Assembly (NCBI RefSeq): GCF_036711975.1
Contig: NC_091975.1
Span: 2,854,501-2,918,500, forward strand
Direction: 5' to 3'
DNA: 64,000 nucleotides
From: Onthophagus taurus
Taxonomy: Eukaryota > Arthropoda > Insecta > Coleoptera > Scarabaeidae
Each line of letters starts with the position of its first letter. The stretch's first letter is position 1. Positions 1-64,000 of the stretch are shown here, piece by piece. Below the pieces are notes generated by a model. It was not told the origin of the DNA, did no database searches, and worked only from the letters and a program-made list of their open reading frames with translations. The position numbers and the translations under genes were made by a program.

Positions 1-1614
1 GCTATGAACTCCCTTGGAGAAAGGAGCTCGCGATGAATGGGCCACCTCTTCCTCCAACAACCTTACCGAAACTTAACCCCAACATAAATCTATTTAATTG
101 GTACCATAAATATAGATATTTAGATATTTATGCTTATTCATTCTGACTAATTAGAAGTTGATCCAAAACTTTCTCCTCAAAATCTACACACAATCGAATT
201 GAATATCTTGTCTATCACGCTTGATGGAAAGTTATGTGTTATGTATGAAAGTTTTGTTTTCAATGTCTAAGAACATATCTTGACGAAGAAGAAGTGTTCT
301 GATCGCGAGGATTCGTTCTGTCTCGTTCTGGTGCTCGTTAGAGTAGTGAGTAATGTGATCGCGATCGAGCCCGTTGTCGAAGTCGATAAAATGATTTGTT
401 TAGGCGAGTGGGAACGTCGACGGTATCTGGACGTGGTCGGGGGGAGCTGACTGCTGAGGCATTAATCATACATCTGGCGCGCGGCGAAAGTTGAAAGAAG
501 ACATTACGGTAACGAATGGGGTCAAGTCGGGGCCGAAACACAACCAACGTTCCGACAACACGACGGCGCGGCGGCGCGTTGTTACAGTATCGCCGCGTAC
601 ATCTCGAATTGGCCCCGCGCAGTTAACAGAGGGTGTGGAGCGGTGATAAATGGCCCCATAAATTACCGAAGGGGCCGCGGGCCGCGGGCCGATCCTGCCC
701 CGCCCGGCACAACGCGGACGCCCTCGATCGCGCCTCACTCGAGTGGGCAAATATCTATCACGGTTATAATTTAAAAGATCGTTTATCGTGATATTTATTG
801 CAATCATAAAGCGTCCGCTCCGGTGAAATATAGGGCCGACCAGTCGACTTCCATAACGGCCCCGCGAAAGGGGGTCGGACTAAATAACGCCCACGACGAC
901 GCCTGATGGTGTTTTCCAAAGGGGGGCCTTTCTTTTCCAAACACCTTGCACGAACCCATGAGTTACGATACGATTTTTGCCAACATTTTTGCTACATTGT
1001 CGCGGAGTATAAAATTAGTACCTAATTTTTGATTATAACCATCATGAAAATATTATTAGCCATTTGTTTGTTGTCTACACCACTGTGGACAAGTTACACG
1101 TGCTAAAAAATGATTTATCAAAAGCTGCTGTGACTAAACTCGCAGGACATTTATCTTTGGAAATTTGCCAAAGTAGTCTAAATACTAATCATTTCCAACG
1201 TATGTAATAAAATCTGAACCACTATAAATTAAATAATAATTCTCCAAAAATATATGTTTGGCAAAAAGAGAAAGACGCAATGCATAAATGCAAAATAAAA
1301 TTTAATACATTTAAAGTTCATAACATTTTACGATAATAATTTGCTAAACACACCTCAAAAATTGTACAAGTGGAATTTCCTATCTCACATCTCTCTGTCT
1401 TTGACCAAAGCTAATCTCAAAAATTGATTCTTTGAATTGTGATAAATGTTATATCGCTACAACTCTCCACTACTTTAAATCAATAGTGTCACAACATATT
1501 CTAGAAGATGAAGAATTCATTATTCATTATTTTTAGTTTTATGGAGAAAAGTTACGATAAACCTGCATGTCTAAATAATTGTGTCTGCTGATTTTTAATG
1601 TTACGCTTAAAATT
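1..1614. other. Gene-free DNA with a GC-rich block
   Basis: No ORF here looks like a protein. Positions about 430-960 are clearly GC-richer than the rest, with a short tandem of GGGCCGC units near 671-691 and a CCATAAATTA site at 656-665. Overlapping short minus-strand ORFs there reflect low stop density, not coding. The remainder is AT-rich spacer. The block resembles an insect conserved regulatory element, but this is inference without an alignment. Confidence 0.5.
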
Positions 1615-2010
1615 GCTTTCAAGTTGGGTTGGATTGAGATAGATTGACTTATATTGGAATTTGATTACTTTGTGGTTAAATTACTTCTTGAGTTGGGATT
1701 GATTTGGAGTTGGATTTGCTTGTTTTAGAGATGTATTACGTTATAGTTGAGTTGCTTTGTGGTTGAATGGATTTGAGGTTGACTTGATTTGTTCAGGTAT
1801 TAACTTGCTTTGGTGATGAATAATGTTGTGGCTGAGCAAACACGAGCTTTGATTTCTCTTTATCCTCAACAATGTAACACTCCGATTTGTTCTTGCTGCC
1901 AAAGCAAGGGTAGGCTTATTTTGGAAATGAATTATTTTGTAGTTTAGTTGTTTTGTTTTGTGGTTAAGTAGCTTTGAGGTTGAGTTGATTTGGGGATTGA
2001 TTAAGTTCGG
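1615..2010. repeat. Degenerate G/T-rich simple repeat
   Basis: The plus strand is built from loosely repeated words such as TTGAGTTG, TTTGTGGTT and GGATTTG, with very few C residues. No fixed period can be read by eye. It looks like a decayed simple repeat or minisatellite and has no coding potential. Confidence 0.5.
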
Positions 2011-4990
2011 AGAGATTATAACCTTATTTCATGGCCAGGAACTTTTATATATATTTTCTATAAAAACCTTTCCCAACACTTATTTCCGACAAAATGTTGT
2101 AGCTGAGGCCTTAATTTCGGCAGCAACCCCATCATACCCGACTTTAAGTTTTTCTAATCCAATATCTTCACTTTAAAATCTGAATTTCAGACCTGAGTTA
2201 TGTGACTTATATCGGATGAGATAACACATATTTGATGGATATGTCAATCAATTTTAGCAAATTTCCACGCAAGTTCAGGAACATTTTTAAAGATGTCATC
2301 AATAATATTAATACTTAAAGCATTTACAAGATGATAATATATTCCATATCTAAATGCTGTTAATTTGGTGGTATTAGTAGATTCATAACATGGACAAATC
2401 AGCTAATTATTCAAATGTAAACATGTTGGGTGATGTTCCAGCAGCGCGCTAAGATGATTTAATACCCACCAGAAACCCACGCCGTTGTTTCAGCGGAGTC
2501 AGAAACAATCATCGGAATTAGCATCCGGAATAACGAATGCCGTTAATAATAAGCGTCACCTTTCACATTCGGGGCTTTGCTGATTGATCACTGAATACCG
2601 CGCCGGGTGTCACGTGATCGATCACCACGGTGCCGCCGGGTGCGTCTACGCCCCCGTGCTGCGGACTCAGCACGCACCGTTGACCTCGTCGACGTCGACG
2701 TTGATAAATTAGTAACCGTAAAGCCACCACCGCCTCCGGGCGGCTCCGGTCGGTCAATCCGCTTTCACCCAAGAACTAAATTGGTTTATGCTGACGTCTG
2801 CCCGTCCGTTTTAGTTTTGAAAGCACGATAATTAACACTTCTACAGAGTGGACTTAAAATTGAAGTAGAAGTAATTGACAAAAATTTTGATTTGATCTAA
2901 AATTTTCTTTGTGATTTAACGTAACAATAATAAATGGGACCGTTGAAATTGATAAGGCGTTAACGTGAAAAGCCTGCTTCATCTCTGTCAGTTTGTACAT
3001 CAACAAACGCTCGGCATATAAGAGGATCGACGATTAGGGCTGGAGCGAGACTGCGACAGATTGGATTATTTTCGTGCTCTCCCGCGACTCCGGTAAAATA
3101 ACGCAGAATGGGGCCGACGCTGACAGACGCGTACACTAAATTTATACGACTTAACAGATGGATACCAAGCCCGAGCCCAGGTTTTTACGTCGCGTTTAGA
3201 TTTAGATCCTCACCGTGGCAGTTTCAGCGCGGAATCGAACGCGAACTGCCATCGCAACCCGAAAGGAATATGATTGATGTGCCACTATTCATCATCGTTA
3301 CTGCCTCCCTCTTTGACTTCACCCCTCTCTTATAACTTTTCCGGACCGATAATTACCAAGACCTTTTTAGATTAATGACGTAGGAAGAGAAAATCTGATT
3401 ATGTACAGATCGTCAATCAAAAATCATTTCATCGTAATTTTTAATGGAAAAATACTATTAATATTGGTGTCGTTGTCGCCATTTTTCTAGTAGAATTGTC
3501 AAAAGCACTCAAGTCCTGGGTTAAAGTTACGACCCGTTGGGATTTGAGCGAGAACATCTTGACGCTTTAGTAAAAGCGGAACCCTTTACGTCCCTCTCGG
3601 TCGAGATTCCCTGAGGCCAGATAATTTCCGCTCCATAACTGTCCCGGTACAGTTTTCCGGGGCGTGATTAATGCATTGGATTCCATTAGGCCAAAACCGG
3701 GATGCGAGAGCGCCCGCGGGAACCACACCGCTGAGTGAGTCACGATCCACGAACATCGCGTAAACATTATTTTATTGACGACGACGACCGCAACATCCAA
3801 CCACGGATTTTGCTTTTGCAGTGTATTTTTAATTGTAAATATAAACATTGGGTGATGTGATTTGCATTAAAGCAGCTGAGAAAATACCGGATTGTTTCAT
3901 TTGCCCTTAGGGATTATAAATTTTGCTCAACAGACCATGAAGCTATCTTTTATAATTTTATAGATATAAATATATTCTTCACCCCCGGGGGATTAATCTC
4001 CAAACAAATTTCAATTTCAAATACCCATTGTTATTTATTCCCTTGAAATGGTAAATTATATGGATGTTAACTCAATTAATGTTGACGAGACGAAGTGCGA
4101 CGTTATGTCGCCGGTTCGATTACGTAATTGGAAAGTTAGCGGGTTCGATGATAAACTAATTACGAATGCGCGCGCGTGTAATATATAGAGAGCAACCCAT
4201 TAAAGTTGTTATCGGGGTTTAATCGCTAATACGGGCTGTCATGTACGACATTAGTGTCGACGGTGATTCGCCCCCTGTCAGCAGCTGTCAAGGACGCCGA
4301 CAAACCGGGAGGCTTCCCTACACTCGTCGCGACGCTAAATTATTCAAAACGTCGACGTTCTTTCGACGAAGGATTTTAATTCATCCCGAACCGCGTTCCC
4401 GTTTTCCAATTAGACGTAATTTATATTATCGGGTGTTCTAGCTGTACTGTCCGCTAATAATCGTAATTACTGGCTAGGCAAAATTGCCACTTTACAAGTT
4501 ATTAGCCGCGTACATCCATTATAATTGTTAACCGTGATAATTTACATGAATAACGCGAACGTACGGCGGCCACTCGGAAAATATCGCGCGGTCCGATTTA
4601 TGGTTACGTATTCGCTTCGCACCATTGCGCCTACGGTGTATATAATGCGCGAGAGTGGCTGCTGTAATTAATGCCGGTCTGGCAATGGTTTCCTATTATA
4701 TGACCGCTACTGATTAACTATCTACAATATTTATAACATACCTAATTAATACGCTCTATTTACACATATTGTATTGGATCTAATCGACATTAGTAGAAAT
4801 TGCAAAACGTAATTGATACGAATTTATATACATTTATTATATCAATTAATTAAACTTCAACTAATAAGTTATTTATTTTATTAAAAAGACATCAAAATTA
4901 AACGATAATTGCTTATTTCAGTTTCAGCTTACAACGTCGAAATACCCAAATCATCAAATTGATGATTTTCGTTAATAAAGTCGATCATAA
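2011..4990. other. Gene-free DNA, alternating GC-richer blocks and AT spacer
   Basis: GC-richer blocks lie at about 2,440-2,830, 3,010-3,340, 3,540-3,800 and 4,070-4,720, separated by AT-rich sequence. ORFs in the blocks are short, overlap on both strands and match nothing I recognise. The blocks contain TAATTA and CATAAA words of homeodomain type. Candidate distal enhancers, by inference only. Confidence 0.45.
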
Positions 4991-4992
4991 CT

Positions 4993-5490
4993 ATCATAAG
5001 GCAGTTTGTAATGATCCAAAATTGCATAATTCATAACTAGATTCCACTTAATTATAATCATATTCTAGTCATAAAGCAGAAATCCCCATAATATGAAGAT
5101 TTAATATCTTTGGTATTAAAATCCAGCATAAGTTAAAATCTAAGGGCCCTGAAGAAAAATATATTGGAAGTAAATTGCTTATAATAAACCATAAATACAT
5201 AATCCATAACCATATTCTGCTTAGTTATGATCAATTTCTAGCAAATGATTCAAGCAAAAAATTCAAGCAAAAATCTCCGAAAAACATGATTTAATGTTTT
5301 CAATATTAAAATCCATCATAAATTAAAATCTAAGGGTGCTGGAGAAATATATGTGGGAAATAAATTGTATATAATGAACCATAAAGACATAATCCATAAT
5401 CAAATTATGCTTAGTTATAATGATATTCAAGTCATCAAAATGTAAGTAATATTTATAATTAAAATCCTTCATAAGTCATTTGACGTGAAA
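4993..5490. repeat. Tandem repeat, ~190 bp period, about 2.6 copies
   Basis: The phrase AACCATAAATACATAATCCA near 5,188 recurs near 5,377, and a diverged form lies near 5,010. AAATCTAAGGG at 5,136 recurs at 5,326, giving a 190 bp period. The last copy is truncated. The monomers are AT-rich and diverged, like an old satellite-type array. Confidence 0.7.
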
Positions 5491-8400
5491 CTTATTTGTG
5501 TTTCTATTTATGACTTAAAAGTAGAATTTGAAAAGTTGAAAATGCAGTTCTAATTGTTGGTCAATTATACGTCACGGTGAAGGATACCGAAGAAACCGAA
5601 TGAATTAAAATGATTTAAATTTGCCGTGAATGTTGTAGAATCTCCAGTGCAATAAGTGACATAAATTTATGGCATCCATATGCCCTCCAAGCCGCTTCTT
5701 CGACGCAATTAATGCGATAGCGGCGACTTTTATGAATAGCGCCGCTGATTCGGTCGATTTATTACTCCGCGAGCCGTTCCTAAGGCCTTCTCTTTGACTG
5801 AGATTGCCGCCTTTGCAGTTAGTTGGCGATGCTTTGCGGTGAACTCCCTGAGTCATCATTACCACACTGAAAATTTTCAGTTTCACGGTCGGTTTGCGCG
5901 CTACTCTCCCGGTGTGGATGGTCCTTTAAAGTGCGGCACACATCCACGGATGATGTTAATTGCCTACGGGGATATTGATGATTTCCCAACTGCGTTGCGC
6001 TCGATAATTTGTTCGGATCTCAAAACGTTACGATAATTTACGGTCGGCGTTCATCAAAGGGATCAAAGCGACTCGCTTATTTCATCAGCTGTTGCAGGCT
6101 AACGTTAGAAAGGAAGTAATAAATCAGGTGAAAATAGACCGTCCTGTTAATGATGTGTCAATGTTACAAACATTCCTCCTAATAATACCACATTTACCAC
6201 CATCATCATCATCTTATCTTATTCTTTCCCAAAAAAATTCTTCACCCGTACCCAAAAATGTTCTCACCCAAACCATTCTCAACATTCTTTGTATCTCTTT
6301 ACCTTGAAAAATTAAATTCCTCAAGCCGTCCCTGTGGTATTTCTTCTCTTCGTTCGTTGCTTTATCTCGTGCACAGGCCAATGACAAGTTAATAGCGGCT
6401 GCCATTATCCGCTCTGCGGTATTAATACGGCACGTCCGCGCAACATCGAAGCGGCATATTTTATCTCTTCGTCGGCTGTATACAGTAAGAAGGATACTGA
6501 ATGCTGATGAATGGCGTGAATCGGCTCAACGTAGCGCTAAATATTGTAACCGGACTGTGTAAAATCGACCATTTCTGTAACGACTGCATTATTAAGAACT
6601 CTCGCTCTGGAAGTAGACCGTGAGCTCTTAAATAAGAGAAAGTGCTTAAAATTTATCAAAATTTATTTTAATTGATAACAAATAAATTTAACACATACAA
6701 AGAAGTTTCAAACCAATTACATACTTAGCGTTATCCAAACGAACCGACCTAATAACTTAATAACGTCGTTAACGAAATGAAAGTGAAAGATCTGACAAGT
6801 AACATTCTTAATTGCGATTAGAAATCCGATTGGACAAGTGATTAATAGCCAATTTCACTAAAGTATATCTTAAGCAACATCTAAACGGTCATAACTTGAT
6901 GGTGAAGTTGCCTCAATACAAAATCGCCCCACTAATAAATTAATTCCATTTACATTTACAACTTTTTATCTTTTAATCTTAAAAAGATTTTTAATTGATC
7001 AAAAAATAGTGTAGTTTGAATCAATAAACATAGTGATTACGACGTTCATGATAAATTATTTTGGAATTATCATTGGAATCCAACGAACCAATTATCTGCG
7101 ATATTTCTACGTACCACTCTTTAGGTTCTTTATCAAGTTGTAATCTCTTGTTGCGGAACGACGTTCAATTTACAACACTTTAACGCCGCTACTTTTCCTT
7201 AATTGACTCCGGTTAATAGCGGCGGCGGTGGCGGCATCGTGCTATCTTCCGCCCGCGCCTTCTGGGACAGGTTGGGGCTCCCGGAACACCCTATATCTGA
7301 TCCCGTAAACCACAAGGAGTAAGACCCGGCGAGCGTGCCCTCTAAGCAAGGTAAAAAAATGCGGCTCGTACACGCGTACTTACAAGGCTATCTTCTGGGC
7401 GAGCGTCCGCACGCTCAACTATCAATTAAAGCCGGCAAGCGCACTGCTGCTTGTTGGTTAATCTCATTAGCGGTGTTATCTCGGTGTTACTTTCGCTCTC
7501 GCAAGCCCGTTTACGAGGCAATTAATTAATGCTTAATCTGTGCTGGTGTACGTTTCTTCCATCGAACGTATGGAATACGTTGGAACTTCGTACAGATTTA
7601 TTTATGCAAAGATCGCAAACGGAGATAGATTGACGGATGTTTTGTACGTGTTCAACAGAAGCTACATCATAGTGTCACGTAACATCCGTTTATTCTTCAA
7701 ATCAATTAGTATCCTTACATTATCACATTGCTATTTATATTTCTTCTACGAAGAGATTTGTCACTCAATTTGAAACATCTAGAATCATCGTGGTAAGAAT
7801 TATTCCTGATTGTATTCTACCGCATACCGGTACTCGCAATATGTTAGTTCTACTTTTCTTTCAATAAAAATATATCAGAATCTAATCTAACTAATCAATT
7901 AAAATTTGAAATGTGAAATTCACTGTATATTAAAATATAATGTGATTTGATTGACTTTTATTGAATAATTTTGTGTTATTGAAATTATATTTGAAGATGT
8001 AAGCCATATTACAAAAGAGACTGAAGATAAAATCTGATGAAGAAATAAAGGTGATATATCGCGTCCAGAACGCGACAATAAATAATAATTAGGTTTGAGT
8101 GGCGGAGTGTAAGCGTCAGATAAGTGGTGAGAGCGCCATTCCCGACCGTCGTCGCGTAAGTTATGGGGCCCTATGGGCGGTAGCGGCAGTCGCAGCAGCA
8201 TTTCGCATACAAATGCAAATTAGGGCCGTCGGATTAATCTGTTTGCGATTCGTGAACGTCGAGGGTCGAACGACGACAAAAAAAAGGGGAGCCGGCTCTT
8301 ATCCGTCCGACCCACTTGTCACATTCGATGTGCTGAAGTGTCACCGTTAATAATAATGTCGTTATGAGTCTCGTCACATTACCAAACCATGTTCCCACGA

Positions 8401-10929
8401 GAAACTAATTTGAAACCGCTGGAACTGCTTGATTAATAGACGGAATACGTAAAAATTTCGTAACGTCTCTTGTAAGTACAATAGTATCATTGTATTCTGT
8501 CATATCTTGATAAGTTTGAAAACAATACGTTGTTGTCGGTTGTTGAAAGGTGAAATAGAAACTGTACAATAAGAGGATCGGGAGCAATAAAACCTTGTCG
8601 GCAATTACGGGGTCGTTGCTGCTTCTTGCATCCGTGGGGTGTTCAAGTCGTAACGTCTCCATGATAAACTCTCACACCGGGCATTTACATACTTATTAAT
8701 GTTGAGATATGCCTCTTGAGGGTGCTAACTATCTCCATAAGTCCTCAGAGACGACGACGACAACGAAAACGGCGACGACAACTGCTTATAATACCAAGAG
8801 TGGGTACGAAGATGAAAAAAGAAACATTCAATTACATCGTTACTTATGTATAACGACACCTTCTTCTTTTTGTATTTCAATTTCATTTGGCGAAGCTTGT
8901 ATAAGTTCTAAAGGAGTGGCGTTTTGTTGGGGACGTAGCGATGTTTACGATGCATTGTGTTCTGATTACCGGTGCGCGGGCGAAAGAAAATTTGCCGCGT
9001 CGCCGACGCGATTTATCGGCCGCCGAAAGGCACTAACTGTAACCAGAAACGATTATTAATCGCGAACGAGGAGGAGCGAACGTGGCGATTTGTTGCACCA
9101 GCCACTCTCTTTCTTTCTTAACCGCCGCTGTGCCGCGCCGGAAATATTCATAACCTCCTATCGCGAATACAATGCGCCCGGCGATCTCTGCAATTTGCAA
9201 CCATGCCCGATGATTGATGTCTCACTTATGCATGTATATGTACAACCGCAAGAGAAGGAAGTATCAACGATAAACACCTCGGTCAATGACTCTTAAGCGT
9301 AATTAAATTTTTACATAAATAAAAATCGGTTTCAGGTCAAGTTCCATTCAAGTTAAAACGTTGTTAAATAACGCTATCCATTTGTTACCCCTCTGAAAGT
9401 TGAGCCGTGCCGTCAATGGAAATTAGCGACCGGTCCCGTCATTAATAACGTTCGATGGCTTATTGTTGGCCCGTCAGTTTTCTATTATGCCCGACCCGAG
9501 ACCATCAATCTTCCTCGCCCTGCCGTCCCGACGCCCCCGACGCTTCCGTCGTCCCTGCGCCGCCACTGTGTGACAAACGACGGCTGCCAACCACTTGACG
9601 GCCGCATATCGCGATTTATAAACGGGTTCCGTATCTATCATCCCGAAAATATTATAACTCATCGAGGAGGACGTTTTGATTTCTTTTCACTTTCTATGTC
9701 CTATAGCTCTATACATATACATCCATATAGGTAGTAGTATTGTTTGAGATCTTGAGAGATGACGTGGCTCGATTGCGTGAAGTACTGTTTTAGCCTATCT
9801 GACACGTAACATATGGTCCCACAGTAAACCTATCATCGTAGTTTGGTACGTGGTTCAATAACTCCAGCTGACAGCATCCATTACCGATGACATAGATTTG
9901 AAACGCTCCGACAACAACGTATTTTGGATTTGGACAAGTGTGATCGAAAACATTATTTATAGTCACTCCAAACAATGAATTGACGTCAGAAAACTTTTAT
10001 TAAGCTTTTCGTGAAAATCCACGAGAAATTATAAACGCTGATGATTAAGCCTTTCTCATCCTCCTCGTGCTTCTAATTAATTTACAGTCCACAGAGAGAG
10101 ATTTACAACCGCGATTTCGGTACTACTGGGAAAAATTATTGGACGGCGGTTTAATGCTTTCCGTGTACTCGGAAATGTAATTAAAAAGCGTTATTTATAG
10201 CAAGCGCAGTGGTAATTTTATTTATGACGCCCTTCCCTTCCCGATAGTTGGCCTCTCTCCGCGTTCCTTCTATCAATTAACTAAGAGATTCTCTTTAGTA
10301 GTGAATTGAATCAACAACAAACAATTAATACAGTAATAATTAACTTCATTTTTAATTATAACTTTATTATAATTTTAATAATTACAATAATACAGACTTT
10401 CCCTATATCTATGAATAACTAATAACACAATTGAAGGTTATCACGCTAATAAATCATTTCGTGTTTGAATATTAAATTGTTATTAATTAAATGCAGGTAT
10501 ATATAGATATATATATCCTTTGTGACTACAATTGATTCCAAATATTCGATTAATATTAGTTACATCGAATATTCATGATTGTGCATATTACGTTTTTATG
10601 CATAATTATTCTATGTCGAACATCGCAGGCGTTGCACGACCATAAATTGTACTTAATTGATGTTGAATAATGTATTATTAAGGAACATAAACAACTTTTT
10701 TATTCTAAGAACGATAATTTTTCTTAAATCTTAAGATATGAATGATAATAATCGGCGTCGTTAATAACATAAACGATTAAACATTAACATAAATAACTTT
10801 AATTTATTTTCGTCGTAAATAACAAATACGTTTTTTATGAATTATGATATTAAAAAGATCATTATGTTGTATGTTCTCAAATTAATAAGAATCAAAAAGG
10901 TTTTTAAAGATATAAAAATTCATTGCTCT
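5491..10929. other. Gene-free DNA with candidate regulatory blocks
   Basis: No convincing gene. GC-richer blocks lie at about 5,590-6,110, 6,330-6,620, 7,140-7,530, 8,090-8,370, 8,690-9,240, 9,360-9,680 and 10,020-10,270. Their ORFs (up to 116 codons, for example 8,709-9,059) have low-complexity or unrecognisable translations. Stretch 10,300-10,930 is very AT-rich and holds nothing I can name. Confidence 0.45.
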
Positions 10930-11245
10930 TAAAGATCTTTCGAGATTGCTTGAGGCCGAGCCGCTACAATTTCAACGTTTGAGATCACTTACTGCCGAGG
11001 CAATACAATATATATGCTGATAAAGTAATAGAAGTCGAACCACTACCAATACAACTTATTAAAGAGATAGAAGCCGAGGTCGCTTCTAAGTCCGAGGTCG
11101 GAATCTAAGCCGTTCAGGAAATAGAAGACGAGGTACGAAAGATAATCACTTGTGGCCGAGGCAGTAAATTATAAGTCATTAAAGAGATATTAGACGAGGT
11201 CGCTTGTGGCCGAGGGAATAAAATCTATGCCGTTAAGGAAAATTA
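10930..11245. repeat. Degenerate 53-62 bp minisatellite
   Basis: The word CCGAGG with shared context (CTTGTGGCCGAGG, GAAGCCGAGGTCGCTT, ATCTATGCCGTTAAGGAAAT) recurs at about 10,953, 10,994, 11,073, 11,091, 11,156 and 11,209. The clearest neighbouring copies are 53 and 62 bp apart. The array runs up close to the tRNA-like sequence that follows. Confidence 0.6.
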
Positions 11246-11370
11246 CCGTGTACCGGTACCCATTCTTCTCGTTTTTTTACCAGGGCAACTATCCTTTGAA
11301 TAATCTAAGAACTTGGACATTCTGCAAAAGCTCAGGCAACATTTTCCCCAATTTTTTTTCTTCTTCTCCT

Positions 11371-11480
11371 GATCCTTATGCCTGATGGCATCGGATAAAT
11401 TTTTTCCTATTCCTCCATCAACTTCTTCTTTCTGACTGCGGATCAGAAGATTCCAGGTTCGTATCCTGGCAGGATCGCCA
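11371..11480 (+). pseudogene. tRNA-Arg-like sequence (pseudo-tRNA or SINE head) with encoded CCA
   Basis: The 5' acceptor strand GATCCTT (11,371-11,377) pairs with CAGGATC (11,470-11,476) except for one mismatch. A GATGG-containing A-box-like D region follows. A perfect anticodon arm (TCTGA/TCAGA, loop CTGCGGA, anticodon GCG at 11,438-11,440) and a perfect T arm (CCAGG, loop TTCGTAT, CCTGG) are present. The sequence then reads G-CCA. Roughly 30 extra bases lie between the D arm and the anticodon arm, so it cannot fold as a normal tRNA. Genomic CCA suggests origin from a processed tRNA or a tRNA-derived SINE. Confidence 0.75.
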
Positions 11481-11519
11481 TGTATTGACCCCATTTGGAT
11501 CTCCAGGTGGTTACGGTGT

Positions 11520-12003
11520 ATGTATTTCTTTCAGACAATGTTTAAACACTTTTTAGTTTAAGAATACTCTTAAGATTTCTTTCTACTTCAACTAACTTCC
11601 TTGTCTTTTTAAGGTTCTCTACTATCAGCACTATTTCGTCAGCATTTAATAAATTATCTGGTTCCAAACTTTTATAACCTATTTACTGATATTTATTTGT
11701 TCTTTTTCTTGTATTTTTTATCACTCTGTCCATTAATATTATAAATAACAAGGAGCTTAGGCTATCGTCTTGTTTTATTCTCTTGCTCATTTCAAAGGTT
11801 TTTGATGTTTTTCCCTTCATTTGTACTATACCCTTGACTTTCTTGTACAACTTTTCAATTATTTTTGTTAGTTTTTGTGATACCAGCACTTGTTCTAGAC
11901 ACTTCCATATAATACTACGGGTAACCGTGTCAAAACCTGCTTTTAGGTCCAAGAATATTAGGTATAGTTCATAGAAAACCTGTATATAAACCAAAAACAT
12001 CAA
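11520..12003 (-). pseudogene. Decayed non-LTR retrotransposon reverse transcriptase fragment
   Basis: Minus-strand translation shows RT landmarks in order. A DLKAGFDTV-type palm motif corresponds to the family's DxxKAFDxV. A spacer with KxLYKKVKG follows, then IKQDDSLSSLLF, equivalent to the usual GIKQGDSLSPLLF. In the same frame after one stop (near 11,683) comes NADEIVLI, a degenerate form of the catalytic (F/Y)ADD box. Key residues and the reading frame are damaged and both ends are missing, so this is a dead LINE piece. The clade is uncertain; the wording is closest to insect endonuclease-reverse-transcriptase LINEs. Confidence 0.8.
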
Positions 12004-12070
12004 TTAGTGACTAGTTTCGGGATTTTGCCATCTTCAGGTGTAAAAAGTATATATAAAAAGAGCATTTATT
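12004..12070. repeat. Transposon-like phrase beside the RT relic
   Basis: The minus strand reads CCTGAAGATGGCAAAATCCC, a phrase of a kind I recall as recurrent in insect interspersed repeats. It abuts the RT relic, so it could be part of the same insertion or a separate element. Its family is not identified. Confidence 0.3.
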
Positions 12071-14715
12071 ATCATAAAATCTAAGATTTGATGAGTTAAG
12101 AGGAGAATTATATTAAGATATGTAATTTTAAACAAATTTGTGTTTTAAAATTTTCTTTGGGACAACGACGAGGAGGGCCTTCTTTGCGGACGGCTTCGGC
12201 GCGCGAATTAGCAACGTGACGGTTGAGTTATTTTTACGACCGACCGGATGACAAGTGCTCATGTATCTGTCCGTGTACCGGCTACCAGGGGCGGCGTTGG
12301 AGCGAGAGAGACGGAAACAGGCGGGCGGCCATCATTAACGATAACCATCGCGCTTGCCACGGCCCTCTCCTAAGACAAATGAAGGTGCGAGCTGACAGCG
12401 AGCCCATTTAGTCGGGAAGTCGTAATTATAAGGAGTGGTGCCGATGGTGGTGGTGGCGATTCTACACCACACTCACACAGGGCATCAGCTTTTCATTTTG
12501 ATCAGCAGTACTAAAACTTTAAAAGTACTTTGAAGAAATTTTTGGTTTGTTGAAGCAGTTGATGCATAATTTTATGGGCTAACTGTACATATAAATAGCA
12601 ACGTTTTTATTTTTTGTATTAATTATTTGATTTATGAGTGTAATAACTCCAGTTTATAGATCAAGACTTAGATTCAGCAAATTTTTTCCAATGATAATAA
12701 AAGTTATGGTCGAGTGATCGTTACGATCTAGTAAATAATCCCCTCACGCTAAGTTATGCCGTGTTTGGGGAACGCTGTGTTATGTGTTCAGAAAGGCGTT
12801 CGTTTAGTTCTTATCTGTCGCGTATCGCCCGTATCCGCGACTGTTAAATTACCAGTCCCGGCTCTAAATATCAAATAGATATTAATTATCCCCGCACACT
12901 AATTCAATCGCCTCGTTATCGTAACTTGGAGATCTCTTGGTCCAAGAGAGACGGTTGTCCGTTTTGTCAGCGCCTTTATCGTACCAGAATCTTAATGCGC
13001 GTCGCCTTTTAGAAAGTCTCGATTTACATGGAAGAAAAGCCTCGAAGGAAAGATATTGCGCTACACCCCTTCCTCAACAGTGAACCAGTCCCGGAGATCT
13101 TGTTTATGATGGTAAGTTTGACCCTTAGCTACACCCAGGTACAAATAGTTTTGTGGAATAAATTTTTTAATTTGTCAGATACGTAAATTGTGTACTTTCA
13201 ACCAGTCATTTGTACCGAATTGACTCTCGGATCCGCTTTCACTAACACTCGAATTGTTCTGGTTTGGATGCCCAGAGCTCGAGAGAGCTCGAATGCGCTT
13301 CGTGAGTTACGAAGTGACGGGAGTGGTGCGCATTTACATCACAATGAAACGGACAAATTTACAATCACTTAATCCATTTTCCTGACTGATCCGCAATTTA
13401 CGTCCCATTGTTATGTTAGTGGGATTAATCTGATGCGTTCATTAAAAATGTCTAAATGATTTAGTCGAATTATTAAATTTCGTATCGATTTAAAGTTTTT
13501 GATATCTTTTGGACCCTTGTCAAGAAAAGAAGGATCTTTTTTTGCAAACATAAACAGTAGGAGAAACAGAAGGGACGCCTTGGCGTCGGTTTGGTCTCAT
13601 TATCCGACCGGATCCGAGCGGAAACCGTCGCCGACCACCTTTGATTGTTTATTCGCCGCTGCTTCCATCACTGTCAAAGCCGGTCGCCCATAAATCAGGG
13701 TCGCTGTTGACGTCGGCGCGGAATTATTTATACCGTTCCGAATAGTTTTTTGTGCCTGTGGACGACGGAATCTCCTCCGAGAGCCCCTATCCAATTATTG
13801 GCGGCCGCTTTGACCATGCTGGCGAATACAAATGAATGAATACGAAATTTTCTTTGTGTTGTTGAAGCGCCGTCTCTTCTAAAAGAAGGAAACCCCTTTT
13901 TCACAAAACATACAAGTAACGAATTTTAATTTTAAATCGTAAAATAACATAAAAATCTTTAAAAAGTTTTAAAAATAGTGTTACTTAACGATTCGACACA
14001 GCCATTTCGTTATCTCCATAGTCGTTTGTTTAGTCCGGGGACAGAAGAACCCCGGAACAGGGAAACCGTGAAGGATGACTCCAATTACTGGGCTAACTGC
14101 GGCGCCACTTTTAGCCCTGGCCGTCGTCCAACCAACTTTGTCATTACAACCGGGGAATTGTCGTAAACAAATAGCCGCCCTAATATTAGATATTACTTAT
14201 TGGATGACGGCGCGACGTGTTCGTTGACAGTTTTTATTATTCTAATTGCACAACTTTTACGGTCGTCGTAAATTTTGCGATTTATCGTCGCGTGTTATCG
14301 TTGAACAGGTGCCTCACCGAAAAATATACGTCTGCTCATAAAACGATGAAAAAATGTATATAGTCTCGAGCGACGGCAGAAATTGAATTGTTAAACTAGC
14401 GCGCCAGACCGTAAACATTACTGTTTAAAATGTTCGTAGGATCCGGTTCATTTGCCAACAAAACCAACCTAACTTTAAAGACTAGAATAAATATGTTTAT
14501 GTAATCTGAAATTAATAATGAATTTAGTATTTTTTTAATTACATATTTATAGATTAAACTTATTTACTTGACATAAAAAGTTTTATTACAATCTTATTTA
14601 AAATTTTGGCAACTTTCCAAACTATGCGTAAATTTATAAGATGCGTTTCAAAAATAAATAGTGTTATTTCAAATCAGATTTATTCATTGAAAAAGTGATT
14701 ATTTTATTAATAACA
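12071..14715. other. Gene-free DNA with candidate regulatory blocks
   Basis: No supportable gene. GC-richer blocks occur at about 12,170-12,460, 12,720-13,120, 13,560-13,830 and 13,960-14,420. The block near 13,688 contains CCATAAATCA, and its short ORFs overlap on both strands. 14,460-14,715 is AT-rich spacer running into the tandem array. Confidence 0.45.
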
Positions 14716-14717
14716 TA

Positions 14718-15465
14718 AAAATTCGACTTGATTCCAAATATTGTATCTCGGAAACTAAAAGTAATTTCGCAAAATGGATTGGAAATTTGGAAAGAGAATG
14801 GCTCAATTACTATTTCGTGTAAATTTCATGACAAGTACCCCATAAATAGAGGATTCCCAAATTTTTAAAGTTAATTCAAGAAATCTAAAATATAATAAAA
14901 TTCGACTTAATTCAAAACATTGTATGTCGGAAACTAGAAGTGATTTTGCAAAACGGATTAGAAAATTGGAGAAAGGATGCTTTTATTACTATTTCGTATA
15001 AATTTCATGACAATATCCCTATAAATAGAGGATTCCCAAATTTTTAAAGTTAATGGAAGAAAATTAAAAAATTTTAACAAATTTTGATTTAACACAAAAC
15101 ATCGTATTTCGAAAACTAAAAGTGATTTTGCAAAACGGATTGGAGAATTGGGAAGAGAATAGTTTCATTAGTAATTTGTGTGAATTTTATAACAATTTTC
15201 CGAAAAACCGGATTTTCCCAAATATGTAAAGTTAATCTAAGAAATCTAAAACATTATAATAAAATTCGACTAGATTTAAAATATTGTATCTCGGGAACTA
15301 AAAGTAATTTTGCAAAACGGATTAGAAAATTGGAAAGAGGATGCTTTTATTTATGATTGATATACATATATGTCATAACAATTTCCCAGCAAATCAATAT
15401 TTCCCAAATTTTTAAATTTAATATAAAAAAAGATTTAAAAGTTACAATAAAGTTCGATTTGACTT
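14718..15465. repeat. Tandem array, ~180 bp monomers, about 4 copies
   Basis: Monomers start with an ATTCGACTT-like phrase at about 14,721, 14,900, 15,081 and 15,263, with a degenerate start near 15,451. Each contains TGTATCTCGGAAACTAAAAG, GCAAAACGGATTGGAAAATT and TTCCCAAATTTTTAAAGTTA variants. Spacing is 179-188 bp. Copies differ at many positions, so the array is not recent. The monomer seems unrelated to the one flanking the Polinton. Confidence 0.85.
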
Positions 15466-16800
15466 GTAAGAAAAGTTTCATTATTTTTAAAAATATTTTC
15501 CTGATTTTCAACCCGAATTTAGTGCACCCCTCAAAGGGCAGTGACATATACACGATGGGGATGAATAGAGACGTAATAAATTCGGTCAGTTGAACAAAAC
15601 GGTATGACATAAGGGCGCGCGTTTTGGGTTTCCATACTAAACCGGGTCTAATAATGACTTTTCGTAAACGGTCGTCCGGTGTCACAACCCTAACCGAAAC
15701 GGAACAGCTATGACAGCACATGTCAGGGGTGCCCCAAAATATATCATCCCCATCCAGACCTTACTCTAGTTTTGAAGTGGCCATAATTTCGGATACGGCT
15801 ACTAAAGAGAGCATCTGCAACGAGGAAATTGCCCCTAAATAACTTAGTTTATCGGTTTAGGGTGATATTTTATGAAATTTATTGTTCGTTTTAACTTGAA
15901 ATTGTTACGATTGAAATTATTTACACAATTGCAATTGCTACCTTAATTGCACATAGCACATAATTCGCGTTTACAACAGCAATAAACGTACGCAAACCGA
16001 TGTAATTGGGGCAATAAATTTGATGATCCGCTGACAGATCTTATCAGGTGGTACTAACTCACGTTTTATGTTCAATCACATTTGACATTGTGTGTTATTT
16101 TTTTTTTAATTGCATTAATTTATTATTTGACGCATAAACAATTAATAAAAATATGATTAAACGTTATTATTTTTAAAATTATAAAATTGGCACAAAATTA
16201 TTTGTTATATAAAATCTTAAACGGTTCATAAATTTGAAACATTAACATTTGGAACACGTAACTAACCGCATATCCCGTGCCAAATTAGCTACCATAAAAT
16301 GTATTTAACCATTTAGAATAAATGACTCTAACTAAAAATAATAAAAATATACACGCCTCGACTTTAGCTTTATAGCTTTTGTACTAGGATAATATATCGT
16401 AGCTTATTCACTCTTCGTGAAATGAATAATCAAAAACCACGAACAACAATAGACCAATATACAACGAGAGTTAGTGCCGTTTCGATCGTAATATAAGAAG
16501 GACCTCCAAGTTTTAACAATAGCAACAACGACGACGACTTCTCGCCCGTAAATAACAAGTTATTACGAACGTATAGAGAATCGCGTCCCAGGTAAAATAC
16601 GAAGACAAGTTTATAAAAGATATGACAGGCGTAACGGGCCCCTCCGACCATAAAATAAATAAGAGGTCCTCCGGGCTCACAGTTTTACTGCCATCGCGGC
16701 GCAATAATTCGAACGAGAGATGCCCGGCCAACGCCATCTATCAACATGGACTGAAGCGTTCTCGTGTTTTCGAGGCTACCGATTATACACATACACACAG
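15466..16800. other. Gene-free DNA upstream of the zinc-finger gene
   Basis: GC-richer parts lie at about 15,530-15,860 and 16,380-16,800, with AT-rich spacer between. ORFs near 16,430-16,830 overlap on both strands without recognisable products. The right block adjoins the putative promoter, so it may hold proximal control elements (inference). Confidence 0.4.
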
Positions 16801-16811
16801 GGAGCGGAGGT

Positions 16812-16870
16812 TCTTCTCTCTCTCTGTGTAGAAGAGGCGGCAATCATCAAAGGGAACCACTCAGTCTGTC
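16812..16870 (+). promoter_or_regulatory. Possible core promoter of the noc-like gene
   Basis: A CT-dinucleotide run of GAGA-factor type lies at about 16,814-16,825. TCAGTCTG, fitting the arthropod initiator TCAGTY, starts at 16,861, about 290 bp upstream of the ATG. No clear TATA box or downstream promoter element was seen. Weak evidence; the 5' end needs transcript data. Confidence 0.3.
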
Positions 16871-17153
16871 ATCGTCACCAGCGTCATGGGTGGTAGCAGC
16901 CGACAGGCTTGAAACGTGGCTGTATTAACGCTTTGTCATGACTCGCCTCGACGAACAGAACTGTGTGTAGTAGATGGTTTAAAGTGGGGATAGGCACATG
17001 CGCGATTCCAGTCTTTCCCCGAACCTCGACAATTCTAGGCACCCAAAGAGCCAGTGCCACTCGAGAGGTTCACGTCGATGAATCGCTGCTGGTAGACGGT
17101 TATTATTCAAAGTTATTAGTTTGAAAAAGTTTTAAATTTGAGTTATCAAAAAT

Positions 17154-18578
17154 ATGGTAGTGTTGGAAGGCGGCGGAATGTTGTCATCTTCAAGTAATCA
17201 ATATCTTCAACCGGATTATTTATCTCCTTTACCAACAACGGTTAGTTTCAAAACTTTTTTATCACCCAAAAATAATTCGATACTAATTTATTTTTAATTT
17301 TATTACTTCCAGTTGGATGCTAAAAAGAGTCCTTTAGCTCTTTTAGCTCAAACCTGCAGTCAAATCGGCGCAGATACACCATCAAGTAAACCCTTGATTT
17401 CCCCTCTTGAAAAAACAAAGAAGTCATCTTCCTCATCTGATAATCGTACTTCTCCGGCTTCAGCAAGAGAGAAGACTGAAAAATCCGCACCTAGGAATAG
17501 CCCATCTGAGACTAAGTTAGCATTTAAACCGTACGAGAATATAACTACGTCGAAGAAAACGGAAGATTCCCGTCCTACTTCAAAGTCAAGTGTTCATAAT
17601 TCTGACGCTGGGGATTCAAAATCTGATAGAAAATCGGCTTCCCCAGCTAATAGTAACACAACAACTCCCGCTCCGGAAAATGGAAAGACCACCCCATCGT
17701 CCGACCGCAAAAGTACTACACCGTCGGCAAGAGGAGCCAGTCCGATCATAAGAAGTGGATTAGAAATCCTTCAAGGACACAAAGAATCTCCTTTGGGGAG
17801 TTACAAACCGGGATTACCCGGATTAACCGCTTTACCTGGACCTTTGGGATCATTGTGTTGCCCTCCCGGATTAGAACATACAAATCCGGCTTTTAGGCCT
17901 CCGTTTCCCGGCGGTCCGTTTTCACATCATCATGCTATGTTAGGATATCCTGGTACAACACCTGGACCTTATTTGAGTTACGCCCGTGTTAAAACTCCGT
18001 CCGGTGGTGAAGCCTTAGTACCAGTGTGCAAAGACCCTTATTGTGGCGGTTGCCAATTCAGCTTACATAATCAGCTGATGGCCAGTGGACAGTGTCCTAG
18101 TGGTTGTTCTCAGTGTGACCATCAAAAGTACAATTTGGCAATGGCCATGTCTTTAGTGCCACCGGGTCCAGTTCCGCCATCATCACTTTCTTACCCACAA
18201 CTTGGAAGACCTTACGTTTGTAATTGGATCGTAGGAGATACTTATTGCGGAAAAAGGTTTGTCTCATCCGATGAACTTTTACAACATTTAAGAACGCACA
18301 CAAGCGCGTCGGATGCGGCTTCAGTAGTAGCCACATCAACAGCTTCTTCTCTACTAAATCCGCATTCGTTATTCTCATCATCGGCGTTACACAGATATCC
18401 GAATCCGCCGTTAAGCCCACTTTCAGCAGCAAGGTATCATCCGTATGGAAAACCAACGTTACCATCAACTTTGGGAGCGTCTCCATACAGCGCTTTCAAT
18501 CCGACGGCACTCGGACCTTACTATTCGCCATATTCAGTTTATGGACAGAGGTTAGGTTCCGCCGCGGTTCATCCATAA
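17154..18578 (+). CDS. noc: NET-family zinc-finger transcriptional repressor (No ocelli/Elbow type)
   Basis: Two coding exons, 17,154-17,240 (29 codons) and 17,313-18,578, joined in phase 0 across a GTTAGT...CAG intron, give about 450 aa. Exon 2 opens with a TTG codon and is not a separate start. Landmarks: an SPLALLAQTC motif near residues 35-44, FKPYE near 100, a Buttonhead-type box (CKDPYCGGC ... CPSGCSQC) about 268-299, and one C2H2 finger (CNW...CGKRF...HLRTH) about 332-358. The C terminus is PYYSPYSVYGQRLG-like. NET proteins are nuclear repressors that pattern appendages, tracheae and eyes; the SPLALLA and FKPY motifs are family signatures, FKPY being linked to Groucho recruitment. The MVVLEGGG start favours Noc over Elbow, from memory. 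Ser/Thr/Pro-rich linkers look disordered. Confidence 0.92.
17241..17312 (+). other. Intron of the noc-like gene
   Basis: A 72 bp intron with donor GTTAGT, a pyrimidine-rich tract (TTTTATTACTTCC) and acceptor AG at 17,311-17,312. Splicing keeps the frame and joins the N-terminal PLPTT to LDAKKSPLALLA, the expected continuity for the family. Confidence 0.9.
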
Positions 18579-19015
18579 ATAAAAATTAAAAACAAAATTA
18601 AACTTGGATAAAAATTACCCGTCGGTAAAACGTCGTGAAACGTAAACGTTCTATACTGTGATATTGTAAATATTCTCGAAGTTTAAAAAAAAATATTAAA
18701 AAAAAATTAATAAAAAAAATCATTTTATTATTATTATTATTGATTAAAAATTAATTAATTAAAATTAATTGAATAAAAAAATTGAAAAGTGCAATTTGAC
18801 GACCCGCTTTTTGGCAATAATCGAACGGTTGATAAGAATGAAAGAAAACTGATTGACGAAGACTCTGAAAAATGTTCGTTGAAGAAGCCCTACCTTCGAT
18901 TCCTTCTTTTTTTATTACTGTCTATTATCAAACGTTTATTAGTTTTTATTAACTTGTAAGACGATGTTGAAGTTCAAAATATGCTTTAATAAAAAACATT
19001 TGTAGAATGAAACTT
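18579..19015 (+). terminator. 3' UTR and polyadenylation signal of the noc-like gene
   Basis: After the TAA at 18,576-18,578 comes AT-rich UTR with a TTATTA run near 18,726. AATAAA at 18,988-18,993 is followed 18-37 bp later by a GT-rich stretch (TTTGTGTTTGTATTTTG), the normal arrangement for cleavage. An earlier AATAAA-like site right after the stop is less likely used. Confidence 0.6.
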
Positions 19016-19139
19016 TGTGTTTGTATTTTGAATTTTTTTTAAAATCATTTTTTAGGTTATTTATCAAGATTTTCTTAAGGTAAGTAAGATTTTTAATAAC
19101 ATTTTTCTGCAATAAGTGAATTATAATTAATTGTATAGT

Positions 19140-20330
19140 TTATTAATTTTATTTTTCACAAAAAAATCAAAGGAATGGTTGAACAAAAACTTAATTTTCA
19201 AGATTAAAAATTTATTGCCACCAAAACATCATTCTCATTTATCGTATTTCTGTTCCGGTGTATTTACCAATGTAGTTATTTCTCATTTCTTTCAACATCT
19301 TCCATGCTTTACCTTGCTTCATCCAGTTGCCAAGATGATCTTCCATGTAACATAAGTCTTCATCTCACTGTCCATTGAGCTACTCATTACATCAGGCCAT
19401 TTTCAAACACTCTCTAATAGCTTTCTACATTTGGAGAAAGAAAGATATATGTCCCAACTCGACCCAGTCCAATTCAATTCAATTCAGCAAAATTCTTTTT
19501 TGAAGAAACCTTTCCCTATCTCTATGATATCACTCAACAAAGTATTTCTTCAGAGTTCAAAAATTTACAAGTTGTCCAAACAATTTTAGATTATCTGCAG
19601 CTCTCCTAGTTACTCTTAGTTCCAACCATCTTGGACTTCGATAGTATGTACTCAAATTCTGTTTAGAATTTGAATTTTGCATCTTGTATCCATTGTTGGA
19701 TGATTAAGGTTCAGAGGTTCGAAGAGCATCTTTTGAGTCATCGTCATTTAGTGACGTGAGTGTTTTTACCTTAGCTTTAAACATTCTATCTTTGCTACCG
19801 ATATGTTAATATGATGGAGCTCATAAACCTGTATTCCAATATCTTAGAGATGACTTACAACCATCATGTCAGCATGTTCTTTTTTTCTCTCAAATTTGTT
19901 TTTGGTCATACCTTTTACGGTCACGATCTGGCCATCAGCACCAAATCAATACTCCGTTCCATATCGAACCTCAGAAGACTATCATACAAGCCATTCCATA
20001 GAACTAGACCTAACATGGATTGCTGGGGAACGCTACAGAAAACAAAAAGTCTCCTTTGTAGACTCCTTCTTTTAGCACTTTTACAATTCTTAACCAACGG
20101 GCCGAGTTAAAAGCATTTTCTGCATCTTTTTGCATCATATTTACATTTACTCTCTCCAATTGGTCTCCTTGCTTTCCCATATTTTATGCCAAAATTCTAT
20201 CAGATGCCTATTACCAACTGTTATGAACTTATTTGGGCAAAGTGTTTGATTTTGACACTTAGCAAAGTTTTAGATAGAGTGATTGAAAAGATGTGGAACA
20301 GCATAGGCGTTGGATGGGTTATTCTAATAA
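19140..20330 (-). pseudogene. Decayed R1-clade-like LINE (reverse transcriptase and 3' region)
   Basis: Minus-strand translation, with several stops and frame changes, gives DAENAFNSARW (family DVxNAFNSARW), then SMLGLVLWNGLYDSLLR (family GSVLGPxLWNxxYDxLLR), then a degraded AFADD equivalent (LVLMARS). A GYxF...KIECL-type stretch follows. Toward 19,350 the reading resembles the Trp-rich C-terminal part of R1/Jockey ORF2. No intact endonuclease is visible. Assignment to the R1/TRAS group rests on the LWNxLYDxLL wording and is by eye. It sits about 130 bp past the noc polyadenylation signal. Confidence 0.7.
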
Positions 20331-22735
20331 TAAAATTAAACACAATATTTTCGTGTCGATGTGCAGAAGCATGTTTAAGAAAAAAAATTATATCTTAAGA
20401 TTTGAGCGTTATAGAAAAATATATTTCAGACAAAAAATGTTCGTTATTAACTAAAAAGACATTTCCATAAATTGGTTCTATTCCAGTGCACAGTTCTATC
20501 AATCTGAAAGTGTATCAAAATCGTCAATTTTAACAAACGGCAGTGTTTTATCTCTGACGGTGTAGAATGTAGCGCCTCGGCCGCAAACGACCTTGATTCA
20601 AAAATAAGATTTAGAGTAATTAATATAAATATGTGAAGGTGTCTTTTTATTTTTGATGATTTGGAATGTGAATGTCTTTTTAGCTCAGCGAAATATCATA
20701 TTACATAATGAAAATTGATCAAGAAATGTATTTATTTAGAATAATCAGAACAAAATTTCGAAATTTTGAAATAAAGTGCCTTCAATTTACGCATTATTTT
20801 ACACGTAAGAGACGCACCCTAAGAAAATGATGAATTACCGAGAATGACCTTTCCATGGCATCTCCAATCTCTGGGTCTATGATGGATTACCTGTTCTGTC
20901 ACGGAGCCATTCATCATGTTGCTTGTCGGTTTCCCTTTCCCCTTCAGAAAAGACGCTAATGAACAGCATCTCTTCGATCTCTTCTTGCAATTTGCTTCCT
21001 CGTTCTTCTAACATGAGGTGTTTTCGAAAAGATATTTTTTTGTCAATTTTAACGTTTGCGGAGTGAAGAATGGGACGACGACACCTGTTTGGTGGTAAAT
21101 CCGTCGGCGAAGTCGTTTAGATAAAACGTGGAAGAGGAGGTAATATAGAGAAGGAGGTGTGCGCATCTTTTGCTAAGCTTTGAAAACGATGGCTGGGTCG
21201 GGAAAGAAATATACACGCCGGCACCGCGACGCTGAACGTTTTACGGTTTGTTAGCCGACCGAAAACAAACTTAACGCGCGCTATACGACAACGTATTTAT
21301 GAACTACACGGAGGATAGAACGATTTTTGACGTCAGTTGATGTGCTTTATTTATTTTAAAATTTTTTAATCATTTTTCAAAGAATATCAAACATACTTTT
21401 ATTGTATATTTATGGATTTATGTCACGTATTCCATAAATATAAACGCATATCAAAACATAATATGATTAATATAATTTATTATCACTTTTGCAACAGTTT
21501 TGTATGAAATATACATTTGTGCCATCATTTTAGGATTAATAGCCCAATTTATTATGAACTTGGTCATCGCTTTATAAATAGCAAACACGTATTAAGGATT
21601 TTCAAATCTCCGACTGACATAATTTCTATACTTAATAATCTTAATTAATCCAAAACATAAATTTAAAGATAATTAATTTAATTTAGTCTTTTTTACATTA
21701 ATTTGTTTTAATACAAGCATTAATCAAAGTCTAACAGTAATAAATAACTGAAATCGAAAAAAAAAGAACGTTTTAAATTGCTCGTAACAAGCCGAGTGTC
21801 TATTACACAATACATAATTGCTACTGGCCCGGTCCCAACAATGTTGAAATTTCTCGTTGCTGCTCATAATTTATTACACCCGAACCAATCAACAAATACA
21901 TAAATACGCAAACCCGTTAAAAAATAACACGGTCGTGTTGCGGCTTGTTTTTGTTTAATGTGTCATATTTAAAGAATCTCGCATTCGTTTGACCGCCATT
22001 AATAATTTATGACAACGTCAATCGGCGTAACATAAATAATAATAAATTTGAAACTTTTCAAACGCTCTTAAAAAAAAATTTTCAACACAACCGATGTGTT
22101 TTGACTTTCTAGCCGTTGATTAATTGTTCGCTCGGCGGCCGGTTAACGTTTTAATTTATCTACCATTATCTAGTAATAACACGAATAAATCTCTATTTTA
22201 TCGCTATTTGCGCCGTGCTAATAACGGGAATGACCTTAAACGTCTTGTGGCAATTACCACTTTAACACACAGCCAGAAATAACACAACGATTGATCTATG
22301 GATGGTCAACGTTATTTTTAATATTAATTTTATTTCTTTTATATTAAATTCTATTAATAACTCTGTGGTGATTAATTAATTATTATAAATTGCGTATTCG
22401 ACAAGATAACAAACGCCGTCTTTAATTATTATACAAAAAAATAAACGATTGCGAAAAAATGTGTTTACGTCTCAGGAATCGTATTTTAAATTGTTTTAAA
22501 CGTATTTATGCAATAAGTATCACTATAAATCACGACTTTTTTTTTTCTTAACTATTTACGGTTTTGTTGTCATTTCGATTAAAATTAATCGTTTTCTCGA
22601 TAAGAAACATTGTGTTAATGACTTTTTAACATCTTTCAATTAATTTTTTATTTATATATTATGTATTTTTTTTGATGTAATATAACTAGAAATTCCACTT
22701 TTTTAATAAAGTTTTGTGCAAAAAGAACAAGTTAC
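20331..22735. other. Gene-free DNA
   Basis: GC-richer blocks lie at about 20,530-20,600, 20,860-21,320 and 21,780-22,300, with AT-rich DNA between. The rest is homopolymer-rich. No ORF over 70 codons looks real. Candidate regulatory blocks only. Confidence 0.4.
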
Positions 22736-24100
22736 TGATACAAAAAGGATCCATAAAAAAGTTCAACACCAACAAGGATGTTGAAGAACACTAACACAAA
22801 CAAATAATACTGAAAGAAGTGTTGGCAGAAAGAGGAAACCAATTGGAATTAAGAAAGAACTGACAGAAATTTTTGCAAAATGAGAAAAACATCAATATTG
22901 ACACAGAAGTTTTTGCAAAATCATCAGAACACTGACAGAAAAAAAAAATATTGAAAGAAGTGTTGACAGAAAGAAGAAACTAGGAAGGTTGAAATTTACA
23001 ATTTATTTACGGAAAGAGTTCAACGACGACACGAATGTAGATGTTTGTGCAAAATCACCAGACCACTGACACCAATTAATAATACTCAAAAAAGTGTTGA
23101 TTATCGCAGCTTTGCCAAAGCTAGGTCAAAACCCTTCTATACATCGAAATACTAGGTCAATTCTAGTCTATTATTGCATATGTCAATAATAATCTCCATA
23201 ATCATATTCGAAGTGCCATAATGTTAATGTAATACACTCTTAAGCCATATTATTTTTGTTATAGAATTGGTGCTTCACTATTTAATATTATAAAGTAATC
23301 TATTAAAAATGTTACAGAATAATACGATTATCGAAATATAATTTTCCTTTGTTGAAATTAGAATGACCAACAGAATTTGTCTGCGTTATATGTTTGCAAA
23401 AGAGCGATAAACGTAGACGACGACGACATTACATTTTATTTACGGGTGTTATGCGCCCGTTTGGTTTTATTTAGAAAGTGTACAAAATACACATTGTAAT
23501 TTAACGTTATTTATAGCCCAATAAACATGTAATTACACGTGATATATTTTATATACCAAGCTCGGAGTTGGTCTATTTTCGCGTCGCGACGCATTTTTAT
23601 AACAAAAAAGAACTACAAAAAGTTCAGGAATTTATGTTCCCACTCATGTTGTGGTATTTTAATAAATACGGGTTAAAAGTATTTTCGAATTTCTCTTTTT
23701 TTATTAAAAGATCGATACGGAAACCAAGAAAATTTTAAAAAATGCTAAAAAAACTAATATTGACACAAAAGTTTTTGCAAAACCACTAGAATAAAACTAA
23801 ACTAATAAGTAATGTTGAAGAAAGTGTTGGCAGAAAGAGGAAACTTGTTGGTATTAACAAAGAACCTTGACAGAAATTTCTACAAAATGAAAAAAACCCC
23901 AATATTGACATTGAAGTTTTTGCAAAAATGCCAAAACTCTCATACTAATTAAACAATATCACAAGAAGTTGTGACAGAAAGAGGAACACCTACATAAAAA
24001 AATATCTACACCATTTTGAGGTATTTTAATAAATATGGGTAAAAAGTATTTTTGAATTTCTCTTTTTTTATTAAAAGATCGATACGGAAACCAAGAAAAC
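22736..24100. repeat. Interspersed repeat family with a ~75 bp direct duplication
   Basis: Phrases GAAAGAAGTGTTGGCAGAAAGAGG and AATATTGACACAGAAGTTTTTGC (variants) occur several times in 22,800-23,110 and again in 23,740-23,960. A separate block from GGTATTTTAATAAATA to GATCGATACGGAAACCAAGA occurs at about 23,653-23,727 and 24,020-24,094. The two copies flank the second repeat cluster. Segment 23,120-23,640 between the clusters holds AT-rich spacer and a GC-richer part near 23,400-23,620. No coding capacity. Confidence 0.65.
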
Positions 24101-26579
24101 CGTAAACGATATGAAAAGAGAGTGTAAAGGTGTTGGTGATAATGAAAGTTCCTCCAACACGTTGAAGAGGCATGTCTAGTACGTTCCCGGAGAGGTAATG
24201 CGATTTAGATTACAGCCTCGGATGGCATGTGACACGCCTGACAGCTTATCTTTGCTCGCTATCACGTTCCTGCTGCCTGCTGTTGGTGTGACGATGAAAC
24301 TCTGCTGCCAGTTCTGCTCAACGTCTGCTTGCCACTCATGGCAACGCGAAAACTTTGACGAAACTTTGAGTTTAAACAAAATCTTAGTCTTAAAAAGATT
24401 TTAGTCGTAAAAAAGCAAACAACTTGTTTACAATTCTTTATAGGGTGGTAATAGGAAACACATTGTATGTGTTGCGGATTAGGATTAAGACCCTCTCGTT
24501 TGAGTGTGTTCTTTCAGTCGAGAATTTCATTTGGGATTTGTTACTATAGAAATAGAGATAAGAATGGATTTTTTTTTCATTCTTAAAACTTAATTATGTC
24601 ATAAAATTCTAAACTAAGCTTATTAATAATTTATAATATTTAATTTAAACGTTATAAAATATTTAATAATTAAATAAAAGATTTTATGATTTTAAAAACA
24701 CGTTCGTAAATTTACGTTTAAAATGAAAAAAGAAATTTAAAAATAAGATTCACTGAATTAATTTTGTTAATTTTATCTCATTGTTTAATATTATTGCGGA
24801 ATCATCCTTTTTCTCACATTTTTTTTATGATATGCGTTTTTTATTATTTAAAAAAAGGTTATTTTTCTAACAACTCAAAAAACACGATCGTAAATCATTT
24901 TGATAAATGTTTATTTTCTTGTTTACTGTTAAATTAGCAATTTTTGTCTGTATAATTAAGACGAGACAGCAATCTAAACGACTATATAATGTAAAAAATA
25001 AATTAAAAAAATCGATTTTTAAAGGACCCGCGGGTCAACTTTTTTTGATTGTTCTTTTAAAAAGCATATGTTGCACGTTTTACGTGCGCACAACCATAAA
25101 CCTACATTAAACGTAATTATTTAAGGCAGAAACGACCCACGCCAGTCGGTGGACTAATTGCCCATAAATTATAACGTAAAACGTGTGCTTTTGATCCCGA
25201 AGAGCAACGCGTAAATAAACTCGTGTCACGTCACTCAGAAAATGAGTGCTACAGTAACGAAGAAAGGTAGACCGACCGGTTTTAAGGTACGCTACCAAAA
25301 AAAGAAGAAAGAGCTTTTACTGAGATAACATCTCCAAAGAAAACCCGTTGACTTTTCACACAAATACGTTTTCATCGTGAATTATGGATGCTTTTACAGA
25401 TTTACCAGAATTAACGGATTTTTCTTTTTCTAACATATCCTAAATTAAGACCACATCACCAATTTAAAAAAATGATTAATAAATTTTTATAAAATCTGTA
25501 AGAACTAAAAATAATATCCGAATGATTGATTTTTGTGTTTTGACACACAACGAAAAATATTTGTAACTACTCAGTTATCTTAGTCATTTGATTAAACCAA
25601 TCAATCAGACGACGGATCTGTTGCTTTATTATTACAAAAGGTACATAAACCATGCCGAAAATGGATTGGGCACTCTATCAAACTTCCTCGCTCAAAACAG
25701 AAACAGAAAAACAACATTTCAACAAGTAAATTACAACAACCGTTGGCGTTGATATCAACGAGGATCAATTTGCCTCTGGGTTCATTAACTCCGACGGTCG
25801 ACACGCCGGGCGCAGTCATTTTACGAGGCCAAATTACATCTTGCGATACGATTTCCATCATCATTCACACGTCACCTGGGCGCAGGGAACATTATCTGTG
25901 ACGTTTGACGCGGGAAACAGCTCTAGGGACCCGGGGATGAATAATGAGTCCCCGCCGTCACGATATGAATGGCTTAATTTATTTCGACAAATATCCAGAC
26001 GGGAACCCATAAATATAAATGAGGCAGATAAAAATGGGTGCAGGCATATAAACGTATTCATAAAGATGGGAGCTTAAAAAGAAACATAATATACTTTATA
26101 CAATTTGTACAATGGAAAAGGAGTTGTTGTTAAAAGATTTTGAAACGTGTATGAGATGTTTCTTTAAGAGTATTTCAGTTATGGAGTCGTTCCAAATCGT
26201 GAAGGCACGAACCAACCAACAGTGATTACGGCATTTAATATATTCTGGTGAGTCGACTGTAACTCATGGTCGAGAATTACTGCCATAAACGTTGCCATAA
26301 AGCCCGACGGCGGCGGCGGCGGGCTGATCCACGGCAGAAATTAAACGTGGCGCCGGCAGCGGAAGGTTTATCGCAGTTTTGCGAGCCACTATCGTTCGCA
26401 ATTTCACTCCGCATTACCTGGCCGCTCTTATTTATGCCCCCGACACACGGAATAGAATTAACCCGGGTCGTAAATCAAACGGAGGCCGCTTTCCACCGGG
26501 GCGCACGTTTTCCGTATCAGCGGATCCGGGCAAATTCACGGCCAGATGTTCGATTTCTGGTTCGTCGGCAGATAACGTC
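24101..26579. other. Gene-free DNA with candidate regulatory blocks
   Basis: GC-richer blocks are at about 24,120-24,360, 25,030-25,280 (CCATAAATTA at 25,162) and 25,600-26,579. The last is the longest, with ORFs on both strands that overlap and match nothing known. 24,420-25,020 and 25,290-25,590 are AT-rich spacer. Confidence 0.45.
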
Positions 26580-27270
26580 CATCCGGAGGCGTTTCTACTA
26601 TATTCTATGTCCTTGAATTAGAGACTACATACAATACAGTTGAGACTTTCGGTTGTTACAATGAATATTAAAATTTATCAATCGCAAAATATATACTAGA
26701 TTCTCAACTTAAAGATGATTTAATAATATTTTATTTTACATCGAAAACTAGACTGTTTTAGCTTTAATTTAAGACAGAAATCACTCTATAACGACAACAA
26801 ATAAGTTTTCAGTGAATTTTTTAAATTTTTACTATTTTTAACATACCCAGAATTAAAACGTTTTCTTATATCTTTATTTTTCAGCAAACATTTTATATCA
26901 TACACCATTATTTCTATACCACATGGAAAACTACAGTCTTTTAACTTTAATTTAAGACATAATCATTCCATAACTACAAAAATTAAGATCTCAGTGAATT
27001 TTTTAAATTTCCACTTTTTTTAACATAACCAAATTCACAAATTTTTTTATATATATTTCCCCATTAATTCTATACCACATGAAAATGGGAGTCTTTTAAC
27101 TATAATTTAAGACATAAAACAGAAACTATTTCATCCGGAGGCCTTTCTACTATGTTATACCTCCTTGAATTGGAATCTTCATACAGTAGATTTGAATCTT
27201 TCGGTTGCCTCAACGAATATTTATCAATCACAGACTAAACAGTCTCTCGACTTAAAGATAATTAAGTAAT
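26580..27270. repeat. Composite duplication enclosing ~155-183 bp tandem units
   Basis: A block beginning CATCCGGAGGCGTTTCTACT at 26,580 (through AATATT and CTTAAAGAT...AATAAT) recurs in diverged form at 27,132. Between them, units headed TTAATTTAAGACA lie at 26,764 and 26,947, with ATAATTTAAGACA at 27,102. The first two share TCAGTGAATTTTTTAAATTT. The layout suggests repeated unequal exchange. Confidence 0.75.
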
Positions 27271-30200
27271 TTCTACGGAGAAGTTGTGTCTGATGTTTTA
27301 TAAATATCGAGTGAAGAGTTAAAGTTAAATCCCAAAAATAGATCGGGCGATGCATTTGCGGTACAATTAAAGTGTCAAGTTAAACGGCCGTCTCGTTCGT
27401 TGGCAAGCAATAATCAGTGGTAATTTTGTAGCAGCCCATCCTGTTTCAGTCACCCCGTATATCGTTTTACACCTCAATTTATCCGGGGGGCCGTGCTATA
27501 AAGAGGACATTAAACCTGGCGCAATCAGCGTTTTCGCCGGCTTCCCCAGACTAAACAAAACGATCTTTTCAAAAATAAAATTTTCGCGCTCATGTTACCG
27601 AATCGAATAACTCTCTTTTTATTTTTGATAATTTTAATAATATTTTTGAGTAATTGAGATGTACCGACACATAAAAATAATAAAAATAGGGGATTATAAA
27701 TCATTTTTTCGCAATAATTTCGATAACGATACCGAGAAACGACCCGGTTATCGGGGAACAAATAAAACCATGAAATTATTGACTTTAATACCGGACCGCT
27801 TTTTACTATGAATATGACAGATGCAATAAATTATTAACGTGGAATAGCCCACACGAAAAATACGCTCTCCGGCTTCTTGATAAGGAGCTTAAACGCTAAG
27901 TAGATGGTGATCTCTTAACCCGTAAAAGTGTTTATTGAAGTTGTAAAGTTATATGGGCCCTGCAATAAGGGGAATTATTGAAAGTTTTCTTCTAGATTCA
28001 ATATTTATTTAGATTTATACAACGGGAGCTCAACGGATATTAAGTGTGTAGTTTTCGGTGTGACTAAACTTCTTAGATAACGGGATCCTCAACAAACAAG
28101 TAAGTTGTGTGAGGATAATATTAAACTGCATTTAATAACAATAAAGGTGCAATTTTAATTAATAACAAAAATACGTGAAATTTTTTTATATGACTTTTGG
28201 GCAACCTCCATATAAGTTTATTATACCATAAATACATCGTTCATCCAATAAAGCTTTTACGGCGTTTAATCTATATACGCGAGATGTCAACACGGTTATA
28301 TATTTGTCATCGTTCGCGATAAAGCGGTATTAATATATGTGCATGCGAGCGAACGATGCCTCCTCGCCGTCGTCGTCGCTACTCTAGACATATGGTTTCC
28401 GTCATAAAAGTGCCGGATTTACAGGGCGACAAACTCGACGACCAACGCTCGGGTTTATTTCTGATCGCACATCATTAATATATTTATGGTGTTTGTGTTG
28501 GAGCGAGCCAGTAGTCCATGTTGTTGCAGCAACAGCAGCTCTCGTGGAAAATGCGATAAATCGCGATCTTGCTTTAGGCGAAGAAGACGACGATGGTTAT
28601 TTAGAGACCTTAACTATATTTATGTCAACGATGTAGACCCCGAGGGGTAAATCAACCGAGATGGATTCAATTTAATTAATAATTATGAACTTATTTATTT
28701 CGAAAAATCTATATATACATTTATATATGTATAAAGAAGGAACGTTTCTTGCAAAACTTGTTACACATGTCACTTTCAGTGAGTCAACCCGAACAGCGCG
28801 GGTCAGATGCCCCACGCCCCAGGGCTCCGGTTGTTGAATGCGTAATCACGGGCTGTCAGGACGTGGGGCGGGTACCCGTCAGGCAGATTGAATTTTCTTT
28901 TCATCTTTTACATAATAGATTGCCCGAAGGCCGGCGAGAAAGAGGCGCCATTGTTTGAGCGCGAGGCTCACGCACTTCTCACGTCCGCCGCCCCCTTTAA
29001 TATATCGCGCCTTAACGGAGGAGAATAATCCTTCTAGCTTCTTTTTCGGCGCTCTTCGTCGGCGAAACGACCGTAAATCTTCCGGTCAAAGCTGCCTCTG
29101 CAAAGCTGCTTACGCGAACCGACCAGAAAAATACCCTTCCATTATGAATAGAGGCTTTGCATACGCTAACCGTGAATTGAATATACAGAAGAGGCGAGCA
29201 GGCACGAATTGAAAGAAAATAATCTTTTATGGGACTTGTTGTACAATGTTGCTTACTATGTACTTGAAAAGAAAAAATAATCTGATACCTCTAAGTCTAT
29301 TTTATTACTTCTTCCCTACCGTCAAGAACAGATTGAAACAAATGGCTTAACATTCTGCATTTCAACCAGGGAACCGTCGTCGGTATCCCTTCACACATCA
29401 ATATCAATATTTATATGCAACTAGTCTTCATTACGTTGACGGTTTGATCGCCCGTCGACGTACTCGCTCTTTTCTGTCCCCCATCCAACGTCCGTTAGGA
29501 CGTCGCAAACACTCGACAGCGATGCCGGGGGCAATTATGATTGATTAGGTCCGATAAAGAACGATCATAAATTTCAATTACGCCGTCATCCTACTTTTTA
29601 ATACTCCAACAATAAACAACCAACCTACCTACTCTAGAAACTTCTCGATTTACTTTATATTATTATATATTTACCAACGATAAACTGTGTGGCGACAACA
29701 AATTCCTAATATTATCAACAAACTTGTAAATAATTACAAAATAAATATTTTAGTAGTGTTTCTTTAAGCGCCACCAACATCAACAAAGTCGATGTCACTC
29801 TTTGAAGTCGTGACTTGCAGGCACAAGACCAGATTTTCCCGAACATAATTGTCAAAGAAACGACCTGGGCATAGAAAGAGATAGAGATAATTTATAACTG
29901 TGTAACACTTCGCATACACAAGAGAGGATCGCGCCGTATACATAATTTATGAAACGGCAACGCCGTCTATGATTTATTCAGTCCGCCATTACGAACATAT
30001 TCATCGAGAATTAATATTAATGACGTATAAATTGTGGACGTATCAATACGTCCGCGATCTGTCACAATCAGTGGTTGCGGGCGCGCTGTGAGATTCTGCA
30101 TAATTGATGACTAGAAACATAGTTGTCCTCGAACCTCCCTGAATATCATTCATCATATACAAAGATGGTCAGTAGATATTTGTCGAATATTTATACATTT

Positions 30201-30439
30201 TTTTAAATGAAGCATTTTGCAAACTTCAAACTCATTTCAAGTTTTGCTAAGTTTGTGCCCAAGATTATTTCTAGAAGTCTAGGTCTATGTCTTAACAAAT
30301 GGCCGAAAGCTTCAAAACAACTTCCAAAGTTTCCATCACCAAATTGCAAGGCGATTAGGTGATCCTATTTACAATAAACTCGAATACACAACACTACCTT
30401 ACATGTTTTTTCTTGATTTTAAGTTATGTTGATGTAATT
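27271..30439. other. Gene-free DNA with candidate regulatory blocks
   Basis: GC-richer blocks at about 27,290-27,550, 27,720-27,990, 28,250-28,650, 28,760-29,210, 29,340-29,580 and 29,780-30,110. ORFs such as 28,749-28,958 and 28,955-29,212 have no recognisable domains. 30,110-30,439 is AT-rich without features I can name. Confidence 0.45.
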
Positions 30440-30730
30440 AAAATTTATTATAACTACAAACTTAAAAATGCTCAGATAAGGCTTTATTAACAAAAATTGT
30501 TCGTAATGAACTCTAAAAGCTAGGATCCTTAACAAATTTCATACTAACACTGTTAGTTCTTCTATTATAAACCATAGATGTCTGTAATTTCAAAATTGAT
30601 GTTTTTGGACATCAAAATCGATGATAACTCTGAAACTAAAAATGATAAGGTAAAGCTTTATTAACAGAAATTGTTCGTAATGAACTCTACAAGTTATGAT
30701 CCTTAACCGATTCTATCTTAATACTGAACA
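30440..30730. repeat. Tandem dimer, ~174 bp period
   Basis: GCTTTATTAACAAAAATTGT at 30,481 recurs as GCTTTATTAACAGAAATTGT at 30,655, both followed by TCGTAATGAACTCTA and GATCCTTAAC. The spacing is 174 bp. It is another short satellite-like array, different in sequence from the others. Confidence 0.75.
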
Positions 30731-33700
30731 AAATAATAAAAAGGAAAGTACATTAGATTGCAGTTAATTAAAGTTTAATAAATCCTATACAAAAACTAAA
30801 TTTTATTTTGAAATTGTAACTTTTGAAATATGTATTTCTCTAATCCGAATCGGTAGTCGAGAACGGACGAGGAACGTTAATTTCGCTGTGACGGACCGAA
30901 ATTGAATCACGTCAATTATTCCGGGTTGGAAATATGATTAACAGTGACAGGTATTGGTGCTGGTGACTGGAACCGACTCTGGGACTCCTCCCGTCAATAT
31001 CGACAAGAACAGGCTCTCTCGGTTGAAACGCGAATTGACACCGGCAGATACTATACTTTCTAGTAGCCGGGGCTAATGGCAACCGGATGTGACGTCGGAT
31101 CCCGAAGCCGTAATAACCGGGTGACAGCTGCGATATGTCTAATTTATCACGCGTCCTACACCGAGAGAACTCGGCGCGGATGCGTCACTTCTACTCACTT
31201 GACGGCCGCCGTCATAAGCCTCGGGACCCGCATGCTCTGCTTCTGCTGATGTTCGCAGGACATGACAGCGCGCATACGCCTTCACGTTCTCTCATCAACA
31301 GTGAAACTCTCTCTGTTCACCACCAACCATCCACCTCTAGGCACTATAATTTTCCTGCTATTCTCGCCTATATATAGGTAATAGCAGCGTTTTGTATATG
31401 TCAGAAATAAATTATATACACCTTTTCAGTACTTCCAATTATTCATTAACATTATCTATGAATAAAATAATAATGAAATAAATTCAAGCGTTATGTGACT
31501 AATATATAAAAAATTGTGTGCGATGGCAAATTTGCGAAATATAGTTTTCTGATTCGTTTACCATTCGGTAATGAAAGTAGACGTTCCAGTGTTCGAAACC
31601 TCAACACACAGAAGCAGCGGCCAAACGTCTGGTTTTCTTCGCTTTTACATACAATGGGTCTTCGAGTCTCTTACGTGACTACGTTCCAAAGCACGTGTTT
31701 TTATGTGGTCCCCAAGAAGGAGGGAAGGTCCTACGGATGAATGGGAGGCCGGGATTCCATCGGTGGGCCGACGAGAATCGTTGAAATTTTGGGCGAAAAA
31801 GCGCCGACGACGATTCCAACGAGTCCGGTAGCCCGAACACGTCGCCGCCGTTGACGAGAACGTTGCGGGATTTGATTGAGTAACGGCTGACAGCAGGACA
31901 ATGCCGCCCGTGGAATGCAGACGTGACGTGCAGACAGAAGGTCGATTTTTGATTGGACCCTTTCGCCGGGAAAGTCGCGTCGTCGTCGCCGTCGTTTTCG
32001 CCAAAGAAGTGAATGAATGAGAGACTTCTTTGATGACGCCGACCGTTCGGCTCCCCCATTGTAGTCTCTTTCGACAATAGTCATCATACATATTCTACCC
32101 ATTAGCTCGAGGCGAATCTGCAAGAAGGTTCCCGAAATTCACGAAACCCGCATCGGAATCAACCTCATAAACTCATTCCATCGATTTTTTTTACTTTGGA
32201 AAATCGTTTTGGAATTTTAAAACTATTTTTTATTAATTTTACTTCTAAATATAGAACTATGGAAGTCATGATGTGACTTGAAGACGACGTTTCTTGTCAC
32301 CTCGCAGCAGGTGTAGAACGAGGTGTCACGGGGCTTCTGAAAGATGCGCGGCCACCGGCAACGTCATGACACGTCACGATTTCCTGCCCATACAATATCC
32401 TCACCGACGGAGTTCGTCTTGAAAACGTGACTTTCAGTCTTTAAAAATCTCTACTGTTTCCTGTTGAGTGCGTTTGATGAAGAATAATTTAATATAATAA
32501 GAAACTGAAATAACATTTTCTAGAAACAAAGAGGAGCATGACTAAGAAAACATTATGACAGTGAACGTGTTGTACTTGATGGCGGCGGCACCTGCACACG
32601 TCGTAATAATAAATGGCACGACGACCGCTCCGAAAAGTGACAGTTGTTTGGGACCGTCTCCTATAATTTATTAGGTGCGACCCGCATGTTACCGTCGCCT
32701 ATTGCACGATGTCGTCGTTACGACAGAACCTAAAGGTGCAAATTGGTCCCGCCATTATTTATGGATTACTATGATTAGGTCTCTTGGACAGGGTCGTTTG
32801 TCACGTTGTTGGAGCTGTTTCTGTGGGAAGGCTATCAATTGCTACGTTACAAGATAATAATCAGTCCAATGGAAAGAAAGAAATTTATAATAACATCGTC
32901 CTATGAATTAAACATTTGTTAATACCCAACCTCAACGGTTGTTATAGCCCAGTTGTATACAAACCAGGTGCTGTAGTGTATTCAAGAAGTTGAATACTTT
33001 TGCGTAGGTGTATCGACTTCTTTTTACAATTTATTTTTTTTCTTTTTTTATTATTATTTTCGGCGGGAGGCGATCGCTTGATATTCAAAACCCGGTCGAT
33101 GCATGGCAAGCAGTAACCATACCACCACCCACATTGCTTTGTCCTCGGAAGACCGCGGCGCGGTAGTCGTGAAGAAGAAGTGGCCGAAGAAAACGACGGG
33201 CGTTGTTGGGGTCTATCGTTTCGCCGCCGCTCGTCGTAATTATATTCACATAAGCCGTCCGATAGGGGGGCATTGTGTTGACGATAACAAGTGGTTTAGT
33301 ACTGTTGAGCATAGTCTGCGTAGGCGATAACGACGCGATCCTGTCCCCACGTGTCTCCTTTCCAACGAAATCCACCGGACGTGTAGAATTATGACCGACG
33401 ATACATGATACGCTTTATGTATGTTTCACGTTGTTATCGTTATTACAAACCAAGTGATGTACTGCTCACGAATAACCACAATGGTCGTGACAATATTATT
33501 TCACTTGATTTTTATTTTTACGTTTTCAATAATGATGTGTATCGATTTAGATTTTATATATACCGTCTTCGAAATGAAGCAAGCATAAGCAAAGGGCACT
33601 TCGCATATTTGTGTTAATGGCTTCCGCCGCTAAAGTGCCCGAACGGTTCATTTATTACGCCGTCGCCCCATTATCCGACCGGCTCGTTTTATATTCGCCT

Positions 33701-34180
33701 CTCGCCGCGCGCGCAGTTTTATCCATTACTTCCACAATAAATATAATGGCTTGTAAACCATTTACATAAATCACTATTAGCGTTATCATTACGACCATTA
33801 CCGCTTCTTCTTCCACTTTTAACTTGATTTAACGCCGGACATATTAACGTTCCCAACCCACTTCCATTTGTTCGGTGAAAGAATAAATATACAGGTCATT
33901 TAAAAAGTTCAAAAATTTTTCAATGATTTTTTTGAAAATATGCTTTTATATAGCATACTATTTTCTTCAAATGAATTTGGATTGAGTTGGGTTGCGATGT
34001 ATTGGTTTGAGTTTATTTGGGTTCTCAACAAGTTTACCCTCAATGTTTATTTTCAAATACAAACATTAAACAATTTCTTGACGACCTGCAAAGCAAGTTA
34101 AGACTGAATCAACGCTAGAACGAGGATGACGTGGAACCTAATACACAACCAAAGACTATGTTTGCGGCGGAGCAAGTTTT
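30731..34180. other. Gene-free DNA with candidate regulatory blocks
   Basis: Blocks at about 30,840-31,380, 31,500-32,460, 32,540-32,860, 33,060-33,400 and 33,610-33,880 are GC-richer. In 31,645-32,123 all three minus frames are open for 130-148 codons; simultaneous openness and Arg/Ser-rich translations argue against coding. 33,960-34,180 is G/T-rich then TE-like, unidentified. Confidence 0.45.
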
Positions 34181-34185
34181 GCGCC

Positions 34186-34212
34186 AACCAAACCCAACCC
34201 AACCCAACCTAA
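34186..34212. repeat. Short CCCAA repeat
   Basis: Three to four units of CCCAA/CCAAC occur in a row (ACCAAACCCAACCCAACCCA). Too short to be a real telomeric array; probably a simple repeat inside a mobile-element relic. Confidence 0.5.
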
Positions 34213-34557
34213 CAAGCCTTTATCATGACTGCAGGTATAAAGACTACATCATTTCTACATAAAGTCTTCACTGTGCTGATATCGAGTGAAGTCTCCATCG
34301 AGTTTACATCAATTTGAGACAGCATCAAAATTGTATGCGCGAGTGTAGCTCTTTACATTTCTATCAAGTTTGTTTTGCATCTACACTACGTGCCAAAATT
34401 GCAACATCTCGAAAAAGATGAGTCACCAAACTGGAATCTTAACAAACAACTGGATGCATGTAATAAGTCTGCGATAAAAACATCATATCGATACTCAAAG
34501 AATTGGAAGTTTTTATATGATTTTTTGCTGTAAAACAGACAATCTGTAACAGGAAAG

Positions 34558-34755
34558 ATGCAGCATGTGTGGAATATGATGGGTCGCTATATAAGACATT
34601 TGCCACAAGGAGCAAATACCTGACAGGAGCTTCATCGTCATTTATAGCAAGCCTAGGATGAGATTCCACAAGATACAATTGATCATTTCATTCAGAGCTT
34701 GTCTAGCAGAGTTAGACAGTGCATAACCAATCATGGGGATGCAATATTTTATTGA
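34558..34755 (+). pseudogene. Tc1/mariner transposase C-terminal relic
   Basis: Plus-strand translation from 34,558 reads MQHVWNMMGRYIRHLP (family xIEHVWDxLGRRI), then after stops QELHRHL and DEIPQDTIDHFIQSL (family WDxIPQxxIxxLIxSM). RVRQCITNHGDAI then corresponds to the terminal RRCxAVIxARGGxT part. At least three in-frame stops occur and the glutamate of the final catalytic motif is lost. The N-terminal DNA-binding region and first two aspartates are not visible. A dead fragment; surrounding sequence 34,230-34,900 may belong to the same insertion. Confidence 0.75.
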
Positions 34756-34899
34756 CATATTGTTGGTATTTTTTGGCACGTAGTTTATATTATGTGTTGA
34801 CCAAGACTTCATCAAGTTTGTATTGAAAAAACTTCGTATCAAGTCTAAATCAGTTCTGCATTACGTCTTTACTTTGTTGAGAAAAAAATGTATGTTGCA

Positions 34900-37800
34900 T
34901 AAAATTCATAAGAAACTTGTTAAGATATAAAGTTGTATTGTTGCAGATTTATTCGTTATATCGGTTTTGAGAACCTGAGACGACGTTCAAGGATATAATT
35001 AATGTTCGGTTTTATAAACTCGCGCTTGGCGTCGTGTATTTAAATGAGGGCTGCGGCTATGGCGGTTGAGTACAGCGGAAGGCGGCGGCGAAGAAGATTT
35101 ATGCCGGTACAAGCGTAAGTACCGGTACGTCCTGCGGAGCGGTGCCCATTAGTCATTGTTCACACCTGGGTCGCCTTTGTGGCCGACCGGTACGTCACAT
35201 TACCGGGGCCCAATACATTACGCCCCGAACGCCGAATGAAGATATAAATATTGGAAGTATGAGTTACGGGCCGAAAGAAATTACGTTGCCGGCTCCCCCG
35301 GGCGCATAATTTAGGGCTCACGGTAACCGGCGGCTGGCTGGCTCTTCCCTCTCTCTTCTCTCTCGTTATCCCAACGTGTTTATGCGGCGTTAATCGTTTC
35401 ATTGTCTTCGCCAATAAATTATGGGATTCTATAACCGAGAAAATATTGTATTGCTCGGTTATTACTAAGCGGATCTTTTAACAACCTTGGTATTTTCAAG
35501 AAAAATTAATCATTTTTTAACTAAACCCTATCCATGTCCAAAATGTCGTGATCAGAACCAACTTAATCCTCGTCCAAGACGCCACCGATTTGATATACGA
35601 CGGTCCTCGACCGCCTCTCCCATTATTTACATTCACTCGTTATCCCGTGAATTTTAAATACTTAATCAGCCGAGGACATCGAGTTAATGTTCGTTCTTGT
35701 CCATATTCACCACTATCACCATTTTCTTTGGTGGCAGTTTCTGCCGCTTGAAAAGAAAAATAACGTCCACACCTGCTGACAAAGACCAACAGACCGGTAA
35801 TGTTGCGGTTGAGGTCGAGGCCATCGATCTTCGGCTTCAAGAGACCACCCGACCCGCGGGCCGGCGGCTGGTGGCAGCGGCGCGACCGACGCCACCGGCC
35901 GCGACCCATCCGACCCCCGACTGCGCCGCGGCCGACGTCGCCGAGATAAACGACGGCCCGTGGGTGGCGGCGTGTTGTCGCGGACTTAATGTCCGTGTAT
36001 TCATTATTTATGCTCCGGCGAAGAAGAACCCCACCTTCGCCAGGATCTTTCTTCGGCACTCCTATGCGAAGTTAGCCCCCACATTTCTAGCCCCCAATTA
36101 GAAAGGATATTACATGTATAGTATTTTGATTATAACAAGAGAACCACTCAACCGATTTCGCTGATCAATGTCTCATTCGAAAGCTTAATCCTTGGCCAAT
36201 ACGAATGTGGAAATGCCCGATTCGAAATCTCTTTCGAATTCCAATAACACAAAAATGACTTTCTTTAAGTGGTCATAACTCGTAAACGATGTACTCGATT
36301 ATTAAGATATATAGGTCATTCAATTCGCCATAGTTTCTTCTATCAAAATCCCAAATTTAATATAATTTATTGTTGTTCTTACTACTTTGCTAGTCTTTTT
36401 TTTCAAATTTTACATTTTTAGCTGTACCGTGTATTCCGTTAAGGGTACGGAGCGGTTGCATCATAACAACGATGTTTGTAGAAAATAAGAAATTATATAT
36501 AGCGCATTGAATCTTCATTAAATTTGCTTTAAAATGTTCTTTATTTCATGATGATATCTCAATTCGTTCTTGAGATACGATTTCTTTTAATTTATATTTC
36601 ATGACTCAAACAATAAGGGATGATGCATAATCCAACGTCTTGACTGTTTCGTTTTAATTATTTGTTGGGCACCTGATTCTTTTGCAGGAAGTGTTAAACA
36701 TTAAAATTAGTGCGTTTTATTTTAGTAAAATGACATAAGTTTTATTTGAAATGTTTCGAGAAAACGAGTAATTTTTTTTGAAAGGTTGAGTTTTAAAACC
36801 AAAAAAAAAGTTTTAAAACCGCTTCGCCCCGTCGTCTTTACATTTTTTGTTTATTCACCTCCAGTATTCCTTCTTCACACAATAAATTAAGGAGGGGATG
36901 TTTAGAAGTTGACTCGCTAATTCACAAATTCGCATTTTAGTTGATATGCGGGCGTTTAAGGGTAATAAAGTAGTTTACAAAAATAAAACTTGTGATAAAT
37001 ACGTGCAATATTTATGCTAAGTGTTAGGTGATATTAGTGATGTTGAGATCATCGGATGGCTATTTTATGGATGTTAAAAGGTATCGTATTAATTCATTTT
37101 TTTTGTTTTTGATCAATTAATTAAGGAGATAATTAATGTGTTTGATTAGTTTGTGTTTTCAACAAAATCCTTAAATTTGTCGAGTCGAGTCTTTCAACAA
37201 CTGCATTTAGCCAAGCGCATTTTTAGCACCCTAAAAATTTGATGAACAGTAATCAAGGTTTTTAATGAATATGGAAATAGAACACTTTCAAATCGGATTT
37301 AATAAACCGCCGGAAGGAATTCGTGTGTGGTTTTATTAAGTGAAAAAAATCTATATAGCAGTATATAATAGAATAACCTTTTCCATCTACAAACAATAGC
37401 TATATTTCAACATCGACAAATAATCGAAGAGAGTCTATACAACAAACGCAGCACTCGGTGGTAGATTGCCGCAGAATCTGACAGATTGAAACGGTCGCTC
37501 CAATCCAAGGAAAAGGCTCTCGAACGAAAACGGTATCGGCGTTTCACACAAATAGAACCATTAAGTACTCGACCGGGCGAGGCCAAGAATTGTGCCACTA
37601 ATCAATTACTTGTCTACAGCGTGTCAAAGCAAATAGGTTACAACTCAATGCTAATTGGCAAATATTGATTTATCGCGGAGATAGGAAACTTAACAAAAAC
37701 ATTCTTAATAGAAGTTAATTGTAGTATATGATCTTGATTTTATCTAAAATTATTGCTGCAATAATTTATAATCAACGAATTTTCAATAAATTAATATGTT

Positions 37801-38149
37801 TAAAACAAATATCAAACATAAATGAACATAAGTTGAAATGAGTTGGGTTGAGATGGAGAAAGAAGGATGAGAACGAAGCAGAGTGCAGAGAGAGCGGTGG
37901 GATCGCCGCATGACAGCCGAGATTAAAGCAATTTACGGTATTCGCATCGCGTTTCAAACGTCGTGGTTTCAATTAGCCGTGATTTCCGAGAAACTTAACG
38001 CGACTGTTTTGGTAAATTAATGTTTCCCGGTTGTCTGCTCCCCTTTTTTCGCGGTTGGTTAGCGCGGCGCAGCTGTCAGTAAGATTCTTTTACACATCAA
38101 GTGATGTTCTATAAACAAAATCAAAGAAAAGGGAATAAATTTTATTACT
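34900..38149. other. Gene-free DNA with a strong GC island
   Basis: GC-richer blocks at about 34,960-35,450 and 35,530-36,110. The stretch 35,800-35,990 is the most GC-rich in the window, with 134- and 139-codon ORFs on opposite strands that look like composition artefacts. 36,120-36,420 has the low-complexity look of an interspersed repeat (unidentified). 37,400-37,680 and 37,850-38,070 are smaller GC-richer blocks. Confidence 0.45.
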
Positions 38150-38494
38150 TTTAGTTCTTAAGTTGCAATAAATGAGGATTTGATGCACTCAGGAAACTTT
38201 AAATTTGATACCATCTATCCTCAAACATTAAAGTTAAACACACAAAATCTTTATGTATCAGTTCCAAACCGGTTTAAAAAATGTTCACATATTTTTACTT
38301 TCAAAAAACGTTGAAATCGATGATTATATATTTTTTGTAACATAACCGTTCAAGCTGGAAACCTAAAATTTGGCACAACCAAACCTAAAACAGTCTTTTA
38401 TAACCTCAAAATTGTTTTGTTTTGCAATTTTAATCCATTTCGGAGAAAAAAAAGTTTTTCTTCAATGATGTTTTTAAGAACTGTTAACATTACG
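38150..38494. repeat. Satellite-like array, left of the Polinton
   Basis: Contains CGTTCAAGCTGGAAACCTAA, ATTTGGCACAACC, CAGTCTTTTATAACCTCAAA and CAATTTTAATCCATTTCGGA, all found again at 53,940-54,060 to the right of the Polinton. The array is cut at the duplicated ATTACG. Monomers are about 165-175 bp. It is the same broad family as the array at 56.8-57.6 kb. Confidence 0.8.
38489..38494. other. Left target-site duplication of the Polinton
   Basis: ATTACG immediately precedes the AG terminus and is identical to 53,742-53,747. Six base pairs is the usual Polinton duplication length. Confidence 0.95.
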
Positions 38495-38907
38495 AGTAGT
38501 ATAAGAAGGAGAGTTCTGGAGCAGGATTATCCCATATTTTGCGCTCTGTGATTGGTTGAAATGCCAATATGGCGGTCAAAAATTTAGTAACTTTTAGGGA
38601 TTTTCATTTTACATGTTGGCAATGAATCTCAATTATGTTGGTACTACTGAGGGTGGAGGGAATGCAAATTTTTTTAATATAAATAAAAGTAGGGTGACCG
38701 TCAATATATAAAAATTACGATTAATGATTTGTGCTACAATTAGGACTAAGTGTGTGAAAGTGAAAGGAGAATTAAAAAAAAAAACAACAAACGTTACAGT
38801 GAACTTGTATTTTAAAGGTGAGTAATATACATTGAAATGAAGCGTGTTAAATTTAAAGAAGATTTAGATGTGTATTATATTGATGAAGACCAATATAGCA
38901 AAAATGC
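38495..38907 (+). repeat. Left terminal inverted repeat of the Polinton
   Basis: 413 bp matching the reverse complement of 53,328-53,741 with substitutions only at about 38,730 (T/C) and 38,891 (C/G) and a one-base difference in an A-run. Holds a TATATAAAAA box at 38,705-38,714, a consensus splice donor (AAAG/GTGAGT) at 38,818, and the start of an ORF at 38,837. Inward transcription from both ends is therefore plausible. Confidence 0.95.
38705..38823 (+). promoter_or_regulatory. Candidate inward promoter and leader donor in the TIR
   Basis: TATATAAAAA lies about 130 bp before the TIR ORF start. GTGAGT at 38,818-38,823 after AAAG fits a 5' splice site. A matching acceptor (TTTTAG, 39,111-39,116) ends three bases before the ATG of the 222-aa ORF. 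The same box and donor are mirrored in the right TIR. Function is inferred. Confidence 0.4.
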
Positions 38908-38926
38908 ACTCGGTGAACGTCAATAA
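38837..38926 (+). pseudogene. Truncated TIR copy of the PPP1R15-like terminal ORF (29 aa)
   Basis: The first 24 codons duplicate the right-end gene (one difference, E to Q at residue 19) because they lie inside the TIR. The TIR ends there, and the frame runs a few unrelated codons to TAA at 38,924. It keeps the RVKF docking motif and the following hydrophobic pair but lacks the Trp/Arg-rich helix, so it could bind PP1 at most. It may equally be an untranslated by-product of TIR extension into the gene. Confidence 0.6.
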
Positions 38927-39000
38927 AAAAATAAGATTAATGACTCGTGCTCCAATTAGGAATAGGTGTGTAAATAGTTAAGTGAATGGTATACATAAAA
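38927..39000 (+). repeat. Degenerate second copy of TIR sequence
   Basis: GATTAATGACTCGTGCTCCAATTAGGA (within 38,935-38,962) is a diverged direct copy of the TIR segment at about 38,719-38,746. TTTCGCTCTGCGTATTGG starting near 39,006 resembles the TIR words at 38,538-38,556. This suggests an older TIR or an earlier recombination just inside the present one. Confidence 0.5.
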
Positions 39001-39118
39001 ATAATTTTCGCTCTGCGTATTGGTGAGAGAGACAGTATATAACGTATATAAAGGTGAATGTAAATGTTGTAACGAGAACCAATCGATTAACAGATAGCTC
39101 CATATTAAACTTTTAGAA

Positions 39119-39787
39119 ATGGTTAAGACATTGTTTACGTTATCATTAATAAAGGTTTGTATGAGTTGTGAAAAAAGATATTATTTAGGTAAGTACAGAA
39201 AATTACTCCCTAAAAGTGTATATAATAAAGTATGGGTTAGTTGGTTTAAGGTTTGGAAAATCTACATGTTTTATGATAATTGTTTAGATTTAGATATAGA
39301 AGCTTATTTAGAAAATGTTTATAATTTTGAATCGTTATGCTTATCAAGAGATAGAGAATTTTTAAGATATTTTTTATTAGCATTAGATGTAGTTGGAAAT
39401 AGTGGTGATAGACTTGAGAAAGAGAACTTTATAAACAGATACCTGTCAAATGCTTCTTCCATTTTAAGAATTTCTATTCACACTCCAGACGGTGCTTTAT
39501 GTTTAGCTTGTTTTGAAAAGATTAATAGGTTTAGATTGAGAAGCAATTTAAAAAAGTACATAAAAAAATGGAAGTATAGATATTACGAATTATCATTTGA
39601 TAATTTATTCAACTGTATAGAAGATAAAGCATCATTTTGCAACTCTTGCTTTATAGCGTTATTTAGATTTAAGGATAATTATGATATGGAACATTTTTTT
39701 GAATTATATTCCTCATTTTCAGACTTAGAATGGAATACTAGTGATAGTGATTATGGTAATGATAATATAATAGAAGATTTATGGTAA
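39119..39787 (+). CDS. Orphan Polinton protein, 222 aa, with CxxC pairs
   Basis: I do not recognise a family. The protein has a hydrophobic N-terminal stretch, a CMSC pair near residues 15-18, CLAC near 127-130 and CNSC near 174-177. Many Tyr, Phe and Lys residues suggest a compact, possibly zinc-binding fold. The C-terminal 20 residues are acidic. The ATG at 39,119 is preceded by a possible splice acceptor (TTTTAG), so it may be expressed from the left TIR promoter. It is the only plus-strand gene left of the integrase and converges with it. Its end position, like that of the 242-aa ORF, is where Polintons and adintoviruses often keep lineage-specific accessory genes. Confidence 0.75.
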   Translation: MVKTLFTLSLIKVCMSCEKRYYLGKYRKLLPKSVYNKVWVSWFKVWKIYMFYDNCLDLDIEAYLENVYNFESLCLSRDREFLRYFLLALDVVGNSGDRLEKENFINRYLSNASSILRISIHTPDGALCLACFEKINRFRLRSNLKKYIKKWKYRYYELSFDNLFNCIEDKASFCNSCFIALFRFKDNYDMEHFFELYSSFSDLEWNTSDSDYGNDNIIEDLW

Positions 39788-39822
39788 ATAAATAAATATT
39801 AATATTAAGTAGTTGTTTTATT
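39785..39822. terminator. Convergent polyadenylation signals, left
   Basis: AATAAA at 39,787-39,792 and 39,791-39,796 serves the 222-aa ORF. TTTATT at 39,817-39,822 (AATAAA on the minus strand) serves the integrase side. They sit in the 57 bp between the two stop codons. Confidence 0.5.
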
Positions 39823-39844
39823 TAAAAAAAAATATATATAATTA

Positions 39845-40783
39845 TTATACAAAATCTGATTTTTTAATCCAACTTCTTTCATCCATTCCAAACCACTTAA
39901 CGTACATTCGATTTCCTTTTCGTTTCAATACTTTTTCAATTAACTGTATGTCAGGATAGTGTGTACGTTGTAGTTCTTCACTATAGAAAGCACCTTTAAT
40001 ATCTTCACCTTTCAAGTCCTGTAATAAATACGATACTGGATTGGTGTACTGAATCTTAACAATTTTAAAAACTTCATTACTCCAGTTAGGAGTGTACCCT
40101 TTGGCAAATATTCCACGATGTTTAGAAATTCTCACAAAATCATTTAAGTGAAACTTTTGTTTTTTTAATGCGATTGTTTTCATTCGATTATAAACAGTAT
40201 CCAGTAATCTTTTTTCAGTATTATTATTATTATTATTATTCACTTCTATCGGTTTCATACCTATAGTTGAATGTTTATGTGAATTGTATATTAATAGTAT
40301 CTGTGGTAATAACTTTAACCATTTAAAAGATCCTTGAATGCTAAATTCTTTCCACATTAAACCTTTTAAAGTTCTATTCAAACGTTCAACAACAGATGCT
40401 TTCAATGAGCTAAACGTCGAGTAATGATTAATTTTTAACTTACTCATAAGCAAGCTAAATTCTTTGTTATAAAACTCTTTTCCTAGATCAGTTTGAAGAT
40501 TTTTTGGTACATATCGGTCCTTTAGAATACTTTTCATTGCTTTAGTAACATCTTTACCCGATTTAGTTTTTACAGGAACAGCCCATGCATATTTGCTAAA
40601 GACATCAATTACAACGAGTATATAACGATAACCATTGTTTTGTCGTGCATAAGGTATCATCTCTACTAAATCAGCCTGGTATAAATCATTTATCCCTTTA
40701 ACAATTACATGTCGCCTTTTGAAATGTATTCGAGCAGGTTTATGAAGTTCTTCAACTATTTTTCTTTTAACATCACTGGACAT
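39845..40783 (-). CDS. Polinton retroviral-type integrase (rve)
   Basis: Catalyses insertion of the excised or replicated element, producing the 6 bp duplication. The 312-aa protein has a DDE core: D38 in QADLVEM, D99 in QTDLGKEF and E133 in VVERLNRTLK. Flanking blocks (YILVVIDVFSKYAWAVPVK) are typical of Polinton and retroviral integrases. An Asn run (seven residues, from an ATT repeat) near 188-194 lies between the core and a C-terminal SH3-like/chromodomain-like part. The last 35 residues (IEKVLKRKGNRMYVKWFG) fit a chromodomain, which could guide target choice. The start overlaps the upstream ORF by 28 bp. No breaks; probably functional. Confidence 0.95.
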   Translation of the reverse strand: MSSDVKRKIVEELHKPARIHFKRRHVIVKGINDLYQADLVEMIPYARQNNGYRYILVVIDVFSKYAWAVPVKTKSGKDVTKAMKSILKDRYVPKNLQTDLGKEFYNKEFSLLMSKLKINHYSTFSSLKASVVERLNRTLKGLMWKEFSIQGSFKWLKLLPQILLIYNSHKHSTIGMKPIEVNNNNNNNTEKRLLDTVYNRMKTIALKKQKFHLNDFVRISKHRGIFAKGYTPNWSNEVFKIVKIQYTNPVSYLLQDLKGEDIKGAFYSEELQRTHYPDIQLIEKVLKRKGNRMYVKWFGMDERSWIKKSDFV

Positions 40784-41160
40784 TTTACAATGATTTCAAC
40801 AAACAACTTATTAATCCCCCCTGTAACAGTAGATGGAACGAATCGTAATCTATCACCTTTTTTCAATGGGATACCCTCAAAAGAGTTTTGATATTTCACA
40901 TTGTTTACTTTAAGAATTGTACTCAATGGTGAAATAGTCATAGAATGAATTACTCCTGATTTGATAGGAAAAGTATAATATAATTTCTCATTACTGAGTG
41001 CGTAATTATTTGGAACTTTATTTCCAGTCAAAGTAATATTAAAGTAATAATAATAGTTTTCTTCAATTGAAGAGGACAGAACAGAAGAAGAAGAAATATG
41101 ATGTCCGAACTTGTGAATAGTCATAATAAAAATGATATAATGTACTATAGGTTTATACAA
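40756..41160 (-). CDS. Small beta-rich Polinton protein, 134 aa
   Basis: No named family that I can assign. After a hydrophobic first dozen residues, a second Met at residue 13 (41,124) begins MTIHKFGHHI and may be the true start. The rest alternates hydrophobic and polar residues (YYYYFNITLTG, LYYTFPIKSG, FEGIPLKKGDRLRFVP) as in a beta-sandwich. It overlaps the DUF8207 stop by 8 bp upstream and the integrase start by 28 bp downstream, so it belongs to a tight minus-strand unit with virion genes. A fibre or minor structural role is a guess based on location and predicted fold. Confidence 0.8.
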   Translation of the reverse strand: MYKPIVHYIIFIMTIHKFGHHISSSSVLSSSIEENYYYYFNITLTGNKVPNNYALSNEKLYYTFPIKSGVIHSMTISPLSTILKVNNVKYQNSFEGIPLKKGDRLRFVPSTVTGGINKLFVEIIVKCPVMLKEK

Positions 41161-42283
41161 TTATACGAGCTTCACGTAACTCTTCTATAATACTATTAAT
41201 TTCATTACCATGTGATGTGTTACCGGCAAGCTGAGAGGCTATTAAAAGTTTTAATCTATCTACTAATTCATTAGGATCATCCCAATAAATGAAATTTGAC
41301 CGTTGATTATTGTACTGCTGCTGCATGAGACCTTCTCCAGTTCTCAGACGAACAGGAACGCTTTTCACTCTACTACGTCGTACAATTGATTCCGTTGCAT
41401 TTAAAACAGGTGCAATTATTTGACGATACTTGTCCGACTTATCACCTATAATTTGTTTGCTTTTATCTTGATTTTTGTTTAATGCTGCTGTTGTTTTAAG
41501 TATTTCAACGTAATTCTTTTGATCGTCACTAGTAAAATTTTCTGGTTCCCTCTTGAAGATTAACTCATACAGACCTTTCGTACCCTTATAAGTTTTATTT
41601 GCAATGGTTATATCATTAGTTTTACTACTAAAGGATATTTCACTATCTCCAATGGAATACTTATCAGTTAAAATGTCAACACGAACCCCCTTGTTGCTAG
41701 AATCAAATTCATTGTTATCATCTCTTACATAGCCCTCAATGTAAGATCGTGTTAGAGGTGCAAATTGTTCCAAGTACAATACAAATGATTCTTCAGGAAT
41801 ATTCATAGTTTCTGGTAATGAAGATACATCTACTGCTGCTGCTGCAGTTTGTGATGGTTGCGATGGTTGTGGTTGTGGTGGTGATGGGTATGTTGCAAAA
41901 ACATCATCATCGCTTAATATTGATATTGTTGGTGATTGAGGCGCTTGTTGTTGTTGTTGTTGTTGTTGTTGGTTAAGTTCTGATAGACGTGATGCTTGTA
42001 CTGCTTTTGATACTCTTTTTCTTCTTTTTGCAGGTGTTACTGTTTTAAATTCTTCTTCTTCTTTAACTTCATCGGATTTAAGCTCTTCATCCTCCTCCTC
42101 CTTCTTAACTTTAATAGGATGTTTAATTGAGGAAATTATTTTTTGTAAAGGTGTTGTTACTACTTTATATTGTTCTTGAAGTAAATGTTCAGATCTATGT
42201 TTCATTGCTTTTAATTTATCTAATTTCTTTTTCACATTTTCTCTAGTTTTAATAAGCTTTCGTGTTAATTGTTTTGAGTCCAT
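41153..42283 (-). CDS. DUF8207-domain Polinton protein
   Basis: 376 aa. The N-terminal third is Lys-rich and coiled-coil-like (about 1-50), followed by acidic and basic low complexity and a Gln run near 104-112. From about residue 170 it carries the arthropod DUF8207 signature: PLTRSYIEGYV, KGVRVDILTDKYSIGDSE, NKTYKGTKGLYELIFKR, then KYRQIIAPVL. The C terminus reads YWDDPNELVDRLKLL...EINSIIEELREARII. The domain is widespread in arthropod genomes within Polinton-like elements and its function is unknown to me. Linkage to ATPase and PLA2 genes suggests a virion or assembly component. Intact. Confidence 0.9.
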   Translation of the reverse strand: MDSKQLTRKLIKTRENVKKKLDKLKAMKHRSEHLLQEQYKVVTTPLQKIISSIKHPIKVKKEEEDEELKSDEVKEEEEFKTVTPAKRRKRVSKAVQASRLSELNQQQQQQQQQAPQSPTISILSDDDVFATYPSPPQPQPSQPSQTAAAAVDVSSLPETMNIPEESFVLYLEQFAPLTRSYIEGYVRDDNNEFDSSNKGVRVDILTDKYSIGDSEISFSSKTNDITIANKTYKGTKGLYELIFKREPENFTSDDQKNYVEILKTTAALNKNQDKSKQIIGDKSDKYRQIIAPVLNATESIVRRSRVKSVPVRLRTGEGLMQQQYNNQRSNFIYWDDPNELVDRLKLLIASQLAGNTSHGNEINSIIEELREARIIV

Positions 42284-42420
42284 CTTTTCTTTACAATGAA
42301 TGAATGCTTAATGACTAAAATTTGTATTTACTTTAGAGTTTATTGGAACTGTTTTTTAACATGTAAATTTTAAAAGATCGGTTTTTAAATGATCTGTTTT
42401 ATCAGATCAGCCAGCCGTTC
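42284..42420. other. Intergenic spacer inside the minus-strand block
   Basis: A 137 bp gap between the PLA2-like and DUF8207 genes. It contains repeated GATCTG/CAGATC words (GATCTGTTTTATCAGATC, 42,391-42,408) that could form a small hairpin. It may separate two transcripts. Confidence 0.4.
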
Positions 42421-42795
42421 TTATCGGTTGTAACACCGATACTTTTTTTTCGGATTCTTCAAACCGAAACCCAATTTTCGTTTTACTTTCATTGCGTTAG
42501 TAACAAACCATGCGTTAGCTTTTTCACCAAAAGATGAATCTTTCGCTAATACTCTTTTCCATGCTTCTTCGGCTAATACTTTATCTGCTTTATGTCGATT
42601 GTGTAAATCTGTGTATTGTGTATATGCTAAATCATGACGTTTACATGCTCTATCAAGCTTATTAATACCAGGATCTCCACGTGCTAATCGTTTCATGAGA
42701 TTTGTCCCAGGTCCACAAAACTGATAGCCGGGCAAATGCAGCTCTCCACCTGTTCGTATCACTAACATGACTGATATAGAAACATACACAATCAC
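42421..42795 (-). CDS. Phospholipase A2-like protein (parvovirus VP1-type domain)
   Basis: 124 aa. A hydrophobic N terminus (residues 2-13) precedes a calcium-loop-like YQFCGPGT (24-31) and the catalytic His-Asp pair in ACKRHDLAY (H54, D55). This is the layout of the short secreted-type PLA2 domain of parvovirus capsid proteins, also reported in Polintons and adintoviruses. The C-terminal half is basic (VKRKLGFGLKNPKKKYR). In viruses the enzyme helps particles leave endosomes; that role here is inference. It overlaps the ATPase stop region by 4 bp (ATGA-type), implying co-transcription. Key residues are intact. Confidence 0.92.
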   Translation of the reverse strand: MIVYVSISVMLVIRTGGELHLPGYQFCGPGTNLMKRLARGDPGINKLDRACKRHDLAYTQYTDLHNRHKADKVLAEEAWKRVLAKDSSFGEKANAWFVTNAMKVKRKLGFGLKNPKKKYRCYNR

Positions 42796-43484
42796 AATTT
42801 TATATAGTAATGAAATCCATTACGATATCTACCATCATTCATATCGTCCTCCTTATTGATTACAAAAAATCCGAATCTATCTTTCCAACACATTGCACAC
42901 ATTTTCTTAAAAACATTGAATTTCATATCGGTTGTTACGTGATCATTATAAATATGTCTTAAATTTAGGTCATCTTGTTTGAAAAGTATTAAAAAGTTTG
43001 CATTATCACGTATTAAATGTTTTGGAATATGTGTGTAACTCTGACATAAATAAAAACTATCTATTGCCTTATGTCGTCCCATACAGAAATAATCACGAAT
43101 AATTGACTGTTTATCGCATGCTACATCATCAAATATAAAAACTGAATCTTCATTTGCTTTAGAGGGATGCATTATGTCATCACTACTGCTATACTCATAA
43201 TATCCTAAACCTTTTATAGGCTGCAGCAATTTTCTCAAATATTCATATTTGTTTTGATACAATGACTTTGAATACACATACACATTTTTAAATGATATTC
43301 CATTAGGATCCTGTAATAAACTAATTATCAGATTTGTTTTACCAGAGCTAGAAGGTCCGGATATTATGCAACGTAAATTATTTGGAAATAAATAACTATG
43401 CTTTCTGTTTTGAGGTGATTGATTGTTAAATTGTATTGTTACATCATCAACATCTAATGTGTAAGGTTGTTTTATCACTTTCAT
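42792..43484 (-). CDS. FtsK/HerA-type genome-packaging ATPase
   Basis: Powers loading of the genome into capsids. 230 aa with Walker A GPSSSGKT at 43-50, Walker B VFIFDDV at about 115-121 (acidic pair D119-D120), and a downstream arginine-containing helix region (IPKHLIRDNANF). Length fits the 210-260 aa norm for Polinton and adenovirus-like ATPases. It is first in the minus-strand unit and starts 82 bp from the divergent core-protein gene. No damage seen. Confidence 0.95.
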   Translation of the reverse strand: MKVIKQPYTLDVDDVTIQFNNQSPQNRKHSYLFPNNLRCIISGPSSSGKTNLIISLLQDPNGISFKNVYVYSKSLYQNKYEYLRKLLQPIKGLGYYEYSSSDDIMHPSKANEDSVFIFDDVACDKQSIIRDYFCMGRHKAIDSFYLCQSYTHIPKHLIRDNANFLILFKQDDLNLRHIYNDHVTTDMKFNVFKKMCAMCWKDRFGFFVINKEDDMNDGRYRNGFHYYIKL

Positions 43485-43566
43485 GTTTATAGTATAACTG
43501 ACTTTTATATAATTTTGAAATTGAATATATAATGCTCATTTGTATGTTTACCATTGAAGTGGTCGG
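43485..43566. promoter_or_regulatory. Divergent promoter between the two virion gene blocks
   Basis: The 82 bp between the ATPase start (minus) and core-protein start (plus) are AT-rich with TTATATAA near 43,505-43,512 and ATATATAATG near 43,525-43,534. One TATA-like site per direction would suit. This is the only divergent junction in the element. Confidence 0.5.
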
Positions 43567-44016
43567 ATGATCATGAAGAAAAGAATAAGTGGAAACGCAA
43601 TTTCTTTTAATAGAGCCGTTAAAAATGCTAAAATAAAATTAAAAGAGTCAAGCACTAATGATTTGAAATCTGCTACAAAGTTAGCTTTACGTGCCGTAAA
43701 AGGTATTGCCAAAAAGAAACTTCGTTCTAGAGTTATTACAGTTCCAAAAAGCGGTGGTATACTTCCGCTTATTCCAATTTTTGCTGGATTAAGTGCATTA
43801 GGAGCTCTAGCAGGTGGCACTGCTTCCGTTGTAAGTGCTGTCAATAAAGCGAAGCAAGCACAAGCGGCACTCAAGGAAAGCCAAAGACATAATCAGACAA
43901 TGGAATCAATAGCTTTAGGTAAAGGTCTGTATTTAAAACCATATAAAAAAGGATTAGGTGTTTTTTTAAAGAAACGCCAAAAAAAACTATACAACAACAA
44001 CAACAGAAAGCGCTAA
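43567..44016 (+). CDS. Core/membrane-active minor virion protein (adenovirus pX- or pVI-like)
   Basis: 149 aa. The basic N terminus (KKRISGNAISFNRAVKNAK) is followed by a Lys/Arg-rich helix, then a Gly/Ala-rich hydrophobic segment at 62-87 and an amphipathic helix (AVNKAKQAQAALKESQ). It ends with a GLYLKPYKKGLGVF tail. The pattern recurs in Polintons immediately upstream of the protease. LAGG-T at 81-85 fits the [MIL]xGG-x adenain cleavage rule (inference). DNA condensation or membrane disruption is suggested by analogy only. The ORF ends in a frame overlapping the protease: an eight-A run at 43,979-43,986 offers a slip site, discussed in the findings. Confidence 0.85.
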   Translation: MIMKKRISGNAISFNRAVKNAKIKLKESSTNDLKSATKLALRAVKGIAKKKLRSRVITVPKSGGILPLIPIFAGLSALGALAGGTASVVSAVNKAKQAQAALKESQRHNQTMESIALGKGLYLKPYKKGLGVFLKKRQKKLYNNNNRKR

Positions 44017-44027
44017 CAAACGTTGAC

Positions 44028-44366
44028 TTGATACGTTATGTAAAAATGTTGGGGATACCAGAGTTTAGAGGGATATTCATGCAAGATAAATTACCTCTGC
44101 GTATTAATAATAATGAAAGAGGTATTATTAACTTGGATAGTGTGAAAGGACCTGGCACTCATTGGACAGCCTATATTAAGAAAGGAAATATAATTAATTA
44201 TTTTGATAGTTTTGGTAATTTAAAACCAAGTAAAAAAATTGTAAACTATTTTAAGAGTGCTGGAAATAATGTAATTATTAAATACAATCACAATCAATAT
44301 CAAACCTATAACACAAGTAATTGTGGTTATTTATGTTTAAATTTCTTATCATCAAACACATTATAG
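44028..44366 (+). CDS. Adenain-like cysteine protease (maturation protease)
   Basis: Cleaves virion precursor proteins. The first in-frame ATG is at 44,046; counting from it, the triad is H39 (GTHWTAY), D54 (YFDSFGN) and C93 (NTSNCGYLC), with Q86 as a possible oxyanion-hole residue. The given start is a TTG; no ATG precedes the conserved N-terminal residues (LTNVDLIRYVK), which lie in the same open frame back to 43,947. The ATG form would lack part of the normal N terminus. That suggests the protease is made as an extension of the core protein by -1 frameshifting, or that a one-base indel split a single gene. It is short at the C terminus for the family, but the catalytic set is complete. Confidence 0.88.
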   Translation: MIRYVKMLGIPEFRGIFMQDKLPLRINNNERGIINLDSVKGPGTHWTAYIKKGNIINYFDSFGNLKPSKKIVNYFKSAGNNVIIKYNHNQYQTYNTSNCGYLCLNFLSSNTL

Positions 44367-44382
44367 CTCCAACACTTAAAGC

Positions 44383-45093
44383 ATGTGGACGTTCGATTTA
44401 GTAGGAAAAACATCTGTTCTAACAGCAAATTACCACCCCACAATAGAACTGAATCCTAATTATCAATATGAACTGGCACTTGTAAGCTTTGATGGGTACA
44501 ACTCAATTCCAAATATAGATGAAACAAATAATTGCTTAAAAATAGATAATGTGTTGATATCAATACCAACAGGATCTTATGAATTAAAACACATTTCGAA
44601 TGCTATTAATGAACAACTAAAGAAGAATAATATTGAAGATACAAATTTTAGTATAGAGGCAAATGAAGATACATTACAAGCAGTGGTTACATGTGCTAAA
44701 ATAGTTGATTTTAATGTAGACAATTCTATGTCAACAATACTAGGTTTTAATAAATCAGATGTGTTAGATCCGAACAAATCTCCACATAATAGTCAAAATA
44801 TTGTAGATATATTTAAAATAAATTCTATACAAATACAATGTAACATAACACATGGAGCTTATCATAATGACGTACCTGCACACACCATCTACTCATTTTT
44901 CCCTACAGTACCTAAAGGTTATAAAATATCGGAAACCCCTCACAATTTAATATATATGCCTCTGAATACACAAATAATTGATAATATTACTCTTAAAATA
45001 GTTGACCAGAATGGATTGTTGGTCAATTTCAGAGGAGAAGTCATTAAGGTAAGACTACATTTAAAACCCTCTAGTTATTACAATGGTTCTTAA
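44383..45093 (+). CDS. Penton-like minor capsid protein (single jelly roll)
   Basis: 236 aa. Forms the pentameric vertices of the predicted icosahedral capsid. The N terminus MWTFDLVGK...LTANYHPTIEL and the ELALVSFDGYNSIPNI block are typical of Polinton minor capsid proteins, followed by ISIPTGSYELKHISNAIN and a late beta-strand block (IIDNITLKIVDQNGLLVNF). It ends with GEVIKVRLHLKP. Beta-rich throughout. It starts 16 bp after the protease stop; its stop overlaps the start of a 44-aa ORF. Intact. Confidence 0.9.
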   Translation: MWTFDLVGKTSVLTANYHPTIELNPNYQYELALVSFDGYNSIPNIDETNNCLKIDNVLISIPTGSYELKHISNAINEQLKKNNIEDTNFSIEANEDTLQAVVTCAKIVDFNVDNSMSTILGFNKSDVLDPNKSPHNSQNIVDIFKINSIQIQCNITHGAYHNDVPAHTIYSFFPTVPKGYKISETPHNLIYMPLNTQIIDNITLKIVDQNGLLVNFRGEVIKVRLHLKPSSYYNGS

Positions 45094-45217
45094 GGTTAAG
45101 CGTAATATAAATGCTACAACTACATCTAATATTTTTAATCATCTTCAAACTGTGAAACATCTAACACCTCAAAACAAACAATTTCTTCTGTCATTAGGAT
45201 TAAAATTAATAAAATAA
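45083..45217 (+). CDS. Small 44-aa ORF between penton and major capsid genes
   Basis: Starts with an ATG inside the last codons of the penton gene (11 bp overlap) and stops 16 bp before the major capsid ATG. The protein is basic at its start (MVLKVKRN) and ends QNKQFLLSLGLKLIK, with a predicted amphipathic helix. The tight overlap and placement inside a co-oriented virion cluster support a real gene. Function unknown; a minor capsid or cementing peptide is only a guess. Confidence 0.6.
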   Translation: MVLKVKRNINATTTSNIFNHLQTVKHLTPQNKQFLLSLGLKLIK

Positions 45218-45233
45218 TAATAATAATAATAAT

Positions 45234-46436
45234 ATGAGCATCTTAAGCGTTTCGGACAAGCTTGAATTTGATAATTCACTTGTGAGGCTTCAGTATCATA
45301 ATCATTTACCTTACTCATCAAATTCGTTTAACAATAGTGATGAAATACGTATTGCAATCCAACAACAGGACATTTACACATTACCAAGCCAATCGTTTAT
45401 TTACGTACAAGGGAAACTATTGAAAGGTGATGGAACCGTTGATAAAGATGCAAAATTAACAGTAAATCCAGTCGCTCATATGTTTAGTGAAATACGATTT
45501 GAATGTGGAGGTAATGTAATTGATAGAGTTAGAAATCCAGGAATAGCTAGCACATTAAAAAATCTTTGTTCGTTAACAAGGTCTGAATACTATCATTCTT
45601 CTAACGCTGGTTTTGAATATTTAAACATTAAGATAAATGAAACTACAGGTGATTTTGATTTTTGTGTTCCCTTGAAATACTTTCTTGGTTTTGCTGAAGA
45701 CTATAATAAAATCCTGATAAATCTACGTCAAGAATTGGTGTTAGTACGCAGTAATTCAGATAATAATGTCATTGAATGTCCTACACCTAATATGAAGATT
45801 ATTATTAATAAAATTGTGTGGAAGGTACCACACGTGTCGGTGGCTGATGTAGAACGATTGAAACTTTTAGAGCATATAGAACAAGGAATTGAATTATATA
45901 TGGGATTTCGTTCATTTGATTTACATGAGTATCCATCATTACCAAAAAGTAAACAGCACTCATGGACAATTAAAACATCTACACAATTGGAAAAACCTCG
46001 TTACTTAATATTAGGATTTCAAACCAATAGAAAAGATGATGCAAAAGTTTCAGCATCTCTATTTGATCATTGTAATTTAACAGATATGAAAGTGTTCTTA
46101 AATAGTGAAAAATATCCCTATGAACCATTACATTTAAATTTTAAAACTGGTCAAATTGCAGTTTTATATGAAATGTATTGTAACTTTGCAAAGTCCTATT
46201 ACGATCGAGAGCTTGCAGAACCAATGTTTAACAGAGACACATTTTTAGCAAATACACCGATTATTGTTATTGATTGTTCACGACAAAATGATATTTTAAA
46301 TGTTGGAACCGTTGATATTCGCATTGAATTTGAAACGAGCGAAGATATACCTAATAATACTACCCTTTACTGTTTAATCTTGCATGATCGTGTTTTCAAA
46401 TATGTTCCTCTAACTGGTATGATTAATCAAATATAG
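45234..46436 (+). CDS. Major capsid protein (double jelly roll, hexon-like)
   Basis: 400 aa. Builds the capsid facets as trimers in the family model. Landmarks: SDKLEFDNSLVRLQYHNHLPY at the N terminus (a conserved mixed-charge opening), IQQQDIYTLPSQSFIYVQG, an HMFSEIRFECGGNVIDRVRNPG core block, and the C-terminal NTTLYCLILHDRVFKYVPL. The two halves fit two jelly rolls. An AAT trinucleotide run (45,217-45,234) abuts the start codon. A degenerate second copy of the C-terminal coding segment follows the stop (46,450-46,520). The ORF is intact. Confidence 0.92.
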   Translation: MSILSVSDKLEFDNSLVRLQYHNHLPYSSNSFNNSDEIRIAIQQQDIYTLPSQSFIYVQGKLLKGDGTVDKDAKLTVNPVAHMFSEIRFECGGNVIDRVRNPGIASTLKNLCSLTRSEYYHSSNAGFEYLNIKINETTGDFDFCVPLKYFLGFAEDYNKILINLRQELVLVRSNSDNNVIECPTPNMKIIINKIVWKVPHVSVADVERLKLLEHIEQGIELYMGFRSFDLHEYPSLPKSKQHSWTIKTSTQLEKPRYLILGFQTNRKDDAKVSASLFDHCNLTDMKVFLNSEKYPYEPLHLNFKTGQIAVLYEMYCNFAKSYYDRELAEPMFNRDTFLANTPIIVIDCSRQNDILNVGTVDIRIEFETSEDIPNNTTLYCLILHDRVFKYVPLTGMINQI

Positions 46437-46449
46437 ATTTACACTTTTA

Positions 46450-46520
46450 CTGTAACATTCAAACATGATCGCGTGCTAAAATATGATCGACTACCTTTAA
46501 CGGGAATGATTCGTTCTCTG
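46450..46520 (+). repeat. Duplicated remnant of the major capsid 3' end
   Basis: CATGATCGCGTGCTAAAATATG at 46,464 and following TTTAACGGGAATGATT repeat, with changes, CATGATCGTGTTTTCAAATATG at 46,384 and CTAACTGGTATGATT. Translation gives HDRVLKY...PLTGMI beside the real HDRVFKYVPLTGMI. It lies between the capsid stop and the next gene. Confidence 0.75.
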
Positions 46521-46555
46521 TGTGTCAGTTGTGAAGTAACATCTCAGCAGTTAGG

Positions 46556-47074
46556 ATGTGGATTCTCGATGTGCAAGGTTTTCAATTAAAATATAGCAGT
46601 GAATTTATCTGTAAAGAACTTGCGCTAATGAACGTTCGTGATTGTTGTTGCAAAATCCACGCTATTTTTAAATTTGGTATAAATTTAAGTGAATTCAAAG
46701 ATGAACAACAGAAACATCTTCGTTATACTACCAATTTTATTCATGGTCATAATTGGAATGATGGTGAAATTCCATATACTGATTTAAACAAAATTTTACA
46801 CGAAAGCGGACTTCATGAAAAATCTTATATACTAGTGAAAGGATTACAAAAGCAACAGTGGTTACAGCAGCTACTGCCAAATTTTGAAAATATTAAAAAT
46901 ATAGAAGAAATAGGATACACATCATCGATTAAAGGAAGTTGTTGTGATGCCAATCACTGTCATAACCATTACAATAATAATTTAAACTGTGCTCTTCAGA
47001 ATGTACACTTGCTACAAAAGTGGATTAATTTGAATAGTGTTACTTCTGAATGGTTTGATTATCATCAAGCCTGA
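46556..47074 (+). CDS. Polinton protein of unknown function, 172 aa
   Basis: Opens MWILDVQGFQL and has FIHGHNWNDGEIPY (about 82-95), ILVKGLQKQQWLQQLL (about 112-127) and a Cys/His cluster CCDANHCHNH (about 148-157). It ends CALQNVHLLQKWINL. I recall similar proteins encoded near arthropod mobile-element genes. The D at position 5 with later His/Asp residues hints at an RNase H-like or DEDD-exonuclease-like fold, but a Q replaces the expected acidic partner, so I do not claim it. The Cys/His cluster may bind zinc. Intact. Confidence 0.75.
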   Translation: MWILDVQGFQLKYSSEFICKELALMNVRDCCCKIHAIFKFGINLSEFKDEQQKHLRYTTNFIHGHNWNDGEIPYTDLNKILHESGLHEKSYILVKGLQKQQWLQQLLPNFENIKNIEEIGYTSSIKGSCCDANHCHNHYNNNLNCALQNVHLLQKWINLNSVTSEWFDYHQA

Positions 47075-47721
47075 TCTTTGGTGTGTTAACATAATTTCTC
47101 AAACTATATATTAATAAAATTATTTGTAAAATTAGGATCTGACTTTGGTTTTTATTATTTTATAGAAATAAACAGATATGTATTAGATTTATATTATTTT
47201 TTTTATTTATAACGCTAAAGAAACTTACTACTCATCTCTATTTAGTTAGTCTCTATTTAGTACTCGAAGATGATTGAGGACTTATTTACTTACTACTGAA
47301 ATTGAATGGAATATATATATATAACCGTTGATTTGAGGGAAATGATTTTTAAACAAAAGTATTTATTAACCTACTAAACACAAATGAAAGGTAAACTAAC
47401 ATATTTCAACATATTTTTTTAAATATTGAGTGTTTGTTAATATTTTGAAAATAAACAGATTAATAATATATAACCGTTGAGTTGCGGAAACGATTTTTAT
47501 ACAAAAGTAGTTATGACCTAATAAACACAAGTGAAAGGCAAAAACTATCAACACATATCAACATATTTTTTTAATACTCTGAAAGCAAACAGATGAAAAA
47601 ATGATAATTTTTACATGAATTATTTTTATAAGAAATCATAATATAAATACATCACCTTAAAAGATATAAGTCAGTTCAAGAAATAACACCAATAGCAACA
47701 GTCAACCACATAAAGAAGACC
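47075..47721. repeat. Non-coding spacer with a ~149 bp direct repeat
   Basis: ATAACCGTTGATTTGAGGGAAA at 47,321 recurs as ATAACCGTTGAGTTGCGGAAA at 47,470. Both are followed by GATTTTTA, CAAAAGTA, AAACACAAGTGAAAGG (variants), CAACATATTTTTTTAA and AAACAGAT. Total span about 47,321-47,596. The rest is AT-rich. This longest gap in the element may be a promoter region for the replication genes. Confidence 0.65.
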
Positions 47722-48009
47722 ATGGATAGTCTAAGATTATTGAACAACACATCTAAGGGATTTGGAAAATTGAACCAATTGCAGAAGGAAAAAAGGTATA
47801 AAATTATTAACTTTAAAATAATAACAACAAGATTTGGAGACGCGGTTCTGGTGAATTTATTGGATGAAGGAGATGTTATTTTACCAAAACGGTTTAACAA
47901 TTTAAAGGACAATTTGGATGAGTTAAACGAAAATCTGCTAACAAAAGACATATATTTAGTTATAAAAAATTCAACTTCAACATATCTAGAAGTTGAATTT
48001 ATAGAATAG
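47722..48009 (+). CDS. Small Polinton protein, 95 aa, possible OB-fold
   Basis: Basic N terminus with LQKEKRYKIINFKIITTRFGDAVLVNLLD, then VILPKRFNNL and an acidic tail ending YLEVEFIE. The alternating beta pattern with RFGDAV resembles single-strand DNA-binding OB-fold proteins, and its place just before the polymerase gene would suit a replication accessory. The fold call is inference; I cannot name a family. Intact, with a reasonable start (ACCATGG) at 47,722. Confidence 0.7.
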   Translation: MDSLRLLNNTSKGFGKLNQLQKEKRYKIINFKIITTRFGDAVLVNLLDEGDVILPKRFNNLKDNLDELNENLLTKDIYLVIKNSTSTYLEVEFIE

Positions 48010-48460
48010 TATATTAATAAGTGTATATTGTATATTGTTACAGACAACGTCTCATAAAACTTCATTACAATATTAAAAACACACTAAGTAATTTGGATAA
48101 AAGAATGAAATATTATGAAATGTTGGAAATGTTTAAGAAAATAAAGATCAATAAATAGTGTATAAATCAATATATTTGTTTTATTTGTAAGTATTATGTA
48201 TGTCAATTCGAAAGTGATAATTGTTCCAATTAAACAGTTTCACAACAATTAAAATATAAACTGTATAAATCAATACATTTTTTTATTCTATTTACTAATA
48301 CTTATTACGTAAGCATAATCCCCTACTATACACCTACTATAGCGATAAAAAAACGATTCATATATATTAGAATCAAGTCGTTGGTGAAAGTTAGTTACAG
48401 TACGCAAGTTAAGTAGATCCTTTGATAAAAATTTATCATTGCGTTTATATTTTTAAGAAA
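48010..48460. repeat. Spacer with ~99 bp direct repeat upstream of the polymerase
   Basis: TGTATAAATCAATATATTTG at 48,159 recurs as TGTATAAATCAATACATTTT at 48,258, each followed by TATTTACTAATACTTATTACG-like words (TTTGTAAGTATTATG in the first). AT-rich, no ORF. It probably holds the polymerase promoter and leader. Confidence 0.55.
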
Positions 48461-51400
48461 ATGTTTTCTTGTGAAAAATGTCAACAAGTGTTTTCATTAA
48501 AATGCAATTTGAATCGACATATGCGTAATAAGCATTGTGTCGGACTGCAACTCATATGCTCAATATGTCAAAAAAAATTCAGGCGACAAGATGCCTTTGT
48601 TCAACATCAGAGAAGTATCCATGGTATTGAACCTCAACGAAAAGATCCACTACCAAATTTAATACAAAATTCAACACATCGAGATTTCGATGAATCAGCA
48701 GCAAGTACGTCAGCTTCGAAAAGTAAGATTAAATTAACAAATAAACTATGTGACGTATGTGGAAAGTTCTTCTCATCTCACGCAACCCTTGCGGCACATC
48801 TTCGATCAGAACACATAACATCTATCGAAAAGGATGTTGAGCAAGTATCAACGTGTTACAAAAATCGTGTTGCCTGCTATAAAATTGGGGGAGTTGAAGC
48901 CGACGATGATATTCCATCATACCTCACAAGATCCCGAGAAACGGTTCGTAGACTTATAAACAATTATATTAGTGATATTAGAGGATTAGTTAAAGCTCAA
49001 ATTGAACTATTGGCTGTTTTTATAAAATCCAGCTTTAATGAAAACGGTGAAGAGGGAGTGATAGCCTCCATGAAGAATTTCAATACAAAATTTAAAGTAA
49101 TTACGTCTATAACCTTCGAGGAAATTTACGATAAGATGATTAGAGATATTATAAAACAGAGTGAGGATTTCCAGGAGCAAGGTTCTGGATGGGCTTTCTT
49201 CTCCGTATCACACCTTTTGCTTAACGTTAACAAATTCCAACCAATACCTGGATCATCATATATTCGTTTACCTTCGGAAATTATTAATAAAAAAGCCTGT
49301 ATCAATATAAAGAATAATGATAACGCTTGTTTTGCATGGTGTTTGACGGCGGCTCTTCATCCCGCTCAAATAAGTAAGGTTCGTACTTCAAGCTATCCTC
49401 ATTACTCTCAAGTGCTAAATTTAGAAGGTATAACGTTTCCCGTTCATTTAAAAGATATATCCAAAATAGAAACTTTAAATAATTTAAGTATTAACGTTTA
49501 CGAATTAGTTTTTGATTCCATTAATTATACCTACAATGTGGAAGGACCCATTCATTTTACTAAAAATAGACGAGATACACATGTGAATTTATTATATTTA
49601 TTTAATAATGGAATAGGGCATTTTGTTTTAATCAAAAATTTATCACGACTTATTTCTAAGCATATAGCAAATCATAACGGCGCAATACGTCTTTGCGACG
49701 GGTGTTTAACTCGGTTTTCATCTGCCGACAAATTATCTAGACATCAACAATACGATTGCAACCATATAACGACCATTTTACCATCGAAGAATTTAAAATC
49801 AATACCCAATTTTATGGGAAATTTAATGCCGGAAAATATTTTGGAATTTAATAATTATAAAAATACTCAAATGGTTCCATTTGTTATTTACGCTGATTTT
49901 GAATCAATTTTAAAACCAATCGAGCATTGTGAACCCGATTTCTCCAAGTCTTTTACAGAAAAAGTTGACATACATCAACCATACAGTTTTGCATACTATA
50001 TCGTTTCTACTGTAGATGGTACTTGTTGTAAATTTGAAACCTATACCGGCCTCGACTGTCCCAAAGTTTTCATTTTAAAATTAATGGAAGATGTTAGATA
50101 TATTTATCACAAATATATAAAATATGTAAAACCCATGACCCCCTTAACTGTTGAAGAACAAGTTGCATTTGAAGCAACATACATTTGTCACATCTGTAAA
50201 ACACCTTTTGGAGAAGATGTAGTTAAGGTGCATGATCATTGTCATATAACTGGTAAATATAGGGGCCCAGCCCATGTTGTATGTAATCTTAACTTTAAAA
50301 TTCCCAAATTTATCCCTGTATTCCTACATAATTTCAGCTGTTATGATGCACATTTATTTGTTAAAGAGATGGCTGACATTGAGGATGTCAATGGTATTGA
50401 TGTTTTACCTAATAATAAAGAAAAATATATAAGTTTCAGTAAAAGCGTGCTAGTTGATCAGATACAGAATCAATCCCGTTTTGAAAATCGGTTCATGAAA
50501 TTACGTTTTTTGGATTCATTTCGATTTATGGCATCCTCACTCGATTCATTGTCGAGTAATCTTGTAGAGGAGGATTTCGTTCATGTACGAAAATTTTTCC
50601 CATGTAATAAGCAATTTCAATTATTAAAGAGAAAGGGTATATTTCCCTATGGCTATATAGATTCACTTGAAAAATTAAGTGAAACATCATTACCACAAAT
50701 ATCTGGGTTTTTTAACAAATTAAGTTTTGAAAATATAACTGATAAAGATTATTTACACGCTCAAACAGTTTGGCAAACATTTCAGTGTCAAAATTTAAAA
50801 GATTACTCTGACCTATACCTCAAGACCGATGTTCTTTTGTTAGCAGATGTTTTTGAAAAATTTAGACGCGTTTGTTTTGAAACTTATGGATTGGACCCAG
50901 CACATTATTACACCACACCAGGACTCACTTGGGATGCAATGTTAAAATTTACAAAAATTAAACTTGAATTATTGACTGATGTAGATCAAGTCCATTTCAT
51001 TAAAAAAGGCATTCGTGGGGGTATTTCGCAGTGCTCATTACGTCATGCTAAAGCTAATAATAAATATATGGATAATTATGACTCCAATTCTCCTTCGAAA
51101 TTTCTAATGTATTGGGACGCTAACAATTTGTATGGTTGGGCAATGTCACAACCGATGCCCTATGGAGACTTTAAATGGTTAGATGATACTGAAATTCAAA
51201 ATTTAAATTTGAATCATGTATCCGATGAAGCTGATTATGGTTACATTTTGGATGTTGATATTGAATATCCTCATTATTTACACGATATACACAATGATCT
51301 ACCTTTTCTCGCAGAAAACATATGTCCTCCCAACAGCAGTAACAGTGAGAGCGAGAAAAGATTAATTCCAAATTTATTTAACAAGAAAAATTATATTGTT

Positions 51401-52408
51401 CATTATAGAAATTTAAAGCACGCTATAGCTCACGGTCTCAAAGTTTTGAAAGTAAATAGAGTTTTATCCTTTAAACAATCTGCGTGGTTGAAACCTTATA
51501 TTGATATGAACACAAAATTACGTCAATCCGCTAAAAATGATTTTGAAAGAGACTTTTTTAAACTAATGAATAATTCGGTATTTGGAAAGACGATGGAAAA
51601 CGTGGATAAAAGAGTTGATGTTCGGTTAATTACAAGTTGGGATGACATTTGCGGAAAAGGTAGGTCAAAACCCGGAGCTCGCAGTCTAATCGCTAAGTTA
51701 AATTTTAAAAATATTAAGATTTTTACTGAAACATTTTCGGCAATTCAAATGGAGCGACTTCGTGTTGTTTACAACAAACCTATATACGTTGGTTTTACAG
51801 TTTTAGAAATTTCAAAATTGTTAATGTATGAATTCTATTATAATTTTTTAAAACCTAAATATAATGAAGCAATTCGATTGTGTTATATGGATACGGACAG
51901 CTTCACTGTACATATTAACACCGATGACCTATATGAAGATATTAAATTAAATTTAGATAAATTTGACACCTCGAATTACCATCTGGATAATCAATTTAAG
52001 ATCCCGCTTAAAAATAAAGCCGTATTAGGTCTTATGAAAGATGAGAATTGCGGTAGAATTATGACGGACTTTATAGGGTTACGATCGAAAATGTATGCAA
52101 ATCGTGTTATTGATGGTCGTGTTACAAAAAAAGCTAAAGGTGTAAAAAAAGCTGTTGTGAAACATAAAATTAAATTTGAAAATTATTTCGATTGTTTAAC
52201 TTTGAAAAACACTATGTTTGCAAAACAAATTTTATTTAGAAGTTGTAATCACACCGTATACACGGTATTACAAAATAAATTGGTCCTTTCACCGTACGAT
52301 GCCAAGAGATTTATTAAAGATGATGGTATAGATACGTTAGCTTGGGGTCATAACCGTATTGTTAGTAGTAGTAGTAGTGAGGGTACATTACAAACTCTTA
52401 AACCTTAA
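48461..52408 (+). CDS. Protein-primed family B DNA polymerase with N-terminal zinc fingers
   Basis: Replicates the element from its ends. The open frame begins at a TTG at 48,422; the ATG at 48,461 (AAGAAAATG) is the better start, giving 1,315 aa. N terminus: C2H2 fingers at about 4-25, 33-54 and 96-118, plus a finger-like CDGC...H near 411-433. Exonuclease motifs: YADFES near 478, NFSCYDAHLF near 627, DLYLKTD near 788. A CHIC...HDHCH...CN zinc knuckle near 575-607 resembles recombination endonuclease VII. Polymerase motifs: YWDANNLYG near 883, KLMNNSVFGKT near 1033, YMDTDS near 1142, then RSKMY. All catalytic residues are present. It ends in a Ser-rich tail. Unusually long and finger-rich, but within the Polinton range. 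Confidence 0.95.
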   Translation: MFSCEKCQQVFSLKCNLNRHMRNKHCVGLQLICSICQKKFRRQDAFVQHQRSIHGIEPQRKDPLPNLIQNSTHRDFDESAASTSASKSKIKLTNKLCDVCGKFFSSHATLAAHLRSEHITSIEKDVEQVSTCYKNRVACYKIGGVEADDDIPSYLTRSRETVRRLINNYISDIRGLVKAQIELLAVFIKSSFNENGEEGVIASMKNFNTKFKVITSITFEEIYDKMIRDIIKQSEDFQEQGSGWAFFSVSHLLLNVNKFQPIPGSSYIRLPSEIINKKACINIKNNDNACFAWCLTAALHPAQISKVRTSSYPHYSQVLNLEGITFPVHLKDISKIETLNNLSINVYELVFDSINYTYNVEGPIHFTKNRRDTHVNLLYLFNNGIGHFVLIKNLSRLISKHIANHNGAIRLCDGCLTRFSSADKLSRHQQYDCNHITTILPSKNLKSIPNFMGNLMPENILEFNNYKNTQMVPFVIYADFESILKPIEHCEPDFSKSFTEKVDIHQPYSFAYYIVSTVDGTCCKFETYTGLDCPKVFILKLMEDVRYIYHKYIKYVKPMTPLTVEEQVAFEATYICHICKTPFGEDVVKVHDHCHITGKYRGPAHVVCNLNFKIPKFIPVFLHNFSCYDAHLFVKEMADIEDVNGIDVLPNNKEKYISFSKSVLVDQIQNQSRFENRFMKLRFLDSFRFMASSLDSLSSNLVEEDFVHVRKFFPCNKQFQLLKRKGIFPYGYIDSLEKLSETSLPQISGFFNKLSFENITDKDYLHAQTVWQTFQCQNLKDYSDLYLKTDVLLLADVFEKFRRVCFETYGLDPAHYYTTPGLTWDAMLKFTKIKLELLTDVDQVHFIKKGIRGGISQCSLRHAKANNKYMDNYDSNSPSKFLMYWDANNLYGWAMSQPMPYGDFKWLDDTEIQNLNLNHVSDEADYGYILDVDIEYPHYLHDIHNDLPFLAENICPPNSSNSESEKRLIPNLFNKKNYIVHYRNLKHAIAHGLKVLKVNRVLSFKQSAWLKPYIDMNTKLRQSAKNDFERDFFKLMNNSVFGKTMENVDKRVDVRLITSWDDICGKGRSKPGARSLIAKLNFKNIKIFTETFSAIQMERLRVVYNKPIYVGFTVLEISKLLMYEFYYNFLKPKYNEAIRLCYMDTDSFTVHINTDDLYEDIKLNLDKFDTSNYHLDNQFKIPLKNKAVLGLMKDENCGRIMTDFIGLRSKMYANRVIDGRVTKKAKGVKKAVVKHKIKFENYFDCLTLKNTMFAKQILFRSCNHTVYTVLQNKLVLSPYDAKRFIKDDGIDTLAWGHNRIVSSSSSEGTLQTLKP

Positions 52409-52441
52409 ACGTTAGCTTTTTTTAGTATTGAAACAGTCGTC

Positions 52442-53170
52442 ATGGAGTGTAGTTTGTTTATAATTCAAAGTGATTTCTATAGAAAGTTGGAGCATACCTA
52501 CTTCTATCATTTAAGAAACTTTATCAAAGAAAATAATCTTGATGGTGTTAATACCATATTGGAAAAAATAATTATCCCAAACCAGATTTTAACATATCGA
52601 AATCTACACCTAGCTTCTGTTGAAATTTTAGAAGTAATTCTTAATGAAAAACTCAATTTTGATCATGTTGTTAAGCAATTATTAGAATCGCTTAATTGTT
52701 ACGAGCGAAACAACAACAATGAATTGAAGGTTAAAGATCTAGAATCACTGACTAGTAACGTAAGTATTAAATTTACTGATGAAATGTATAAAAAATATTT
52801 ATTAACTAATTTATTCGCTGATAACGAAGGAATTGTTTCTATTAATAATCTTATATGTAAATACCGTAATTTACGTTATTATTGTGATAAATTGATTTGC
52901 GATGCATTGTATTGTGCAGACAATGAATTTGTAAAAAGATGTATACAAGTTTTCAAAGCACTCAACTATGAATTTAACTTTGAGCCGCTGTCGCGAATAT
53001 CACACCAGAATATAATGGCATGGTTAATAAACAACATGAGAAATGGAGCTAAAGGGAAACCAGTTGGATGGCAATCCGGTCCTGATTCGGCACATTGGCC
53101 CTCTACAAACACACAAGATTATGTAGATGTTTTAAACCTAATAGAACCATACATAAGATTACATATTTAA
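52442..53170 (+). CDS. Orphan Polinton protein, 242 aa, helical
   Basis: No family recognised. Mostly helical by composition, with repeated 20-30-residue hydrophobic blocks (NLHLASVEILEVILNEK, LICDALYCADNEFVKRC) that loosely suggest an ankyrin-like or HEAT-like repeat. The C-terminal part (GKPVGWQSGPDSAHWPS) differs and looks exposed. LNCYE at 84-88 fits an LxCxE retinoblastoma-binding motif. It lies 33 bp after the polymerase and converges with the terminal 64-aa ORF, an accessory-gene position. Intact. Confidence 0.75.
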   Translation: MECSLFIIQSDFYRKLEHTYFYHLRNFIKENNLDGVNTILEKIIIPNQILTYRNLHLASVEILEVILNEKLNFDHVVKQLLESLNCYERNNNNELKVKDLESLTSNVSIKFTDEMYKKYLLTNLFADNEGIVSINNLICKYRNLRYYCDKLICDALYCADNEFVKRCIQVFKALNYEFNFEPLSRISHQNIMAWLINNMRNGAKGKPVGWQSGPDSAHWPSTNTQDYVDVLNLIEPYIRLHI

Positions 53171-53208
53171 ATAAATAATATATTAAATACCATTTAAAGT
53201 GTTTTATT
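53168..53208. terminator. Convergent polyadenylation signals, right
   Basis: AATAAA at 53,170-53,175 overlaps the stop of the 242-aa ORF. TTTATT at 53,203-53,208 overlaps the stop of the minus-strand 64-aa ORF, giving AATAAA on that strand. Compact convergent ends like those at 39.8 kb. Confidence 0.5.
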
Positions 53209-53398
53209 TATTTAATTTCTCATTTTTCTTACGTAATATTTCATACAATAATTTTTCAGTTTCTTCAATACGTCTCTTAAAACGATACCTATCTGCAGCT
53301 GCTTGCAACCATTCCGATCCGTTTCTAGCATTTTTGCTATATTCGTCTTCATCAATATAATACACATCTAAATCTTCTTTAAATTTAACACGCTTCAT
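53204..53398 (-). CDS. PPP1R15/GADD34-like PP1 regulatory protein, 64 aa
   Basis: Residues 3-6 are RVKF, a canonical RVxF PP1-docking motif, with a hydrophobic YYI at 13-15 in the position of the second docking site. After an acidic linker come W30 and A35-D36-R37-x-R39-F40-x-R42-R43-I44, leading into a charged helix (ETEKLL). This order and spacing is the conserved core of PPP1R15 proteins, which join PP1 to eIF2alpha (with actin) and reverse stress-induced translational arrest. Herpesvirus ICP34.5 and African swine fever virus DP71L are known viral members. The start lies in the right TIR, so its promoter is duplicated at the other end. Assignment is by eye; function is inferred. Confidence 0.75.
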   Translation of the reverse strand: MKRVKFKEDLDVYYIDEDEYSKNARNGSEWLQAAADRYRFKRRIEETEKLLYEILRKKNEKLNK

Positions 53399-53741
53399 TT
53401 CAATGTATATTACTCACCTTTAAAATACAAGTTCACTGTAACGTTTGTTGTTTTTTTTTTTTAATTCTCCTTTCACTTTCACACACTTAGTCCTAATTGT
53501 AGCACGAATCATTAATCGTAATTTTTATATATTGACGGTCACCCTACTTTTATTTATATTAAAAAAATTTGCATTCCCTCCACCCTCAGTAGTACCAACA
53601 TAATTGAGATTCATTGCCAACATGTAAAATGAAAATCCCTAAAAGTTACTAAATTTTTGACCGCCATATTGGCATTTCAACCAATCACAGAGCGCAAAAT
53701 ATGGGATAATCCTGCTCCAGAACTCTCCTTCTTATACTACT
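53328..53741 (-). repeat. Right terminal inverted repeat of the Polinton
   Basis: 414 bp, reverse complement of 38,495-38,907 apart from two substitutions and one extra base in the A/T-run near 53,451. It ends ACTACT at 53,741. It contains the first 24 codons and upstream region of the PPP1R15-like gene, including the mirrored TATA box and splice donor. Confidence 0.95.
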
Positions 53742-53747
53742 ATTACG
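53742..53747. other. Right target-site duplication of the Polinton
   Basis: ATTACG directly follows the CT terminus and equals 38,489-38,494. Removing the element and one copy joins two parts of a monomer: AAGAACTGTTAAC then ATTACGTAGAAATTTTT, comparable to AGAACTGTTACATAGAAATT at 54,074. Confidence 0.95.
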
Positions 53748-54190
53748 TAGAAATTTTTATCAAAAAAGCTGCTCATGGGAAAAACTTTAAATATGGTATA
53801 ATGTAACTTAAAACATTTATCTGTAAACACAAAAAGTTTTATGTCTCAGTTCCAAACCGTTTTAGAGAACTAAATTTTCACATAATTTTAGTTTCAAAGA
53901 ACGTTTAAATTGATGATTTTAAAATTATTTTGTAACAAAACCGTTCAAGCTAGAAACTTAAAATTTGGCACAACCAACTCTCAACCAGTCTTTTATAACC
54001 TCAAAATTGTTTTACTTTGCAATTTCAATCCATTTCGGAGAAAAGAAAGTTTTTCTTCAACGTTGTTTCTTAGAACTGTTACATAGAAATTTTTATTAAA
54101 AAAACTGTTCATTAAAATTTCAAATTTGGTAAAGTTTCAAATATTAATTTCAAACCGTTTTGTTAAAAAAGATAATTTGTTCTAATACTT
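53748..54190. repeat. Satellite-like array, right of the Polinton
   Basis: Monomer heads at about 53,769 (GCTGCTCATGGGAAAAACTT), 53,939 (ACCGTTCAAGCTAGAAACTT) and 54,102 (AACTGTTCATTAAAATTTCA) give spacings of 170 and 163 bp. Shares CAGTTCCAAACCG, GGCACAACCAA and CAGTCTTTTATAACCTCAAA with the left flank. Diverged copies. Confidence 0.8.
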
Positions 54191-56809
54191 TTATTGACAC
54201 AAAATCAATTTATAAAAAGACGTAGAAATGTCATAAAAAAAATTGCATTAGATAAATAAAATGCAGCTGTCGTCGTTATGATGAGCTTAAAAATTGAAAA
54301 ATGTGTATCGTTAAGGCTTCGTTAATACCCTTAAATTCAGCCGATATAAAATAACCTTTGACGGTTATTCGCCGCGGTTGATTTAGAGATTTTAGAGAGC
54401 TTTTCGGATTTCGCACGTTTCGAAACAATTTAATCGCGCAGCGCTCAAGCGAGCTACGGATGTTCACGTTAATCCATTTCGCGATCAAAAACCGAACGCA
54501 TAAAAGGAGATTTACACACATTTTTTGTATCAGTATTTATTAAATTAAAATCGAATTAAATCTATATACGTAGAATAATACATCGTTTAGTTTTGTTGTT
54601 ATGAAATGTAAAACAATGTATTAAACGTTTTGAAACCGCGTTGTATTTATCCATTTGGTATTTAAATGTATTCCACGAATTGTAAAATATTTTAAACAAG
54701 TCTGCAGGTTCATATCCATTTTTCATACATGCATCGGATGCCTCGACGTGTAATTATAGACAAAAGTTTCGAATATTTCTACTATTTGCGTACATTAACG
54801 TGATGTATAATGGGTAAAATACATCTACATGTGTAATATGGAAATAAACATCGAGTCATGTTGCCAAATCGTCTGTCACTAGAAACTATCTCGTCGTGAT
54901 TTATTGAAACATCAAACTTCAAACTCGGTGAATGTTTAGCATGATGACTTTATAATCAGTTGAGTACAACACAAGGTGATACAAAGCACGTGTAAGCTGA
55001 GTGTAATTACGTGGGGTATTTTAATCGTCACTAAACTATCCGCTCGTGTGCTAGTGTTATTACGGTCCGTTGGGAATCCGCCTATGCATATTTGCGGTGT
55101 GTGTTGTAATTCCATTTTAGCCGCCTGGCTCATCCAGGGATATTAAGGAAACATAAAAAAAAATCTCCGTCAATGTTTACGGGATAAAGCGAATAATCGC
55201 TAGGTTTTAACCCGGCATTAACGTTCCGTTTCGTAATGCGAAATGTGAAAATTCGCGTTCGTTGTACTCCCCCGTGGTTCTACGTTTGTTTGTGAAGTAA
55301 TCTATCAAATTGTCACAAGTCTGATGCTTGTTTTCCTCGAACATGAACGGCTTCCGTTTCTCGAAAACTTTAAATATTTGCTTTTGCCATTATGCCGGCA
55401 CGATAGCAGCGACGCGATATCATCGCAAATCCATCCATCATAAATTTCGAGCGGTATTTTCCCACTTAATTCAGATTATCGACAGCAAATATACAATATT
55501 GCACGATGTAATTTTCGATTATTTATGATATTTCAACACGCGCAATATAAAAATGTTTATAATATTGGCGAAATAAACATTTTAGTGTAGTTTAGTGGTG
55601 ATTTCAATAAAGTAAAATCGATAGGATAATAAAATAAAATCATGTAATCTTGTTGAAGTGTGTAATGTGGGGAATCGTTGAAGATGGAAGAATGTCGTAA
55701 GCGAAATCGTTCGGTTATTATTTTACGGCTGCATTAACTTAACGAGTATTACATTTTTTACGAGCTGTCATTAAGATTTAAGGTGCGAGGATAAATTGTG
55801 AAAGCGTCGTTACGGGCGGCGATAAACCGTTCGTTGGGTTTATTGCGACTGGAGGAGAACCGCCCTGGGGGGCTATGGTCGCGAGTTTCTCTATTTGCAT
55901 GTTTATGGAAGCCGCACTGAATAATCGGCCAATAAACGCCCTGTTTTTTTTTTCAGTTTGTGCTGCGGCTCGCTAATAATCCGATTGCATGACTTTCAAC
56001 GGTAGCCCCCAACGTTACTTTGCGCTTGGGAAGATTGATTCTCCAACTCGCTACGCTAATATTTATCGCCCGACAGTTTGCATGTTCTATTGTACACACA
56101 GGTTTATTTATTTCCTGTCGCCGTTCGACTTGATAGCTTTCGAACGACTCTATTATTCATGCTTTGTTTTTTACGGTTAAACTCGTTTTACGATGACGAG
56201 AGATTACTTGTTGGAAAACGACGCAAATTCCATTTCCCCACCAATCTCGATTTATTTAGATTTCATTACCACAAACAATTCTCATTTGAATATATCGAAA
56301 TCCCCCATCAAATTTTAATAACGCATTTCAAAGAGACCGTCACGGAAACGTTTTCTTTCGTCCTTTGAATACAAAATACCACTCGGTTCTAAAAGAGAAC
56401 GCCATATTTTAAATGTAAATGGCCATGCCTAAAAGAATAATTCGACGCCAAAGATCGCTCGACTACCAGCTTATTAATATTAATAACTGTCTGAATTTAA
56501 CGCGACAGTAAACGATCGGATTTGCATAGTTCGATCGTTGTTGCCGAACATTATGGTTAATTTACGACCGATCGTCCGTTAACCAATTTACGCAAACTAT
56601 CTGTTTCAATAAAATTTGATCACGAGGTACTACAGTTACATTTATTGGGTGATTACCATTTTCAAATTCATAGCGATTCAAAGTTAAATAAAATTATCCA
56701 TCGAATTATTTTCGAGCGGATACGAAACAAATACAGTATCGTAGAAACATTATGAGAAAGTTGAGTGTAGGCCATTTCACTTTATCGATGGTATATAAAA
56801 ATGTCACTC
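54191..56809. other. Gene-free DNA with candidate regulatory blocks
   Basis: GC-richer blocks at about 54,240-54,540, 54,760-55,560, 55,680-56,180 and 56,380-56,620. ORFs (up to 96 codons at 56,078-56,368) show no domains. The rest is AT-rich spacer. Confidence 0.4.
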
Positions 56810-57575
56810 CAGTTAGCTAGCTTATAAAATACTAAATAAAATCGGCGATTTTTAAAACTTTATATAAAATAAATTAGTTATCCTGGAAGCTTATAATTTG
56901 GTACAACCTAACCTTAAACAGTCCTTTATAACCTCAAAAAGTTTCGTTTATTAACTTTAAGCTGTTTTCAAGAAATCAATTTTTATTTTCAATCACATTT
57001 CCAACATCTGTTAAATAAAATCGTTGATATTTAATGTTTTATATAAAATAAATTGATCAACCTGGAAGCTTATAATTTGGTACAATCTAACCTCAAATAC
57101 TCCTTTATAACCTCAAAAAGTTTCATTTCTTAATTTCTACACGTTTTGAAAAACTCAACTTTTATCTTCAGCCTCATTTCCAACATCTGTTAAATAAAAT
57201 CGTTAATTTTTTAAATTTTATATAAAATAAATAATTAACTCTGGAAGCTTATAATTTCGTATAATCTAACCTCAAATGCTTCTTTATAACCTGAAAAAGT
57301 TTCATTTCTTAACATCAAACCGTTTTGAAGAAAACATTTTTATCTATAACATCATTTACTACATACATTGAATAAAATCGTTGATATTTAATGTTTTATA
57401 TAAAACAAATTGGTCAACCGGGAAGATTATAATTTGGTACAATCTAACCTCAAACACTCCTTTATATCCTCAAAAAGTTTCATTTCTTAATTCCTAAAGG
57501 TATTGGAGAAAATAATTTTTTTCTTTAGCCATACTTAACTAACGTCAAATCCGTTACTTTTTATTGTTTTGTATG
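56810..57575. repeat. Tandem array, ~179 bp monomers, about 4 copies
   Basis: GGAAGCTTATAATTTGGTAC heads lie at 56,885, 57,064, 57,243 (variant) and 57,421 (variant), spaced 178-179 bp. Each is followed by AACCTCAAA...CTCCTTTATAACC, AAAAGTTTCATTT and TTAAATAAAATCGTT. The core resembles the Polinton-flank monomer (GGAAACCTAAAATTTGGCAC, CAGTCTTTTATAACCTCAAA), so the two arrays are probably one family. Confidence 0.85.
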
Positions 57576-60500
57576 AAGTAAAGTGGTTATTTCACATAAT
57601 AACACATTAATAATATCACAAGAAAAATGTAGTCCAATTCAGGTCAGTAATTTCGTCTTATCTGTTAAGATGTCTCGACTTCATTTTTAAATCCACTATT
57701 TATTACTACCCATTGTATTCAATTGTGAACTGGTAGTAGCAATATCAATCGATCAACTTTTGGGTCTCCAGTTTTTTAGCTCTCCACATTTGAAAATTTA
57801 CCTATGTATGTTTACGTACTCTCCTCACATTTCTTCTTTCCCTCTTCATCTTTGAGGTTCACCAGCTGTAGAAAACGAATTTAACAAAATTTGAGACTAA
57901 AAATTGTCATACATTCACTTTCAATGAACATTGCTAATTATGATAATAAAAATTAATATAATTGATTATTAAAATGACAGTTCCCACATACTACATAATG
58001 CATTATATTCACACCTAATAAAGAATCATAAATTATTCCAATATGAATAACATTATTTCTCCAATTCTAATTGTGAACAACGTACCGCATATGTAGTAAC
58101 GAACGAAATTATAAAACAAGGCTGGTCATAACTCGTTTTCAATGTACAGACAAAGAGCAGTGTCTGAAAATAATGGTCGACCCGCTTAAAGCGGATTAGG
58201 TACGTTCTAATCGATGTCAGTTGCGTTTCCTCAACGAGACCCGCGAGGCTTACATACACAGCTAAGCATTTGAATAATGAAAACCCTAGCTATCGTTTAC
58301 GGCGACAATATATCAGCTTATTTGTTATCGTAACAGTTTATTACGGCGGCCGTGTGCGGCTATAAATTATCTCGCACGCCTTAAAGGTTAATATTATTGG
58401 CTATGGAGAAACTACCGGGAATTTATAATTTTTGTGTATCACGATATCGGATTAAGTCATAAAGTTAGCATCGATTATTTTAGTAATTTTTTTAAATTTT
58501 TTAAATATTTGAAATATTTGAATAGGTGGAGGTTGGATTGGACATGGAAAACTAATAAATCTATCGTTATTATCAACATAATAACTTTTTTGCGAGTAAT
58601 ATACAACGGCTAGGTGAAACATTCACTATCCATTTACTTTGGGTTCGAGCCAAATTACATCACTCTATTCGAGGCGGTATTGGCGGCATTATCTACGATG
58701 CCGGGCAGTTTACGTAAAACCTAAGTCACGAAAAAACATTTTAGTTTGACCCGTCAGGAGAGATAAAATTAAATTAATTTACAACCGGCGTAATATACGC
58801 CAGACAGACCAACGTAAGTTAAGATTGGCTCTGTTTTCTAGATTTATACACTTGTTTGTACGCCGTGATATATAACCAGGCTCGTAATAAATTTTATACA
58901 GGTGTCCTTCATTTATCAACCTGTCACTGAATGTAGGTGAATTATTAATTTGAGTAGAAATAACCAGCCGACGCTGACAAATCGCAACATTCGATATTAT
59001 AATCGCAAAACGAAAATATCGTTAATGTCAGAGTTAATGGGGAATAATAGTCGAGGTCTACACTTTATTTTTTGTTTGTTTGTAGGGGGCTTTTGAAAAA
59101 TGTCAGTACAGTTTCCACGTGGTCGAGTACACCTGGCAACTTCAACACAGCTACGACTCGATTCGGTCGAAGCCTTGCTGCGTTAGTCGAGCGAGCAAGA
59201 ATTATGACGTTAGCATTGTTCGCCGAAGACAATACTAACCGTTCACACCCATGGCCCCAGCCGGACAACGTTCGCATTACCAAACAATGGTGCAATACCA
59301 CCGTCATCATCGTAAATCAAAATCTTGATGTCCAAGCTGTTGTGTTGTTCACCGAATAAATACATATTTTTAATTTTTCAAAACGATCAAAATATCTCGA
59401 TTTAGTTTGAAATTTAAAACGCAAAGTAAGCCATCAACATGCTTCAAGGATGTGTCTTCCACGTAAAGTTAATTACGTATTACTGTATCATAAACGTCCA
59501 CCTGTTTCTGAATTGCGATTCGTTATCAACATGTTGGGACATGTCAAATTAATTATCCAACAACGCGTAAAAAGTGGATGTATATATTGTAACAAGAACG
59601 ATAATTAACTCGAAGCAAAGTAATTAAATACCCGATCGCGATAAAGTTGTCTTTCGATACATATAATAAATTGGCTCTAACACTAACGAGTATTTCCAAT
59701 TACCTAAGAAGAACTCTTTCGGGGACAGCTGACAGCTTAATTATCTGAATAGATTACCACAATTTTTTTAACCCATATTTCGCCAACAATCATCAATCAA
59801 ACTAATTCATTGAATTCATTTAATACCAGGAATGTTTATTAGATTTTATCTGTTTCATTACAAGCGATAATTTCATTCTCGTTCGTCTTTTTTGCATATC
59901 GTTGACATTCTATTGTATTTTGGAACGAAAATACAATTCAAGTCTGGGCGCGTGTGAGTTTTTGTAAAAACGTTTTGTGATCACAACAACGAAACGATAA
60001 ATCACCGTTGTCGTCCTCGTCCCGGCAGCAAATATTAGCGCGAACGTACAATAAAAATAATGATTAGTTGGCACAGTGTGTCGACACAAAGGCCTTTTCA
60101 AGTTTCCCGCATGTGGCTGTCATGGGTGAAAAAACCAACGCCCGACGGCAAGAACTTTGTGAGTGAGCGAAATAGGGAACGACGACCATACCACAATAAG
60201 CCCGGACCGTCTCTAGAAAGTGCGCCTGACGTGTATTAATGAGCTCGATTGTGCCATGTAACATGTATCTGACAGATATTAACTTATTACGTTGTCATAA
60301 ATCACCTCAGACGCAACGCTGATTACTATTATTCGCTTGTATGATCCATTGCGGTTGGTACATAACACTCGATTTATTCATGTAAACATATAAATATAAC
60401 CAAATAATAAAAATCAGATTGATGACGTCACAATACAAAAAGTAGCGGGAAATTTAAATAATTAATTTTATGCATAAATATAAAAACGTTGACCTTCATA

Positions 60501-61529
60501 ATAGATTGAGGGGGTCCAAGAAAAGAGGAGGATGGTTGCAACGGCAGTTCTGCGGTCCCAAGGAGAAACGGGGTAACGATTAATGGACCGGAGGAGAAGG
60601 CCGCCCCATAAATTCAGTCCCAAGAATTACCGGCTGCTCGCAGCTCGCGAAATATGACAGCGTCATAAATATCTGCCATAGCGGCAGCGGCGGTGCGAAA
60701 GCCGAGCCCCAAACGATATTTCTGCTTCTTGGGGCGTACTTCATAACCGAAACCTTTACTTTTACTTTAGTAACGGCAGCAACAATCGACGGGATTTATT
60801 GGCTATCGGGAAAATTTATAACTATTAGTTGTGTCGCGTACGGAATTTAAAAGGAATGTCGATTAGGAGGGGTTCAAAGAATTGGTATTCTTGGAAATTT
60901 CGATTTTTTTTGCATTATTACATAATAAGATGCTTTCGAAAAGAACGACAATTCTTTTGGTCGCGCCATTTCTTCGTGTCCTTTAACAGCGTTTCGCCAT
61001 TAGATTTATCTGGTCTAATCGTGTTCCAAACCGTGTAGACCTGTCCCGGCTTACAAGGGACAGGACACCGAGGCCCCGGGACATTCCTTACGAGGCCCCG
61101 CCGATACATTATGGCTCTATACGAAGAGCCTGGACGTCCCCTACGCCGTACAGAAGAGAGATACGGCCGACGTAGCAAAGAGGCGAAAGACGACGGCGAG
61201 GATTATAAACTTCGCGGAGTAGTCGTTCCCGTGGCTGACGTTATCATTTCAAAGCCCGACCCCGCGCGCACTTATCTTGCTGGCTATAAATCACATTTAA
61301 CTATCTCTTGGACGACCGACGGTCCACCAGTCGAGGCAGCAGCAACAGTGAAAGGAACGAAGTATTGTTGACATCCAATTTTACCGTTAACCGAAAATCT
61401 AAGAAATAAATTTCTTAAACTTATCTTAAAAATTTGGTAGGCAGGCATTGGGTATATTTGCAAAGGAAAAGTATTGCTTAGAAAAAGGTAACGTCATTAT
61501 AATAACCCTGAGTTTTCAGCCGTCAAATG
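57576..61529. other. Gene-free DNA with candidate regulatory blocks
   Basis: GC-richer blocks at about 58,030-58,420, 58,610-58,880, 59,050-59,360, 59,930-60,330, 60,510-60,800 (CCATAAATTC at 60,606) and 61,020-61,380. In 59,065-59,359 and 60,918-61,371 ORFs of 81-95 codons are open on both strands, without recognisable products. Confidence 0.45.
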
Positions 61530-61530
61530 A

Positions 61531-61612
61531 TTCTAGTTCTAGGTCTTGTGTTAGTTCTAGTAATAGTGCTAGTGTAAAACTAGAACTAATACTAGGCTTA
61601 GAACTAGAAAAA
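61531..61612. repeat. Long imperfect hairpin of TTCTAGTTCTAG type
   Basis: TTCTAGTTCTAGGTCTTGTG plus TTAGTTCTAGT on the left pairs with ACTAGAACTAA and CTTAGAACTAGAA on the right. The stem is roughly 33-35 bp with about five mismatches, and the loop is near 61,565-61,578. Confidence 0.75.
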
Positions 61613-61636
61613 ATATCGGGTAGGGTTGGGTTGGGT

Positions 61637-61667
61637 CTGAAGACGCACGGCCAAACCGCGTCTTCAG
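61637..61667. repeat. Perfect 10 bp hairpin
   Basis: CTGAAGACGC (61,637-61,646) and GCGTCTTCAG (61,658-61,667) flank an 11-base loop, ACGGCCAAACC. GGGTTGGGTTGGGT precedes it directly. No U-tract or Helitron-type CTRR end follows. Confidence 0.8.
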
Positions 61668-62160
61668 TTTGAATGCAATAAAAATATGCAACATAGTGAT
61701 ATCTTATGCTAACTAGCGCTACCTACCATTGTCACTAGTAAGTAGGTACGTCCTGGTCTTTTGAAGTCCAATTTGAAAGTCATGAAGAGAACCATTGCTC
61801 TTTTGGAGAAGCTTAAACTGCTACCAAAATCCCCATTCATCATAATTTCTAATGATTGTACTCTTAACTTGGTTGTACTCTTGAAAATGTGGGGTTAGTC
61901 ATGGGAGATTCACCATGGTTTCCATGGTTGCGGTGGTTTTTAATCATGTTGCGCCTCTAACATATCGTCTCTGTATTCTGCTAAATGCAATGGTGGATTT
62001 CATTAACTCCAAGCACGTAAACCTCCGTAACTCTGTAGATAGTTTAAATGTTTTGACAAGTCTGGGAGTGCCTTTGGTGTTTCTTTACAAGACTCGTCAA
62101 CACTCTTTCTTTGTTTGCATATCACAAAACAATATGCTTTACGTCATTATGCTTTGATGT
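61668..62160. other. Gene-free stretch
   Basis: One 80-codon ORF (61,915-62,157) has a hydrophobic, unrecognisable translation. Otherwise mixed-composition DNA; nothing I can name. It may belong to the repeat insertion on either side. Confidence 0.35.
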
Positions 62161-62405
62161 TTCAAAATAAAATTAACCTTACACAACCATCCTTCACGGT
62201 ATAATTGACATTTGTAAACAAAACTGACCTAGCCCAACATTCGTTCACGGTATAATTGACATTTGTAAACAAAACTAACCTTGCCCAACATTTCTTCACG
62301 GTTTAATTGACGTTTCAAAAGAAAACTGACCTTACCTAACATTCCTTCACGGTATAATTGACATTTGTAAACAAAATTAACCTTACTCAACATTCCTTCA
62401 CTACA
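62161..62405. repeat. 51 bp minisatellite, about 4.5 copies
   Basis: TTCACGGTATAATTGACATT recurs at 62,193, 62,244, 62,295 (variant) and 62,346, exactly 51 bp apart. Each is followed by TGTAAACAAAACTGACCT and CCCAACATTC variants. The final copy breaks off at about 62,400. Confidence 0.9.
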
Positions 62406-62459
62406 TTTTTAGGTTCTATGTCCACAAGTATTGAAACACTGCCAGAAAGATACCAACAT

Positions 62460-62790
62460 GGAGGGATTAGTTACAATTGTCGTCTTTGACTGCACTTAGC
62501 TGGTGAATTTTCTAATTTATGGCGATCTTCTTCTTTAGGTGTCTTATTCGGAAATTGGCAATCATCAGGGCAATTCTATCTTTTAAGACTACGGATCTGA
62601 ATAGTTCGTTGCTGGTGCAGCCAAACCACTGTGGAAGGTTCTTCAGCTAGGAGTTACGTCTCCTTCTCCCAGAATTTTTCCCTACATGACATGGCTCATA
62701 AATAATAACTTCCTTTATTTGCTCGTCAATACTATATCTGTATCCTTCTACATGCGTCTCAAATGGATAGATAGCTGTTTAAGTTATAGA
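62460..62790 (-). pseudogene. LINE ORF2 C-terminal relic
   Basis: Minus-strand translation of about 62,555-62,680 gives GRRRRNS, a stop, LKNLPQWFGCTSNELF, then RSVVLKDRIALMIANFR. This matches the C-terminal tail of insect endonuclease-reverse-transcriptase LINEs (GRRRxSWLKNLRxWxxxSSxELFRAAxxKxxIAxMIANxR). One stop replaces the usual Trp. Only this tail and some upstream sequence remain. Confidence 0.75.
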
Positions 62791-64000
62791 TCTTGACATC
62801 TTCCTAATAAATGAAGTTCCTGACAGCTTAGAATATTTATTTCTTTAATTTTTTTATAAATAACAGCAAAGTTTGAGGTGAATGTAAGAAGTAAAAGGAG
62901 ATGGTTAGAAAGGGTGCGGCATTTCATGACAGTTATAAGGGAGGATATAAATTCGCGCGAAAACGTCTTCATTTGCGGGAACTTATTGCCGTTGTTTATG
63001 GGTGTGCGCCGTTGCGGGGAGAAATAATAAAAGTCGGTAATTTATGGCAAGCCCCGCGACGCAGACGACGAGGAGGACGACGACGGGGGGAAAAAGTAAA
63101 ATAGTATACTTGTAAAACTTCGCGCTAAAAAGATAGATGGCCGAACTTGCGACTTGAACCTCGGAGAGAATAAATTTCCCGGAGAGATGAATGGCTCCGT
63201 GGCAAGCCGAACTCCAGCGAGCACTGTCTGCTATCGGGGCCGAAGATTTCTCAATTTGCCACCGGGCATCCATCACCGCACACCACTCTTATTCATTCTG
63301 GTAATTTATTACCAAGAAGGAGTGCCAAGAGTAAAGAGGCGTTAACCAAAATATTTCCTAATGTAAAGCTTAATCGGCTTTTTGAATTTATTGAATCAAT
63401 TGAGGCGAATTTTGCAGAGAATGTTACCCACTTAGAAAAGTGATATGTACAAGTGATAGATAAATAATTCCACTTAAACTCCCTATAGACTTTTAAATCC
63501 ATAAAAGTCTCGGAATTCCCGTTTAGGTGAAAAAGACCGTCGGTCCGATTATGGCAATGAAGGTTTTTATTGTCGGATTGCCGATCGATGTCATTAAAAA
63601 TTTATAATAGACGTGGTGAAAAGAGTCAACGCGCTAGAACGGTTTCCATAAAAAGGAATATTAAAAGCGCGGTTCGGTTGTGGGGAGCGACTTTATCTGT
63701 TATTTTTACGAGCGCGCAGCGACGGCAAATAAAAAACGATTACCTGGGGACCATAAAGGCATAAATTATTGTTAAGAGAGGAGCAGAGCGCGCACGGACG
63801 TGGAAACGTCATAAACCATTCGTCGAAACGGCGCAACGACGAAAATGGCTTTATCGAAAATAAACGCGAGCCGTAAATTAGAAAAAGAGAGATGATGGTG
63901 GTGCACACGTGCACATACACGTTCGTTCTACTCTATCCGCAATTACTCGGGTGATTTACACGTTATTAATCCGCTAATAAATACAAACATTAATTATTGT
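62791..64000. other. Gene-free DNA with candidate regulatory blocks
   Basis: GC-richer blocks at about 62,900-63,290 and 63,500-63,960. The CGACGAGGAGGACGACGACG stretch near 63,067 is Arg/Gly-like in one frame and Ser-rich in the other, typical of composition artefacts. CCATAAAGGCATAAATTA lies near 63,750. No supportable gene. Confidence 0.45.

Follow-up and report, generated by a model that had tools for sequence, protein, structure and literature searches.

A 64-aa open reading frame (ORF) inside a Polinton in the genome of Onthophagus taurus encodes a protein that sequence comparisons show to be homologous to PPP1R15 (GADD34). It is probably a minimal viral PPP1R15, that is, a PP1-targeting subunit that would cause eIF2alpha to be dephosphorylated so that translation continues; we infer this function from the relationship. 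The ORF is on the minus strand of the window, by which we mean the whole 64-kb stretch of DNA analyzed.

53204..53398, minus strand: PPP1R15-like ORF, 64 aa plus stop, with RVKF at residues 3-6, YYI at 13-15, W30, and DRYRFKRRI at 36-44

An earlier sequence-only reading had described these motifs in a 64-aa ORF, and all of them were found at the positions it gave. Over the same interval the plus strand, in the matching phase, is interrupted by stops.

When the window protein (P0001) was compared with Pfam, the top of four families listed was PF10488, the PP1-binding core of PPP1R15 (E = 2.7e-5), with a score of 24.4 bits, below the curated cut-off of 26.1. For phmmer and profile searches of the PDB we used a set of 177,635 distinct sequences. 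With E values up to 10, P0001 had only four matches in this set, all PPP1R15-type: ASFV DP71L (E = 1.2e-5), two PPP1R15B constructs (E = 8.3e-4 and 9.1e-4), and a PPP1R15A fusion (E = 0.18). The AlphaFold model of P0001, built from three sequences, has a single helix over residues 28-63, with block mean pLDDT values of 85, 94, 93, and 82 from residue 31; residues 1-16 are below 50, and the overall mean is 70.4. Foldseek with this model gave 0 matches.

Residues 25-44 of P0001 fit the eIF2alpha-binding motif Rx[Gnl]x1-2Wxxx[Arlv]x[Dn][Rg]xRFxx[Rlvk][Ivc] of Rojas et al. 2015, as quoted in a passage of PMC5346070. This motif occurs once in the six frames of the window, at P0001, and not at all in 150 Markov-1 random windows. 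The spacing of the key residues in P0001 (F6 to W30, 24; W30 to F40, 10; F40 to R43, 3) is identical to that of F558, W582, F592, and R595 in human PPP1R15A, according to the numbering in passages of PMC10743859 and PMC8500838, where F592 and R595 are said to contact actin. Y13 and I15 are at +7 and +9 from F6, which is the spacing of the phi-phi docking site of PPP1R15B, where Y650 and I652 follow F643 (numbering from a passage of PMC4394352). The distal segment (human R612, in RARA at 612-615) is missing: P0001 stops at residue 64, and by plain counting its position 60 is a Glu. Families A and B, described below, are both without this segment, and families C, D, D2, and E and the database protein P0009 match the PF10488 profile through to positions 227-229. 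ASFV DP71L also has no RARA, according to a passage of PMC5346070, so RARA is not required of viral members. At the level of sequence, then, the assignment of the ORF to the PPP1R15/GADD34 architecture in the earlier reading is supported by the PF10488 match, the DP71L and PPP1R15B matches, and the human spacing. A profile match to PPP1R15, which that reading had set as a test, is significant both for P0001 and for the four-family profile given below.

We infer that the protein binds PP1, actin, and eIF2alpha, that dephosphorylation follows, and that the element benefits. The ORF would be the bare core, about 60 residues, of a regulatory subunit of the eIF2alpha phosphatase. The flexible N terminus (RVKF, then Y13/I15) would dock the PP1 catalytic subunit, and the helix from W30 on would bind G-actin and eIF2alpha, with F40 and R43 in the places of human F592 and R595. 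PP1 would be steered to phospho-eIF2alpha, Ser51 would be dephosphorylated, and translation would continue in a stressed cell while the capsid and polymerase of the Polinton are produced. Since PKR belongs to vertebrates, the more probable targets in an invertebrate would be kinases of the PERK or GCN2 type.

The ORF is carried by a 15.2-kb element (element A) with the following features.

38489..38494: left target-site duplication (TSD), ATTACG
38495..38907: left terminal inverted repeat (TIR), 413 bp, from repeat alignment
38837..38926, plus strand: left-end stub of the PPP1R15-like gene, 29 aa, with RVKF and YYI kept and without W and RF..RRI (by eye, and from left-end tblastn matches to residues 1-26)
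39845..40783, minus strand: integrase (PF00665, Pfam E = 1.9e-13)
42421..42768, minus strand: phospholipase A2 (PLA2)-like (PF08398, Pfam E = 4e-15)
42792..43484, minus strand: A32-type packaging ATPase (PF04665, Pfam E = 6.8e-9)
44046..44366, plus strand: probable cysteine protease, weak Peptidase_C48 match (Pfam E = 0.0028, below cut-off)
45234..46436, plus strand: double jelly-roll (DJR) major capsid protein (PF21738, Pfam E = 1.2e-110)
48461..52408, plus strand: probable PolB, 1315 aa, with C2H2 fingers, a weak endonuclease VII match, and a YMDTDS motif
52442..53170, plus strand: 242-aa ORF convergent with the PPP1R15-like gene, no family match
53203..53208, minus strand: AATAAA overlapping the stop codon of the PPP1R15-like ORF (pattern match; putative function)
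53328..53741: right TIR, 414 bp, containing the ORF start and upstream region, from repeat alignment
53412..53419, minus strand: AGGTGAGT, splice-donor-like, lying 14-21 nt before the ATG and mirrored at 38816-38823 (pattern match; putative function)
53524..53531, minus strand: TATATAAA, TATA-like box in front of the ORF, with a mirror copy in the left repeat at 38705 (pattern match; putative function)
53742..53747: right TSD, ATTACG

By its TSDs, TIRs, and genes the element is a Polinton, the carrier that had been named from the sequence alone. It has in common with Polinton/Maverick elements the 6-bp TSD, TIRs starting with AG, the integrase, the A32-type ATPase, and the DJR capsid protein; the PF00665, PF04665, and PF21738 matches are all above their cut-offs. 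The 1315-aa ORF had no PolB match in Pfam up to an E value of 0.1. The two TIRs are 99.3% identical over 414 aligned columns, with one gap. The PPP1R15-like ORF begins 344 nt from the right end of the element and reads inward. Its codons 1-23 (53328-53398) and its upstream region are within the right TIR, so the gene spans the inner edge of the repeat, and the left repeat begins the same gene too. An acceptor-like CTTTTAG at 39110-39116 is directly before the ATG (39119) of a 222-aa ORF; together with AGGTGAGT in both repeats, it suggests that the left repeat may give this ORF a 5' exon, with the PPP1R15 stub inside the intron. Repeated DNA on both sides of the element (38194-38486 and 53782-54081) is related to a tandem repeat of about 179 bp downstream (56800-57530), and thus element A seems to be inserted in satellite-like DNA.

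Searches of the O. taurus genome gave about 200 related matches, cut and broken copies counted in, which fall into seven families (A, B, C, C2, D, D2, and E), each with at least one Polinton-type locus; most of the matches have no internal stop. The 77 tblastn matches to P0001 were sorted manually into family A (15), family B (41), family C (7), family D (2), and left-end stubs or pieces (12). Twelve of the 15 family A matches were at 95-100% over full length, and family B was at 39-52%. A genome search with PF10488 gave 88 matches, six of them above the cut-off and all six in family C. Sixty-nine of the 88 were new beyond the tblastn set, and 63 were sorted as family E, mostly from frame length and score. 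With family D as the query there were 142 matches; 76 were counted as D and most others as E. Family D2 is one locus (L074), and family C2 is two loci read (L091 and L092).

PF10488 was the top Pfam family for all six families scanned (A, 2.7e-5; B, 0.032; C, 2.6e-6; D, 0.028; D2, 2.4e-4; E, 5.9e-5). Fusion family C passes the curated cut-off, at 27.7-28.1 bits, and B, D, D2, and E are below it. When a profile of families A, B, C, and D was run against the PDB set, the seven best matches were DP71L (6.2e-11), PPP1R15B (2.3e-8), PPP1R15A (7.2e-8), and then four further PPP1R15 constructs, all of them DP71L, PPP1R15B, or PPP1R15A; unrelated matches appeared from an E value of 0.69. A profile without family C still gave DP71L (1.8e-9) and PPP1R15B (2.5e-5). 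Of the single families, B matched DP71L (9.2e-7; its weaker PDB matches were mostly designed armadillo repeats), D matched DP71L (0.038), and E matched PPP1R15B (0.0064) and DP71L (0.01).

Beyond the genome, a protein search of 5.8 billion sequences with P0001 gave no candidate with three shared words, and P0001 alone had no homologue among viral contigs or among phages. The protein search with family C returned P0006 and P0007, and the alignment search returned P0008, a D-family fragment, and P0009, a 75-aa PPP1R15-like database protein on a 19.6-kb contig (PF10488, E = 6.7e-5). Scans of viral contigs with family C, with an eight-row alignment, and with P0009 gave no confirmed relative. In an NCBIfam scan of five proteins, the only matches were bacterial and sub-threshold, for two of the five.

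A seven-row alignment of six families from the O. taurus genome and one database protein amounts to a natural collection of PPP1R15 cores, all very short and divergent (22-50% identity to the window protein), that reveals which residues vary and which are fixed. V4, W30, D36, R39, F40, R43, I44, and L55 are invariant, and comparison with PPP1R15 shows that most of the presumed contact residues, including F40 and R43, are conserved. The conservation that the sequence-only reading had set as a test, at R3-F6, W30, and R37-I44, was found in part: V4, W30, and the R39, F40, R43, and I44 positions stand, R3, F6, and R37 vary, and neither this test nor that of the profile match refuted the reading. 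The RVxF position reads RVKF in the window, SVRF in B, KVKF in C, CVKF in C2, KVTF in D, KVRF in D2, and KVRI in E. The DR of the window reads DN in D2 and DG in four of the six D loci read, and single copies deviate at L012 (CIKF and ER), L040 (DG), and L041 (DTERF). The strict eIF2alpha motif was present at 11 of 12 loci in A and 30 of 31 in B, and at none in C (0/7), C2 (0/2), D (0/6), D2 (0/1), or E (0/8, the eight fetched loci that the motif search in this family covered). A shorter W...RF..RI form was present in C (7/7), C2 (2/2), D (6/6), and E (6/8), and not in D2 (0/1).

The families differ in their surroundings. Family B has seven facing pairs 8.6-9.0 kb apart, with the gene within inverted matching sequence; the identity is 99.4-100% over about 1.25 kb in five pairs and 98.9-99.6% in two pieces in another, and the pair L027/L028 has only a 260-nt match (98.1%). 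Families D, D2, and E adjoin a PLA2-like gene, which was recognized with Pfam in D and from similarity in D2 and E. The family C protein (221-222 aa) is a PPP1R15 core followed by a second domain, and C2 is the same fusion, with 108 of 216 residues identical, downstream of a capsid 3' end (by eye). In these two families (L046-L052, L091, and L092) the second domain, about 160 aa (MASRNPIKIIDMQGF...), is fused behind the core. It had no Pfam match in family C, and the AlphaFold model of the family C fusion was poor (mean pLDDT, 39.7). An ORF similar to this domain is present in E elements (L073 4256-4777), and a piece resembling it by eye is at the right end of a B element (L028 3-272). At L047 the family C gene comes after a DJR capsid gene (E = 3.3e-99) and a 271-aa ORF; L050 has instead a PolB-like piece nearby, and L051 has a transposase-like ORF by eye. 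The family C search gave further relatives outside the family sorting (C11:10904839, C11:10846049, C8:20770203, C11:4393412, and C3:14992841), and C15:5757491 is a match from the PF10488 search, also outside the sorting.

The TTAGG repeat pattern, used as a marker of the host clade, had two overlapping matches at a single internal position, too little for an assignment. Neither the PF10488 nor the family C search gave a clear candidate for O. taurus's own PPP1R15 gene; an intron-split core would escape these searches. Three candidates were rejected: L093 reads as a C relative that is broken, L094 as a cut E copy, and the 222-aa frame at C6:27726039 as an E copy to which an ORF upstream of it has been joined.

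The pattern of divergence shows, within the limits of sequence comparison, selection on the protein. Between families A and B, 32 of the 64 residues are identical, at a pN of 0.314 and a pS of 0.731. In a neutral simulation of this pair with 75 differences, 32 shared residues were never reached in 20,000 trials (mean, 19.2; maximum, 30), and a stop was gained in 99.3% of trials. Silent change was also faster per site in the pairs C-C2, D-D2, D-E, and D2-E (pN, 0.30-0.35, versus pS, 0.63-0.78), although silent divergence is near saturation and so the ratios are rough. Distant family pairs had no silent excess, e.g., A-D2 (pS, 0.53; pN, 0.52). Family B adjoins an rve integrase (L018 240-1163) that is 83% identical to the window integrase (dS, 0.61; dN, 0.07), whereas the PPP1R15-like proteins of A and B are 50% identical (dS, 2.76; dN, 0.41). 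That the integrases are far less diverged suggests, as far as one short gene can tell, that the PPP1R15-like gene may have been exchanged between lineages or may have a different history.

We scored 126 of 332 first-look candidate DJR capsid genes in the 291-Mb genome, grouped by open-frame length. Before family D was added, 83 of the 126 had a PPP1R15-like match within 12 kb. The fractions were 8 of 9 in the 405-407-aa group (one of the nine being beside an E-type gene and not in an A element), 20 of 22 in two B groups, and 50 of 53 in the 420-aa (E) group. In the 444-aa group the number rose from 3 to 33 of 35 once D was added, and one more gene elsewhere gained a match. When both counts were joined by hand, 115 of the 126 capsid genes had a match within 12 kb, of which at least two, at C2:28955904 and C11:10350498, were probably matched via a neighboring element. 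The expectation for random points was about 1.2% before D and slightly higher after (about 1-2%), with the clustering of elements ignored. Since 11 capsid genes had no match, including both in the 426-aa group, carriage is common, not universal. No inner stop was found in 123 of the 126 scored capsid genes, and many had identical scores; several Polinton lineages have thus recently expanded.

Three other explanations have to be weighed against a minimal PPP1R15. The sequence is short, the helix is charged, and the single-sequence scores are modest, so one could suppose a chance or convergent helix with an RVxF and no relation to PPP1R15. We consider this barely credible given that PF10488 ranks first in every family scanned, that only DP71L, PPP1R15B, and PPP1R15A are among the seven best of 177,635 PDB sequences for the four-family profile, and that the eIF2alpha motif is absent from the random windows. 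Mobile elements commonly capture host genes, and the ORF could also be a captured fragment that rides along without function. Such a passenger is very improbable, though somewhat less so than chance: pS is 0.73-0.78 and pN 0.31-0.35 for A-B, C-C2, and D-E, as many residues were kept in none of the 20,000 neutral simulations, most matches are without an inner stop, and most scored capsid genes are accompanied.

The remaining alternative, which is unlikely but deserves more weight than these two, is a PP1-docking protein of PPP1R15 descent that does not act on eIF2alpha but redirects PP1 to a different substrate or titrates either PP1 or actin. In favor of this reading, RVxF and the second hydrophobic site both belong to the generic elements of PP1 docking, families A and B have no distal segment, and the left-end stub retains only the PP1-docking half. 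However, it is the non-generic half that is better conserved, with W30, D36, R39, F40, R43, I44, and L55 invariant in all seven rows versus only V4 in the docking motif, and this half is the part assigned to actin and eIF2alpha in passages of PMC8500838 and PMC5346070. A PPP1R15 acting on eIF2alpha is therefore the reading that we prefer.

Among known systems, ASFV DP71L is like the Polinton ORF in being a stand-alone core (PDB chain of 71 residues) without RARA, and it was the best PDB match of P0001, P0003, P0004, and both profiles and the second best for P0010. It is distant in sequence and comes from Asfarvirus, which is not an integrating element; unlike DP71L, the Polinton gene starts inside a terminal repeat. 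HSV-1 ICP34.5 is a longer protein with further functions. It is likened here by description, as a herpesvirus protein with the same core according to passages of PMC8500838 and PMC5346070. PPP1R15A/GADD34 and PPP1R15B/CReP (PF10488) share the order of the core motifs with the Polinton ORF, but the mammalian proteins exceed 600 aa and have further N-terminal regions, whereas the Polinton ORF is core only; a passage of PMC10998612, the source for these sizes, terms a PPP1R15 core of about 70 residues necessary and sufficient. Among viruses, ASFV and herpesviruses are known to carry PPP1R15 genes, according to parts of PMC5346070, PMC8500838, and PMC4394352. A baculovirus PPP1R15 gene, said in one sentence of a review (PMC5704228) to be most likely of lepidopteran origin, is a further PPP1R15 gene in an insect virus, in this case a large free double-stranded DNA virus. 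In the same review, "Polinton" and "protein phosphatase 1" occur in unrelated sentences. The same two terms occur together in PMC13390420, and PMC3654919, on butterfly oogenesis, contains both "Maverick" and "eIF2". No description of a PPP1R15-like cargo gene in a Polinton/Maverick was found in the titles, abstract starts, and passages of open-licence papers that the search covered; within that scope the gene is new for Polintons, several lineages of which carry it, some in the terminal repeats and some in fused form.

The find bears on the question of how far animal Polintons still act like viruses and how far they are mainly transposons. A conserved gene best known for lifting the translational arrest of cells under stress or infection argues that there is a protein-making phase against which the cell defends itself, and a GADD34-like gene in several element lineages of one genome suggests that such elements must overcome a cellular stress response. 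We propose tentatively, and with some doubt, that reversal of eIF2alpha phosphorylation may be a standard counter-defence of animal Polintons, in the form of a fast-diverging PPP1R15 cassette that most multi-copy lineages scored have kept, that has been swapped between lineages, and that lies next to capsid genes or within terminal repeats, in some cases joined to a second domain. If this is true, Polintons have a productive, virus-like phase that is sensed by stress kinases.

Element A also has a deletion copy of 1657 bp (L001 1156-2812). This copy retains the two repeat ends, is flanked on both sides by GGTATT, and carries the PPP1R15-like ORF intact; it is a possible non-autonomous form.
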